46,452 bases of DNA from Ralstonia sp. ASV6 (GTDB lineage: Bacteria > Pseudomonadota > Gammaproteobacteria > Burkholderiales > Burkholderiaceae). A program made the position numbers and the translations under genes. The notes beneath the pieces are model-generated. The model was not told the DNA's origin. It was given only the letters and a program-made list of their open reading frames with translations, and did not search any database. This document shows positions 1-46,452 of the stretch, piece by piece (position 1 is the stretch's first letter; the number at the start of each line of letters is the position of its first letter). Location of the stretch: contig NZ_JAELUI010000029.1 of assembly GCF_016429285.1 (NCBI RefSeq), positions 1 through 46,452 of the forward strand. The letters are read 5' to 3'.

Positions 1-72
1 AAGGCCGCGGTCCGGCCGCAAGGCGATCTGGCGGCCAACGCACAGCTCTTTCAAGGAATTGGCCCAGCATGA
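1..72 (+). CDS. nadA: Quinolinate synthase NadA, C-terminal end (partial)
   Basis: An open frame enters from the left edge and ends with TGA at 70-72, giving a 23-residue tail ending in FQGIGPA. The TGA overlaps the nadC ATG (ATGA), the usual sign of translational coupling. NadA condenses iminoaspartate with dihydroxyacetone phosphate to form quinolinate. The identification rests on position directly upstream of nadC and near nadB, not on a diagnostic motif, because the catalytic and Fe-S cysteines lie outside the window. Confidence 0.55.
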   Translation, partial: KAAVRPQGDLAANAQLFQGIGPA

Positions 73-956
73 CAGCGACTCAGATGAGCGTGAACGCCGC
101 GCAGGCGATTTTCGATAGCTTTGGCCCGGCGCTGCGTGAAGCGCTGGCTGCCAATGTGGCCGCCGCGATTGCCGAGGACGTCGGCACCGGTGACTGTACG
201 GGCTTGCTTGTCCCTGCCGATCGCCATGCACGCGCACGCGTGATCGTGCGTGAAGACGCCGTGCTGTGCGGTACGCCTTGGTTCGATGCCTGCATGCGCG
301 CGGTGGACCCGACGCTGCGCGTGACGTGGCGGCAGCAGGAGGGCGACCGCATTGCGCCAGATTCGGTGGTGTGCGAGATCGAAGGCCCCGCGCGCTCGCT
401 GCTGACCGCCGAGCGCCCGTCGCTGAATTTCTTGCAGTTGCTCTCCGGCGTGGCCACGGCAACGGCGCGCTATGCCGATGTCATTGCGGGTACGCGCGCT
501 CGCGTGCTCGACACACGCAAGACGATGCCCGGTCTGCGCCTGGCGCAGAAGTACGCCGTGCGCATTGGTGGTGGCGAGAATCAGCGCCTTGCACTGTACG
601 ACGGCATCCTCATCAAGGAAAACCATATCGCTGCGGCGGGTGGCGTGACGGCGGCCTTGCGTGCGGCGCAGGCGCTGAATGCGGGCGTGTCGATTCAGGT
701 TGAGGTGGAAACACTCGCGCAACTGGATGAGGCGCTGGCGGCCGGTGCCACGTCCGTACTGCTCGACAACTTCGATGCGCCTGCCATGCGTGAGGCCGTG
801 CGTGTGACGGCGGGCAGAGCGCTGCTGGAGGTATCGGGCGGTGTGAACATCGACACGATTCGCGCGTTTGCCGAGACAGGCGTGGACCGCATCTCCGTCG
901 GCGCGCTCACGAAGGACGTGCGCGCAACCGACTACTCCCTGCGTATCGTGGAATAG
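69..956 (+). CDS. nadC: Nicotinate-nucleotide pyrophosphorylase (quinolinate phosphoribosyltransferase)
   Basis: NadC converts quinolinate and PRPP to nicotinate mononucleotide, the third step of de novo NAD synthesis, in the cytosol. The 295 residues match the family length. Characteristic stretches are visible: LLSGVAT and DTRKTMPGLR in the central barrel, the glycine-rich VRIGGGENQR, the substrate-binding LIKENHI, and LLEVSGGVN near the C-terminus. The start overlaps the upstream stop by ATGA, so it is probably translated together with nadA. It converges on nadB, so the three NAD genes are clustered but not in one operon. Confidence 0.96.
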   Translation: MTATQMSVNAAQAIFDSFGPALREALAANVAAAIAEDVGTGDCTGLLVPADRHARARVIVREDAVLCGTPWFDACMRAVDPTLRVTWRQQEGDRIAPDSVVCEIEGPARSLLTAERPSLNFLQLLSGVATATARYADVIAGTRARVLDTRKTMPGLRLAQKYAVRIGGGENQRLALYDGILIKENHIAAAGGVTAALRAAQALNAGVSIQVEVETLAQLDEALAAGATSVLLDNFDAPAMREAVRVTAGRALLEVSGGVNIDTIRAFAETGVDRISVGALTKDVRATDYSLRIVE

Positions 957-965
957 GCGGTCGAA

Positions 966-989
966 TAAGCCGTCGAATCAACCGGCTTA
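966..989. terminator. Weak hairpin between convergent nadC and nadB
   Basis: TAAGCCG (966-972) pairs with CGGCTTA (983-989) and is followed on the plus strand by GCTTTTG. The right arm covers the nadB stop codon. The stem is 7 bp and the T-run is short. It could serve both converging genes, but it is a modest terminator. Confidence 0.4.
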
Positions 990-2588
990 GCTTTTGCGCG
1001 CGATCTGCCGATGGGTCGGCTGCACGACCGTCGGCAGAGCCTTGGGCAGCGTTTCAGGGTAGTCGCGCGAGAAATGCAAGCCGCGGCTCTCGTGCCGTGA
1101 CAGCGCGCTATCGACGATCAGCGAGGCCACCTCGACGAGGTTGCGCAGTTCCAGCAGATCGTGGCTCACACGGAAATTCTTGTAGTACTCGGCAATCTCT
1201 TCGCGCAGCAGTGCAATGCGATGCTGCGCGCGTTCGAGCCGTTTGTTCGTGCGCACGATACCAACGTAGTTCCACATCATGCGGCGCAGCTCGTCCCAGT
1301 TGTGCGAGACGACGACTTCTTCGTCGGCATCCGTCACGCGGCTTTCATCCCATGCCGGTATCTGAGTGGCAGTCGGCTTCGATTGCGGTTGGGCGAGGAT
1401 GTCTTCCGCTGCGCCGCGCCCGATCACCATACATTCCAGCAGCGAATTGCTTGCCAGCCGGTTGGCGCCGTGCAGGCCGGTGTAGGCCGTCTCGCCCACT
1501 GCGTACAGGCCAGTGATGTCGGTGCGGCCGATGTGATCTGTCACCACGCCGCCGCATGTGTAGTGCGCTGCAGGCACCACCGGAATCGGCTGGCGCGTGA
1601 TATCGATGCCCAACTCCAGGCAGCGTGCCAGGATCGTCGGGAAATGCTCCTTGAGGAATTCGGGGCTCTGGTGACTGATGTCCAGGTACACGCAGTCCAG
1701 ACCACGCTTCTTCATCTCGAAGTCGATGGCGCGGGCAACGATGTCGCGTGGGGCCAGCTCGGCGCGTTCATCGTGCGCGGGCATGAAGCGCGTGCCATCC
1801 GGCAGGATCAGCTTGCCGCCTTCACCACGCACGGCCTCGGTAATCAGGAAGGATTTGGCAAACGGGTGGTACAGGCAGGTCGGGTGGAACTGGATGAACT
1901 CCATGTTCGCCACGCGGCAGCCCGCACGCCACGCCATGGCAATGCCGTCGCCACTGGCCGTATCCGGGTTCGTCGTATAGAGGTAGACCTTGCCTGCGCC
2001 GCCAGTAGCCATCACGGTCTGGCTGGCAGTGAGTGTCTTGACCCGGCCGCTCTTGCAGTCGAGCACGTACAGGCCATGGCAACGGGTGCCTGGCTGACCC
2101 AGCTTCGCATCGGTAATCAGGTCGATCGCGAAGTGGTCTTCCAACAGCGTGATGTTCGGGTGATTGCGTACTTTTTCCACCAGTGTTGTCACCACGGCGT
2201 GGCCGGTGGCATCTGCTGCGTGGATGATGCGTCGATGGCGGTGGCCGCCTTCGCGCGTGAGGTGGAAGCCGAGTTCGGCCTGCTCGTCGCGCGTAAACGG
2301 CACACCGTGTCCGATCAGCCACTCGATGGCCGATCGCCCGTTCTCGACGATGTAGCGCGTGGCCGCTTCATCGCACAAGCCGGCGCCGGCAATGAGCGTG
2401 TCGTCGACGTGCTCGTCATGGCTGTCGCCCGAATCGAGTACAGCGGCAATGCCGCCCTGAGCCCAGTCGCTGGCGCCTTCCGGTAGGCTGCGTTTGCTGA
2501 TGACGACCACGCGGCGGTGATCGGCGAGGTGCAGGGCGACGGTCAAGCCCGCCAGGCCGCTGCCGACGACGGCAACATCGAAGTTCAT
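987..2588 (-). CDS. nadB: L-aspartate oxidase
   Basis: NadB is an FAD enzyme that oxidises L-aspartate to iminoaspartate, the substrate of NadA. The 533 residues match the family. The N-terminal dinucleotide-binding motif [11 protein letters not shown] and the following [10 protein letters not shown] flavin loop are clear, as are HHR-type active-site residues in [10 protein letters not shown] and the substrate region [10 protein letters not shown]. The C-terminal helical domain of the succinate dehydrogenase / fumarate reductase flavoprotein family is intact. It is transcribed towards nadC and lies downstream of the rpmBG terminator, so it needs its own promoter in about 2589-2690; I could not pick a convincing one. 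Confidence 0.96.
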
Positions 2589-2694
2589 GGGAGACGCGAG
2601 ACGCTGGGCAGACGCGGCTGCCCACTAGCACAGTCGCGTGTCAATCGGAAAGAGGAGCAGTGTACACCGCGGCCGTGCCAAACAGCGGGCAACA

Positions 2695-2720
2695 AAAAAC
2701 CCGCCTTGAAGCGGGTTTTT
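2695..2720 (-). terminator. Intrinsic terminator of rpmB-rpmG
   Basis: AAAAACCCGC (2695-2704), loop CTTGAA, GCGGGTTTTT (2711-2720). On the minus strand it lies about 45 bp after the rpmG stop and ends in a T-run. The flanking A and T tracts make it symmetrical, so it could also work in the other direction. Confidence 0.88.
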
Positions 2721-2765
2721 GCTGTCGATCATGCCGACGGAAGCAAGCCAATGCAATCGCGAGGA

Positions 2766-2936
2766 TTACTTGATCTTGGTTTCCTTGTAAGCGACGTGCT
2801 TGCGGGCGACGGGATCGAACTTCATGATCTCCATCTTTTCCGGCTTGGTGCGCTTGTTCTTGGTGGTCGTGTAGAAATGACCCGTACCTGCGGTCGATTC
2901 CAGCTTGATCTTGTCGCGTCCGCCTTTGCTGGCCAT
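2766..2936 (-). CDS. rpmG: 50S ribosomal protein L33
   Basis: This is a 56-residue basic protein beginning [20 protein letters not shown] and ending in KETKIK. The FYTTTKNKR segment and the length are typical of bacterial L33. It has no CxxC zinc pairs, so it is the zinc-independent form. It follows rpmB by 14 bp on the minus strand, the conserved L28-L33 pair. A GGAG-like sequence (rc of ctcct, 2943-2947) precedes the ATG. L33 binds 23S rRNA near the exit site. Confidence 0.97.
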
Positions 2937-2950
2937 GATTTAACTCCTAA

Positions 2951-3184
2951 TTAGACTTCGCCGCGTGCGCGCAGATCCACGAGCACTTCGTCGATGCCTT
3001 TTTTATCGATCAGGCGCAGACCGGCGTTCGAGACGCGCAGGCTCACCCAGCGGTTTTCGGATTCGACCCAGAAGCGGCGGTTCTGCAGGTTCGGCAGAAA
3101 ACGGCGCTTGGTCTTGTTGTTTGCGTGGGAAACGTTATTGCCGACCATCGGCGCTTTCCCGGTCACTTGACAGACGCGTGCCAT
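2951..3184 (-). CDS. rpmB: 50S ribosomal protein L28
   Basis: The 77-residue protein starts [20 protein letters not shown] and contains the family's [12 protein letters not shown] and [15 protein letters not shown] segments. Its length and sequence fit the non-zinc proteobacterial form. It is the first gene of the rpmB-rpmG pair, with AGGAGT (rc of actcct, 3188-3193) before the ATG and a good sigma-70 promoter about 100 bp upstream. Confidence 0.98.
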
Positions 3185-3287
3185 GGAGCACTCCTAACTA
3201 AATACGTTGGCTACAGTTTGCGACCGGGCGCTGGGACCAAAACCAAGCGCAGCGCCACTGTAGAGGTGGGACTTCAGCGAAACGCGG

Positions 3288-3317
3288 ATTATACACATAA
3301 AACTGCTGGCAAATCAA
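3288..3317 (-). promoter_or_regulatory. Sigma-70 promoter of rpmB-rpmG
   Basis: On the minus strand, -35 TTGATT (3312-3317) and -10 TATAAT (3288-3293) are separated by 18 bp. The -10 is a perfect consensus in an otherwise GC-rich gap between radC and rpmB, as expected for ribosomal protein genes. Confidence 0.75.
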
Positions 3318-3364
3318 CGAGATCAGTCGATTGCCGTTGAGCAACGCGCGATGCGGCGTCTGCG

Positions 3365-4039
3365 CTACATCTTGCCGTGTTCCAGAAAGCCATAGACCGT
3401 GGTGCGGCCGACGATCATGTGATCCAGAACAATCACATCCAGCAGCGCCAGCGCGCGGCAAAGCTCCCGGGTCAGGACGATATCGGATTCGCTGGGCTCG
3501 GCGTGGCCGGTGGGGTGGTTGTGGGCCAGGATGACGGCTGCCGCATTGTGATGCAGGGCGCGCTTGGCGATCTCGCGGGGATAGACGCGTGCCTCGGTCA
3601 GCGTGCCACGGAAAAGCTCCTCCCACGCAATCAGCCGGTGCCGCACGTCCAGAAACAGACAGGCGAAGACTTCGTGTGGGCGGTGGCCGAGCGACAGTCG
3701 CAGGAAATCCTTCACGCTCTGTGGAGAATCGAAAGTCTGGCCGTGGGTGATGTCTTCTTTGAGTGCACGCCGGGCAACTTCCAGCAATGCATGCAATTGT
3801 GCATATTTGGCCGGCCCCATGCCGTTGATCGACGAGAACTCCTGTTGCGAGGCGTGGCACAGCCGCCCGAGCGAGCCGAAATGCACCAGCAGTTCACGCG
3901 CCAAGTCGACGGCGCTTTTGCCGGGCATGCCGACGCGCAGGAAGATGGCCAGCAGTTCCGCATCAGACAGCGCAGCGGGACCGTGAGCGAGCAGTTTTTC
4001 ACGCGGCCGCTCGTGGGCGGGCCAGTCGACAATTGCCAT
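3365..4039 (-). CDS. radC: RadC family JAB/MPN-domain protein
   Basis: The protein has an N-terminal helix-hairpin-helix-like segment ([15 protein letters not shown]) followed by an MPN/JAB metalloprotease-like domain. The zinc-site motif [14 protein letters not shown] (HxH...D) is complete, with the conserved upstream glutamate region. The biological role of RadC is still uncertain; a DNA-repair function was once claimed but is not established. The start is placed at 4039 ([17 protein letters not shown]), giving 224 residues, the usual length. An ATG 33 bp upstream is open but adds non-conserved residues. Confidence 0.92.
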
Positions 4040-4163
4040 ATAGATACTGTAGGGGAGGGCGTTGATGCCCACGTGCGGCCTGTGTGGAGCAGGCGCCGCG
4101 CCAGCGACCGAGAGGAGGGCTGACGTACAATAACGGGTTACTTTTTGGTCAAGCAGGTTGAGC

Positions 4164-4643
4164 GTGCAAGATTTGACGAATCAGGCGTCGGCAAGCGGCG
4201 CAGGCAAGGTAGTTGGGGCGGATTCCTATTTGACGCTGCACTACCGCGTCGCTCTGGAGAACGACACGGACGTTGTCACCACCTTTGGTGACAAGCCCGC
4301 GACGCTGCTGCTCGGTCAAGGTCAATTGGCGCCGACGCTGGAGCAGGCGCTGTTCGGTATGCGCGAGGGCGAGCGCACGACGTTCCGCCTGGCGCCCGAG
4401 CATGCGTTCGGCCCGCGCAATCCTGAGCTGCTGCAGCGCGTGTCGCTGGCCACGCTGCGTGAAAATTCCTCGTTTGAAGAGGACTACCAGCCGGGTGATC
4501 TTGTCGAATTCAACGCGCCGAGCGGTGGCAAGTACGCCGGCGTGCTGAAAGAGATCGGTGAGACCTCCGCGCTGTTCGATTTCAACCACCCGCTGGCTGG
4601 GCAGACCATCCTGTTCGAAGTCCAGCTGATTGGCATTCTGTGA
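4164..4643 (+). CDS. fkpB: FKBP-type peptidyl-prolyl isomerase, SlpA/FkpB class
   Basis: This is a small SlyD/SlpA-like FKBP. It has the first FKBP strand ([11 protein letters not shown]), the [21 protein letters not shown] stretch typical of SlpA, the inserted IF flap region, and the closing [17 protein letters not shown]. It probably acts as a cytosolic proline isomerase and chaperone. The start is a choice: GTG at 4164 has AGG six bases upstream, whereas TTG at 4158 directly abuts that AGG, so GTG is preferred. It overlaps ispH (TGATG), the same fkpB-ispH pairing as in E. coli. Confidence 0.92.
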
Positions 4644-5617
4644 TGAGCACCACCATGAACACCCCGGTCGACTCCGTCACCCAGATCGACGCTGAGGTTC
4701 TGCTCGCGCAGCCGCGTGGCTTCTGTGCCGGCGTGGACCGGGCCATCGAGATCGTCGAGCGCGCACTGCAACTGTTTGGCGCGCCTATCTACGTGCGCCA
4801 CGAGATCGTGCACAACGCCTTTGTGGTGAGCGACCTGCGTAACAAGGGGGCGGTGTTCGTGCAGGAGCTCGACGATGTGCCGGTGGGCGGCACGGTCATC
4901 TTCAGCGCGCATGGTGTGTCCCGCGCGGTGCGCGAGGCGGCTGAGGCGCGCGGCCTGCGCGTGTTCGATGCGACCTGCCCGCTGGTGACCAAGGTGCACG
5001 TCGAGGTCTCGAAGATGCGCTCGCAGGGCTTCGAGATCATCATGATCGGCCACAAGGGGCACCCTGAAGTGGAAGGCACCATGGGCCAGGCCGACGACGG
5101 CATGTTGCTCGTCGAATCGGTGGACGACGTGGCGCATCTTGCGGTGAAGGACCCGACGCGACTGGCGTATGTCACGCAGACCACGCTGTCGGTGGACGAG
5201 ACGCAGGAGATTGTGGCCGCCATCAAGGCGCGCTTCCCTGCCGTGAACGAACCCAAGAAACAGGACATTTGCTATGCCACGCAGAACCGCCAGGACGCCG
5301 TGAAGTTCATGGCGCCGCAGGTGGAGGTGGTGATCGTGGTGGGCAGCCCGAACAGTTCCAACTCGAATCGCCTGCGCGAACTGGCCGAGAAGCTCGGCGT
5401 GCCAGCCTATATGGTGGATACGCCCGAGCAGGTGAAGCCCGAATGGCTGGCCGGCAAGCGCCGCGTGGGCCTGACGGCGGGCGCTTCGGCGCCGGAAGAA
5501 CTGGCGCAATCGATCGTCGATCGACTCAAGGCGCTGGGTGCGCGCACCGTGCGTCCGCTCGAGGGCATTCAAGAAAACATGTCCTTCCCCCTTCCGAGGG
5601 GACTTCAAATCAATTGA
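4643..5617 (+). CDS. ispH: 4-Hydroxy-3-methylbut-2-enyl diphosphate reductase (IspH/LytB)
   Basis: IspH catalyses the last step of the MEP pathway, reducing HMBPP to IPP and DMAPP with a 4Fe-4S cluster. All three cluster cysteines are visible: C28 in PRGFCAG, C112 in [11 protein letters not shown] and C210 in DICYATQNR. The active-site histidines HEIVHN and the GHKGHPE motif are present, along with NSSNSNRL and GASAPE. The 324-residue length is normal. The ATG overlaps the fkpB stop (TGATG). An intrinsic terminator follows. Confidence 0.97.
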
Positions 5618-5645
5618 AGTCGATTATGTAAATGCCCACTTAAAA

Positions 5646-5664
5646 GCGCACAAAAATAGTGCGC
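5646..5664 (+). promoter_or_regulatory. Candidate NtrC (GlnG) binding site upstream of liv genes
   Basis: GCGCAC, N7 (AAAAATA), GTGCGC is a perfect 6-bp dyad. It contains GCAC-N7-GTGC, the core of the NtrC consensus (TGCACC-N5-GGTGCA). A degenerate second copy, GCCC-N7-GTGC, overlaps it at 5663-5677. It lies about 165 bp upstream of a sigma-54-like sequence, a normal enhancer distance. Alternatively it may be a simple hairpin in the ispH 3' UTR. Confidence 0.4.
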
Positions 5665-5699
5665 CCTAATGCGGTGCATAAAGCGCTTTCGACATGCCG

Positions 5700-5734
5700 A
5701 CGGCCACTTCTAACAGGAGTGGCCGTTTTGTTTT
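5700..5734 (+). terminator. Intrinsic terminator of fkpB-ispH
   Basis: ACGGCCACT (5700-5708), loop of 9, AGTGGCCGT (5718-5726), then TTTGTTTTG. The 9-bp GC-rich stem with a T-run lies 83 bp after the ispH stop. The 454-bp gap 5618-6071 holds no credible protein gene. It contains this terminator and the candidate NtrC, sigma-54 and sigma-70 sites listed separately. Confidence 0.88.
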
Positions 5735-5826
5735 GTGCATTGCAAAAATCGATTCAACGCCTGCAAAGCCTTGATTTACCGTGCGGATCGCCCGCCAAGC
5801 CGCATAAATACAGGGTTTCCCCTACT

Positions 5827-5843
5827 CTGGCATGCTTCTTGAT
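5827..5843 (+). promoter_or_regulatory. Sigma-54-like promoter sequence
   Basis: CTGGCATGCTTCTTGAT resembles the -24/-12 consensus YTGGCACG-N4-TTGCW. The GG of the -24 element and the TTG of the -12 are correctly spaced. The normally near-invariant C of the -12 GC is A here, which weakens the call. With the upstream NtrC-like dyad it suggests nitrogen control of the liv transporter. Confidence 0.35.
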
Positions 5844-5952
5844 ATGCCTATCTGCCATTCGCGAATGCCTGCGCGAAATGACGCCTGTTTGGGCATTGGG
5901 GAAAGCCCGTAAAGCGGCGTAGTTACTGTAAAAATCGTTGTTGCGACGCGTA

Positions 5953-5980
5953 TTGCATCCGCAAAAAAAGGGGATACAAT
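5953..5980 (+). promoter_or_regulatory. Sigma-70 promoter of livK
   Basis: TTGCAT (5953-5958), 16-bp spacer containing an A7 tract, TACAAT (5975-5980). This is a reasonable housekeeping promoter about 90 bp before the livK ATG. It may act together with, or instead of, the sigma-54-like element further upstream. Confidence 0.55.
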
Positions 5981-6071
5981 TCGCGCGTTTCAAATTGAAA
6001 CAATCGGCGCAGGGGGAGCGGCCGGGAGGCAGGACGCTCTTCTTGCTCTTGCGAGATCTAGGAGATCACTC

Positions 6072-7280
6072 ATGCAAATCAAGTTTGCCAAAGTTCTGCC
6101 GCTTGCGGCTGCCGTGGCACTCGTAGCAGCTTGCGGTAAGAACGAGGAAAAGCCCGCAGACCAAGCTGCTGCACCTGCAGCAACGTCGGCTCCGGCCGCT
6201 GCTGCTGGCGGCGGCGAGACCGTCGTCAAGATCGGTCACGCGGCTCCGCTCACGGGCGGTATTGCTCACCTTGGCAAAGACAACGAAAACGGTGCACGCC
6301 TGGCCGTTGAAGAAGCCAACAAGGAAGGCCTGACCATCGACGGCAAGAAGATCAAGCTGGAATTGGTCGGTGAAGACGATGCGGGCGACCCGAAGACTGG
6401 CACCGCCGTGGCGCAGAAGCTGGTTGACGAGCACGTTGTTGCCGTCGTTGGCCACCTGAACTCGGGCGTTTCGATTCCGGCTTCCAAGATCTACAGCGAT
6501 GCAGGCATCGTGCAGATCTCGCCGTCGTCGACGAACCCCGACTACACCAAGCAAGGCTTCAAGACGACCTACCGCGTGGTTGCGACCGACGCGCAGCAGG
6601 GCCCGGCACTGGCCAACTATGCTGCCAAGACCCTGGGCGCAAAGACCGTGGCCATCGTTGATGATGCCACCGCCTACGGTAAGGGCCTGGCCGACGAGTT
6701 CGAGAAGACCGCGAAGGCTGACGGCGTGAGCGTTGTGGCACGTGAAGCCACCAACGACAAGGCCACCGACTTCAAGGCCATTCTGACCAAGATCAAGGGC
6801 AAGAAGCCGGACGTGATCATGTACGGCGGCATGGATGCCACCGGCGGTCCGTTCGCCAAGCAAGCCAAGGAACTTGGCATCACGGCCAAGATCGTTGGCG
6901 GCGATGGCGTGTGTACCGACAAGGTGGCCGAACTGGCTGGCGACGCCATCGACAACATCGTCTGCTCGGAAGCAGGCTTGGCGCTGTCGAAGATGGAAAA
7001 GGGCGCGGACTTCGACAAGAAGTACCAAGACCGTTTCCACACGCCGGTGCAGATCTACGCACCGTTCACGTATGACGCTGTCAACGTGATCATCGACGCG
7101 ATGAAGCGTGCCAACTCGACCGATCCGGCCAAGATCCTGGCTGCCATGCCGGCAACCAACTACAACGGCGTAATCGGCAACATCTCGTTTGACGAGAAGG
7201 GTGACCTGAAGCAAGGCTCCATCACCCTGTACAACTACAAGGACAAGAAGAAGACCGTCCTTGACGTTGTGAAGATGTAA
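6072..7280 (+). CDS. livK: Branched-chain amino acid ABC transporter substrate-binding lipoprotein
   Basis: This is a periplasmic type I substrate-binding protein of the Leu/Ile/Val family. The body contains KIGHAAPLTGGIAHLGKDNENG, the VGEDDAGDPKTGTAVAQKLV segment and SPSSTNP, all typical. The N-terminus is a lipoprotein signal (LVAAC, Cys21), followed by an Ala/Pro-rich linker to about residue 49, so the protein is probably membrane-tethered rather than freely soluble as in E. coli. The +2 residue is Gly, not Asp, which by the usual rule points to the outer membrane. AGGAGATCAC provides the ribosome site. livHMGF follow after a terminator. The exact ligand cannot be read from sequence. Confidence 0.9.
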   Translation: MQIKFAKVLPLAAAVALVAACGKNEEKPADQAAAPAATSAPAAAAGGGETVVKIGHAAPLTGGIAHLGKDNENGARLAVEEANKEGLTIDGKKIKLELVGEDDAGDPKTGTAVAQKLVDEHVVAVVGHLNSGVSIPASKIYSDAGIVQISPSSTNPDYTKQGFKTTYRVVATDAQQGPALANYAAKTLGAKTVAIVDDATAYGKGLADEFEKTAKADGVSVVAREATNDKATDFKAILTKIKGKKPDVIMYGGMDATGGPFAKQAKELGITAKIVGGDGVCTDKVAELAGDAIDNIVCSEAGLALSKMEKGADFDKKYQDRFHTPVQIYAPFTYDAVNVIIDAMKRANSTDPAKILAAMPATNYNGVIGNISFDEKGDLKQGSITLYNYKDKKKTVLDVVKM

Positions 7281-7322
7281 TCAGTAATCGAAGGGCGATT
7301 CTCATTACGATTTGCCCTTAAA

Positions 7323-7358
7323 AACGGCACCGCGCATACCCTTGCGGTGCCGTTTTTT
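7323..7358 (+). terminator. Intrinsic terminator between livK and livH
   Basis: AACGGCACCGC (7323-7333), 10-nt loop, GCGGTGCCGTT (7344-7354), T-run to 7358. This strong terminator lies inside the transporter locus. It should raise the ratio of binding protein to permease, or force livHMGF to use read-through or a separate promoter in 7360-7511. Confidence 0.9.
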
Positions 7359-7389
7359 ATAGCCTAGCCAGTCATACAAGGCCCTCACC

Positions 7390-7497
7390 ATGGGCGCGTT
7401 CGGCAGGCCGCTTACCAGCAACCTCACCTTACCCATCCGATTGATCGCATACCTTGCGGGCGCGCCATCCCGTCGCCTACAACAAAGCAAGGCATAG
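7390..7497 (+). CDS. Possible 35-residue leader ORF before livH (weak)
   Basis: The ORF runs from ATG 7390 to TAG 7495-7497, ending 14 bp before livH. It contains the hydrophobic run NLTLPIRLIAYLAG, with Leu and Ile codons that include TTA, TTG and CTA, which are unusual here where CTG dominates. It lies directly after the livK terminator. It has no clear ribosome-binding site and may be chance. If real, it could be a leader peptide sensing the transported amino acids. Confidence 0.2.
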   Translation: MGAFGRPLTSNLTLPIRLIAYLAGAPSRRLQQSKA

Positions 7498-7511
7498 CAG
7501 GAGCTGTTCTC

Positions 7512-8447
7512 ATGGATATCTTTATCCAGCAGATCGTGAACGGTCTGGTGCTCGGCAGCATTTACGCGCTGATCGCACTTGGCTACACCATGGTCTACGG
7601 TATTCTCGGCATCATCAACTTCGCCCACGGCGATGTCCTGATGGTCGGTGCAATGTCTGCGCTGACTGCCATCAACTTCCTCCAGAAGTACTTCCCCAAT
7701 CTGCCTGACTGGCTCACGCTCGTCATTGCGCTGCTGTTTGCAATGCCGGTCTGTGCCATCGTGGCGTACACCATCGAACGGGTTGCCTACCGGCCGCTGC
7801 GCAATGCGCCGCGTCTGGCGCCGCTGATCACCGCCATCGGCGTGTCGATCGTGCTGCAGACCCTGGCGATGATGATCTGGTCGCGTAACCCGCTGACCTT
7901 CCCGCAACTGCTGCCTTCGAGCCCGATCGATATCGGCTCCACGGGCGCGACCATCACCGGCAAGGAAATCGTCATCATCGTGGTGGCTATCCTGGTGATG
8001 ATCGGGCTGATCCTGCTGGTCAACCGCACCAAGCTCGGCCGCGCCATGCGTGCTACCGCCGAGAACCAGCGTGTGGCAGGGCTGATGGGCGTCAATCCGA
8101 ACTTCGTGATCTCCGCCACCTTCATGATCGGTGCTGCCCTGGCAGCCGTCGCAGGCGTGATGATGGCGACCAACTACGGCAACGCCCACTTCTACATGGG
8201 CTTCATCCCGGGCCTGAAGGCGTTCACCGCCGCAGTGCTGGGCGGCATCGGCAACCTGGCAGGCGCCATGGTGGGCGGCATGCTGCTGGGCCTGATCGAG
8301 GCACTGGGTGCCGGCTACATCGGGGACCTGACTGGCGGTGTGTTCGGTTCGAACTACCAGGATGTGTTCGCGTTCATCGTGCTGATTGGCGTGCTGCTGT
8401 TCCGCCCGTCCGGCATCATGGGCGAACGCGTTGCGGACCGTGCATAA
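7512..8447 (+). CDS. livH: Branched-chain amino acid ABC transporter permease LivH
   Basis: The 311-residue inner-membrane permease opens with QQIVNGLVLGSIYALIALGYTMVYGILGIINFAHGD, the classic LivH N-terminus. It has about eight hydrophobic helices and the cytoplasmic coupling segment RTKLGRAMRATAENQRVAGLMG that contacts the ATPases. It partners with LivM. The ribosome site is AGGAGCTG just before the ATG. It is the first gene after the internal terminator and heads a tight cluster with livM, livG and livF. Confidence 0.95.
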   Translation: MDIFIQQIVNGLVLGSIYALIALGYTMVYGILGIINFAHGDVLMVGAMSALTAINFLQKYFPNLPDWLTLVIALLFAMPVCAIVAYTIERVAYRPLRNAPRLAPLITAIGVSIVLQTLAMMIWSRNPLTFPQLLPSSPIDIGSTGATITGKEIVIIVVAILVMIGLILLVNRTKLGRAMRATAENQRVAGLMGVNPNFVISATFMIGAALAAVAGVMMATNYGNAHFYMGFIPGLKAFTAAVLGGIGNLAGAMVGGMLLGLIEALGAGYIGDLTGGVFGSNYQDVFAFIVLIGVLLFRPSGIMGERVADRA

Positions 8448-8460
8448 GAAGGGGAGCGCC

Positions 8461-9597
8461 ATGACAGAAACTGCAACCGAATTCAAGGCACCGAAGAAGA
8501 CGCGTGCCGCGCTTTACGGCTTCCTGATCCTCGCCCTGTTCGCACCGTTCATCGTGGGTGCCGCAGGTGGTAACTACTGGGTACGCGTGCTGGACTTCGC
8601 GCTGCTGTACATCATGCTGGCCCTGGGCCTGAACATCGTGGTGGGCTTTGCCGGCCTGCTCGACCTGGGCTACATCGCGTTCTACGCGGTGGGTGCCTAC
8701 ATGATGGCGTTGCTGGGTTCGCCGCACCTGTCCAACCAGTTCGAGTGGATCCACCAGCTGTTCCCGAATGGGCTGCACCTTATCGTCTGGTGGGTGATAC
8801 CACTGGGTGCCGGGTTGGCTGCGTTGTTCGGCATTCTGCTGGGCACGCCAGTGCTGAAGCTGCGCGGTGACTACCTCGCCATCGTGACGCTGGGCTTTGG
8901 TGAAATCATCCGGATCTTCATGAACAACCTCGACCGTCCGGTGAACATCACCAACGGTCCGAAGGGCATCAACCTGATCGAGCCAGTCAAGATCTTCGGG
9001 TTCGACTTCTCGAAGCGCCATGACTTCTTTGGCATCCGCTTCGACTCGGTCTACATGTACTACTACCTGTTCGTGTTCCTGGCCGCGATCATCATCATCG
9101 TGTGCCTGCGGTTGCAGAACTCGCGTATCGGTCGTGCATGGGTGGCGCTGCGTGAAGATGAAATCGCTGCCAAGGCGATGGGCATCAACACGCGCAACAT
9201 CAAGCTGCTGGCCTTTGCCATGGGCGCGTCGTTCGGTGGTGTGTCGGGGGCGATGTTCGCGTCGTTCCAGGGCTTCGTGTCGCCGGAATCGTTCGTGCTG
9301 TGGGAGTCGATCTACATCCTGGCCATCGTGGTGCTGGGCGGCATGGGCCATATCCCGGGCGTGATCCTGGGCGGCATCCTGCTGGTGGGCTTCCAGGAGT
9401 TGCTGCGTGCGCTGGCCGAGCCGGTGCAGAACAAGCTGTTCGGCCATGTGATTGTGGAAGCGGAAGTGCTGCGTCAGTTGCTGTTCGGCCTGGCGATGGT
9501 GGTGGTGATGCTGTATCGCCCTTCGGGCCTGTGGCCCTCGCCGCGCAAGGAAGACCGTCCGCAAAAAGCGCGGGCTGGTGGACTGTCCCGTATCTGA
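8461..9597 (+). CDS. livM: Branched-chain amino acid ABC transporter permease LivM
   Basis: This is the second inner-membrane permease, 378 residues and rich in hydrophobic helices. It contains the LivM hallmarks LALGLNIVVGFAGLLDLGYIAFYAVGAY and the coupling segment NSRIGRAWVALREDEIAAKAMGINTRNIK. The start is set at ATG 8461, preceded by AAGGGGAGC; an upstream in-frame start would lie inside livH. It forms the transmembrane channel with LivH and begins 13 bp after livH ends. Confidence 0.95.
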   Translation: MTETATEFKAPKKTRAALYGFLILALFAPFIVGAAGGNYWVRVLDFALLYIMLALGLNIVVGFAGLLDLGYIAFYAVGAYMMALLGSPHLSNQFEWIHQLFPNGLHLIVWWVIPLGAGLAALFGILLGTPVLKLRGDYLAIVTLGFGEIIRIFMNNLDRPVNITNGPKGINLIEPVKIFGFDFSKRHDFFGIRFDSVYMYYYLFVFLAAIIIIVCLRLQNSRIGRAWVALREDEIAAKAMGINTRNIKLLAFAMGASFGGVSGAMFASFQGFVSPESFVLWESIYILAIVVLGGMGHIPGVILGGILLVGFQELLRALAEPVQNKLFGHVIVEAEVLRQLLFGLAMVVVMLYRPSGLWPSPRKEDRPQKARAGGLSRI

Positions 9598-9610
9598 TGG
9601 AGGCACGCAC

Positions 9611-10387
9611 ATGAGCAATAACAACGTCCTCCTCTCGATCCGAGGAGTGCAGAAGCGTTTCGGCGGCCTGCAAGCGCTGTCCGACGTGAGTCTGGAAATT
9701 CGCGAAGGCGAAATCTACGGTCTGATCGGCCCGAACGGTGCCGGCAAGACCACGTTCTTCAACGTCATTACGGGTCTGTACACGCCGGATGCCGGCGAGT
9801 TCGTGCTGGGCGGTGTGCCGTATCAGCCGACCGCTGTGCACGAGGTGGCCAAAGCCGGTATCGCCCGCACGTTCCAGAACATTCGTTTGTTTGGCGACAT
9901 GACCGCGGCGGAAAACGTCATGGTCGGCCGTCACGTGCGCACCAAGGCCGGCCTGATCGGCGCGGTGTTCCGCACCAAGGCGGCCCGCGAAGAGGAAAAA
10001 TCGATCGAAGACTGGGCTTACGACCTGCTGGAGTACGTCGGCATCGGCAAGTACGCCAACTACACGGCGCGCAACCTGTCGTACGGTCACCAGCGTCGTC
10101 TGGAGATCGCGCGCGCCCTGGCCACGCAGCCCAAGCTGTTGGCCCTGGACGAACCGGCTGCCGGCATGAACGCCACGGAAAAGGTCGAGCTCCGCGGCTT
10201 GCTCGACAAGATCCGTTCCGACGGCAAGACCATCCTGCTGATCGAACACGACGTGAAGCTGGTGATGGGCCTGTGCAACCGCCTGACCGTGCTGGACTAC
10301 GGCAAGGTGATCGCGCAAGGCCTGCCGCACGAAGTGCAGAGCAACCCGGCCGTGATCGAGGCCTACCTCGGCGCATCGACGCATTGA
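9611..10387 (+). CDS. livG: Branched-chain amino acid ABC transporter ATP-binding protein LivG
   Basis: One of two cytosolic ATPases of the transporter. Walker A is GPNGAGKTT, the signature loop is LSYGHQRRLEIARAL, and Walker B is LLALDEPAAGMN followed by the switch His in IEHDVKLVM. The extended RTFQNIRLF region and long insertion around residues 100-140 are typical of LivG rather than LivF. The ATG at 9611 follows GGAGG; an in-frame ATG at 9578 lies inside livM and lacks this site. Confidence 0.95.
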   Translation: MSNNNVLLSIRGVQKRFGGLQALSDVSLEIREGEIYGLIGPNGAGKTTFFNVITGLYTPDAGEFVLGGVPYQPTAVHEVAKAGIARTFQNIRLFGDMTAAENVMVGRHVRTKAGLIGAVFRTKAAREEEKSIEDWAYDLLEYVGIGKYANYTARNLSYGHQRRLEIARALATQPKLLALDEPAAGMNATEKVELRGLLDKIRSDGKTILLIEHDVKLVMGLCNRLTVLDYGKVIAQGLPHEVQSNPAVIEAYLGASTH

Positions 10388-10403
10388 TGCGGAGGAACGG
10401 AAT

Positions 10404-11120
10404 ATGAAACCAGTAATGTTGAAGATCGACGGCCTGAAGGTTGCCTACGGCGGCATCCAGGCGGTCAAGGGCGTGGATCTGGAGATTCGCGAAGGTGAGC
10501 TGGTCACGCTGATCGGTGCCAACGGCGCCGGCAAGACGACCACCATGAAGGCCATCACCGGGCTGCAGGGCTGGGCTGCGGGTGACGTGCAGTATCTGGG
10601 CAAGTCCATCAAGGGCGTGCCGAGCTACAACCTGCTCAAGCAGGGCTTGGCGATGGTGCCGGAAGGCCGCGGCGTGTTCGCGCGCATGACCATCGTCGAG
10701 AACCTGCAGATGGGTGCCTTCACGCGCAACGACGAGGCGCAGATCAAGGCCGACATCGACCGCATGTTCGGCATCTTCCCGCGCCTGAAAGAGCGTGCAA
10801 ACCAGCTGGCCGGCACAATGTCGGGCGGCGAGCAGCAGATGCTGGCCATGGCGCGTGCGCTGATGAGCCAACCGAAGCTGCTGCTGCTGGACGAACCGTC
10901 GATGGGTCTCTCGCCGATCATGGTGGAGAAGATCTTCGAGGTCGTGCGCGACATCTCGGCGCAAGGCGTAACCGTGCTGCTCGTCGAGCAGAACGCGCGC
11001 CTGGCGCTGCAGGCGGCGCACCGCGGCTACGTGATGGACTCCGGTCTCATCACCATGAGCGGCGATGCCAAGCTGATGTTGGACGATCCGAAGGTGCGTG
11101 CTGCCTATCTGGGCGAATAA
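10404..11120 (+). CDS. livF: Branched-chain amino acid ABC transporter ATP-binding protein LivF
   Basis: The second ATPase, 238 residues, the normal LivF length. Walker A GANGAGKTT, the VPEGRGVFARMTIVENL segment characteristic of LivF, the canonical signature MSGGEQQMLAMARAL, and Walker B LLLLDEPSMGLSP are present. It would dimerise with LivG beneath LivHM. A GGAGGAACGG site precedes the ATG, and a strong terminator follows 20 bp after the stop, closing the operon. Confidence 0.95.
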   Translation: MKPVMLKIDGLKVAYGGIQAVKGVDLEIREGELVTLIGANGAGKTTTMKAITGLQGWAAGDVQYLGKSIKGVPSYNLLKQGLAMVPEGRGVFARMTIVENLQMGAFTRNDEAQIKADIDRMFGIFPRLKERANQLAGTMSGGEQQMLAMARALMSQPKLLLLDEPSMGLSPIMVEKIFEVVRDISAQGVTVLLVEQNARLALQAAHRGYVMDSGLITMSGDAKLMLDDPKVRAAYLGE

Positions 11121-11140
11121 GCATCAAGCGTCATGAAAAG

Positions 11141-11165
11141 AGCCCCGCACTTGCGGGGCTTTTTC
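11141..11165 (+). terminator. Intrinsic terminator of livHMGF
   Basis: AGCCCCGC (11141-11148), loop ACTT, GCGGGGCT (11153-11160), then TTTTTC. It also lies between convergent livF and the GNAT gene, and its left flank GAAAAG gives only a weak reverse T-run. Confidence 0.9.
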
Positions 11166-11173
11166 TTTGTGCG

Positions 11174-11650
11174 TCAGGCAGATGTTGCCGTGTAGATATT
11201 TGGCCGGTGCAGTTGCATGAAGCCAATGCCCCCAGGCACATCGGTAAAGCCATGCTTGCGATAGAGCCAGTCCGCACCCGTGGTGACCAGCACCGTGCGG
11301 CGCAGACTTTGCAGTTCGGGGTGCTCGCGCAGGAAATCCATCAGCGCGTGCGAGACACCCTTGCCGCGCCACTCGGGCAGTACAAACACGTCGCACAGAT
11401 AGGCGAATGTCGCGCGGTCGGTGATAGCACGTGCAAAGCCCACGAGGTCGCCGTGCAAGCCGTCATCGCTTTGCTGATAGGCGGCGAAGCACAGCGAATT
11501 GGCGATCGATCGGTCGAACACGGCGCGCGGCAGGCCGCGGGCCCAATGCGTTTCCTGCGAGAGGAAATCGTAGATCTGGTCCAGCGGGAGCCACGCGGAA
11601 TCGTCAGACAAAACGATCCCCGTGGCCGGAACAGCAAGCGTCACGGCCAT
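11174..11650 (-). CDS. GNAT family N-acetyltransferase
   Basis: The protein is a GCN5-related acetyltransferase of about 158 residues. The acetyl-CoA motif A is PEWRGKGVSHALMDFL, preceded by the strand AYLCDVFVLP, and motif B resembles LYRKHGFTDVP. Upstream residues WARGLPRAVFDRSIANS resemble small-molecule GNATs with an LPxxxxxxxIxNS pattern. The substrate cannot be told. The start at ATG 11650 is preferred; an upstream ATG at 11710 adds a non-conserved, His- and Arg-rich tail. It lies 91 bp downstream of argD on the same strand and may share its transcript. Confidence 0.85.
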   Translation of the reverse strand: MAVTLAVPATGIVLSDDSAWLPLDQIYDFLSQETHWARGLPRAVFDRSIANSLCFAAYQQSDDGLHGDLVGFARAITDRATFAYLCDVFVLPEWRGKGVSHALMDFLREHPELQSLRRTVLVTTGADWLYRKHGFTDVPGGIGFMQLHRPNIYTATSA

Positions 11651-11741
11651 GGCAAACCTCGAATTGGCGAAATGGAAACTGCGGTGGTGAAGCGATGCAG
11701 GGCGACGCATTGCGCGCCGCCCCAGGGTGAAGCGTTTCGCT

Positions 11742-12929
11742 TTAGGCGTGTGCCTTGAGCAGCGTACGGAGCATGCCGATCATCGTGTCGATTTCTTCGG
11801 TCGTCACGTTCAGTGCGGGCATGAAACGCAGGATGTTGGGACGCGGTGCGTTCAGCAGCAGGCCCGTCGGGTTCATCTCACGCGCGGCTTCGACCAGTTG
11901 GCCGCCGATGTCCTTGCCGAGCAGCAGGGCGCGCAGCAGGCCGTCACCGCGCTCGCCGGCCAGGCCGAATTCTTCCGACAGTTGCAGCAGCTGCTTGCGC
12001 AGGTAGGCGCCGCGCTCCTGCACACCGGCCAGGAAGCCCGGGGCCAGCAGTTGCTCGATCACCGAGCAGCCGACAGCCGTCATCAGCGGGTTGCCGTTGT
12101 AGGTGCCGCCCTGGTCACCGGCTTCGAAGCTGGCCACTTCATCCGTGCACAGCAGAGCCGACAGCGGCACGCCGCCGCCGATGCCCTTGCCCAGCGTCAT
12201 GATGTCCGGCTCGATGTTCGAGAGCTGGTAGGCGAAGAGGGTGCCGCAACGGCCGCAGCCTGCCTGCACTTCATCAACGATCAGCAGGATCTTGTGCTTC
12301 TTGGTCAGCGCGCGCAGTTGTTGCATGAACTCCGGCGTGGCGGGCAGTACGCCGCCTTCGCCCTGCACCGGCTCGAGCATCACGCCGACGGTCTCGTCGG
12401 TGATGAGTGCTTCCACCGAAGCGATGTCGTTCAGGATGGCCTTCGGGAAGCCCGGCACCTGCGGCGCGAAGATGGTGTCCCAGCCGGCCTTGCCCGACGC
12501 GCTCATCGTGGCGAGCGTGCGGCCGTGGAAGCTGTGGTCGAACGTGATGATCTGGAAGGCGCCGTTCTTATGCTTCTTGCCCCACTTGCGGGCGAGCTTG
12601 ATGGCGCCTTCGTTGGCTTCAGCGCCGCTGTTGGCGAAGAACACCTTGTCGAAGCAGCTGTGCGCGGTCAGCAGGCCGGCCAACTTGGCCATCGGCTCGT
12701 TGTAGAAGGCCGGGCTCGGGTTGATCAGCTTCTTGGCCTGCGCGTTGAGCGCCTCGATCATGCCGTCGTTCGAGTGGCCGAGGCAGTTGACGGCCCAGCC
12801 CTGCACGAAGTCCAGGTATCGCTTGCCGTTGTGATCCGTCAGCCACGAGCCCTTGCCTTCGGTGAAGACGATCTCGGGCCGGTTGGTGATGTACATCAGG
12901 GACTGGACGGGGTAGTCAGCAAACGCCAT
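11742..12929 (-). CDS. argD: Acetylornithine aminotransferase (ArgD family)
   Basis: This is a class III PLP aminotransferase of 395 residues, the ArgD length. It has the family motifs [42 protein letters not shown], and the PLP lysine in [11 protein letters not shown]. ArgD converts N-acetylglutamate semialdehyde to N-acetylornithine in arginine synthesis and can also act in lysine synthesis. Close paralogues (ornithine or succinylornithine aminotransferase) cannot be excluded from sequence alone. It is preceded by its own promoter, a short Arg-codon ORF and a terminator, which fits arginine control and supports the ArgD assignment. TGGAGC lies about 8 bp before the ATG. Confidence 0.88.
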
Positions 12930-12995
12930 GGCAAAGCTCCAGAAAAAGGCGGCAGGAAGATGAAAAAGTGGAAAAGCGCTGGTTGGAAAAAGACA

Positions 12996-13023
12996 AAGGC
13001 CACGGGGGTTGCCCCGTGGCCTT
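12996..13023 (-). terminator. Intrinsic terminator in the argD leader (candidate attenuator)
   Basis: On the minus strand: AAGGCCACGGGG, loop CAAC, CCCCGTGGCCTT, then TTGTCTTTTT. The 12-bp stem is very strong. It lies 66 bp upstream of the argD ATG and 34 bp after the stop of a short ORF with four tandem Arg codons. It is about 190 bp beyond the reductase gene upstream, with a promoter in between. It could therefore end a small RNA or act as an attenuator of argD. Confidence 0.9.
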
Positions 13024-13056
13024 GTGATCGTCGAATCCTGTGAACCCGATATGCAA

Positions 13057-13128
13057 TCAGCAGACAGCCGCGCGGCTTCCCGGAGGGAGCAACGTACGGC
13101 GGCGTCGGAGGTGCAGGGTTTGGTTCAT
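13057..13128 (-). CDS. Candidate arginine leader peptide upstream of argD
   Basis: A 23-codon ORF starts at ATG 13128 and ends with TGA at 13059-13057. Codons 8-11 are CGA CGC CGC CGT, giving LRRRRTLL, and another Arg is at position 19. The ATG lies 9 bases below the -10 of the promoter at 13137-13165, so the message may be leaderless. GACGCCGC within the Arg codons can pair with GCGGC-U-GUC near the ORF end (one bulge), as in segment 1:2 of a classical attenuator. I found only a weak candidate antiterminator. The ORF is too short for statistical support and has no homology evidence. Confidence 0.45.
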
Positions 13129-13136
13129 AAGGCGCA

Positions 13137-13165
13137 AGAATAAGACGGATGCCAAGTCAAGTCAA
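13137..13165 (-). promoter_or_regulatory. Sigma-70 promoter of the argD leader
   Basis: On the minus strand, -35 TTGACT (13160-13165), 17-bp spacer, -10 TATTCT (13137-13142). An A/T-rich stretch containing CGAAATTTCG lies just upstream of the -35. It starts 50 bp after the end of the reductase gene, so the downstream leader is transcribed independently of that gene. Confidence 0.65.
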
Positions 13166-13216
13166 AACGAAATTTCGACGTTCTTTGGATTTGTGCAACG
13201 GTAGGCAAGTCGATTG

Positions 13217-14266
13217 TCAGCCGGCCGGATGCAGGTCCGCCTCCGAGGTGAACGAGTCGGCGAAGAACGCATCCGGGTGCATTTGGCACTGGGCGGCAAA
13301 GTCCGTGCGGGCCGAGTTGATCACCACCGGCGCGCCGCAAGCGTACACCTCGTGGTTCGACAGATCGGGGTGATCGGCCATCACGGCCTGGTGGACGAAG
13401 CCTGTGCGGCCGGTCCAGGCGTCTTCGGGCAAGGCGTTGGAGACGACCGGCACGTACGTGAATCCAGGGATCGTGCGCGCCCATTCTTCCGCCTTGGCGT
13501 GCATGTACAGGTCTTGCGGGCGGCGGCCGCCCCAGTACAACGTCATCGGGCGCTTGCTGCCGATGAATTGCGCATGCTCGACGATGGCCTTGATGGGCGC
13601 GAAACCCGTGCCCGAGGCCAGCAGGATGATCGGCTTGTCGGACTCTTCACGCAGGAAGAAGCTGCCCAGCGGCCCTTCGAAGCGCAGGATGTCGCGTTCT
13701 TTCATGGCCGGGGCGCCCTCCTTGGCACCGAACACGTAGTCGGTGAAGGCGCCGCCCGGCATGTGGCGGATGTGCAGCTCGATCGGGCCTTCTTCGTGCG
13801 GCGGGTTGGCGATCGAGTAGCTGCGGCGCTTGCCGTCGCGCAGGAGGAATTCCACGTACTGCCCGGCCAGAAATTGCATACGCTCGGTGGCTGGCAGTTG
13901 CAGTTTGACGATAGTGACGTCCGGTGCAGCCTTTTCCAGCGAGGCCACGCGGCAGGGGATCTTCTTGATGGGCACATCGCCGGCGCCATGCACTTCGCGT
14001 ACTTCAATGGTGACGTCAGTTGCGGGCGTGGCACAGCAGAACAGCGCGCGGCCTTCGGTGGCTTCCTGGGCGGAGAGCGCGTTGGGCGAGTGGTTGCCCT
14101 GCACGATGGAGCCCTCGCGGACATGGCCCTTGCACGAGCCGCACGCGCCGTTTTTGCAGCCGTACGGCAGGCCGATGCCCTGGCGCAGCGCCGCTGCAAG
14201 GATGGTCTCGCCGTCTTCGGCCTGGAACTGGCGGCCGCTGGGCAGCACGTTGATCTGATAAGCCAT
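13217..14266 (-). CDS. 2Fe-2S ferredoxin / FAD / NAD(P) reductase (CDP-6-deoxy-delta-3,4-glucoseen reductase-like)
   Basis: This is a three-domain electron-transfer flavoprotein of 349 residues. The N-terminal plant-type ferredoxin has ligands CKNGACGSCKG and FCCAT (CxxxxCxxC...C). The FAD domain follows with RRSYSIANPP (RxYS), then the NAD(P) domain with LLASGTGFAPIKAI and the C-terminal YACGAPVVI. It is often annotated as AscD-like, but no sugar-deoxygenation genes are nearby. It is more likely a general reductase that passes electrons from NAD(P)H to an oxygenase or other acceptor. It is divergent from the epimerase-like gene, with only 14 bp between starts. Confidence 0.88.
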   Translation of the reverse strand: MAYQINVLPSGRQFQAEDGETILAAALRQGIGLPYGCKNGACGSCKGHVREGSIVQGNHSPNALSAQEATEGRALFCCATPATDVTIEVREVHGAGDVPIKKIPCRVASLEKAAPDVTIVKLQLPATERMQFLAGQYVEFLLRDGKRRSYSIANPPHEEGPIELHIRHMPGGAFTDYVFGAKEGAPAMKERDILRFEGPLGSFFLREESDKPIILLASGTGFAPIKAIVEHAQFIGSKRPMTLYWGGRRPQDLYMHAKAEEWARTIPGFTYVPVVSNALPEDAWTGRTGFVHQAVMADHPDLSNHEVYACGAPVVINSARTDFAAQCQMHPDAFFADSFTSEADLHPAG

Positions 14267-14280
14267 ACTACAATCCGAAT

Positions 14281-15324
14281 ATGTTGAAAAGAGTGTCTGG
14301 TCGCCTTACTGCGGCACGTCCAATCATGACCCCGGCAAGAGCCCGGTCACCGAAATCCATGTCCCGCCTGGGGGCACCAAGCGTGCTGATCGTCGGCTGC
14401 GGTGATGTCGGCCAGCGTTGCCTGACGATGCTGCGCAAGCGCTTTCGCGTCTTTGCCGTCACCTCGCGCCAAGAAGGTCGTACACCGCTGCGCGAGGCCG
14501 GCGCCGTGCCGGTCCTGGCCAACCTGGACGATGCCGCATCGCTGCGCCGCCTGCGGGGCTTGAGCCCGCGCGTGCTGCACTTGGCGCCGCCGCCGTCCAC
14601 CGGCAATGACGACCCGCGTACCGCCGCACTGGTGCACGCGTTGGCCCGTCCGGGCCCCATGTCCCGAGGCACAAAACAACGCATTTTACCCGACCGGGCG
14701 CGTCGGTTTGGTGGCTTGACGGGCCGCTTGAAAACCCGCCTCCAAGCGCGCGCATTCGTGTACGCGAGCACCAGTGGCGTCTACGGTGATGCGGCCGGCG
14801 CATGGGTGGATGAATCCCGCCCGGTCAAGCCGACCACCGCGCGCGCCCAGCGCCGTGTGGCGGCAGAACGCCGGGTGCGCTGGTTTGGCGTGGGCGGCGG
14901 CTGGCGCACGTCGATTCTTCGCATTCCCGGTATTTATGCCGCCGACCGCCTTCCGGTGGCACGTCTGCAGCGTGGCACACCTGCCTTGCGTGCAGAAGAT
15001 GACGTCTACACCAACCACATCCACGCTGACGATCTGGCGCGCGCGCTGATTGCTGCACTGGTGCGCGGCCGCGCCCAGCGCGTCGTGCACGCCAGCGATG
15101 CCTCCGAGTTGCGCATGGGCGATTACTTTGATGCTGTGGCAGACGCGCGCGGCTTGCAGCGGCCGCCGCGCATCTCCAGGGCCCAAGCCGTTGCGCAGAT
15201 CGAGCCGTCGCTGCTGTCCTTCATGAGCGAGTCGCGCCGATTGCGCAATGCACGGCTGATGCGCGAGCTGCGTGTGACGCTGCGCTATCCGACCGTGGCC
15301 GACTTCCTGCAAACGGAGGCCTGA
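14281..15324 (+). CDS. NAD(P)-binding Rossmann epimerase-like protein (YeeZ/SDR-extended type)
   Basis: The protein has a dinucleotide-binding N-terminus (VLIVGCGDVGQRC), the HLAPPP segment, and the extended-SDR core FVYASTSGVYGD, followed by ILRIPGIYA and YTNHIHADDLARA. It resembles the YeeZ-like NAD-dependent epimerases of unknown substrate. The usual YxxxK catalytic pair is not evident. A basic segment at about residues 125-155 (SRGTKQRILPDRARRFGG...) sits between two core strands and looks inserted. The start is uncertain: ATGs at 14281, 14326 and 14359 are in frame, none with a good ribosome site. The GGDEF gene starts 1 bp after its stop. Confidence 0.8.
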   Translation: MLKRVSGRLTAARPIMTPARARSPKSMSRLGAPSVLIVGCGDVGQRCLTMLRKRFRVFAVTSRQEGRTPLREAGAVPVLANLDDAASLRRLRGLSPRVLHLAPPPSTGNDDPRTAALVHALARPGPMSRGTKQRILPDRARRFGGLTGRLKTRLQARAFVYASTSGVYGDAAGAWVDESRPVKPTTARAQRRVAAERRVRWFGVGGGWRTSILRIPGIYAADRLPVARLQRGTPALRAEDDVYTNHIHADDLARALIAALVRGRAQRVVHASDASELRMGDYFDAVADARGLQRPPRISRAQAVAQIEPSLLSFMSESRRLRNARLMRELRVTLRYPTVADFLQTEA

Positions 15325-15325
15325 C

Positions 15326-17005
15326 ATGGCTGGGCCCGCGCCTTCGCCGACATCAGCACTGGCCTCGTCCGAGCGCCGCCGCATTGCGCGCGTTGCACTC
15401 GTGGTGGCGGGCTTGGCCGTGGGCGTGGTGCTATGCGGATTTGCCGCCAACATGGTGGCCGATGCGATGGGCGCACGCGATGTACAGCAGATGGTGGATG
15501 CGCGCCGCCAGTTGGCTGCCCAGGTGGCCGAGGGCATGTCGAACCAGATCACCGCTGACGTGGCGCTGTTGCGTGCCATTCCGCAGACGCTCGCGCAGAT
15601 CGATGCCGTTCCGCGTGCCGTGGATCGCGTCGACACGCGGCGCTGGAACCTGATGGACCAGGGCTCGCGCGCCAAGGAAGCGCTGGCGCATCCTGAAGTC
15701 GCGGATACCAGCGCGTTCCTGGGCACCGCCGCGGGTGATCTTGGGCTGGACTACGTGTGGGTCGTCAACCAGCGCGGCTACGTGGTGCTGGCCAACAACG
15801 CGAGCCATGCGGAATCGTTCCTCGGCGTGCAGTCGGCCATGCAGCCCTACATGAAGGAGGCAATGCTGGGTGGGCTGGGCGAGCAGTTCACCGTTGGCAT
15901 GGTGACGGCCGTGCCGGGCTTGTTCTTTGCCGCGCCGGTGTATGACGATGCGGGCTATCTCGTGGCGGCGGTGGCCACCAAGGTGAGCCTTACGCGCCTG
16001 CAGCACTGGGTGTCGCATCCCACCTCGCTGCTGACGGATCCGAACGGGCTCATCATTCTGTCGACCGATGCTTCGCTTGTGGGCAAGATCCTGCCGGACT
16101 CACGCCTGCAGCATATGAGCGCAAGCGAGCGCTACAACGCGTATCAGCGTGTCGATTTTGATGTGTGGCCGTATCACCCAAGCGGACCGACGGCGCAAGC
16201 GCATCGCGACGTGCCTAACTGGGTGCCGGTCGAGGTGCGCAACGCACTGACCTGGCGTGATGGCGTTGCCACGCCTTCGCTGACCGTGTCGCGCAACGCG
16301 AGCGCTGACCTTACGATCATGGTGGCCGAGCCGCTGCTGGCGTGGTCTCAGCAGATGGCCAACCATGACCGCAACCGCGCGATCGGTTTCGCGCTGTTCG
16401 TGAGCGTGTTGCTGAGCTTTGTGCTGGTGGTGTGGTCATTGGTGCGTGAGCGGCAGCACCATCGCCTGACACGCCACTTGAACCAGCGGCTGCAGCGCAC
16501 CAACAGCGCGCTCGCCAACGAGGCGCACTTCGACCACCTGACCGGTGTACTGACGCGGCGCCGCTTCCTTGCGCTGTTCGATACCGTGCTCACGCGCGCG
16601 CACAATCGCGGCGAGCCGCTCGTGCTGGTGCTGGCCGATCTGGATCATTTCAAGCGCATCAACGATACGTGGGGCCACGCGGTGGGCGACATGGCGCTCC
16701 AGCGCTTTGCTTCGCTGGCCACGGGGGCCTTGCGCAGCAGCGATCTTGTCGGCCGCCTGGGCGGCGAGGAGTTTGCCGTTGTGATGGGCCGTACCACGCT
16801 GGAGGAGGCCACCGAGGTGGCCGAGCGCCTGCGCGCCGCCGTGGCTGAACCCGACGATAACTTCCCCACCGGCCTGACCATGACCGTCAGCATGGGCATG
16901 ACGGGCTATCGCACAGGCGACACCGCATCGGAGATGCTCAAACGTGCCGATCTGGCGCTGTACCGTGCCAAGGAGAGCGGGCGCAACCGGCACATCGCAG
17001 GTTAG
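15326..17005 (+). CDS. Membrane-bound diguanylate cyclase with periplasmic sensor domain
   Basis: The 559-residue protein has TM1 at about residues 20-45, a large periplasmic region of about 300 residues with dCache-like features (LDYVWVVNQRGYVVLANN and FFAAPVYDDAGYLVAAVATKV), and TM2 at about 352-373. A short coiled coil leads to a GGDEF domain (401-555). The active-site loop is GGEEF (479-483) and an inhibitory I-site RSSD lies exactly five residues before it, so it should make c-di-GMP with product feedback. The input signal is unknown. No EAL domain is present. It probably shares a transcript with the epimerase-like gene. Confidence 0.93.
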   Translation: MAGPAPSPTSALASSERRRIARVALVVAGLAVGVVLCGFAANMVADAMGARDVQQMVDARRQLAAQVAEGMSNQITADVALLRAIPQTLAQIDAVPRAVDRVDTRRWNLMDQGSRAKEALAHPEVADTSAFLGTAAGDLGLDYVWVVNQRGYVVLANNASHAESFLGVQSAMQPYMKEAMLGGLGEQFTVGMVTAVPGLFFAAPVYDDAGYLVAAVATKVSLTRLQHWVSHPTSLLTDPNGLIILSTDASLVGKILPDSRLQHMSASERYNAYQRVDFDVWPYHPSGPTAQAHRDVPNWVPVEVRNALTWRDGVATPSLTVSRNASADLTIMVAEPLLAWSQQMANHDRNRAIGFALFVSVLLSFVLVVWSLVRERQHHRLTRHLNQRLQRTNSALANEAHFDHLTGVLTRRRFLALFDTVLTRAHNRGEPLVLVLADLDHFKRINDTWGHAVGDMALQRFASLATGALRSSDLVGRLGGEEFAVVMGRTTLEEATEVAERLRAAVAEPDDNFPTGLTMTVSMGMTGYRTGDTASEMLKRADLALYRAKESGRNRHIAG

Positions 17006-17100
17006 GCAGGTTAAGGCGGCGTAACACAACGCAGCAGACAGCTTCCTATACTCGGCCGACGCGCCAGATGGCGCCTGTCGATCGTGCTCCGGAGGGAATC

Positions 17101-18057
17101 TTGTCGAATCGTCTGTCTGTATTGGCGGTGTTGCCGCTGTTGGTCGCCACCGCGCTGGCGCATGCCGCTGATATCAAAGGGTCCAAGGACCACCCGGCGC
17201 TGGGGCGCTTTGCCGGTGCCACCATCGCCGCCTACAAGGTGACCAGCTTTGACGAGGCGGTACTGCCCAACGCGCCCATCGAAGACGACAGCAATCCGAA
17301 GCTGCTCAAGACCGAAGGCAAGATCACCTACATCAGCTACCGGATTCCCGGCGACAAGAGCGCGCTGGAGATTACGCGCAACTACGAGCAGGCCCTGGCC
17401 AAGTCGGGATTCAAGGTGCTGTTCCAGTGTGCAAACGATGACTGCGGAAGGCGCTTCGCGGGCTACGTACACAACATGAATAAAGTCGCCCCGACTGGGT
17501 TTGGCGACGCCTCGTTCGGCCCGCCCCATCGGGCGATTCTGGCGCAGCGTGCGAATGCACAGGGCACCACCACGGTGTTCCTGCATGTGATGGAAGCCAG
17601 CACCTCGGGCAATGGCGGCGCGTACGTCTACGAGCAGGTGGTTGACGGGCAGGCCATGCAGACCGGGCAGGTGCAGCTGCTGGACGCATCGGCGCTGCAG
17701 AAAGCCCTGCAGAGCGATGGCAAGGTCGCGCTATACGGCGTCTACTTCGACACCGACAAGGCGACGCTCAAGCCGGAGTCGAAGGCGCAGCTCGACCAGA
17801 TGGCGCAGTTGCTGAAGACGGCGCCTGCGCTCAAGGTGTTCATCGTGGGGCACACAGACAACCAGGGGCAGTTTGCGCGCAACCAGGATCTGTCGCAGCA
17901 GCGTGCGGATGCAGTGGTCAAGGCGCTGTCATCGCAATATGGGATTGCGGCAGGGCGCTTGTCGGGCAAGGGCGTGGCATCGCTGGCGCCCGTGGCCAGC
18001 AACGACGCCGAGTCCGGACGCGCGAAGAACCGCCGCGTCGAGCTCGTCCTCCAGTAA
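17101..18057 (+). CDS. OmpA-family outer-membrane protein with N-terminal DUF4892-like domain
   Basis: The C-terminal third is a peptidoglycan-binding OmpA domain (YFDTDKATLKPESKAQLDQM, VGHTDNQGQ, NQDLSQQRADAV, KNRRVEL). The N-terminal part, after a signal peptide cleaved near AHA-ADI, contains paired cysteines CANDDCGRRF that could form a disulfide. The start is set at TTG 17101, which has GGAGGG five bases upstream; an in-frame ATG at 17068 lacks a ribosome site and would disrupt the signal peptide. It is likely periplasmic or anchored to the outer membrane. It follows the cyclase by about 95 bp. Confidence 0.88.
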   Translation: MSNRLSVLAVLPLLVATALAHAADIKGSKDHPALGRFAGATIAAYKVTSFDEAVLPNAPIEDDSNPKLLKTEGKITYISYRIPGDKSALEITRNYEQALAKSGFKVLFQCANDDCGRRFAGYVHNMNKVAPTGFGDASFGPPHRAILAQRANAQGTTTVFLHVMEASTSGNGGAYVYEQVVDGQAMQTGQVQLLDASALQKALQSDGKVALYGVYFDTDKATLKPESKAQLDQMAQLLKTAPALKVFIVGHTDNQGQFARNQDLSQQRADAVVKALSSQYGIAAGRLSGKGVASLAPVASNDAESGRAKNRRVELVLQ

Positions 18058-18068
18058 GCCGCAAGGCA

Positions 18069-19880
18069 CTATCGTGGGGCCCGGCTGGCCCGCCGGCGCC
18101 TGAGCTCCAGCTGCGTGCGTGCGCCCGACAGTGGCGCACGGCGAAAGCGCTCGCGGCGCTGCTCTTCATCAAAGAATGCCAGTGACGGCTTGACCAGGTC
18201 GCTGCGCGACACGATGCCCACCAGCTTGCGCGCGTGTGAATCAGCCACCACGGGCAGCCGCTCCAGCCCGTGCACAGCCAAACGCGTGGCGACGATGCGG
18301 CAGGTTTCGTCCGGCAGTGCCATCACAGGTGCATTGGCGCCGAACAGTTCGGCAATGGCGGTTGCACCGCGTTTCTGGCTGGCCAGCAGGGCATCGCGAT
18401 CCAGCATGCCGATCAATGCGCCGTCGCGAACGACGGGAAATGCGCGATGCGCCTGCGCCGCGCCAAAGTGCGCCATCAGTACGTCCGTGATCGAAGCGGT
18501 GGCTTCAATGGTTTGCACGGATCGCGTCATCACCTCGCTCACGGCGTGACGTTCGAGCGGGTCGACGGCGTATTCGCGATAGATGTGGAAACCGCGCCGC
18601 GCGATCTTCTCGGTCATGATTGAGCGAGGCATGGTCAGCACGACAAAACCGTAGGACACCGCCACCGCCAGCAGGACCGGCAACAAGGCGTTGACGTCTT
18701 GCGTAAGTCCGAAGGCAAAGACGATGGCCGTGAGTGGGGCGCCCAGCACGCCGGCCAGCGTGGCAGCCATGCACACGAGTGGCCACAGGCCCGGATCGCC
18801 GCCGGGCAGCACGGGGCCGATCAGCACGCCCAGGCCCGCGCCCATCATCAGCAGCGGGGCGAGCACGCCGCCCGAGGTGCCTGAGCCCAGCGCGATCACC
18901 CAGATGATGGCCTTGACCACCAGCAGCGCCAGCGCTACGCGGATGGCCAGATGGTTGTGCAGCAGATCGCCGATCACGTCGTAGCCGACCCCCAGCGCAC
19001 GCGGCTCAAGGTATCCGCCAATGCCGACCGCCAGCCCGCCGATGGCTGGCCACCACATCCAGTGAATCGGCAGGCGGCCGAACAGGTCTTCTACCTTGTA
19101 GAGCGCCATCGACAGCGAGCGTGCCAGCGCACCGCACAGCAGCCCCGCGACCACGCATGAACCCAGCGCGGGCAGCGTTGCCGGTGCCGTCTCCAGCGGG
19201 AAGAGCGGACCCGTCTCCAGCACCAGCATGCGCAGGAAACCCGCGACTGCACACGCCACCGCCACCGGCAGCATGCTGCGCGGGCGCCATTCAAACAGCA
19301 GCAGCTCCACCGCCAGCAGCAACGCGGCCACCGGCGTGCCGAACACCGCCGTCATGCCCGCCGTGGCACCGGCCACCAGCAGCGTCTTGCGCTCAGCGGC
19401 GGTCAGCTTGAAGAACTGCGCGAATAGCGAACCGATTGCACCGCCGGTCATGATGATCGGGCCTTCTGCGCCGAACGGTCCGCCGCTGCCGATCACGATG
19501 CCCGACGATAGTGGCTTGAGCACGGCCACCTTGGGCGACATCTTGCTCTTGCCGAACAGGATGGCCTCAATGGCTTCGGGAATGCCGTGGCCGCGGATCT
19601 TCTCCGAGCCGAAGCGCGCCATGAGCCCGACGATCAGCCCGCCAATGACCGGCACTACGATTACCCACAGCCCCAGCGTGTTGGCCGCCGGCGAATGGTC
19701 CGCCAGCGACAGCGTCTGGAAGAAGAACAGGTTGGTGAAGAAGCGGATCAGGTTGAGCAGCGCCACCGCCGCCAGCGTGGCGAAGGCGGCGATGACAACC
19801 GCCAGCGCGGTGGTCCGAAAGAGTGTCGTGTCGGTCGCGAAGTCACGCCGATGCGCGTGTTCATGGGCGAGGATGTGCAT
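18069..19880 (-). CDS. ClC-family chloride channel or H+/Cl- exchanger with CBS domains
   Basis: The 603-residue membrane protein has the ClC selectivity motifs GSGGP (131-135), GAEGP (137-141, gating Glu139), and GTSGGVLAPLL later on. The helix-pair signature GIPEAIEAI is also present. The cytosolic C-terminus carries two CBS repeats (VMTRSVQTIEATASITDVL...FPVVRDGALIGMLDRD, and LERLPVVADSHARKLVGIVSRSDLV), which usually bind adenosine nucleotides. It ends with an Arg-rich tail. It lies 4 bp downstream of a MarR gene on the same strand, so the two form an operon. Channel versus exchanger cannot be decided here. Confidence 0.93.
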   Translation of the reverse strand: MHILAHEHAHRRDFATDTTLFRTTALAVVIAAFATLAAVALLNLIRFFTNLFFFQTLSLADHSPAANTLGLWVIVVPVIGGLIVGLMARFGSEKIRGHGIPEAIEAILFGKSKMSPKVAVLKPLSSGIVIGSGGPFGAEGPIIMTGGAIGSLFAQFFKLTAAERKTLLVAGATAGMTAVFGTPVAALLLAVELLLFEWRPRSMLPVAVACAVAGFLRMLVLETGPLFPLETAPATLPALGSCVVAGLLCGALARSLSMALYKVEDLFGRLPIHWMWWPAIGGLAVGIGGYLEPRALGVGYDVIGDLLHNHLAIRVALALLVVKAIIWVIALGSGTSGGVLAPLLMMGAGLGVLIGPVLPGGDPGLWPLVCMAATLAGVLGAPLTAIVFAFGLTQDVNALLPVLLAVAVSYGFVVLTMPRSIMTEKIARRGFHIYREYAVDPLERHAVSEVMTRSVQTIEATASITDVLMAHFGAAQAHRAFPVVRDGALIGMLDRDALLASQKRGATAIAELFGANAPVMALPDETCRIVATRLAVHGLERLPVVADSHARKLVGIVSRSDLVKPSLAFFDEEQRRERFRRAPLSGARTQLELRRRRASRAPR

Positions 19881-19884
19881 GACG

Positions 19885-20313
19885 TTACAGCTCGGCGGAT
19901 GGTTCGATCTGAGGAATCTTGAAAGCGCGGCTGAAGGCGCTCAGTTCGCTCTGGTGCAGCGCGGCCAGCAGGGCGACCAAGCGGTCGCCCTTTTTGGTGA
20001 GATGAACCTCGACCTGGCGCGCGTCGGCGTCACTCGGGCGGCGTTCGACCAGGCCTGCTTCCTCGCAGCGGGTGACCAGTGCCACCGTGCCGTGCGGCGA
20101 GGCCTGCAGACGCTCTGCCAGCTCACCAACGGTCGCCCATTCGCGTCTCGCATAGCCTTTGATGTGCAGCAGCAACTGATATTGCAGCGGCGTGATCCCC
20201 TCGGACTGGATCAGGTCTTCGGACGCGCGCAGGAAGCGGCGCAGGTGATAGCGGAAGTCGGACAGGGTTTCGAAATCCTGCTTGGACAGTGGGCGTGGTG
20301 TGGCGGGCGACAT
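19885..20313 (-). CDS. MarR-family transcriptional regulator
   Basis: The 142-residue winged-helix protein has the MarR core: LTPLQYQLLLHIKG-like (ITPLQYQLLLHI), VGELAERLQASPHGTVALVTRCEEAGLVERRPSDADARQVEVHLTKKGDRL. The DxR wing (DADARQ) is intact. It is the first gene of an operon with the ClC channel. An AT-rich dyad 26-48 bp upstream of its ATG is a likely operator. MarR proteins typically repress until bound by a small phenolic or oxidant ligand; the ligand here is unknown. Confidence 0.9.
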   Translation of the reverse strand: MSPATPRPLSKQDFETLSDFRYHLRRFLRASEDLIQSEGITPLQYQLLLHIKGYARREWATVGELAERLQASPHGTVALVTRCEEAGLVERRPSDADARQVEVHLTKKGDRLVALLAALHQSELSAFSRAFKIPQIEPSAEL

Positions 20314-20338
20314 GATGTGGCGGTACGTTTTCGGTGAA

Positions 20339-20361
20339 ATATATCACAGCATGACATATAT
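20339..20361 (-). promoter_or_regulatory. Candidate MarR operator (ATATAT-N11-ATATAT)
   Basis: ATATATCACAG-CATGACATATAT is an imperfect palindrome centred at 20350 with 8 of 11 symmetric pairs. It lies between the divergent marR and MFS genes, close to marR. Such dyads are typical MarR-family operators, so it may autoregulate marR-clc and possibly the MFS gene about 195 bp away. Confidence 0.45.
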
Positions 20362-20554
20362 AAAAAAGTGAAGGATAGGCCAATTGCAACGTGCCGGTGC
20401 CCTTGGATTGTTGATTGAGATTCAAGAGTCTTTCTTGTCAGACCGGGTTTATGCGCACGGGCAAAGCCAGCACACTGCGCACCATTCCCACGACGCCAAG
20501 CGGTCACCCCTGGGGTTATCGCCGTCCGCGTGCTGGTCTTAGGAGAGCACCAAC

Positions 20555-21757
20555 ATGAACCCAACCCCCCTTTCTACCGAGCGCACCCGCAGCAGCGCAG
20601 CGCTGCCGCTGCTTGCGCTCGCTGCCGGTGCCTTCGGCATCGGCACCACCGAGTTTTCACCCATGGGTTTGCTGCCCGTGATTGCCGACGGCGTGCATGT
20701 GTCGATTCCGCAAGCCGGGATGTTGATCAGCGCCTACGCCATCGGCGTGATGGTTGGCGCGCCCGTGATGACGCTGTTGCTTGCGCGCTGGCCCCGCCGG
20801 AAGGCACTGATCGCGCTGATGAGCATCTTCACGATCGGCAACTTGCTGTCGGCGGTTGCTCCGGACTACATGACGCTGCTGCTTGCGCGGCTCGTCACCA
20901 GCCTCAATCACGGCGCGTTCTTCGGGTTGGGTTCCGTTGTGGCGGCCAGCCTCGTGCCGCGCGAGAAGCAGGCAAGTGCGGTGGCAACCATGTTCATGGG
21001 CCTGACGATCGCCAACGTGGGCGGCGTGCCGGCCGCAACGTGGTTAGGCCAGATGATCGGCTGGCGCATGTCGTTTGCCGCTACGGCCAGCCTGGGCCTG
21101 ATCGCCATTGCGGGGCTGCTTGCCGCGCTGCCCAAGGGCGAGGCCGGCAAGATGCCCAACTTGCGTGCTGAATTTGCGGTGCTGACGCGGCCTGTCGTGC
21201 TGGGTGCGCTCGCCACCACCGTGCTCGGCGCCGGTGCCATGTTCACGCTCTACACGTACGTTGCGCCAACCCTGGCGCAACTGACCGGCGCAACGCCTGC
21301 ATTCGTGACGGCGATGCTGGTGCTGATCGGCATCGGTTTTTCGATCGGCAACATTGCAGGTGGCCGCCTGGCTGATCGCTCGCTCGACGGCAGTCTGATC
21401 GGCTTCCTGGTGCTGTTGATCGTGACGATGCTCGCCTTCCCCATGCTGGCCAAAACACACGTTGGTGCAGCCGCAGCGCTGCTGGTGTGGGGCATTGCCA
21501 CCTTTGCCGTCGTGCCTCCTCTGCAGATGCGCGTGATGCGTGCAGCGGCCGAGGCGCCTGGGTTGGCATCGTCGGTCAACGTGGGCGCGTTCAACCTCGG
21601 CAATGCACTGGGTGCGGCGGCGGGCGGTGCGGCCATCTCCGCAGGCTTCGGCTACGCGGCGGTGCCGGTTGTCGGTGCGGTGATCGCGGCGGCAGGTCTC
21701 GCACTTGTCGGCTTGCAGGTCACGCAGCGTCGGACGCGTGTTGTCGTGAACCCTTAG
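20555..21757 (+). CDS. MFS transporter, DHA1 drug-efflux type (AraJ/YdhP-like)
   Basis: The 400-residue inner-membrane protein has about 12 hydrophobic helices in two halves. The N-terminus GAFGIGTTEFSPMGLLPVIA is the hallmark of the AraJ/PbuE/YdhP group, and the loop 2-3 motif RWPRRKALIAL is present. It is likely a proton-driven exporter of sugars, purines or drugs; the substrate is not readable. AGGAGAG precedes the ATG. dkgB follows 18 bp after the stop, so the two are probably cotranscribed. It is divergent from marR-clc. Confidence 0.9.
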   Translation: MNPTPLSTERTRSSAALPLLALAAGAFGIGTTEFSPMGLLPVIADGVHVSIPQAGMLISAYAIGVMVGAPVMTLLLARWPRRKALIALMSIFTIGNLLSAVAPDYMTLLLARLVTSLNHGAFFGLGSVVAASLVPREKQASAVATMFMGLTIANVGGVPAATWLGQMIGWRMSFAATASLGLIAIAGLLAALPKGEAGKMPNLRAEFAVLTRPVVLGALATTVLGAGAMFTLYTYVAPTLAQLTGATPAFVTAMLVLIGIGFSIGNIAGGRLADRSLDGSLIGFLVLLIVTMLAFPMLAKTHVGAAAALLVWGIATFAVVPPLQMRVMRAAAEAPGLASSVNVGAFNLGNALGAAAGGAAISAGFGYAAVPVVGAVIAAAGLALVGLQVTQRRTRVVVNP

Positions 21758-21775
21758 TCTGATTCTACGGAGCAC

Positions 21776-22585
21776 ATGATGAACAAGATTCCCGCTTTCG
21801 GTCTCGGCACGTTTCGCCTGAAGGGCCAGGTTGTCATTGATTCGGTCCGCAATGGCCTTGAGCTTGGCTATCGCGCGATCGACACCGCGCAGATCTACGG
21901 CAATGAAGCCGACGTGGGTGCGGCGATTGCCGGCTCGGGCGTGCGTCGTGAAGATCTATTCCTGACCACCAAGATCTGGGTTGATAACTACGCGAAAGAC
22001 AAGCTCGTGCCGAGCCTGGAAGACAGCCTCGCCAAGCTGCGCACGGACTATGTCGATCTCACGCTGATCCACTGGCCTGCACCCAACAATGGCGTGCCGC
22101 TCGACGTGTTCATGAACGCGCTGGCCGATGCCAAGGCCAAGGGCCTGACCCGGCAGATCGGTATCTCGAACTTCAACATCGCGCTGACGCAGCAGGCGAT
22201 TGTCGCCGTCGGCAAAGACGCCATCGCTACCAACCAGATCGAGCTGAGTCCGTATCTGCAGAACCGCAAGCTCGTGGCATTCCTGCAGCGCGAGGGCATT
22301 CACGTCACGTCGTACATGACGCTCGCCTACGGCAAGGTGCTGGGCGATCCGGTGATCGGCGCGATCGCGCAGCGGCATCATGCGACGCCGGCTCAGGTCG
22401 TGCTTGCCTGGGCGATGCAGCTTGGCTACTCAGTGATTCCATCGTCGACCAAGCGCGAGAACCTCGCCAGCAACCTGCTCGCGCAGACGCTGCATCTGAC
22501 GGACGACGACATGACCCAGATTGCCGCGCTTGAATGCAACGGCCGCGAAGTCTCGCCCGAGGGGCTCGCAGCGCAGTGGGACTGA
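21776..22585 (+). CDS. dkgB: Aldo/keto reductase, 2,5-diketo-D-gluconate reductase B type
   Basis: The 269-residue cytosolic NADPH-dependent reductase contains the catalytic set Asp/Tyr ([17 protein letters not shown]), Lys (LTTKIW) and His (LIHWP). ISNFN and the C-terminal [14 protein letters not shown] cofactor-binding motif are present. Sequence and length match DkgB, which reduces methylglyoxal and other aldehydes as well as diketogluconate. ATGATG gives two adjacent starts; the first is used. It is the last gene of the MFS-dkgB pair and is followed by a strong terminator. Confidence 0.93.
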
Positions 22586-22610
22586 ACTTCGCATCGCGAG
22601 AGATATGAAA

Positions 22611-22640
22611 AGGCCAAGCAGTTGCTTGGCCTTTTTCTTT
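22611..22640 (+). terminator. Intrinsic terminator of MFS-dkgB
   Basis: AGGCCAAGC, loop AGTT, GCTTGGCCT (22611-22632), then TTTTCTTT. The left flank GAAAA gives only a short reverse T-run for the convergent ion channel gene. Confidence 0.9.
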
Positions 22641-22660
22641 GCGCGTCGAGAATCGGCGTC

Positions 22661-23524
22661 TCAGGTTGTGTTCTTTCGAGCGATCAAATCTTCGGCCGCG
22701 CTTGTGCCGGATGCTTCCGTTGCGGTGACCACTGCGCCACAGTGCGGGCAACATGGTGGGGCGGCCTTGGTGGCCTGTTGCTGCGGTCGGTGGCGCTCCA
22801 GCGCGCCGGCCATCAGCTCAGCGCCCATGATGCCAGTCGGGAACGCGATAATGCCGTAGCCGAGCAGAATGGCGCATGACGTGATCAACCGCCCCAACGG
22901 TGTGTGCGGCGTGAGGTCGCCGTAGCCGGTTGTGCTCATCGTCACCGCTGCCCAGTACACGCCCACCGGGATGCTCGTGATGCCATTCTCTGGCCCTTCC
23001 ACGAGATAGATCACCGTGCCGAGAATCACAGTGAGCACGAACATGACACCGATGAAGACAAAGATCTTGCGCCGAGCCCGGTTAAGCGCGCGAATGAGCG
23101 CATGCCCTTCCTCAAGATAGATCGCCAGTCCCAGGATGCGAAAGACGCGCAACAGCCGCAGCAGCCGCACATCGATCAGCGCGTGCAGCCCTGGGAAGAA
23201 GAAGGCGAGGTAGGTGGGCAGCACGGAGACGAGATCCACGATGCCGAAGAAGCTGCGTGCATAGGCCGCAGGCTTGGGCGCGGTGAGCAGGCGAAACAGG
23301 TATTCGGCCGTGAAGATGAGCGTGAAGGCCCACTCGGCCATATAGAGTGCACGGCCATGCGGCGCATGCAGTTCCTGCACGCTGTCGGCCATCACCACGA
23401 GCACGCTCGCAACGATCAGCACCAGCGCCGTGATATCGAGGGCGCGCTGGAATTTTGCAGAACCGGTGGCATCACGCGCCGCGTGGCGCAGCGTGCTCAG
23501 GGAGTGTCGGATGGAGGTTTGCAT
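22661..23524 (-). CDS. Voltage-gated potassium channel (6-TM ion transporter)
   Basis: The 287-residue protein has six predicted helices and the K+ selectivity filter TTGYGD (198-203). The S4 segment RLLRLLRVFRI carries arginines at 120, 123, 126 and 129, every third residue, so it is a true voltage sensor. It ends with a cytosolic tail containing CCPHCG (258-263), half of a zinc-ribbon-like motif. Family members conduct K+ across the inner membrane. It stands alone between dkgB (convergent) and the TlpA-like gene, which lies 84 bp upstream and reads the same way. Confidence 0.92.
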   Translation of the reverse strand: MQTSIRHSLSTLRHAARDATGSAKFQRALDITALVLIVASVLVVMADSVQELHAPHGRALYMAEWAFTLIFTAEYLFRLLTAPKPAAYARSFFGIVDLVSVLPTYLAFFFPGLHALIDVRLLRLLRVFRILGLAIYLEEGHALIRALNRARRKIFVFIGVMFVLTVILGTVIYLVEGPENGITSIPVGVYWAAVTMSTTGYGDLTPHTPLGRLITSCAILLGYGIIAFPTGIMGAELMAGALERHRPQQQATKAAPPCCPHCGAVVTATEASGTSAAEDLIARKNTT

Positions 23525-23608
23525 GCGCCTGAGTCTAGGAGGCGCGTTGATCGAATCCTATGGGACTTGTCCGATTCGGGTGCGAGAACGCTCCAGACTG
23601 CGCCCGTA

Positions 23609-24418
23609 TCAAGGGGTGAGATGACCTTGTACCGCCTCCTTCAGACGCGCGGCCGTGATTTCGCCCATGTGCGAATCAACCAGTTTGCCCCGGGCATCGA
23701 AGAACAGCGTGGTCGGCAGCCCGCGCGAGCCGAAGGTCTGCATTGCTTCTGATAGCGGGTCGAGCAGCACGTGGTTGAACGACAGCCCCTGTTGCGCGAG
23801 GAACTGCTGCACGGTGGACGCCTGCTCGCCTTGATTGACCATCAGGAACACGACCCCAGGGTAGTCGGTTTGCGCCTGGGCGAGGATCGGCATCTCGCGC
23901 CGGCAGGGCGGGCACCAACTGGCCCACAGATTCAGCACAACGGGTTTGCCGATGGGCTTGTCGAACGACACGGCAGATCCGTCCATGCCTTCAAGCTGCA
24001 GCGCAGCCAATGATGGCGTGGCGCGTTGCAGCGTCGACGACGTGCCTTGTGCAGCGGCCCACGCCAGCATGCCGGCGGCAATACCCATCAAGGCAGGCCG
24101 GCGCAGCGCGCGCACATGGCGGGACTTCCAGAGAACGAACAGGATGGCGGCCGGCAGTCCGATCCACCAGTCGAACCCGCCGTCGCCGATCGCGAGGATG
24201 GACCTGGGCGTGGCAAGGTACTCTGGCCACCAGCGTGCGACATAGCCGAGGCGCGCGGCAATCAGGCCAGCGAATAGGGCGTCGAGCAACAGGCTGGCTG
24301 CCGTCTTGCGCGGGGTATTCGGTTCAGCGCGCTGCATCGATCGCGCAACGAGCCACGCGATCAAGGCTGCCAGCGCCACCACAATCACGTGCACTGAGAA
24401 CGGGCCGATACTCATCAT
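23609..24418 (-). CDS. Membrane-anchored TlpA-like thiol-disulfide oxidoreductase with Lgt-like N-terminus
   Basis: The N-terminal half (residues 1-125) has about four hydrophobic helices, with a segment LDALFAGLIAARLGYVARWW that resembles prolipoprotein diacylglyceryl transferase. The C-terminal half is a periplasmic thioredoxin fold with WCPPC at 168-172 and the cis-proline loop RGLPTTLFF. It probably reduces or transfers disulfides in the periplasm, for instance in cytochrome maturation or metal delivery. The Lgt-like part lacks enough of the enzyme to be an active transferase. The Lgt/TlpA arrangement occurs in other betaproteobacteria. Confidence 0.85.
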   Translation of the reverse strand: MMSIGPFSVHVIVVALAALIAWLVARSMQRAEPNTPRKTAASLLLDALFAGLIAARLGYVARWWPEYLATPRSILAIGDGGFDWWIGLPAAILFVLWKSRHVRALRRPALMGIAAGMLAWAAAQGTSSTLQRATPSLAALQLEGMDGSAVSFDKPIGKPVVLNLWASWCPPCRREMPILAQAQTDYPGVVFLMVNQGEQASTVQQFLAQQGLSFNHVLLDPLSEAMQTFGSRGLPTTLFFDARGKLVDSHMGEITAARLKEAVQGHLTP

Positions 24419-24533
24419 GGGGAATCTGCGGTCAAGGTAGGGAATGAGACGCTAGACAACGGCCGACTCGGGGAGTTCGGCGCGCGCACTTGCGACATCC
24501 TGTGGATGCTGCAACGGGCAACGTCCAAAGAAA

Positions 24534-24555
24534 AAGCCGCTCCGTAGAGCGGCTT
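24534..24555 (-). terminator. Intrinsic terminator of ilvD
   Basis: On the minus strand: AAGCCGCTC, loop TACG, GAGCGGCTT, then TTTCTTTGG. It lies 31 bp after the ilvD stop. Confidence 0.88.
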
Positions 24556-24585
24556 CGAAAACCGGGCACAGAGCCCGTCGCCATA

Positions 24586-26445
24586 TCAGTCGTCCAGCAG
24601 CGACAGGTCGCGCACGGCGCCCTTGTCGGCCGACATGACCAGCTTGGCGTACGCCTTGAGCGCCGCCGACACCTTGCGCGGACGTGCCTTGGCCGGCTTC
24701 CAGCCCTTCGCGTTCTGCTCTTCGCGGCGACGCGCCAGTTCTTCATCGCTCACCAGCACGTTGATCGTGCGGTTGGGGATGTCGATGCGGATCTTGTCGC
24801 CATCGCGCACCAGGCCGATGGCGCCACCCGCTGCCGCTTCCGGCGAGCAGTGGCCGATCGACAGGCCCGACGTACCGCCCGAGAAACGGCCGTCCGTCAG
24901 CAGCGCGCATGCCTTGCCGAGGCCCTTCGACTTGATGTAGCTCGTCGGATAGAGCATTTCCTGCATGCCGGGGCCGCCCTTCGGGCCTTCGTAGCGCACA
25001 ATCACCACGTCGCCGGCCTTGACCTTGTCTGCGAGGATGTTTTCGACCGCTTCGTCCTGCGATTCGGTCACGTGAGCCGTGCCCTCGAACACCAGGATGC
25101 TTTCGTCCACACCCGCGGTCTTCACCACGCAGCCGTCGAGCGCAATGTTGCCCGTCAGTACGGCCAGGCCGCCTTCCTTCGAGAAAGCGTGCTCGTTCGA
25201 GCGAATGCAACCCTCAGCGCGGTCCAGGTCCAGGCTCGGCCAGCGCGTGTTCTGGCTGAACGCCACCTGCGTCGGGATGCCGGCAGGGCCTGCGCGGTAG
25301 AACGTCTGCACCGCCTCGTCCGATGTGCGAACGATGTCCCACTGGTCCAGGGCATCCTTCAGCGTGGGCGCGTGCACGGTCGGTGCATCGGTGTGCAGCT
25401 TGCCGGCGCGGTCCAGCTCGCCCAGGATGGCCATGATGCCGCCTGCGCGGTGCACGTCTTCGATGTGGTACTTGTTCGTGTTCGGTGCGACCTTGCACAG
25501 CTGCGGCACGACGCGCGACAGGCGATCAATGTCCTTCATCGAGAAGTCGATCTCGGCTTCCTGCGCAATCGCCAGCAGGTGCAGGATCGTGTTGGTCGAG
25601 CCACCCATGGCAATGTCGAGCGTCATCGCGTTCTCGAACGCCTTGAAGCCCACCGAGCGTGGCAGCACACGTTCGTCTTCCTGCTCGTAGTACTGGCGGG
25701 CCAATTCCACGATCCGGTGGCCAGCGCGCTTGAAGAGCTGTTCGCGGTCTGCGTGCGTGGCAACCACGGTGCCGTTGCCCGGCAGCGACAGGCCCAGCGC
25801 TTCGGTCAGGCAGTTCATCGAGTTGGCGGTGAACATGCCCGAGCACGAACCGCACGTCGGGCAAGCCGAGCGTTCGACTTCTGCGACTTCCTCGTCGGTG
25901 TACTTGCTGTCGGCGGCGATGACCATTGCGTCGATCAGGTCGAGCTTCTTGATCTCGATCGCCTTGGTAACCGGATTGGCCAGTCGCGTCTTGCCGGCTT
26001 CCATCGGGCCGCCCGACACGAAGATCACCGGAATGTTCAGGCGCATCGCGGCCATCAGCATGCCCGGGGTGATCTTGTCGCAGTTGGAGATGCAGACCAT
26101 GGCATCTGCACAGTGCGCGTTGACCATGTACTCGACCGAATCGGCAATGATGTCGCGGCTAGGCAGCGAATACAGCATGCCGTCGTGGCCCATTGCGATG
26201 CCGTCATCCACGGCGATCGTGTTGAATTCCTTGGCGACGCCGCCCGCGGCTTCAATCTCACGCGCGACGAGCTGGCCCAGATCCTTCAGGTGCACGTGGC
26301 CGGGCACGAACTGGGTGAACGAGTTGACCACCGCGATGATCGGCTTCTGGAAGTCTTCGTCTTTCATGCCGGTGGCGCGCCACAGCGAGCGCGCACCTGC
26401 CATGTTGCGGCCGGCGGTGGAGGTTTTAGAACGGTATGCGGGCAT
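24586..26445 (-). CDS. ilvD: Dihydroxy-acid dehydratase
   Basis: IlvD dehydrates 2,3-dihydroxy-isovalerate and -methylvalerate in valine and isoleucine synthesis with an Fe-S cluster. The 619 residues match the long (E. coli-like) form. Cluster and active-site regions are complete: [19 protein letters not shown], the [19 protein letters not shown] segment, and the C-terminal [14 protein letters not shown]. The start at 26445 ([19 protein letters not shown]) matches the family; an open frame extends 48 codons further upstream but adds nothing conserved. It has its own terminator; a minus-strand GATAAT at about 26555 is a possible -10. Confidence 0.97.
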
Positions 26446-26625
26446 TGTGGGTACTGAAGAAGGATCGATTGTGGGAGCGGGCCACGCGGATAAAGGCCCT
26501 CGCGCGCCCGTGCAATCAACCTCTTGAGCCGTGCCCGGGGCAAAGGGCCTCATTATCCCACGTCTATCGGGAGCGCTGTCTCCAGCCAAGGTTCTTGCGC
26601 CTCAGCGCAAAATGCTTCGTGAGGC

Positions 26626-27264
26626 TTAGCGCCGGAGGAGGGCAATCATGACGCCCAGCGCGAGCAGAATCAAAACAACTCCCGAAATACGCTCCAGCCA
26701 AGGCAGCGTCTGCGCGAAGCGTCGCAATACGGCCTGGTTACCGATCAGGATGGCGATCAGCATGTCCCATAGCAGCACTGCACTGAACATCCACGTGCCG
26801 TAGACTAGCTTCCAGCCAACGCTGGCGTGCGGCCCGCTCAGCATTGCGGCCAGGCTCGCGTAGAACAACGCGTTTTTCGGATTGAGAATGCCCGAGAGAA
26901 AACCCGCGCTGGCCGCACGCAGCCACGCCACAAGCGGTTGCGTGAGGGCTGCGTGACGGCCCGAGACCGACACCTGCAGCGTGCTGTTACCGGCATGGCG
27001 CACGAACTGCACACCGAGATAGAGCAGGTAGACACATCCGGTCACTTGCAGCGCAACGAACAGCATTGAGTCAGGCCGAAACGCAGCCGTGCCGGTGAAT
27101 GCGGCAACGATGAACACGCCGTTGGCCAGCGCAATACCCATGCATGTACCACTGGCCACGCACCATCCGGCTGATAGTGAGGTTCGGGCGATCAGGAAGA
27201 AATCCGGTCCCGGAGATAGCAGCGCGAGAAAATGCACTGCGGCAATGATCAGGAACTGCTCCAT
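26626..27264 (-). CDS. LysE/RhtB family amino acid exporter
   Basis: The protein is about 212 residues with six hydrophobic helices. The N-terminus contains FLALLSPGPDFFLIARTSLSAG, the LysE/RhtB signature with the SPGPDF motif, and GILNPKNALFYASL is also typical. Such proteins export lysine, threonine, homoserine or related amino acids. The start may be ATG 27264 (MEQFL) or ATG 27273 (MPQMEQFL); neither has a strong ribosome site. It lies 80 bp downstream of an AraC gene on the same strand, which may control it. Confidence 0.9.
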   Translation of the reverse strand: MEQFLIIAAVHFLALLSPGPDFFLIARTSLSAGWCVASGTCMGIALANGVFIVAAFTGTAAFRPDSMLFVALQVTGCVYLLYLGVQFVRHAGNSTLQVSVSGRHAALTQPLVAWLRAASAGFLSGILNPKNALFYASLAAMLSGPHASVGWKLVYGTWMFSAVLLWDMLIAILIGNQAVLRRFAQTLPWLERISGVVLILLALGVMIALLRR

Positions 27265-27344
27265 CTGGGGCATACGTGCGAGTCGTTTTTCGCAGTGTGC
27301 CGACCGCGGCGTTTCCTGTATTGAAGGAAATTGCAATCGTGGCG

Positions 27345-28187
27345 TTATGGGCGAAAGCTGCCTGGCGTCGCGCCCGCATGCGCCTTGAAGACCCGTTGAA
27401 AGTGCGCTTGATCGGCAAAACCCAGGTGTTGAGCCACGTCGGAGAGGCTGTTCCCGGCGCGTATCGACTCCCTGGCCAGGTTAATTCTGTGATTGAGTTG
27501 CCAAGCATGCGGCGTCATGCCCGTGACGGCGCGGAAGGCGCGAATTGTTTGATAGCGGCTCAAATCTGCCAGGCGCGCCAGCGTCTCCAGGGGCGTGCTG
27601 GCAGCAGGCGCTGCCCGTAGGCAGTCCAGTGCGGGTTCGATCTGCTTAGCCAAGTGCGTGGGAATGCAGGGCGTCTCGATGCGCAAGCCTTGCTCGGTGT
27701 CGCAGTCGCCAATGAACTCGACTAGCGCCGCTTCCTTGTCGCATGGGCTGGCTTTGGAGAACAGCAACGCGTTGAGCTGACAAAAGCGCGCATAGACCGT
27801 TGGCGCGGTAACGATGTGCACGGACTCGGCGTCGACGGGGTTGGCCTGGGCATACTCTCGCCTGAGCGCGCTGAGCCAGTCAGCATCCAGGTGCAGCATC
27901 TGGTAGCTCCACGCCGTGTTGGGGGCCGGATTGCAGGCATGTACGCGAGCGGCGGGCACGAACACCAGCGTGCCGGGATGCAGCGCGACTGGGCCATCGG
28001 CCGCGCCAGTGAATATGCTGCTGCCGTCATCGACCGCCCCGATAGAGAAGGTCGGATGGCAGTGCGGCTTGTAGCAGGCACGGCTATGGCAGGCGCGGCG
28101 GCTTTCGACGAATGGCATGGCAGGGTCATGCCAGAATGCCTGGGTCGAATCGCGACTCGGCTTCGTGTGCAATGGGCTGGCTGGCAT
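27345..28187 (-). CDS. AraC-family transcriptional regulator
   Basis: The 280-residue protein has an N-terminal cupin ligand-binding domain (KPHCHPTFSIGAVDDGSS, LHPGTLVFVPAARVHACNP) and a C-terminal double helix-turn-helix (LARLADLSRYQTIRAFRAVTGMTPHAWQLNHRINLARESI..., LSDVAQHLGFADQAHFQRVFKAHAGATPGSFR). Its layout matches regulators commonly next to LysE exporters. It precedes the LysE gene in the same direction. The start at 28187 is chosen; an upstream extension would run into the tRNA-Leu region. Confidence 0.9.
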   Translation of the reverse strand: MPASPLHTKPSRDSTQAFWHDPAMPFVESRRACHSRACYKPHCHPTFSIGAVDDGSSIFTGAADGPVALHPGTLVFVPAARVHACNPAPNTAWSYQMLHLDADWLSALRREYAQANPVDAESVHIVTAPTVYARFCQLNALLFSKASPCDKEAALVEFIGDCDTEQGLRIETPCIPTHLAKQIEPALDCLRAAPAASTPLETLARLADLSRYQTIRAFRAVTGMTPHAWQLNHRINLARESIRAGNSLSDVAQHLGFADQAHFQRVFKAHAGATPGSFRP

Positions 28188-28265
28188 ATCGGGGGCCTCG
28201 ACGAGGTGGGTCGTGTTTCGTGACAACGGCGCGTGTGGCCCAGCGACTCCCTGCTCAGAATGAAA

Positions 28266-28295
28266 AAGCCGCTTCTGAATGAACAGAAGCGGCTT
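28266..28295 (-). terminator. Intrinsic terminator of tRNA-Leu
   Basis: On the minus strand: AAGCCGCTTCTG, loop TTCATT, CAGAAGCGGCTT, then TTTCATT. The 12-bp perfect stem begins 7 bp after the tRNA 3' end. Confidence 0.92.
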
Positions 28296-28301
28296 CGAAT
28301 C

Positions 28302-28386
28302 TGGTGCCCGAGGCCGGAATCGAACCGGCACGCCTTGCGGCGGGGGATTTTGAGTCCCCTGCGTCTACCAATTTCACCACTCGGGC
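28302..28386 (-). tRNA. leuX: tRNA-Leu (anticodon CAA)
   Basis: The 85-nt class II tRNA is read on the minus strand and starts GCCCGAGTGG. Acceptor arm GCCCGAG pairs with CTCGGGC, followed by A and an encoded CCA. The anticodon stem-loop is GGGGA-CTCAAAA-TCCCC, with CAA at positions 34-36, decoding UUG. A variable arm and a TTCGAATCC T-loop are present. It has its own terminator. The gene symbol follows E. coli usage and is tentative. Confidence 0.96.
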
Positions 28387-28456
28387 AGGTACAGCTGAGC
28401 CGCTAATTATGCCAGAAGTCTGGCCAGCCAAACAAGGCGGGCTGGGAAGGGCGCGG

Positions 28457-29341
28457 TCAACCCGCTTTTTGCGCGTTCTGCAGCTCAAGCACGCGCAGCA
28501 GCGATGCCGTATCGTCATACCCCCAGCCGTTAGCGACCAGCGTGTTGAGTTGCGAGGCCACCAGCTCCATCGCTGGCATTTGCAGACCCAGTTCCTGGGC
28601 AATTTCACGCACGAGGCCGAAATCCTTGTCGTGCAGGCGCGCTTCGATGCCGGCGGCAAAGTTGCGCTCCGCCATCTTCGGCCCTTCCATGTCGAGCATG
28701 CGGCTGCCGGCAAAGCCTGGCCCAATGGCGGCCAGCACGCGCGACGGATCGGTGCCCTGGGCGCGCGCAAACAGCATGGCCTCGGCAATGCCCTGGATGT
28801 TGATGACCTGCACGATCTGGTTGCACGCCTTGGCAACCTGGCCCGAACCATGGCCGCCGATGTAGGTGATGGTGGTGCCTAGCAGTTGCAGCAACGGGCG
28901 CACGCGTTCGAGCACCTCCGGCTTGCCGCCCACCATGATCGACAGCGTGGCCTTCTGCGCGCCACCGGTGCCGCCGGAAACAGGCGCATCCAGGAACTCC
29001 AGCCCTGCGGCTTCCAGCTCGGCCGCAATGCGGCGCGTGGCCACGGCGGAGATTGTGCTGTGGTCGATACACACCGCGCCGCGCGGCGCACCGTTGACAA
29101 CGCCATCGGGCCCCAGCAGCACGCCTTCCACATCGGCGGTGGAGGTGACGTTGGTAAAGATAACCTCCGTGTCGCGGGCCGCCTCAGCGGGTGTGCTGCA
29201 CGGTTCGGCGCCAATGGCGCGGGCGTTGTCGACGGCTTCCGGGCGGCGCACGTAGGCGCGCACGGTGTGGCCGGCGGCAATCAGGTGCTGGACCATCGGC
29301 GTGCCCATGTTGCCGAGGCCGATGAAGGCGATACGTGTCAT
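28457..29341 (-). CDS. Beta-hydroxyacid dehydrogenase (tartronate semialdehyde reductase / 3-hydroxyisobutyrate dehydrogenase type)
   Basis: The 294-residue NAD(P)-dependent enzyme starts IAFIGLGNMGTPMVQHL (GxGxxG), has the substrate-binding DAPVSGGTGGAQ, and the catalytic Lys in GSGQVAKACNQ. GlxR/GarR (tartronate semialdehyde reductase) and 3-hydroxyisobutyrate dehydrogenase are both close, and sequence reading does not separate them. It starts 21 bp after the ABC binding protein gene and is likely in one operon with it and cysB. Confidence 0.9.
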   Translation of the reverse strand: MTRIAFIGLGNMGTPMVQHLIAAGHTVRAYVRRPEAVDNARAIGAEPCSTPAEAARDTEVIFTNVTSTADVEGVLLGPDGVVNGAPRGAVCIDHSTISAVATRRIAAELEAAGLEFLDAPVSGGTGGAQKATLSIMVGGKPEVLERVRPLLQLLGTTITYIGGHGSGQVAKACNQIVQVINIQGIAEAMLFARAQGTDPSRVLAAIGPGFAGSRMLDMEGPKMAERNFAAGIEARLHDKDFGLVREIAQELGLQMPAMELVASQLNTLVANGWGYDDTASLLRVLELQNAQKAG

Positions 29342-29362
29342 GGCGAATCTCTACGTGTTGAT

Positions 29363-30532
29363 CTAGCGCGGGCCCGCGTAAGCGAAGCGGCTGTTCTTGA
29401 TGATGCCCATCACGCGCGAGCGTTGGTCGAAGCCTTGGTGATCCTGGGCATTCAGGTTCAGCACGCCATTGGGCACGGTCAGGTCGCGCGTGGTTTCCAG
29501 CGCGTCGCGCAGGGCGGCGCGGAAGGCTGGGGTGCCGGGTTGTGCGCCGGTCTTGAGCGCACGGGCCGTGGCGTTGTCGAGCAATTGCCAAGCGCCCCAG
29601 GCATCGCCCGCAAACTGGGTGACGCTGTTCGGGCCGTACTTGGCTTCGTAGCGATCGGCAAATTCCACCGCCACCTTGCGTACCGGATGGCTGGCCGGCA
29701 GTTCGCGGGCGACGACCACCGGGCCGGTCGGGAAGAGGGTGCCTTCAACATCCTTGCCGCCCACCTTCAGGAACTCCGTGCTGGCAATGCCGTGCGTCTG
29801 ATAGATGCGGCCCTTGTAGCCACGCTCGACCAGCGTGCGCTCAGGCAGGGCAGCCGGCGTGCCGGCGCCGGCAATCAGGATGGCGTCGGGTTTGGCGGCC
29901 ATCAGCTTGAGCGCCTGGCCGGTGACGCTGGCGTCCGTGCGGGCAAAGCGCTCGTTGGCGACCACCTTCAGCTTGCGCACCTCGGCCAGCTTGGAAAACT
30001 CGCGCCACCAGCTCTCGCCATACGCATCGGTAAAGCCGATAAAGCCCACCGTGTGCACGCCGCTGTCGGCCATGTGCTGCGTGACGAGCGTTGCCATCTG
30101 CGAGTCGTTCTGCGGCATCTTGAAGGCCCAGCGGCGCTTGGCGTCCTGCGGCTCGACGATGGAGGCGGAGGCCGCCAGCGTGATCATCGGCGTCTGTCCT
30201 TCAGCCACGGCATCGAGCGCGGCTAGCGCCGTCGGCACAATCGTCGGGCCGACGATCACGTCCACCTTGTCTTCGGCGATCAGCTTGCGCACGTTGCGCA
30301 CCGCCATCGACGGGTCAGACGCATCGTCCAGCACGATCACCTGCGCGCGCTGCCCGCCAATGGTGGCAGGCCACATCTGCACGGTGTTCTTGCTGGGGAT
30401 GCCGATGGCCGCAGCCGGGCCGGTGGTCGAGAGCACTACACCCACACGGATGTCAGCTTGGGCAGGAAGGGCAAGGGCGGCAGCGCTCGCAAAGAGCGCC
30501 ATGCCGCACAGCAGACGGCGTCGTGTGGTCAT
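29363..30532 (-). CDS. ABC transporter substrate-binding protein (Leu/Ile/Val family)
   Basis: The 389-residue periplasmic protein has an N-terminal export signal MTTRRRLLCGMALFASAAAL with cleavage near AQA-DI. The RRRLL could also be read as a weak Tat signal. The mature part has RVGVVLSTTGPAAAIG and VDVIVGPTIVPTALA, typical of type I binding proteins of the branched-chain or amide family. No permease or ATPase genes adjoin it, so it must borrow transporter subunits encoded elsewhere. It lies 37 bp downstream of cysB and 21 bp upstream of a beta-hydroxyacid dehydrogenase. Confidence 0.88.
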   Translation of the reverse strand: MTTRRRLLCGMALFASAAALALPAQADIRVGVVLSTTGPAAAIGIPSKNTVQMWPATIGGQRAQVIVLDDASDPSMAVRNVRKLIAEDKVDVIVGPTIVPTALAALDAVAEGQTPMITLAASASIVEPQDAKRRWAFKMPQNDSQMATLVTQHMADSGVHTVGFIGFTDAYGESWWREFSKLAEVRKLKVVANERFARTDASVTGQALKLMAAKPDAILIAGAGTPAALPERTLVERGYKGRIYQTHGIASTEFLKVGGKDVEGTLFPTGPVVVARELPASHPVRKVAVEFADRYEAKYGPNSVTQFAGDAWGAWQLLDNATARALKTGAQPGTPAFRAALRDALETTRDLTVPNGVLNLNAQDHQGFDQRSRVMGIIKNSRFAYAGPR

Positions 30533-30569
30533 GGAATCTCCGGAAAATTCAGGCCGTGTGACAGGCAAT

Positions 30570-31511
30570 TCAGAGTTCGTAGGCTTCGTGCTCACCGGAC
30601 ATCAGTTGCTCGACCAGCTTGCGAGTGAGCGCCGGCGCAAACAGCTCGATGAAGGTGTAGACGAATCCACGCAAGTACGCGCCCTGCTTGATGCCCAGGT
30701 GCGTGACATTGGTGCCGAACAGGTGGCCGGCGGGAATCGCACGCAAGTTGCGGTCGCGCTCGGGGTCAAAGGCGACGCCGGCCACGATGCCCACGCCCAG
30801 GCCCACTTCCACGTAGGTCTTGATGACGTCGGCGTCGATGGCCTCCAACACGATGTCCGGCTTGATCTGGCGTAGTTCGAAGGCGTGGTCGATCTTGGGG
30901 CGGCCGGCAAAGTGCTGGTCGTACGTGATGAGCGGATAGCCCTTCAGGTCTTCCAGCGTCAGGTGCTGGCGCGAGAGCAGTGGGTGGTCGGGTGGCGTGA
31001 CCACCACGTGTTGCCATTGGTAGCCGGGAATCGAGATCAGGTCCTTCACATGCGACATGCCCTCGGTGGCGATGGCGATGTCGGCCTGGTCGTGCAGCAC
31101 CATCTCGGCGATCTGTGCGGGTGTGCCCTGCTGGATGGAGAGGCGCACCTTTGGGTACTTGCGCGTGAACTCGGCAATCGCGCGGGGCAGGGCGTAGCGC
31201 GCCTGCGTATGTGTGGTGGCGATTGTGAAGTTGCCTTGGTCCTGGGCGGCGTAGTCCTTGCCGACGCGCTTGAGGGTTTCAACTTCCTCCAGCACGCGCT
31301 CGACTGAGGCCAGGATCCGGCGGCCCGGCTCCGTGAGACCCCGGATGCGCTTGCCATGCCGTGTGAAGATGTCGACACCCAGTTCCTCTTCCAGCTCGAT
31401 GATGGCCTTGGAAACCCCTGGCTGTGACGTATAGAGCGCTTTTGCGGCCTCGGTCAGGTTGAATTTCTGCCGCACGGCTTCGCGCACGAAGCGGAATTGG
31501 TGGAGGTTCAT
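30570..31511 (-). CDS. cysB: LysR-type regulator CysB
   Basis: The 313-residue regulator opens with MNLHQFRFVREAVRQKFNLTEAAKALYTSQPGVSKAIIELEEELG, the CysB/Cbl helix-turn-helix, and ends in a full effector domain (TTHTQARYALP, SIQQGTPAQIAEMV). CysB activates sulfate assimilation genes in response to O-acetylserine / N-acetylserine. It faces the TSUP-cysI operon, with a shared 111-bp promoter region, a clear sign that this operon is its target. The Cbl paralogue is an alternative name, but the gene context supports the CysB role. Confidence 0.94.
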   Translation of the reverse strand: MNLHQFRFVREAVRQKFNLTEAAKALYTSQPGVSKAIIELEEELGVDIFTRHGKRIRGLTEPGRRILASVERVLEEVETLKRVGKDYAAQDQGNFTIATTHTQARYALPRAIAEFTRKYPKVRLSIQQGTPAQIAEMVLHDQADIAIATEGMSHVKDLISIPGYQWQHVVVTPPDHPLLSRQHLTLEDLKGYPLITYDQHFAGRPKIDHAFELRQIKPDIVLEAIDADVIKTYVEVGLGVGIVAGVAFDPERDRNLRAIPAGHLFGTNVTHLGIKQGAYLRGFVYTFIELFAPALTRKLVEQLMSGEHEAYEL

Positions 31512-31555
31512 AGCTGCGCGGTCGATATAGAAGAACGAGAGCGATCTGATCGCTA

Positions 31556-31584
31556 CTTATAACCGAGACCATATAAACAAACAA
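31556..31584 (-). promoter_or_regulatory. Sigma-70 promoter of cysB
   Basis: On the minus strand, -35 TTGTTT (31579-31584), 17-bp spacer, -10 TATAAG (31556-31561). It lies in the gap shared with the divergent TSUP-cys operon. Confidence 0.6.
31557..31576. promoter_or_regulatory. Candidate CysB operator
   Basis: TTATA-N10-TATAA is an inverted repeat that overlaps the -10 of cysB and would lie just upstream of a promoter for the TSUP-cysI operon. LysR-type regulators commonly bind such sites, repressing their own gene and activating the divergent one. No CysB footprint exists for this site. Confidence 0.4.
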
Positions 31585-31622
31585 TTTTTTATTGGTTTGG
31601 GATATGAGGCGGCGTCATTACG

Positions 31623-32435
31623 ATGCTCGAACTCCGTGATAACACGCCCTCACTGTCCCCCATGACGCTCGCCTATACGGTTTCCGGTTTGCTGGTCGGC
31701 CTGTTGGTCGGCCTGACGGGCGTTGGCGGCGGTTCGCTGATGACGCCGCTGCTGACGCTGATGTTCGGCTTTTCGCCGGCCACCGCCGTGGGCACGGACT
31801 TGGCGTTTGCGTCGCTGACCAAGGGCGTGGGCACGATCGCGCACCGCAGCCACGGTCACATCCGCTGGGACATCGTCAAGCGCCTGTGCCTGGGCAGCCT
31901 GCCTGCTGCGCTCGTCACGGTGATCGTGCTGAAGAACGCTGGCAACCTCGATGCCGAATGGATGCACCTCATTCGCCTGACGATCGGCGTGTCGGTCATC
32001 CTGACGGTGATTTCGCTGCTGTTCCGCCAGCGCGTGCTGGGCTGGTTGGCCGCCAACCCGCGTTACCGCCTGCAGGGTTCGGCGTTGGCCGTGGCGACGA
32101 TCGTCGTTGGCGTGGTGCTGGGCGTTCTGGTGACGGTGTCGTCCATTGGCGCTGGTGCCGTGGGCGCGACGCTCATCCTGATCCTGTACCCCGAATTGAA
32201 GAGCGCCGAAGTGGCCGGCACCGACATCGCCTACGCCGTGCCGCTGACCGCCGTGGCGGGCCTCGGTCATATGTACCTGGGCACGATCGACTGGAATCTC
32301 CTGGTGTCGCTGCTGGTGGGCTCCATCCCGGGTATCTGGCTGGGCGCCCGCCTGTCCAAGAATCTGCCGGAGCGTCTGGTGCGCGGCGCGCTTGCCGCCA
32401 CGCTGACGGTCACGGCCATCAAGCTGGTGTCGTGA
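31623..32435 (+). CDS. TSUP family (TauE/SafE) membrane permease
   Basis: The 270-residue inner-membrane protein has about eight hydrophobic helices in two repeats, each with a glycine-rich core: GLLVGLLVGLTGVGGGSLMTPLL and VTVSSIGAGAVGATLI. TSUP proteins move sulfite, sulfate, thiosulfate or sulfoacetate. As the first gene of a sulfate reduction operon it is likely a sulfate importer or a sulfite exporter, the direction not being readable. An in-frame ATG at 31662 (MTLAYTVSG) is an alternative start. Its stop overlaps the start of the Cys-rich small ORF (TGATG). Confidence 0.9.
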   Translation: MLELRDNTPSLSPMTLAYTVSGLLVGLLVGLTGVGGGSLMTPLLTLMFGFSPATAVGTDLAFASLTKGVGTIAHRSHGHIRWDIVKRLCLGSLPAALVTVIVLKNAGNLDAEWMHLIRLTIGVSVILTVISLLFRQRVLGWLAANPRYRLQGSALAVATIVVGVVLGVLVTVSSIGAGAVGATLILILYPELKSAEVAGTDIAYAVPLTAVAGLGHMYLGTIDWNLLVSLLVGSIPGIWLGARLSKNLPERLVRGALAATLTVTAIKLVS

Positions 32436-32503
32436 TGCGTGAAACCATGCAGGCGCCGCTTGTGATTGTGATGTGTTGCCGCCGTCGTCGCTGCCTTCGC
32501 TGA
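32435..32503 (+). CDS. Candidate cysteine-sensing leader peptide before cysI
   Basis: A 22-codon ORF begins on the TSUP stop codon (TGATG) and ends with TGA at 32501-32503, 89 bp before cysI. Its tail reads VMCCRRRRCLR, with codons TGT TGC, four CGN Arg codons, then TGC. Three Cys in ten residues is far above their normal low frequency. In-frame ATGs at 32447 and 32471 are alternative starts. A hairpin follows near cysI. The position before sulfite reductase fits a peptide whose translation slows when Cys-tRNA is scarce. Similar Cys-rich leader ORFs are known before sulfur genes in actinobacteria. Function is inferred. Confidence 0.55.
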   Translation: MRETMQAPLVIVMCCRRRRCLR

Positions 32504-32554
32504 GAAGGCCCCAGCCGCAACACAACGAACGCTTTCCCCCAATTGAATTGCACG

Positions 32555-32575
32555 CCGGGCGCCACGCTGGCCCGG
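32555..32575 (+). promoter_or_regulatory. Hairpin just upstream of cysI
   Basis: CCGGGC (32555-32560), 9-nt loop, GCCCGG (32570-32575). There is no T-run, so it is not an intrinsic terminator. It lies 17 bp before the cysI ATG, beside a weak ribosome site (CAAAG). It could limit ribosome access and be the structure controlled by the leader ORF. Confidence 0.4.
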
Positions 32576-32592
32576 ACTGAACAGTCAAAGCC

Positions 32593-34254
32593 ATGTACCA
32601 ATACGACGCTTACGATCACCGCCTCGTCGCCGACCGCGTTGCGCAGTTCCGTGACCAGGTGCGCCGCCGCATTTCGGGTGAGCTGACGGAAGAGGAGTTC
32701 CTGCCGCTGCGTTTGCAGAACGGCCTGTACTACCAGCGTCACGCCTACATGCTGCGTGTGGCGATTCCGTACGGCCACCTGCGTGCCAACCAGATGCGCA
32801 TGCTCAGCCATATCGCCGCCGAGCATGATCGCGGCTATGGCCACTTCAGCACGCGCCAGAACATCCAGTTCAACTGGATCAAGCTGGAAGAGGTGCCGGA
32901 CATTCTGGCCAAGCTGGCCTCGGTGGAAATGCACGCGATCCAGACGTCCGGCAACTGCATCCGCAACATCACGACCGACCAGTTTGCCGGCGTGGCGGCA
33001 GATGAGTTTGTCGACCCGCGTCCGCTGGGCGAGATCCTGCGCCAGTGGTCGACCTTTATCCCTGAATTCGCCTTCCTGCCGCGCAAGTTCAAGATCGCCA
33101 TTTCGGCCACGCGCGAAGACCGTGCCGTGACGCAACTGCACGACATCGGCGTGTACGCATATGAAAAGGACGGCCAGACGCTGCTGCGCATCCTGGCCGG
33201 CGGCGGCATGGGCCGCACCCCGATCCTGGGCGCGGTCATCAAGGAAGACTTGCCGTGGCAGCACATGCTGTCGTACATCGAAGCCGCCGTACGCGTGTAC
33301 AACCGGTACGGCCGCCGCGACAACAAGTACAAGGCGCGCATCAAGATTCTCGTGAAAGCGATCGGCGCGGAAGAGTTCGCTCGCCAAGTGGAAGAAGAGT
33401 GGCAGCACATCAAGGACGGCCCGTCGACCATCCCGCAGGCCGAGTTCGACCGCGTGGCCAAGGATTTCGCACCGCCTGCCTATGAAAAGCTGGCCGACAC
33501 CGACGCTGCTTACGAGAAGGCATTGCTGGAGAACAAAGCGTTTGCGCGCTGGGTCAGCCGCAACGTGCATGCGCACCGCGTGCCGGGCTATGCGTCGGTC
33601 ACGCTGTCGCTGAAGCCGGGCGTGGCACTGCCGCCGGGTGACGCCACTGCCGAGCAGATGGCGCTGGTGGCCGACTGGTCCGAGCGCTTCGGCTTTGGCG
33701 AGCTGCGCGTGGCGCACGAGCAGAACCTGATCCTGCCGGACGTGAAGAAGCACGACCTGTTTGAACTGTGGCAACTGGCCAAGGAACACGGCATGGCCAC
33801 CGCCAACATCGGCCTGCTGACGGACATGATCGCTTGCCCGGGCGGTGATTTCTGCTCGCTGGCGAATGCCAAGTCGATCCCCATTGCACAGGCCATTCAA
33901 GCGCGCTTTGACAACCTCGATTACGTGTACGACTTGGGCGATCTGTCGCTCAACATCTCGGGCTGTATCAATTCGTGCGGCCACCACCACGTGGGCAACA
34001 TCGGCATCCTGGGCGTCGATAAGCACGACGAAGAGTGGTACCAGGTGTCGCTGGGTGGCGCGCAGGGCAACGATTCGGCGATCGGCAAGATCATCGGCCC
34101 GTCGTTCAAGGCCGAAGAGATGCCCGACGTGATCGAACGCATCATCGACACCTTCGTCGCCAACCGCACGGAAGACGAGCTGTTCATCGATACCTACAAC
34201 CGCATCGGCATGGCCCCGTTCAAGGAACGCGTGTATGCCCGTGAAGAAGCCTAA
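32593..34254 (+). CDS. cysI: Assimilatory sulfite reductase, siroheme 4Fe-4S subunit
   Basis: CysI reduces sulfite to sulfide with six electrons, using siroheme coupled to a 4Fe-4S cluster. The 553-residue protein has both halves of the nitrite/sulfite reductase ferredoxin-like fold (YGHFSTRQNIQFNWI, TSGNCIRNITTD). The cluster cysteines are C415 and C421 (CPGGDFC) and C458 and C462 (SGCINSCGHHHVG). No flavoprotein CysJ gene follows, so electrons must come from ferredoxin or another donor. It is preceded by a Cys-rich leader ORF and followed by DUF934 after 17 bp. Confidence 0.96.
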   Translation: MYQYDAYDHRLVADRVAQFRDQVRRRISGELTEEEFLPLRLQNGLYYQRHAYMLRVAIPYGHLRANQMRMLSHIAAEHDRGYGHFSTRQNIQFNWIKLEEVPDILAKLASVEMHAIQTSGNCIRNITTDQFAGVAADEFVDPRPLGEILRQWSTFIPEFAFLPRKFKIAISATREDRAVTQLHDIGVYAYEKDGQTLLRILAGGGMGRTPILGAVIKEDLPWQHMLSYIEAAVRVYNRYGRRDNKYKARIKILVKAIGAEEFARQVEEEWQHIKDGPSTIPQAEFDRVAKDFAPPAYEKLADTDAAYEKALLENKAFARWVSRNVHAHRVPGYASVTLSLKPGVALPPGDATAEQMALVADWSERFGFGELRVAHEQNLILPDVKKHDLFELWQLAKEHGMATANIGLLTDMIACPGGDFCSLANAKSIPIAQAIQARFDNLDYVYDLGDLSLNISGCINSCGHHHVGNIGILGVDKHDEEWYQVSLGGAQGNDSAIGKIIGPSFKAEEMPDVIERIIDTFVANRTEDELFIDTYNRIGMAPFKERVYAREEA

Positions 34255-34271
34255 CGCCGAGGGGAACGAAC

Positions 34272-34820
34272 ATGAGCAAGATCATCAAGCTGCAAAACGG
34301 TGCCCCGCAAATCGTGGCCGATGACTGGACTGTGCTGCGAACACCCGAGGGTGGCGAACTGACCCAGGCTGACGTGGACGCCGCCGCGCACGCCATCGTG
34401 CCGCTGGCCTTCTGGCAAGCCAACCGCGACGCGCTGCTTGGTCGCGCTCGTGCCGGCACGCTGGCTGTGTGGCTGGCCCCGGACGACGAGCCGTTCGCCC
34501 TGGAAGCCGATCTGCCGAGCCTGCCGCTGGTGGCGGTGGACTTTCCGGTCTTCCGCGATGGTCGGGGCTACAGCACGGCGTTCCTGCTGCGCCAGCGTCT
34601 CGGTTTCACGCGTGAACTGCGCGCCATTGGCGACGTGCTGCGCGATCAGCTCGACTACATGCGCCGTTGCGGCTTCGACGCCTTTGCCGTGCGCGCTGAC
34701 AAGAACATTGACGACGCGCTGAACGGCTTTGGCGAGATCAGCGTGCGCTACCAAGGCGCCATCGATGAGCCGCGTCCGCTGTTCCGCCGCGAGCGCGCAA
34801 CCGAGGCGAACGCAGCATGA
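34272..34820 (+). CDS. DUF934 family protein, cys-operon associated
   Basis: The 182-residue soluble protein is of the DUF934 family, found almost always beside cysI in betaproteobacteria and some alphaproteobacteria. FRDGRGYSTAFLLRQRLGFTRELRAIGDVLRDQLDYMRRCGFDAFAVRAD is the conserved core. It has a single cysteine and no recognisable cofactor motif. Its biochemical role is not established; a part in electron delivery to CysI or in assembling it is a reasonable guess because CysJ is absent. Its stop overlaps the cysH start (ATGA), so the two are translationally coupled. GAGGGGAACG precedes its ATG. Confidence 0.9.
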   Translation: MSKIIKLQNGAPQIVADDWTVLRTPEGGELTQADVDAAAHAIVPLAFWQANRDALLGRARAGTLAVWLAPDDEPFALEADLPSLPLVAVDFPVFRDGRGYSTAFLLRQRLGFTRELRAIGDVLRDQLDYMRRCGFDAFAVRADKNIDDALNGFGEISVRYQGAIDEPRPLFRRERATEANAA

Positions 34821-35632
34821 GCGATCTGCAAGAAGCCGCTGTGTCCGAAGTGCCGGTGTCCGCAATCGGGCGCCCGGTGCTGTGGACGCGCCCCGTCTAC
34901 ACCGGGACCGCCGAAGCACTGGCCGCCAAGGAAGCTGCGCTGTTCGCGTGCCTGGCCGAGATTGCCGCCAAGCACGGCGTGGCAAAGTTCGCCACGAGCC
35001 TGGCCGCCGAAGACATGGTCGTGACGGATGCCATTCTGCGCAGCCCTGAGGCTGTGCGCGTGCACCTGCCGATCTTCACGCTGCAGACGGGTCGCCTGCA
35101 TGCCGAAACGCTGGCGATGCTCGACCGTATCCGCGAGCACTACGGCGTTGCGATCGAGCAGTACGCACCAGACGCCCGCGCAGTGGAAGCCTACGTGCGC
35201 GACCACGGCCTGAACGCGTTCTACGACAGCATCGAGCTGCGCAAGGCCTGCTGCAATATTCGCAAGGTGGTGCCGCTGAACCGAGCGCTGAAAGATGCGG
35301 ATGCGTGGCTGACCGGCCAGCGCCGCGAGCAGGCTGTCACCCGTGCCGACCTGCCGTTTGCTGAGGACGACGTCGCTCGCGGCATCGCCAAGTACAACCC
35401 GCTGTTCGACTGGTCCGAGCCCGAAGTCTGGGCCTACCTTGAACAGCACAACGTGCCCACCAATGCGCTGCACGCCAAGGGCTATCCCAGCATCGGCTGC
35501 GAACCCTGCACGCGTGCGGTGCGCGCCGGTGAAGACGTACGCGCCGGCCGCTGGTGGTGGGAATCGCGCGACAGCAAGGAATGCGGTCTGCATGTGACAA
35601 ATTCGGCGACGAACTTGTCGCAAAAGAATTGA
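34817..35632 (+). CDS. cysH: APS reductase (CysH, 4Fe-4S type)
   Basis: The 271-residue enzyme reduces adenylyl sulfate to sulfite and AMP with thioredoxin as donor. It carries the Cys pattern of the Fe-S class: CC at 145-146 (KACCNIRK), CEPC at 228-231, and the catalytic Cys256 in ECGLH. PAPS reductases lack the CC and CxxC pairs, so this one should act on APS directly, consistent with there being no cysC (APS kinase) in the operon. The nucleotide loop is present as KFATSLAAEDMVV. It overlaps DUF934 by ATGA. Confidence 0.94.
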   Translation: MSDLQEAAVSEVPVSAIGRPVLWTRPVYTGTAEALAAKEAALFACLAEIAAKHGVAKFATSLAAEDMVVTDAILRSPEAVRVHLPIFTLQTGRLHAETLAMLDRIREHYGVAIEQYAPDARAVEAYVRDHGLNAFYDSIELRKACCNIRKVVPLNRALKDADAWLTGQRREQAVTRADLPFAEDDVARGIAKYNPLFDWSEPEVWAYLEQHNVPTNALHAKGYPSIGCEPCTRAVRAGEDVRAGRWWWESRDSKECGLHVTNSATNLSQKN

Positions 35633-35652
35633 GCGAAAGCGAAGGAAGAATC

Positions 35653-36612
35653 ATGGGAGTGATGAGCGAGATCCCCGGCACGGCAGCATTCAACATTGAG
35701 CCCGTGCAGAACGAGCACCTCGACTGGCTGGAAGCCGAGTCGATCTACATCATCCGCGAGGTGGTGGCCGAGTGCCGCAACCCGGCGCTGCTGTTCTCCG
35801 GCGGCAAGGATTCGATCGTCATGCTGCACCTGGCGCTCAAGGCCTTCCGCCTGGGTGATCGCAAGATCGAACTGCCGTTCCCGTTGGTGCACATCGACAC
35901 GGGACACAACTACCCGGAAGTGATCCAGTTCCGCGACCAGCGCGTTGCTGAGTTGGGCGCACGCCTGGTGGTTGGGCATGTGGAAGATTCCATCAAGCGC
36001 GGCACGGTTCGTCTGCGCAAAGAGACCGATTCGCGGAACGCCGCACAGGCCGTCACACTGCTGGAAACCATTGAATCGCACGGCTTCGATGCCCTGATGG
36101 GCGGCGCCCGCCGCGACGAAGAGAAGGCCCGCGCCAAGGAGCGCATCTTCTCGTTCCGCGACGAATTCGGCCAATGGGACCCGAAGGCTCAGCGCCCGGA
36201 GCTCTGGAGCCTGTACAACGCCCGCATGTCGCAAGGCGAGCAGATGCGCGTGTTCCCGATCTCCAACTGGACGGAGCTCGACGTGTGGCAGTACATTGCC
36301 CGCGAAAACCTCGCCCTGCCGCCGATCTACTACGCGCACGAGCGCGAAGTCGTGCGCAAGAACGGTCTGCTGGTGCCGGTCACGCCGATCACCCCCAAGG
36401 CCGATGGCGACGAGAGCGAAGTCCTGTCGGTGCGCTTCCGCACCGTGGGTGACATCAGCTGCACGTGCCCGGTGGCGAGTACTGCCGCTACGCCGGCCGA
36501 GATCATCGCCGAGACGGCCATCACCGAGATCACTGAACGCGGCGCCACGCGCATGGACGACCAGACGAGCGAAGCCTCGATGGAAAAGCGCAAGAAGGAA
36601 GGATATTTCTGA
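35653..36612 (+). CDS. cysD: Sulfate adenylyltransferase small subunit
   Basis: CysD is the catalytic, ATP-pyrophosphatase-fold subunit that forms APS from ATP and sulfate. The PP-loop SGGKDS is present at the expected place, followed by the HIDTGHNYPEVIQFRD segment and the ARRDEEKARAKERIFSFRDEFGQWDPK motif. The 319 residues are normal. The start at ATG 35653 has GAAGGAAG upstream; ATG 35662 is a second possibility. It begins 20 bp after cysH and ends 2 bp before cysN, with which it forms the heterodimer. Confidence 0.96.
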   Translation: MGVMSEIPGTAAFNIEPVQNEHLDWLEAESIYIIREVVAECRNPALLFSGGKDSIVMLHLALKAFRLGDRKIELPFPLVHIDTGHNYPEVIQFRDQRVAELGARLVVGHVEDSIKRGTVRLRKETDSRNAAQAVTLLETIESHGFDALMGGARRDEEKARAKERIFSFRDEFGQWDPKAQRPELWSLYNARMSQGEQMRVFPISNWTELDVWQYIARENLALPPIYYAHEREVVRKNGLLVPVTPITPKADGDESEVLSVRFRTVGDISCTCPVASTAATPAEIIAETAITEITERGATRMDDQTSEASMEKRKKEGYF

Positions 36613-36614
36613 TC

Positions 36615-37922
<1,308 letters not shown>

Positions 37923-37929
37923 TAAAAAA

Positions 37930-37950
37930 GGGGCGCAGTCATTGCGCCCC
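37930..37950 (-). terminator. Hairpin between cysN and cobA, with its T-run on the minus strand only
   Basis: GGGGCGCA, loop GTCAT, TGCGCCCC, flanked on the left by an A-tract (AATAAAAAA). On the plus strand no T-run follows, so it should not stop cysN-cobA transcription. On the minus strand it reads as a terminator (TTTTTTATT). It might block antisense transcription from cobA or protect the 3' end of upstream mRNA. Confidence 0.5.
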
Positions 37951-37978
37951 GCAGGGAAAAGCAAAGGAAGCTAGGCAA

Positions 37979-38785
37979 ATGGAAGCGAAGACCCCCAAGA
38001 CACTCGGCCGCGTGAGCCTGATTGGTGCGGGCCCCGGCGCTGCGGATCTCATCACGGTGCGTGGTGCACGCTTGTTGAGCGAAGCCGAGGTCGTACTCCA
38101 CGACGCATTGGTCTCGCCCGAGGTCTTCCAGTACTGCCCGCAGGCCGTGCTGATTGCCGTCGGCAAGCGCTGCGGCAAGCGCTCGACCGCGCAGCGCTTC
38201 ATCAACCGCCAACTCGTCGACTTGGCGACCAAATACCAGCGCGTGGTGCGCCTGAAAGGCGGCGATCCGATGCTGTTCGGCCGTGCCGATGAGGAGTTGC
38301 AGGCCCTGGAGCAGGCCGGTATCGACTACGAAGTCGTACCCGGCATCACGGCGGCCCTGGCAGCGGCTTCGGCCATTCGCCAGCCGCTGACCAAGCGCGG
38401 CGTGGCTCGCAGCGTGGCGTTCGTCACGCAGGCCAAGGCCGCTGATCCGGACACGCCGCAGTCCGAGAGCATTACGCCTGAACCGGCTGCGCAAGCGGAT
38501 TCGCTCGTCTACTACATGGGCCGCGACCAGGCCGCTGGTATCGCGGCGGACTTGATCGCCCGTGGCCGCGCACCATCGACGCCCGCATGGGTGGTCGAGG
38601 CCGCTACCACGCCCGAGCAGCGCTCGGCGTGCTTCACGCTGCAGCAGATGGCCGATGGCGCTGCGGCTGCGTGGATCAATCCGGAGCACCCCAGCCTGCT
38701 GATGATTGGCGACGCGTTTGCCGCGCGTGCAACCAACGCTGCGCCGGAAGTCTTTTCCAGCGCGCCCCACGTCCTGGCAGCCTGA
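37979..38785 (+). CDS. cobA: Uroporphyrinogen-III C-methyltransferase
   Basis: The 268-residue SAM-dependent enzyme makes precorrin-2 from uroporphyrinogen III, the first committed step to siroheme. The N-terminus VSLIGAGPGAADLITVRGARLL, the VRLKGGDPMLFGRADEE loop and the VVPGITAALAAAS segment are typical. It is the stand-alone methyltransferase, not the CysG fusion. As the last gene of the cys operon it should supply siroheme for CysI; the dehydrogenase and ferrochelatase steps are encoded elsewhere, possibly including cbiX at 42.3 kb. An AGGAAG site precedes the ATG. Confidence 0.93.
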   Translation: MEAKTPKTLGRVSLIGAGPGAADLITVRGARLLSEAEVVLHDALVSPEVFQYCPQAVLIAVGKRCGKRSTAQRFINRQLVDLATKYQRVVRLKGGDPMLFGRADEELQALEQAGIDYEVVPGITAALAAASAIRQPLTKRGVARSVAFVTQAKAADPDTPQSESITPEPAAQADSLVYYMGRDQAAGIAADLIARGRAPSTPAWVVEAATTPEQRSACFTLQQMADGAAAAWINPEHPSLLMIGDAFAARATNAAPEVFSSAPHVLAA

Positions 38786-38792
38786 GCATCGC

Positions 38793-39809
38793 TCAGAACG
38801 CCAGCGCGATCTTTCCAAAGACTTTCCCGGCTTCCGTCAGCCGGAACGCCTCCGAAGCGTCTTGCCACGGCAGCACCTGGTCGACGATTGGGTGCAGGCC
38901 ATGCAGTGCCAGCGCCCGGTTCATCGCCTCAAACGACGCCCGCGAGCCGACCGACGCTGGCCGGATCAGCGCTTTGCGCGCAAAGATTTCCAACGGGCTC
39001 ACGCCACCCTCGCGCCCGGCCAAGTAGCCGACAAGGTGAATCTGTCCACCCACCCGCAGCGCTTTCAGTGAGCGTTGCAGCGTACCTCCGCCGCCCACTT
39101 CGATGACGTGATCGACGCCACGGCCGTTCGTGCACGCGAGCACCGCTTCATGCCACTCGGGCGTCGTGCGGTAGTTGATCGTGTCAGATTCGGGCACGCC
39201 CAAGGTCTGCACACGTTCGAGCTTCGCGTCGCTGCTCGACAGCACGATGGGCCGTGCACCCGCCATCAACGCGAATTGCACCGCGAACATCGACACACCG
39301 CCCGTGCCTTGCACGAGCACGGTTTCGCCGGGCTGCAGGTTGCCCGCTTCGATCAGGCAATGCCATGCGGTGAGGCCGGCGCAGGGCAGGGTGGCGGCTT
39401 CGGTATCGCTCAGGTGCGGCGGCACCACCACTGCGCCGCCCGCATCCAGGCGGATGGTGTCGGCCAGCCAGCCGTCGATCGGGCCGCCGAGTATGCGGCG
39501 CGTGTCGGCGTTGCGGAAGTCGCCGCCGTCCCAGCGCTGCCAGAACGTGCCGGCGACACGGTCACCCGGGCGCACGCGCGTCACGTTGTTGCCGATGGCG
39601 ACCACTTCGCCCACGCCATCGGAGAGCGGGATCAGCGGCAGCGGAAAGCGTGTGAAGAATGTGCCGGAGACGATTTCCAGGTCGCGATAGTTGAGCGAGG
39701 CGGCGCGCGTGCGCACGATGATTTCGTCGGGTGCGGGTGTCGGGTCGTCGCGCTCGATGGGGCGCAGGGCGTGGATGCCGTAACCGTCGGTCAGTGCCAG
39801 GGCTTTCAT
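38793..39809 (-). CDS. Medium-chain NAD(P)-dependent dehydrogenase/quinone oxidoreductase-like protein
   Basis: The 338-residue MDR-family protein has the N-terminal GroES-like domain (NYRDLEIVSG, IPLSDGVGEVVAIG) and a Rossmann domain (VLVQGTGGVSMFAVQFALMAGA). The catalytic zinc residues of classical alcohol dehydrogenases (GHE, and the four-Cys lobe) are absent, so it is probably zinc-independent. Substrate unknown. It is divergent from a LysR gene that is likely its regulator, and converges on cobA, whose stop is 7 bp away. Confidence 0.9.
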   Translation of the reverse strand: MKALALTDGYGIHALRPIERDDPTPAPDEIIVRTRAASLNYRDLEIVSGTFFTRFPLPLIPLSDGVGEVVAIGNNVTRVRPGDRVAGTFWQRWDGGDFRNADTRRILGGPIDGWLADTIRLDAGGAVVVPPHLSDTEAATLPCAGLTAWHCLIEAGNLQPGETVLVQGTGGVSMFAVQFALMAGARPIVLSSSDAKLERVQTLGVPESDTINYRTTPEWHEAVLACTNGRGVDHVIEVGGGGTLQRSLKALRVGGQIHLVGYLAGREGGVSPLEIFARKALIRPASVGSRASFEAMNRALALHGLHPIVDQVLPWQDASEAFRLTEAGKVFGKIALAF

Positions 39810-39899
39810 GGTGTCCTCGTGGTGGCTGTGGAGGAAAGCAACGCAAAAGCGCGTCTGGCGATACTGTGGCGCGTCACCTAAGATGAATCCAATTCAATT

Positions 39900-39914
39900 T
39901 GTTCAGAAAGAACA
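39900..39914. promoter_or_regulatory. Candidate LysR operator
   Basis: TGTTC-N5-GAACA is a perfect 15-bp dyad, 20 bp upstream of the LysR start and about 90 bp from the divergent dehydrogenase start. It is the only strong palindrome in this gap and is well placed for autoregulation. Confidence 0.5.
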
Positions 39915-39934
39915 TAACGATTGGGAATGTTGTC

Positions 39935-40831
39935 ATGCTCGAGGAAATGCGCACGTTCGTGCTGCTGGCACAGACCGGGTCGATTGCGCGAGTGGCCGAG
40001 CACCTGCCGCTCACGCAGCCGGCCGTCACCAAGCAGATCCAGCGGCTGGAGCGCGCGCTCGATACCGTGCTGTTCGATCGGCGCGTCAAGCCGTTCCGGC
40101 TCACCGCCGAGGGCGAGGCGGTACTGGCGCGCTGCCGCACCATCGTCGGTGAATTCGAGGCGCTGCGTGGCGCCGTGCGTGCTACCGGCGAGCCCGAGGG
40201 CGTGCTGCGTGTTGGCGTGAGCCACGCGGTAGGTGATGCGCGGTTTGCGCGCCTGCTGTCGGGGTTGCGGGTGCGCTATCCGGGGGTGTCGTTCCGCCTG
40301 AGCTGCGAGTGGGGCGGCGTGCTGCGCGAGCGCCTGAAGCGGGCCGAGCTGGACGCCGCGTTGTGGCTGGTGCCGTCCAACGCGCGTGGCCATCACGCCG
40401 ATGCGGATATCCGCGTGATTGGCACCGAACCCGTCAGCCTGATTGCCGCGCCATCGCGCAAGTTGCCGCCGACGTTGTCGATGGTGCAAGTCACTGATGA
40501 GGCCTGGGTACTGAACCCGGCCGGCTGCGAGATGCGGGCGTGGTTGCTGGGCCGCTACGAGGCGGATCGGCTAACCCCGAACGTGGCCGCCGAGGTGCAG
40601 TCCGTGCCGCTGCAGCATGCGCTGGTGGCGGAGGGTTTCGGTCTTGGCTTTGCGCCTGTGAGGCTGATTGGACAGCAGATCGCAGAGGGTTTGCTGTCCG
40701 TGCACAAGTTGGCGTCCGCGCCGTCCGAGTGGGATGTGTGTGTGCAGCGTGCACCCTCGCTTGGGCGACTGGCGCGGGTAGTGGATGCCCTCGAACTGGC
40801 GCTGTCCACCGAGGCTGCAGCGGCGCGTTAA
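39935..40831 (+). CDS. LysR-family transcriptional regulator
   Basis: The 298-residue protein has an N-terminal winged helix-turn-helix (LEEMRTFVLLAQTGSIARVAEHLPLTQPAVTKQIQRLERAL) followed by a periplasmic-binding-protein-like effector domain. The start at ATG 39935 gives the usual LysR N-terminus; a TTG 36 bp upstream would place the operator inside the coding region. It is divergent from the MDR dehydrogenase and is followed, 29 bp later, by a muconate isomerase gene, either of which may be its target. Confidence 0.9.
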   Translation: MLEEMRTFVLLAQTGSIARVAEHLPLTQPAVTKQIQRLERALDTVLFDRRVKPFRLTAEGEAVLARCRTIVGEFEALRGAVRATGEPEGVLRVGVSHAVGDARFARLLSGLRVRYPGVSFRLSCEWGGVLRERLKRAELDAALWLVPSNARGHHADADIRVIGTEPVSLIAAPSRKLPPTLSMVQVTDEAWVLNPAGCEMRAWLLGRYEADRLTPNVAAEVQSVPLQHALVAEGFGLGFAPVRLIGQQIAEGLLSVHKLASAPSEWDVCVQRAPSLGRLARVVDALELALSTEAAAAR

Positions 40832-40860
40832 TCATTGAACCCTTCTTTCGGATGCCTGCG

Positions 40861-41265
40861 ATGCCGCACGTCATCATCGAGTACACCGCCAATGTTGAAG
40901 CCGACGCGCGCATTCCCGAACTGATGCGCCTGCTCAACGGCGTCCTGATCGGCCATGCGGATGTGTTTCCTACCGGTGGTATCCGCACGCGTGCGCTGCG
41001 TCTGGACCAGTACTGCATGGCAGATGGCGCCGAGGACGACGCCTTCGTCCACGTGGTATTCCGCATCAAGGCGGGTCGGCCCAAGGCTGTGACCGGGCCG
41101 ATCTGCGCAGAATTGTTCGCCGCTTTGCGTACGCATCTAGCCCACGTGTTTGCACGCCGCAATCTCGGGTTGACGTTGGAGTTGGTGGAGTTCGACACCC
41201 ATGGCTTTCACGTCGAAAACAACGTGCACGCACGCTTTGCGCAACTCGAAGCAGAGGGTGGTTAG
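40861..41265 (+). CDS. hpaF: 5-Carboxymethyl-2-hydroxymuconate isomerase (HpcD/HpaF)
   Basis: The 134-residue tautomerase-family protein starts MPHVIIEYTAN, giving the N-terminal catalytic proline after Met removal. GIRTRALRLDQYCMADG and AFVHVVFRIKAGR match HpaF, and the C-terminus ends with NNVHARFAQL, like the E. coli enzyme. It acts in meta-cleavage of homoprotocatechuate. ATG 40852 is in frame but would bury the proline, so 40861 is preferred. The rest of the hpa pathway is not nearby, so it is either an orphan or serves another keto-enol substrate. Confidence 0.9.
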   Translation: MPHVIIEYTANVEADARIPELMRLLNGVLIGHADVFPTGGIRTRALRLDQYCMADGAEDDAFVHVVFRIKAGRPKAVTGPICAELFAALRTHLAHVFARRNLGLTLELVEFDTHGFHVENNVHARFAQLEAEGG

Positions 41266-41411
41266 CAGGGGGTGTGTGAGACGCGGCGAAAGCTTGATGA
41301 GACACCCGCACCAATCGCATTCATCACGCGGTTGCATGCTTGAGCCAGCATGGCTGCCATGGGAGTATCCCGGCCGCCACCGCCTGAGTGCGGGATCTCC
41401 AGCCCCATGCC

Positions 41412-42233
41412 ATGCCTGCCACCCTATCGTCCATTCCACGTTCTGCTGCGCACCTCGGGGCTTGGGTGCCTGTTGTTGCCGTGCTCGCCTCGCTGGCTGC
41501 TTGCGGCGGTGGCGACGACAGTGCGAGCGCCGCATCAGCTCCGCGCACCATGAGCGGCATGGTGGCGATGGGTGATCTCCTGCATGGTGCGCAGGTGAGG
41601 GTGACCGACGCCCAGGGCAAGACGCTCAGCACGGTTTCCGACAGCACGGGCCACTACGATATCCCGCTTGCCGGGTTGACCGCCCCGCTGTTGGTCACCG
41701 CAGACGACGCCAGCGGGGATGATCCCACGCTCTATTCGGTGCTGCCCGAACTACCGACCCATGACGACGAGGCGATTGTGAACGTATCGATCATGACGTC
41801 GGCCCTGGTGGCAGAACTGAGTGAAGACGAAGATCCTGCTGCGCTGGGGGCGCCGCAGGTGTTGACCCGGCGCGTAACACCAATCAGCGTCAACGCCACC
41901 ATTGCGCGGCTGAACAGTCAACTTGCGCCGATTCTTGCTGCCGCTGGCGAGAATGCCGCGTCGTACAACCCCATTCATCAGCCGTACCTGACCGCGCCGC
42001 AGCCCAAGGGCATTTTCGCGGACATCTTGAGGCAGGTGGCGCCGACGAAGGGCTCGATTGTCGGGCAACTGCTCCCGTATATGACCTGCCAAGGCGGCGC
42101 GACGCCAACATATGCGACGCGCGTCGATTTCGGTCGCACCGTGGTGGATCTGGCCTCGGTGATACCGAGTACTGGGAGGGTCGCCCCGCAGGGTGTTTGC
42201 GGCAACGGCGGGGGCGCTCCTCTGCCGTTCTGA
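41412..42233 (+). CDS. Hypothetical lipoprotein with carboxypeptidase-regulatory-like domain
   Basis: The protein of about 273 residues has a lipobox at LASLAAC (Cys31), followed by GGGDDSASA, and should be lipid-anchored. Residues 45-110 (SGMVAMGDLLHGAQVRVTDAQGKTLSTVSDSTGHYDIPL) look like a carboxypeptidase-regulatory or transthyretin-like beta-sandwich. The remainder has no recognised motif, apart from two late cysteines that could form a disulfide. The start at ATG 41412 is preferred over GTG 41388. Its function is unknown. It converges on cbiX. Confidence 0.75.
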   Translation: MPATLSSIPRSAAHLGAWVPVVAVLASLAACGGGDDSASAASAPRTMSGMVAMGDLLHGAQVRVTDAQGKTLSTVSDSTGHYDIPLAGLTAPLLVTADDASGDDPTLYSVLPELPTHDDEAIVNVSIMTSALVAELSEDEDPAALGAPQVLTRRVTPISVNATIARLNSQLAPILAAAGENAASYNPIHQPYLTAPQPKGIFADILRQVAPTKGSIVGQLLPYMTCQGGATPTYATRVDFGRTVVDLASVIPSTGRVAPQGVCGNGGGAPLPF

Positions 42234-42264
42234 ATGCTTGCCGGCGAATGGTCGATCAGGCCGA

Positions 42265-42645
42265 TCAGGTTGGCGAGGCGAGTTGCCGCACGCAATAGCC
42301 GGCAATCGCATCGAGCACAGCGTCGTCTTCGCCGACGGCATCGGCGCAGCGGATGGAGAGGGTGGGGTGCGCCTGTGCGCAGCGTTCGACCAGCGCGGGC
42401 AGATCTCGCCGCAAGTGGCCGCCCTGGCCGAAGAACACGGGCACGACGGTGATGTGCTGTGTGCCGGCCGTGGTCAGTTCGTCGATCGTGCCCGGCAGAT
42501 CGGGCGTCATCAGCTCAAGAAAGGCGAGGCGGACATCAACGTCGGGTTGCTGGGCCGCCAGGCGCTTCTGCAAACGGTCGAACGGCTCGCGCCAGCGAGC
42601 GTCGCGCGCACCATGCGCAAACAGCACGAGTGCACGCGCGGTCAT
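42265..42645 (-). CDS. cbiX: CbiX-type sirohydrochlorin chelatase
   Basis: The 126-residue single-domain CbiX-S protein starts ALVLFAHGARDARW, with the chelatase motif around His11, and has the second-half VVPVFFGQGGHLRRDLP with another metal-site His. Short CbiX forms dimerise to build one active site and insert Co or Fe into sirohydrochlorin. It would provide Fe insertion for the siroheme used by CysI, matching cobA in the window. Its ATG overlaps the lptG stop (TGATG), so it is the third gene of the lptF-lptG transcript. Confidence 0.88.
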   Translation of the reverse strand: MTARALVLFAHGARDARWREPFDRLQKRLAAQQPDVDVRLAFLELMTPDLPGTIDELTTAGTQHITVVPVFFGQGGHLRRDLPALVERCAQAHPTLSIRCADAVGEDDAVLDAIAGYCVRQLASPT

Positions 42646-43841
42646 CAGTGACGTTCCACCCAGCGTAGTGCCACCAGCGCCAGTGCCAGATATAGCGCAC
42701 CAGGCACGATGGCCGTGAAGATCGCCGGCCAGGTATTGAGCAAGCCCACGTGCGAGAACAGGTTGTTCACCAACTGGAACGACAGGCCAAGCATGATCCC
42801 ACCGAACACCTTCAGGCCGACGGCTCCGGCGCGTGCGTGCAGGTAGGCGAAGGGCAGAGCCAGCGCCATCATCACCAGCACGGTGAACGGGTAGACGACC
42901 TTCTTCCACAACGCGATCTCGTAGCGTTGCGCATCCTGTTTGTTGTCACGCAGATGGCGGATGTACTGGAACAGGTCCAGCGTGGCCATGCGGTCGGGCG
43001 TGACCATCAGCACCGACAGGAGCTGCGGCGTGAGTTCCGAGCGCATCTCCTGTTGCGGTACCGTGAGCTGTTCGCCACGGAAATCCGGCGCCAGCGCATC
43101 GGGTGCGCCGGGTGCGGCCTGCACGTTGTCCTGCGGCGTAGCGGCAGCAGCCTTGCGCGGGAATTCAATGAAGCGTGTCTCGGTCACGTTGCTCAACTGC
43201 CAGCTCTGGTGACCTTCATACCGCGCCTGTTGCGCCACGCGAATCGTGCTCAGACGGTAGTCTGAATCGAATTCATAGATGCGCAGGCCCTGGATGGACT
43301 GGTCTGCCTGCAGTGCACCCACGTTGATGAAGCGTGTCACTTCGCCGCCACTGCCATCCGGCTTGGCAGGGCCGCGGTCCTTGACCCACACGCCCGAGCG
43401 AAAGCCCGCCGATACCGTGGCGCCCAGCGCCTCGAGCCGCACCTTCTGCGCGTATTGCTCCGCCTTCGGGCCGATGAACTCGCCGAAGATGTACGTCACC
43501 AGCGCCAGCGGCAGCGCAATCTTGAACAGCGACATCAGCGCACGCCGCGTATCCAGTCCGGCCACGCGGAAGATCGTGAACTCCGACTGGCTCGCCATCT
43601 GGGAGAACACGTAGATGGCACTGATGAGCGCGGCCACCGGAATCACTTCATACACGCGCGTCGGCGCTTGCAGCATCACGTGGAAGAACGCGATGAGCGT
43701 GGTGTAGCGCCCCATGACCGAGCCTAGCTCGCCCAGCATGTCGAAGAAGATGAACAGCGCCAGCACCGCAAACAGGATGAAGACGAACACGCCGTAGATC
43801 TGGCGCGCGAAGTATTTTTCGTAGACAGGCATCTTCAGCAT
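42645..43841 (-). CDS. lptG: LPS export ABC transporter permease LptG
   Basis: LptG is one of two permeases that extract LPS from the inner membrane with LptB2. The protein has an N-terminal helix pair (YEKYFARQIYGVFVFILFAVLALFIFFD), a periplasmic jellyroll domain in the middle, and a C-terminal helix bundle (YPFTVLVMMALALPFAYLHARAGAVGLKVFGGIMLGLSFQLVNNLF). Three in-frame ATGs (43844, 43841, 43832) are close; 43841 has GGGGG at a suitable distance and overlaps the lptF stop. The MPVYEKYF start at 43832 is also plausible. Confidence 0.94.
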   Translation of the reverse strand: MLKMPVYEKYFARQIYGVFVFILFAVLALFIFFDMLGELGSVMGRYTTLIAFFHVMLQAPTRVYEVIPVAALISAIYVFSQMASQSEFTIFRVAGLDTRRALMSLFKIALPLALVTYIFGEFIGPKAEQYAQKVRLEALGATVSAGFRSGVWVKDRGPAKPDGSGGEVTRFINVGALQADQSIQGLRIYEFDSDYRLSTIRVAQQARYEGHQSWQLSNVTETRFIEFPRKAAAATPQDNVQAAPGAPDALAPDFRGEQLTVPQQEMRSELTPQLLSVLMVTPDRMATLDLFQYIRHLRDNKQDAQRYEIALWKKVVYPFTVLVMMALALPFAYLHARAGAVGLKVFGGIMLGLSFQLVNNLFSHVGLLNTWPAIFTAIVPGALYLALALVALRWVERH

Positions 43842-44968
43842 CATGCCCCCGCCTTCGGTGCGGTTTTCGGCGCGAAGCCGAGCAGGGCAGAGATGCCCTT
43901 CAGGCCAGCGGAGCTGTAGTGGCGGAAGCGGAACAGCAGTACCGCGCAGATGAATGCGATGACGTGGAGCGGCCACCAGGCGAGCATTGCGTTGATTTTG
44001 CCCTGCGCCACCCATGCCTGCGACAAGTTCAGCAGGTTGGAGTACGTCAGGTAGATCAGCACGGCAAAGATCATCGGCGTGTAGCGGCCCAGGCGCGGGT
44101 TGACGTAGGCCAGCGGAATGGCAATCAGCACGAAGTTCAGCGCCAGCAGTGGCAGGCCGATGCGCCAGACCAGCTCGCCCAGGTTCTCGGGCGTCGGGTT
44201 GGCGAGCAGATCCTGCGTGGAGCGGCTCTTGGTCGGCAAGTTAGCATCGGCTTGGGGCGGCTTGTTGGCCACCTTCACGCCGTACTTGTCGAATTCAACG
44301 ATGCGGTAGTCGAGCTTGCCGGGCGTGCCCTCATAGCGGCGGCCCTTGTCGAGCACGACGTAGCGGTCGCCGTTGGGCATGGTCTTGAATTCGCCGGTCT
44401 TGGCCAGCGCCACACCGATCTTGTCCTGCGCGGCATTCGCCACGAACAGGTTGCGGGCGTGTTTCATGCCGGAGTCCACGCCTTCGATGAAGAGCACGTA
44501 GTTGCCGTGCGCGGGCTCGATGAAGCGGCCGGCGGAGATCATCGAGAGCACGTCGCGCTGCTCGAAACGGTCGCGGAACAGTGCGCTCTGCTGGTTGGCC
44601 CACGGCCAGCCGAACAGTGCCAGCAATGCCACCAGCACGATGAACGGCGCTGAGAAGCGCAACACCGGGCGGATGAAATCGGTCAGGCTGATGCCCGAGG
44701 TGAACCACACCACCATCTCGGAATCCTTGTACCAGCGCGTGAGCACCAGCAGCACCGAGATGAAGAGGGTGGCGCACAGCAGAATCGCCAAGTAGCCCAG
44801 CGTAGCCAGGCCGATGAGGAGCAGGACGTCGTTCGGGTTGGCTTCACCATTGGCGGCCATGCCGAGAATGCGGATCACCAGGGTGGTCAGCATGAACGTC
44901 AGCAGCACGAGGAAGACGGCGCCGGCGGTAAAGGACAGCTCGCGTCGCAGGGCTTGTTCGAAAATCAT
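43841..44968 (-). CDS. lptF: LPS export ABC transporter permease LptF
   Basis: LptF is the partner permease of LptG. The 375 residues start MIFEQALRRELSFTAGAVFLVLLTFMLTTLVIRILG, the conserved N-terminus, followed by the helical core, the periplasmic domain (RNLFVANAAQDKIGVALAKTGEF) and the closing helices (LNFVLIAIPLAYVNPRLGRYTPMIF). An upstream in-frame start at 45019 would add a non-conserved tail. It is divergent from pepA with 136 bp between starts, the same arrangement as in E. coli. Confidence 0.95.
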   Translation of the reverse strand: MIFEQALRRELSFTAGAVFLVLLTFMLTTLVIRILGMAANGEANPNDVLLLIGLATLGYLAILLCATLFISVLLVLTRWYKDSEMVVWFTSGISLTDFIRPVLRFSAPFIVLVALLALFGWPWANQQSALFRDRFEQRDVLSMISAGRFIEPAHGNYVLFIEGVDSGMKHARNLFVANAAQDKIGVALAKTGEFKTMPNGDRYVVLDKGRRYEGTPGKLDYRIVEFDKYGVKVANKPPQADANLPTKSRSTQDLLANPTPENLGELVWRIGLPLLALNFVLIAIPLAYVNPRLGRYTPMIFAVLIYLTYSNLLNLSQAWVAQGKINAMLAWWPLHVIAFICAVLLFRFRHYSSAGLKGISALLGFAPKTAPKAGA

Positions 44969-45104
44969 GCGGATGCGGGAAGGGAGGGCGAGGTCTTGGC
45001 CATGGTTGGGACGATGCACGCCCCATCAGGGTTCCATCGGAGCCCCCGCGCAAAATCGCGGATAATGTGGGCTTTCGTTGACTCGCCCCATAGAGAGAAG
45101 CGCG

Positions 45105-46452
45105 ATGGAATTTAGCACAAAAGCCCTGGACTGGGCCAAAGCGGGCGCCCTGGCTGCCAAGAGCGATTGCCTCGTGATCGGTCTGTTCGAGTCGCAGACC
45201 CTGGCGGGCGCCGCCAAGGCGCTGGACGTGGCGACCAAGGGCCTGGTCGGCCGCTTGATCAAATTGGGCGACTTTGAAGGCAAGCGCGGCACGTCGCTGC
45301 TACTGCACGAGGTGGCCGGCGTGGGCGCCGCCCGCGTGCTGCTGGTCGGCCTGGGCAAGGAAGCCGATTTCACCGACCGCGCCTACGCTGAAGCCGTGCG
45401 CACCGCGCTGCGCGCGCTGGCCAGCACCAAGGCCGCCAACGTGACGTGGACGCTCACCGAGCACACGGCCCGCGACAAGGACTCCGCCTGGGCCGTACTG
45501 ACTGCCGTCACGCTCATCCGCGAAACGAGCTACCGCTTCATTGCGCGCCATCCGGCGCTCAAGAGCAAGGGCGACAAGAGCGGCACCAGCCTGCGCAAGG
45601 TCGTGCTGGCCGTGCCGGCCGCCGATGCCAAGGCCGCCAGCGTGGCCGCCGCACGCGGTACCGCCATCGCCAACGGCATGGATCTGACGCGTGATCTGGG
45701 CAACCTGCCGTCCAACATCTGCACGCCAACGTACCTGGCCAACACCGCGCGCCAGATTGCCAAGGAATTCAAGCTCAAGGTCGAAGTGCTTGGCCGCAAG
45801 CAGATCGAGGCCCTGAAGATGGGCGCTTTCCTGGCCGTGACCAAGGGCAGCGAAGAGCCGCCGCAGTTCATCGTGCTGCGCTACGAGGGCGGCCCCGCCA
45901 AGCAGGCACCGGTGGTGCTGGTCGGCAAGGGCATCACGTTTGATACGGGTGGCATCTCGCTCAAGCCGGGCGAGGGCATGGACGAGATGAAGTACGACAT
46001 GTGTGGCGCCGCCTCGGTGCTGGGCACGTTGCGCGCTGTGGCCGAGATGGGTCTTAAGCAGAACGTCATCGCCGTGGTGCCGACCTGCGAGAACATGCCC
46101 AGCGGTATCGCCACCAAGCCGGGCGACGTGGTCACCAGCATGTCGGGCCAGACCATCGAAATCCTCAATACCGACGCCGAAGGCCGCCTGATCCTGTGCG
46201 ATGCGTTGACCTACGTGGAGCGCTTCAAGCCAGCCGTGGTGATTGACGTGGCAACGTTGACTGGCGCGTGCATCATCGCGCTCGGCCACATCAACACCGG
46301 CATGTACGCCCGCAGCGATGCGCTGGCGGATTCGCTGATCGCGGCGGGCAAGCAGTCGCTCGACACCGCCTGGCGCATGCCGCTGGATGAGGAATACCAG
46401 GAGCAGCTCAAGTCCAACTTTGCCGACATGGGCAACATCGGTGGCCGCCCGG
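45105..46452 (+). CDS. pepA: Leucyl aminopeptidase (cytosol aminopeptidase), truncated by window end
   Basis: PepA is a hexameric M17 aminopeptidase with two metal ions. The open frame gives 449 residues and runs off the right edge, so about 50 residues are missing. The catalytic region is visible: [37 protein letters not shown] with metal-binding Lys and Asp, and the signature NTDAEGRL with Arg and Glu. The N-terminal macro-like domain precedes it. It is divergent from lptF. In E. coli PepA also acts as a DNA-binding protein, which cannot be tested here. Confidence 0.95.

Follow-up and report, generated by a model that had tools for sequence, protein, structure and literature searches.

Ribosome-mediated transcription attenuators are known from the his, trp, leu and ilv leaders. 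Attenuation is textbook matter for several amino acids, and arginine control in proteobacteria is taught as the work of the repressor ArgR. Leader ORFs need not carry a 5′ untranslated segment: a leaderless leader ORF has been reported for S. meliloti trpL, and leaderless initiation has been discussed for C. glutamicum ilvBNC. In Salmonella orf34-speF, consecutive Arg codons in a leader ORF are reported to sense arginine, with Rho, RNA folding and RNase G as the means of control over an ornithine decarboxylase gene, in a leader described as having no Rho-independent terminator (PMC6386406). A further RNA, which PMC10987360 lists under the equivalent names nc5U30, Bc_KC_sr7 and RIT34, is filed in Rfam as a small RNA, RF02884 BcKCsr7 ('Burkholderia sRNA 7'), with neither an ORF nor an arginine role given in the parts of its description considered here.

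The locus described below lies in a stretch of 46,452 nucleotides, hereafter the window, in which a short leader precedes argD. This leader shares with the his, trp, leu and ilv attenuators a leader ORF with cognate codons, a predicted alternative antiterminator, an intrinsic terminator and a cognate biosynthetic gene downstream, and differs from them in that the codons are those of arginine and the gene is argD. As in S. meliloti trpL, a leaderless ORF is proposed. Like orf34-speF, the leader contains an Arg-codon ORF, but it has an intrinsic terminator, whereas the Salmonella system employs Rho and RNase G and acts on an ornithine decarboxylase gene; on reading, the HIRRT*HIMM core given as the motif of orf34-speF in PMC6386406 is absent from the window ORF. 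Finally, the full RF02884 model matches here, in the same place before argD. From its sequence and modelled folds, the leader is very probably a ribosome-mediated attenuator that acts in cis on argD transcription and senses charged tRNA-Arg; what the leader contains, the order of its elements and the coevolution of its alternative folds make attenuation by arginine supply the best reading.

Layout of the leader before argD

Within 237 bp of the minus strand (13165-12929), a promoter, a short ORF and a terminator precede argD in that order (Table 1). In a simple scan of positions 12500-13600, this promoter was the sole promoter-like site (0.1 expected in shuffles), and the gap between the terminator and argD contained none, so that argD is probably reached either through the leader terminator or from the gene upstream. 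The promoter stands just 5′ of an ORF with a run of cognate codons, and by sequence an intrinsic terminator separates this ORF from the cognate biosynthetic gene. The terminator stem (13023-12996) comprises 12 bp, nine of them GC, and terminator-like sites taken alone are frequent in the region (1.3 expected by chance). A preliminary description, made from the letters alone, had named the TTGACT-17-TATTCT promoter, the 23-codon ORF with tandem CGA CGC CGC CGT, the 12-bp terminator and the identity of argD; all four were borne out, the ORF by its conservation across genera as well as by reading. Its proposal of a textbook attenuation order with the matching amino acid gains support from the recurrence of the layout in further genera and in part of the other families.

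Table 1. Coordinates of the argD leader elements in the window
Feature	Position	Strand	Basis
Sigma-70-type promoter TTGACT-17-TATTCT	13137..13165	-	Promoter scan and genome-wide promoter-plus-ATG pattern
Leader ORF, 23 codons and stop, probably leaderless	13057..13128	-	ATG at 13128, TGA at 13059-13057
Segment 1, Arg codons CGA CGC CGC CGT	13096..13107	-	Reading of the ORF
Segment 2, predicted antiterminator 5′ strand, also segment 1 partner	13054..13076	-	Folding and swap test
Inner hairpin between segments 2 and 3, predicted	13031..13049	-	Fold of the window only
Segment 3, predicted antiterminator 3′ strand, contains terminator 5′ arm 13023-13012	13011..13030	-	Folding and swap test
Segment 4, terminator 3′ arm	12996..13007	-	Terminator scan
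T-rich tail after terminator 3′ arm	12995-12986	-	Terminator scan
argD, acetylornithine transaminase	11742..12929	-	NF002985, 784.7 bits, cut-off 568

Conservation and probable translation of the leader ORF

DNA upstream of argD was compared in 116 genomes of the order and 80 named loci. The family part of this sample consists of the 98 genomes with an argD match out of 120 sampled, the 22 without a match at the limit used being left out; the other-family part consists of 18 genomes above the curated family cut-off, from 82 matching among 150, and 60 further matching genomes of the order scored below that cut-off and lie outside the sample. The named loci are the best 80 of 587 and hence a set of close relatives.

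The layout stands before argD in 75 of the 98 argD-bearing family genomes and in all of the best 80 of 587 named loci, which belong to Burkholderia, Paraburkholderia, Caballeronia and Trinickia (79 recognized by filter, L177 by eye). In other families of the order it was judged present in 10/18 genomes and 5/9 families examined, most of these leaders having a −10 box that is a weak match. Leader DNA was matched in all 65 genomes of the genus of G102, identified as Burkholderia by a contig that G062 has in common with L162, and in 16/16 genomes of the window's own genus. Loss of the Arg run in relatives had been set beforehand as an observation that would speak against attenuation; the run is kept at all ten own-genus argD loci inspected and in 12 of the 19 family genera. 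Leader peptides vary widely (for example, MNRIQSELRRRRSPLP, MNLIAIASIRRRRTLPQPGCRAARYRLR and MNTAIIRRRARTLLPSGVPRG), and the Arg run is kept throughout. Recurring in several genera and in part of the other families, the layout goes beyond chance by comparison of sequences.

The leader is missing at 23 of the 98 family argD loci. In the inspected genomes of two such genera (g17 and g19), argD follows directly after the upstream gene. The leader is absent as well from the ten genomes of g13, and from a few others that have a gap before argD. Some calls were made by eye: G222 and L177 were included in this way, and so were the leader and hairpin of G244, which the terminator finder had missed. 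G244 and G107, whose start is masked, count as present in the genome tallies and stand outside the 163 leaders analysed, a set that includes some genomes twice; in G107 (L128), two start-codon bases read NN and the rest of the leader is present. ORFs in G038, G051, G053, G103, G234 and G260 were judged to be chance occurrences, of which only that in G038 had entered the leader table. Statistical tests used either 56 leaders less than 0.93 alike or 28 representatives (12 family genera, 7 N-terminal types of the named loci and 9 other-family genomes), both sets still being composed of related sequences. Two representatives from one other family (L067 and L068, in G222 and G261) encode only Arg-Arg followed by scattered Arg, and they form the two strongest duplexes of segments 2 and 3 among the 28.

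The pattern of sequence change suggests that the leader ORF is probably translated. In a frame-free test, CGACG shares the frame of the first ATG downstream of the best promoter in 51/56 leaders (three are out of frame and two have no ATG), and eight different numbers of codons precede the Arg run among the leaders. Among 16-codon ORFs (73, a good part of them from closely related genomes), third positions are the most variable (entropy 4.9, 7.0 and 8.8 for codon positions 1, 2 and 3). All 163 leaders have a −10-like hexamer 6-9 nt upstream of the ATG, at exactly 7 nt in 127, a spacing that is partly by construction since candidates were selected for such a hexamer 4-9 nt before the ATG; a Shine-Dalgarno-like motif within 16 nt upstream of the ATG occurs in none of the 163. 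With 6-9 nt between the −10 box and the ATG and no ribosome-binding site in front of it, the ORF is probably leaderless, and we infer a leaderless start in this organism. Measured from the A of the ATG, the last stem base lies 143-152 nt away at 21 Burkholderia loci, and 147-149 nt away at 14 of them. For B. cenocepacia J2315, PMC10987360 gives the RIT34 transcript a length of 147 nt, which fits a start at the ATG in a comparison by length alone, the J2315 sequence not being among these loci.

Codon choice in the run is narrow. Its first codon is CGA in 54/56 leaders, and the 205 Arg codons at run positions 1-4 are all CGA, CGC or CGT, with no CGG, AGA or AGG; CGA accounts for 2 of 109 Arg codons in the five window ORFs taken as genes. 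A genome-wide search with the promoter-plus-ATG pattern returned nine matches, against five for the pattern read backwards, and apart from argD a short ORF with an Arg run begins at only one of the nine. This match (L273, C462:51811-51849 of the window's own genome) opens the 8-codon ORF MPPRRRPP, with Arg encoded as CGA AGG AGA; it was rejected as a second leader, as the ORF and the next start codon overlap, with no space for a terminator, and it is probably due to chance.

Predicted alternative folds of the leader RNA

Only a weak antiterminator (GGCUGU with ACA-AG-GCC) had been recognized in the preliminary description. Folding for alternative structures instead predicts a long imperfect helix in the window, in which 13076-13054 pairs with 13030-13011. 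With a ribosome placed at the second of the Arg codons, the window RNA from there to the terminator loop folds at −32.7 kcal/mol, compared with −24.2 for the terminator alone. With the ribosome edge set at 14 nt by assumption, the terminator 5′ arm is paired upstream at a probability of at least 0.5 in 55/56 leaders when the ribosome is stalled and in 16/56 when it is at the stop codon, the values for the window being 0.73 and 0.03. On average over the 56 leaders, the arm pairs upstream at 0.78 with the ribosome stalled, at 0.39 with it at the stop codon and at 0.40 without a ribosome, and shuffled middles still pair the arm upstream at a mean of 0.49. The antiterminator is also predicted without a ribosome, in the window (0.68) and in 23/56 leaders. 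In the complete leader, the terminator is predicted to be more stable than the antiterminator even when a ribosome is stalled, and antitermination must therefore win by timing, which also decides between the folds of classical attenuators.

The two strands of the predicted antiterminator were examined in a swap test, in which the segment 2 of each representative was paired with the segment 3 of every representative. Native combinations are better by 2.95 kcal/mol across the 28 representatives (z −6.1), a value reached by none of 20000 permutations; 24/28 representatives are negative and four go the wrong way. The advantage is found both within the family (19 representatives, 1.67 kcal/mol, z −3.5) and in other families (nine representatives, 4.76 kcal/mol, z −4.2). 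Among controls, reversed segment 2 gives a z of −0.2, its reverse complement −1.3 and the sequence after the terminator 0.6, while the promoter region reaches a nominally low value of −2.0 (p 0.03); all four fall well short of the native result. Since kinship is not modelled in the permutations, the z-values are inexact as probabilities. By this comparison, segments 2 and 3 coevolve. The changes can be followed in pairs: terminator arm GGCCGCAC goes with segment 2 GTGCGGCC, and arm GGCCACGAG with segment 2 CTCGTGCGCC. In one leader (L230), the terminator loop is altered together with segment 2, and its duplex is among the strongest at −24.2 kcal/mol.

Tests on single leaders and on the Burkholderia-group alignment count against the pairing. 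Duplex energy goes beyond shuffles at p<=0.05 in only 25/84 leaders of the genome set and 44/80 named leaders, and that of the window is not beyond its shuffles (p 0.125). RNAalifold recovers only an invariant GGC:GCC in 36 Burkholderia-group leaders (z −0.4 versus column shuffles), and reaches a z of −3.7 in the group of nine leaders that contains the window. An antiterminator that excludes the terminator according to ribosome position is suggested by prediction and coevolution. The pairing of segment 1 with segment 2, also proposed earlier, stands as a folding prediction: in the window 0.74 of the bases in the Arg run pair downstream, and over 56 leaders the mean is 0.69, versus 0.53 when the downstream part is shuffled; the swap test lends this protector pairing no support (z −0.8).

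If the leader works as these folds suggest, RNA polymerase would start at the AUG or a few bases from it, and a ribosome would load onto the leaderless ORF. When arginine is scarce, the ribosome would stall on CGA-CGN-CGN, leaving segment 2 free to pair with segment 3 before segment 4 is made, and transcription would continue into argD. When arginine is ample, a ribosome at the stop codon would cover segment 2 or permit its pairing with segment 1; with segment 2 unavailable, the terminator would form and a leader RNA of approximately 135-150 nt would be released. Both the stalling on Arg codons and the response of the argD leader to arginine are expected from this scheme.

Competing explanations and arginine control in the order

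The RNA has been classified differently. In the Rfam reading, it would be an independent trans-acting sRNA gene (BcKCsr7) that merely precedes argD, with an incidental ORF. RF02884 matches the window leader over the whole model at 33.8 bits, which, like the scores in its own genus, falls below the gathering cut-off of 59 bits; among the 120 family genomes, 46 score above the cut-off and 69 at E<=0.01. A second match in the window's own genome (33.0 bits) covers the end of another ORF and a terminator-like hairpin and looks like chance, and one of 14 control genomes also gives a match below the cut-off, so that the score of the window alone proves little. The B. cenocepacia RNA is listed as expressed and altered under some stresses (PMC10987360), and the RNA released by an attenuator could also act in trans. 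Against an independent gene, all 46 above-cut-off places sit just upstream of argD, the frame of the ORF is kept together with the Arg run and the antiterminator, the coevolution of segments 2 and 3 is left unexplained, and the simple scan finds no promoter between the terminator and argD. There is also precedent for reassignment: in PMC5688073, 82 B. cenocepacia 5′UTRs are reported to yield short transcripts through processing or attenuation, and 15 supposed sRNAs are reclassed as 5′UTRs. We infer that nc5U30 is among the 82 and precedes argD. Taken together, an independent sRNA gene appears improbable.

Still less probable is a partial terminator that works constitutively, next to an Arg-rich ORF that arose by chance in GC-rich DNA. 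Both CGN codons and sites resembling terminators are frequent here, the spacing of promoter and ATG alone is not rare in the genome, and L273, another match to the pattern, likewise begins an ORF of 8 codons, three of them for Arg, but chance does not account for conservation over genera and families, the use of CGA, the kept frame or the coevolving segments. Control by the leader ORF in some other way, for instance via Rho or mRNA decay, has its precedent in the arginine-sensing ORF of Salmonella orf34-speF (PMC6386406), yet it is just as hard to credit for an argD leader with a strong intrinsic terminator and a coevolving antiterminator, the speF leader being reported to have no Rho-independent terminator.

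No counterpart of argD attenuation by arginine supply was met among the papers listed. The words 'arginine' and 'leader' do not occur in the main text of PMC5688073, no mention of the argD leader was found in the portions considered of PMC4603805, PMC8632094 and PMC2965389, and the matches listed in a search of titles and abstract openings, which covers few subscription journals, include no arginine attenuator of argD. The RNA is known as the filed sRNA BcKCsr7, and its role as an arginine attenuator was not met in the literature searched. Such a role would give 'sRNA 7' a testable function and would show how a 5′UTR attenuator can pass for a trans-acting RNA.

The contrast drawn at the outset with ArgR-controlled proteobacteria holds. 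A search with PF01316 found ArgR neither in the window's own genome (0/1), which speaks against an ArgR-controlled operon there, nor in any of the 120 family genomes, and was positive in 9/14 control genomes; ArgR is reported as conserved in many groups of gammaproteobacteria and absent in the other classes analysed (PMC5343134). With ArgR not found in these bacteria, the leader would offer an arginine sensor for at least one biosynthetic step. In the same genome, carA (L267, C638:4210-5310) has no Arg-run ORF upstream; a TATAAT lies approximately 220 nt before it, leaving a long leader. It may have another kind of control, and carA is listed among attenuated or structured 5′UTRs in PMC5688073.

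A broader and much more tentative reading, which we hold to be possible rather than likely, is that of an arginine attenuator, widespread in the order, doing for argD the job that ArgR does in enterobacteria. It would read a single tRNA isoacceptor because the run codons are CGA, CGC or CGT only; by the wobble rule, one inosine-bearing tRNA-Arg reads all three. The rare CGA in first place would serve as pace-setter, leaderless initiation would tie the ribosome closely to the polymerase, and a further role in trans may fall to the RNA or peptide that is released. The near-invariant position of this rare codon allows a direct test of codon choice in attenuation. Elsewhere in the window, a tRNA-Leu (CAA) gene at 28302-28386 on the minus strand is the sole tRNA found and the only above-threshold Rfam match.
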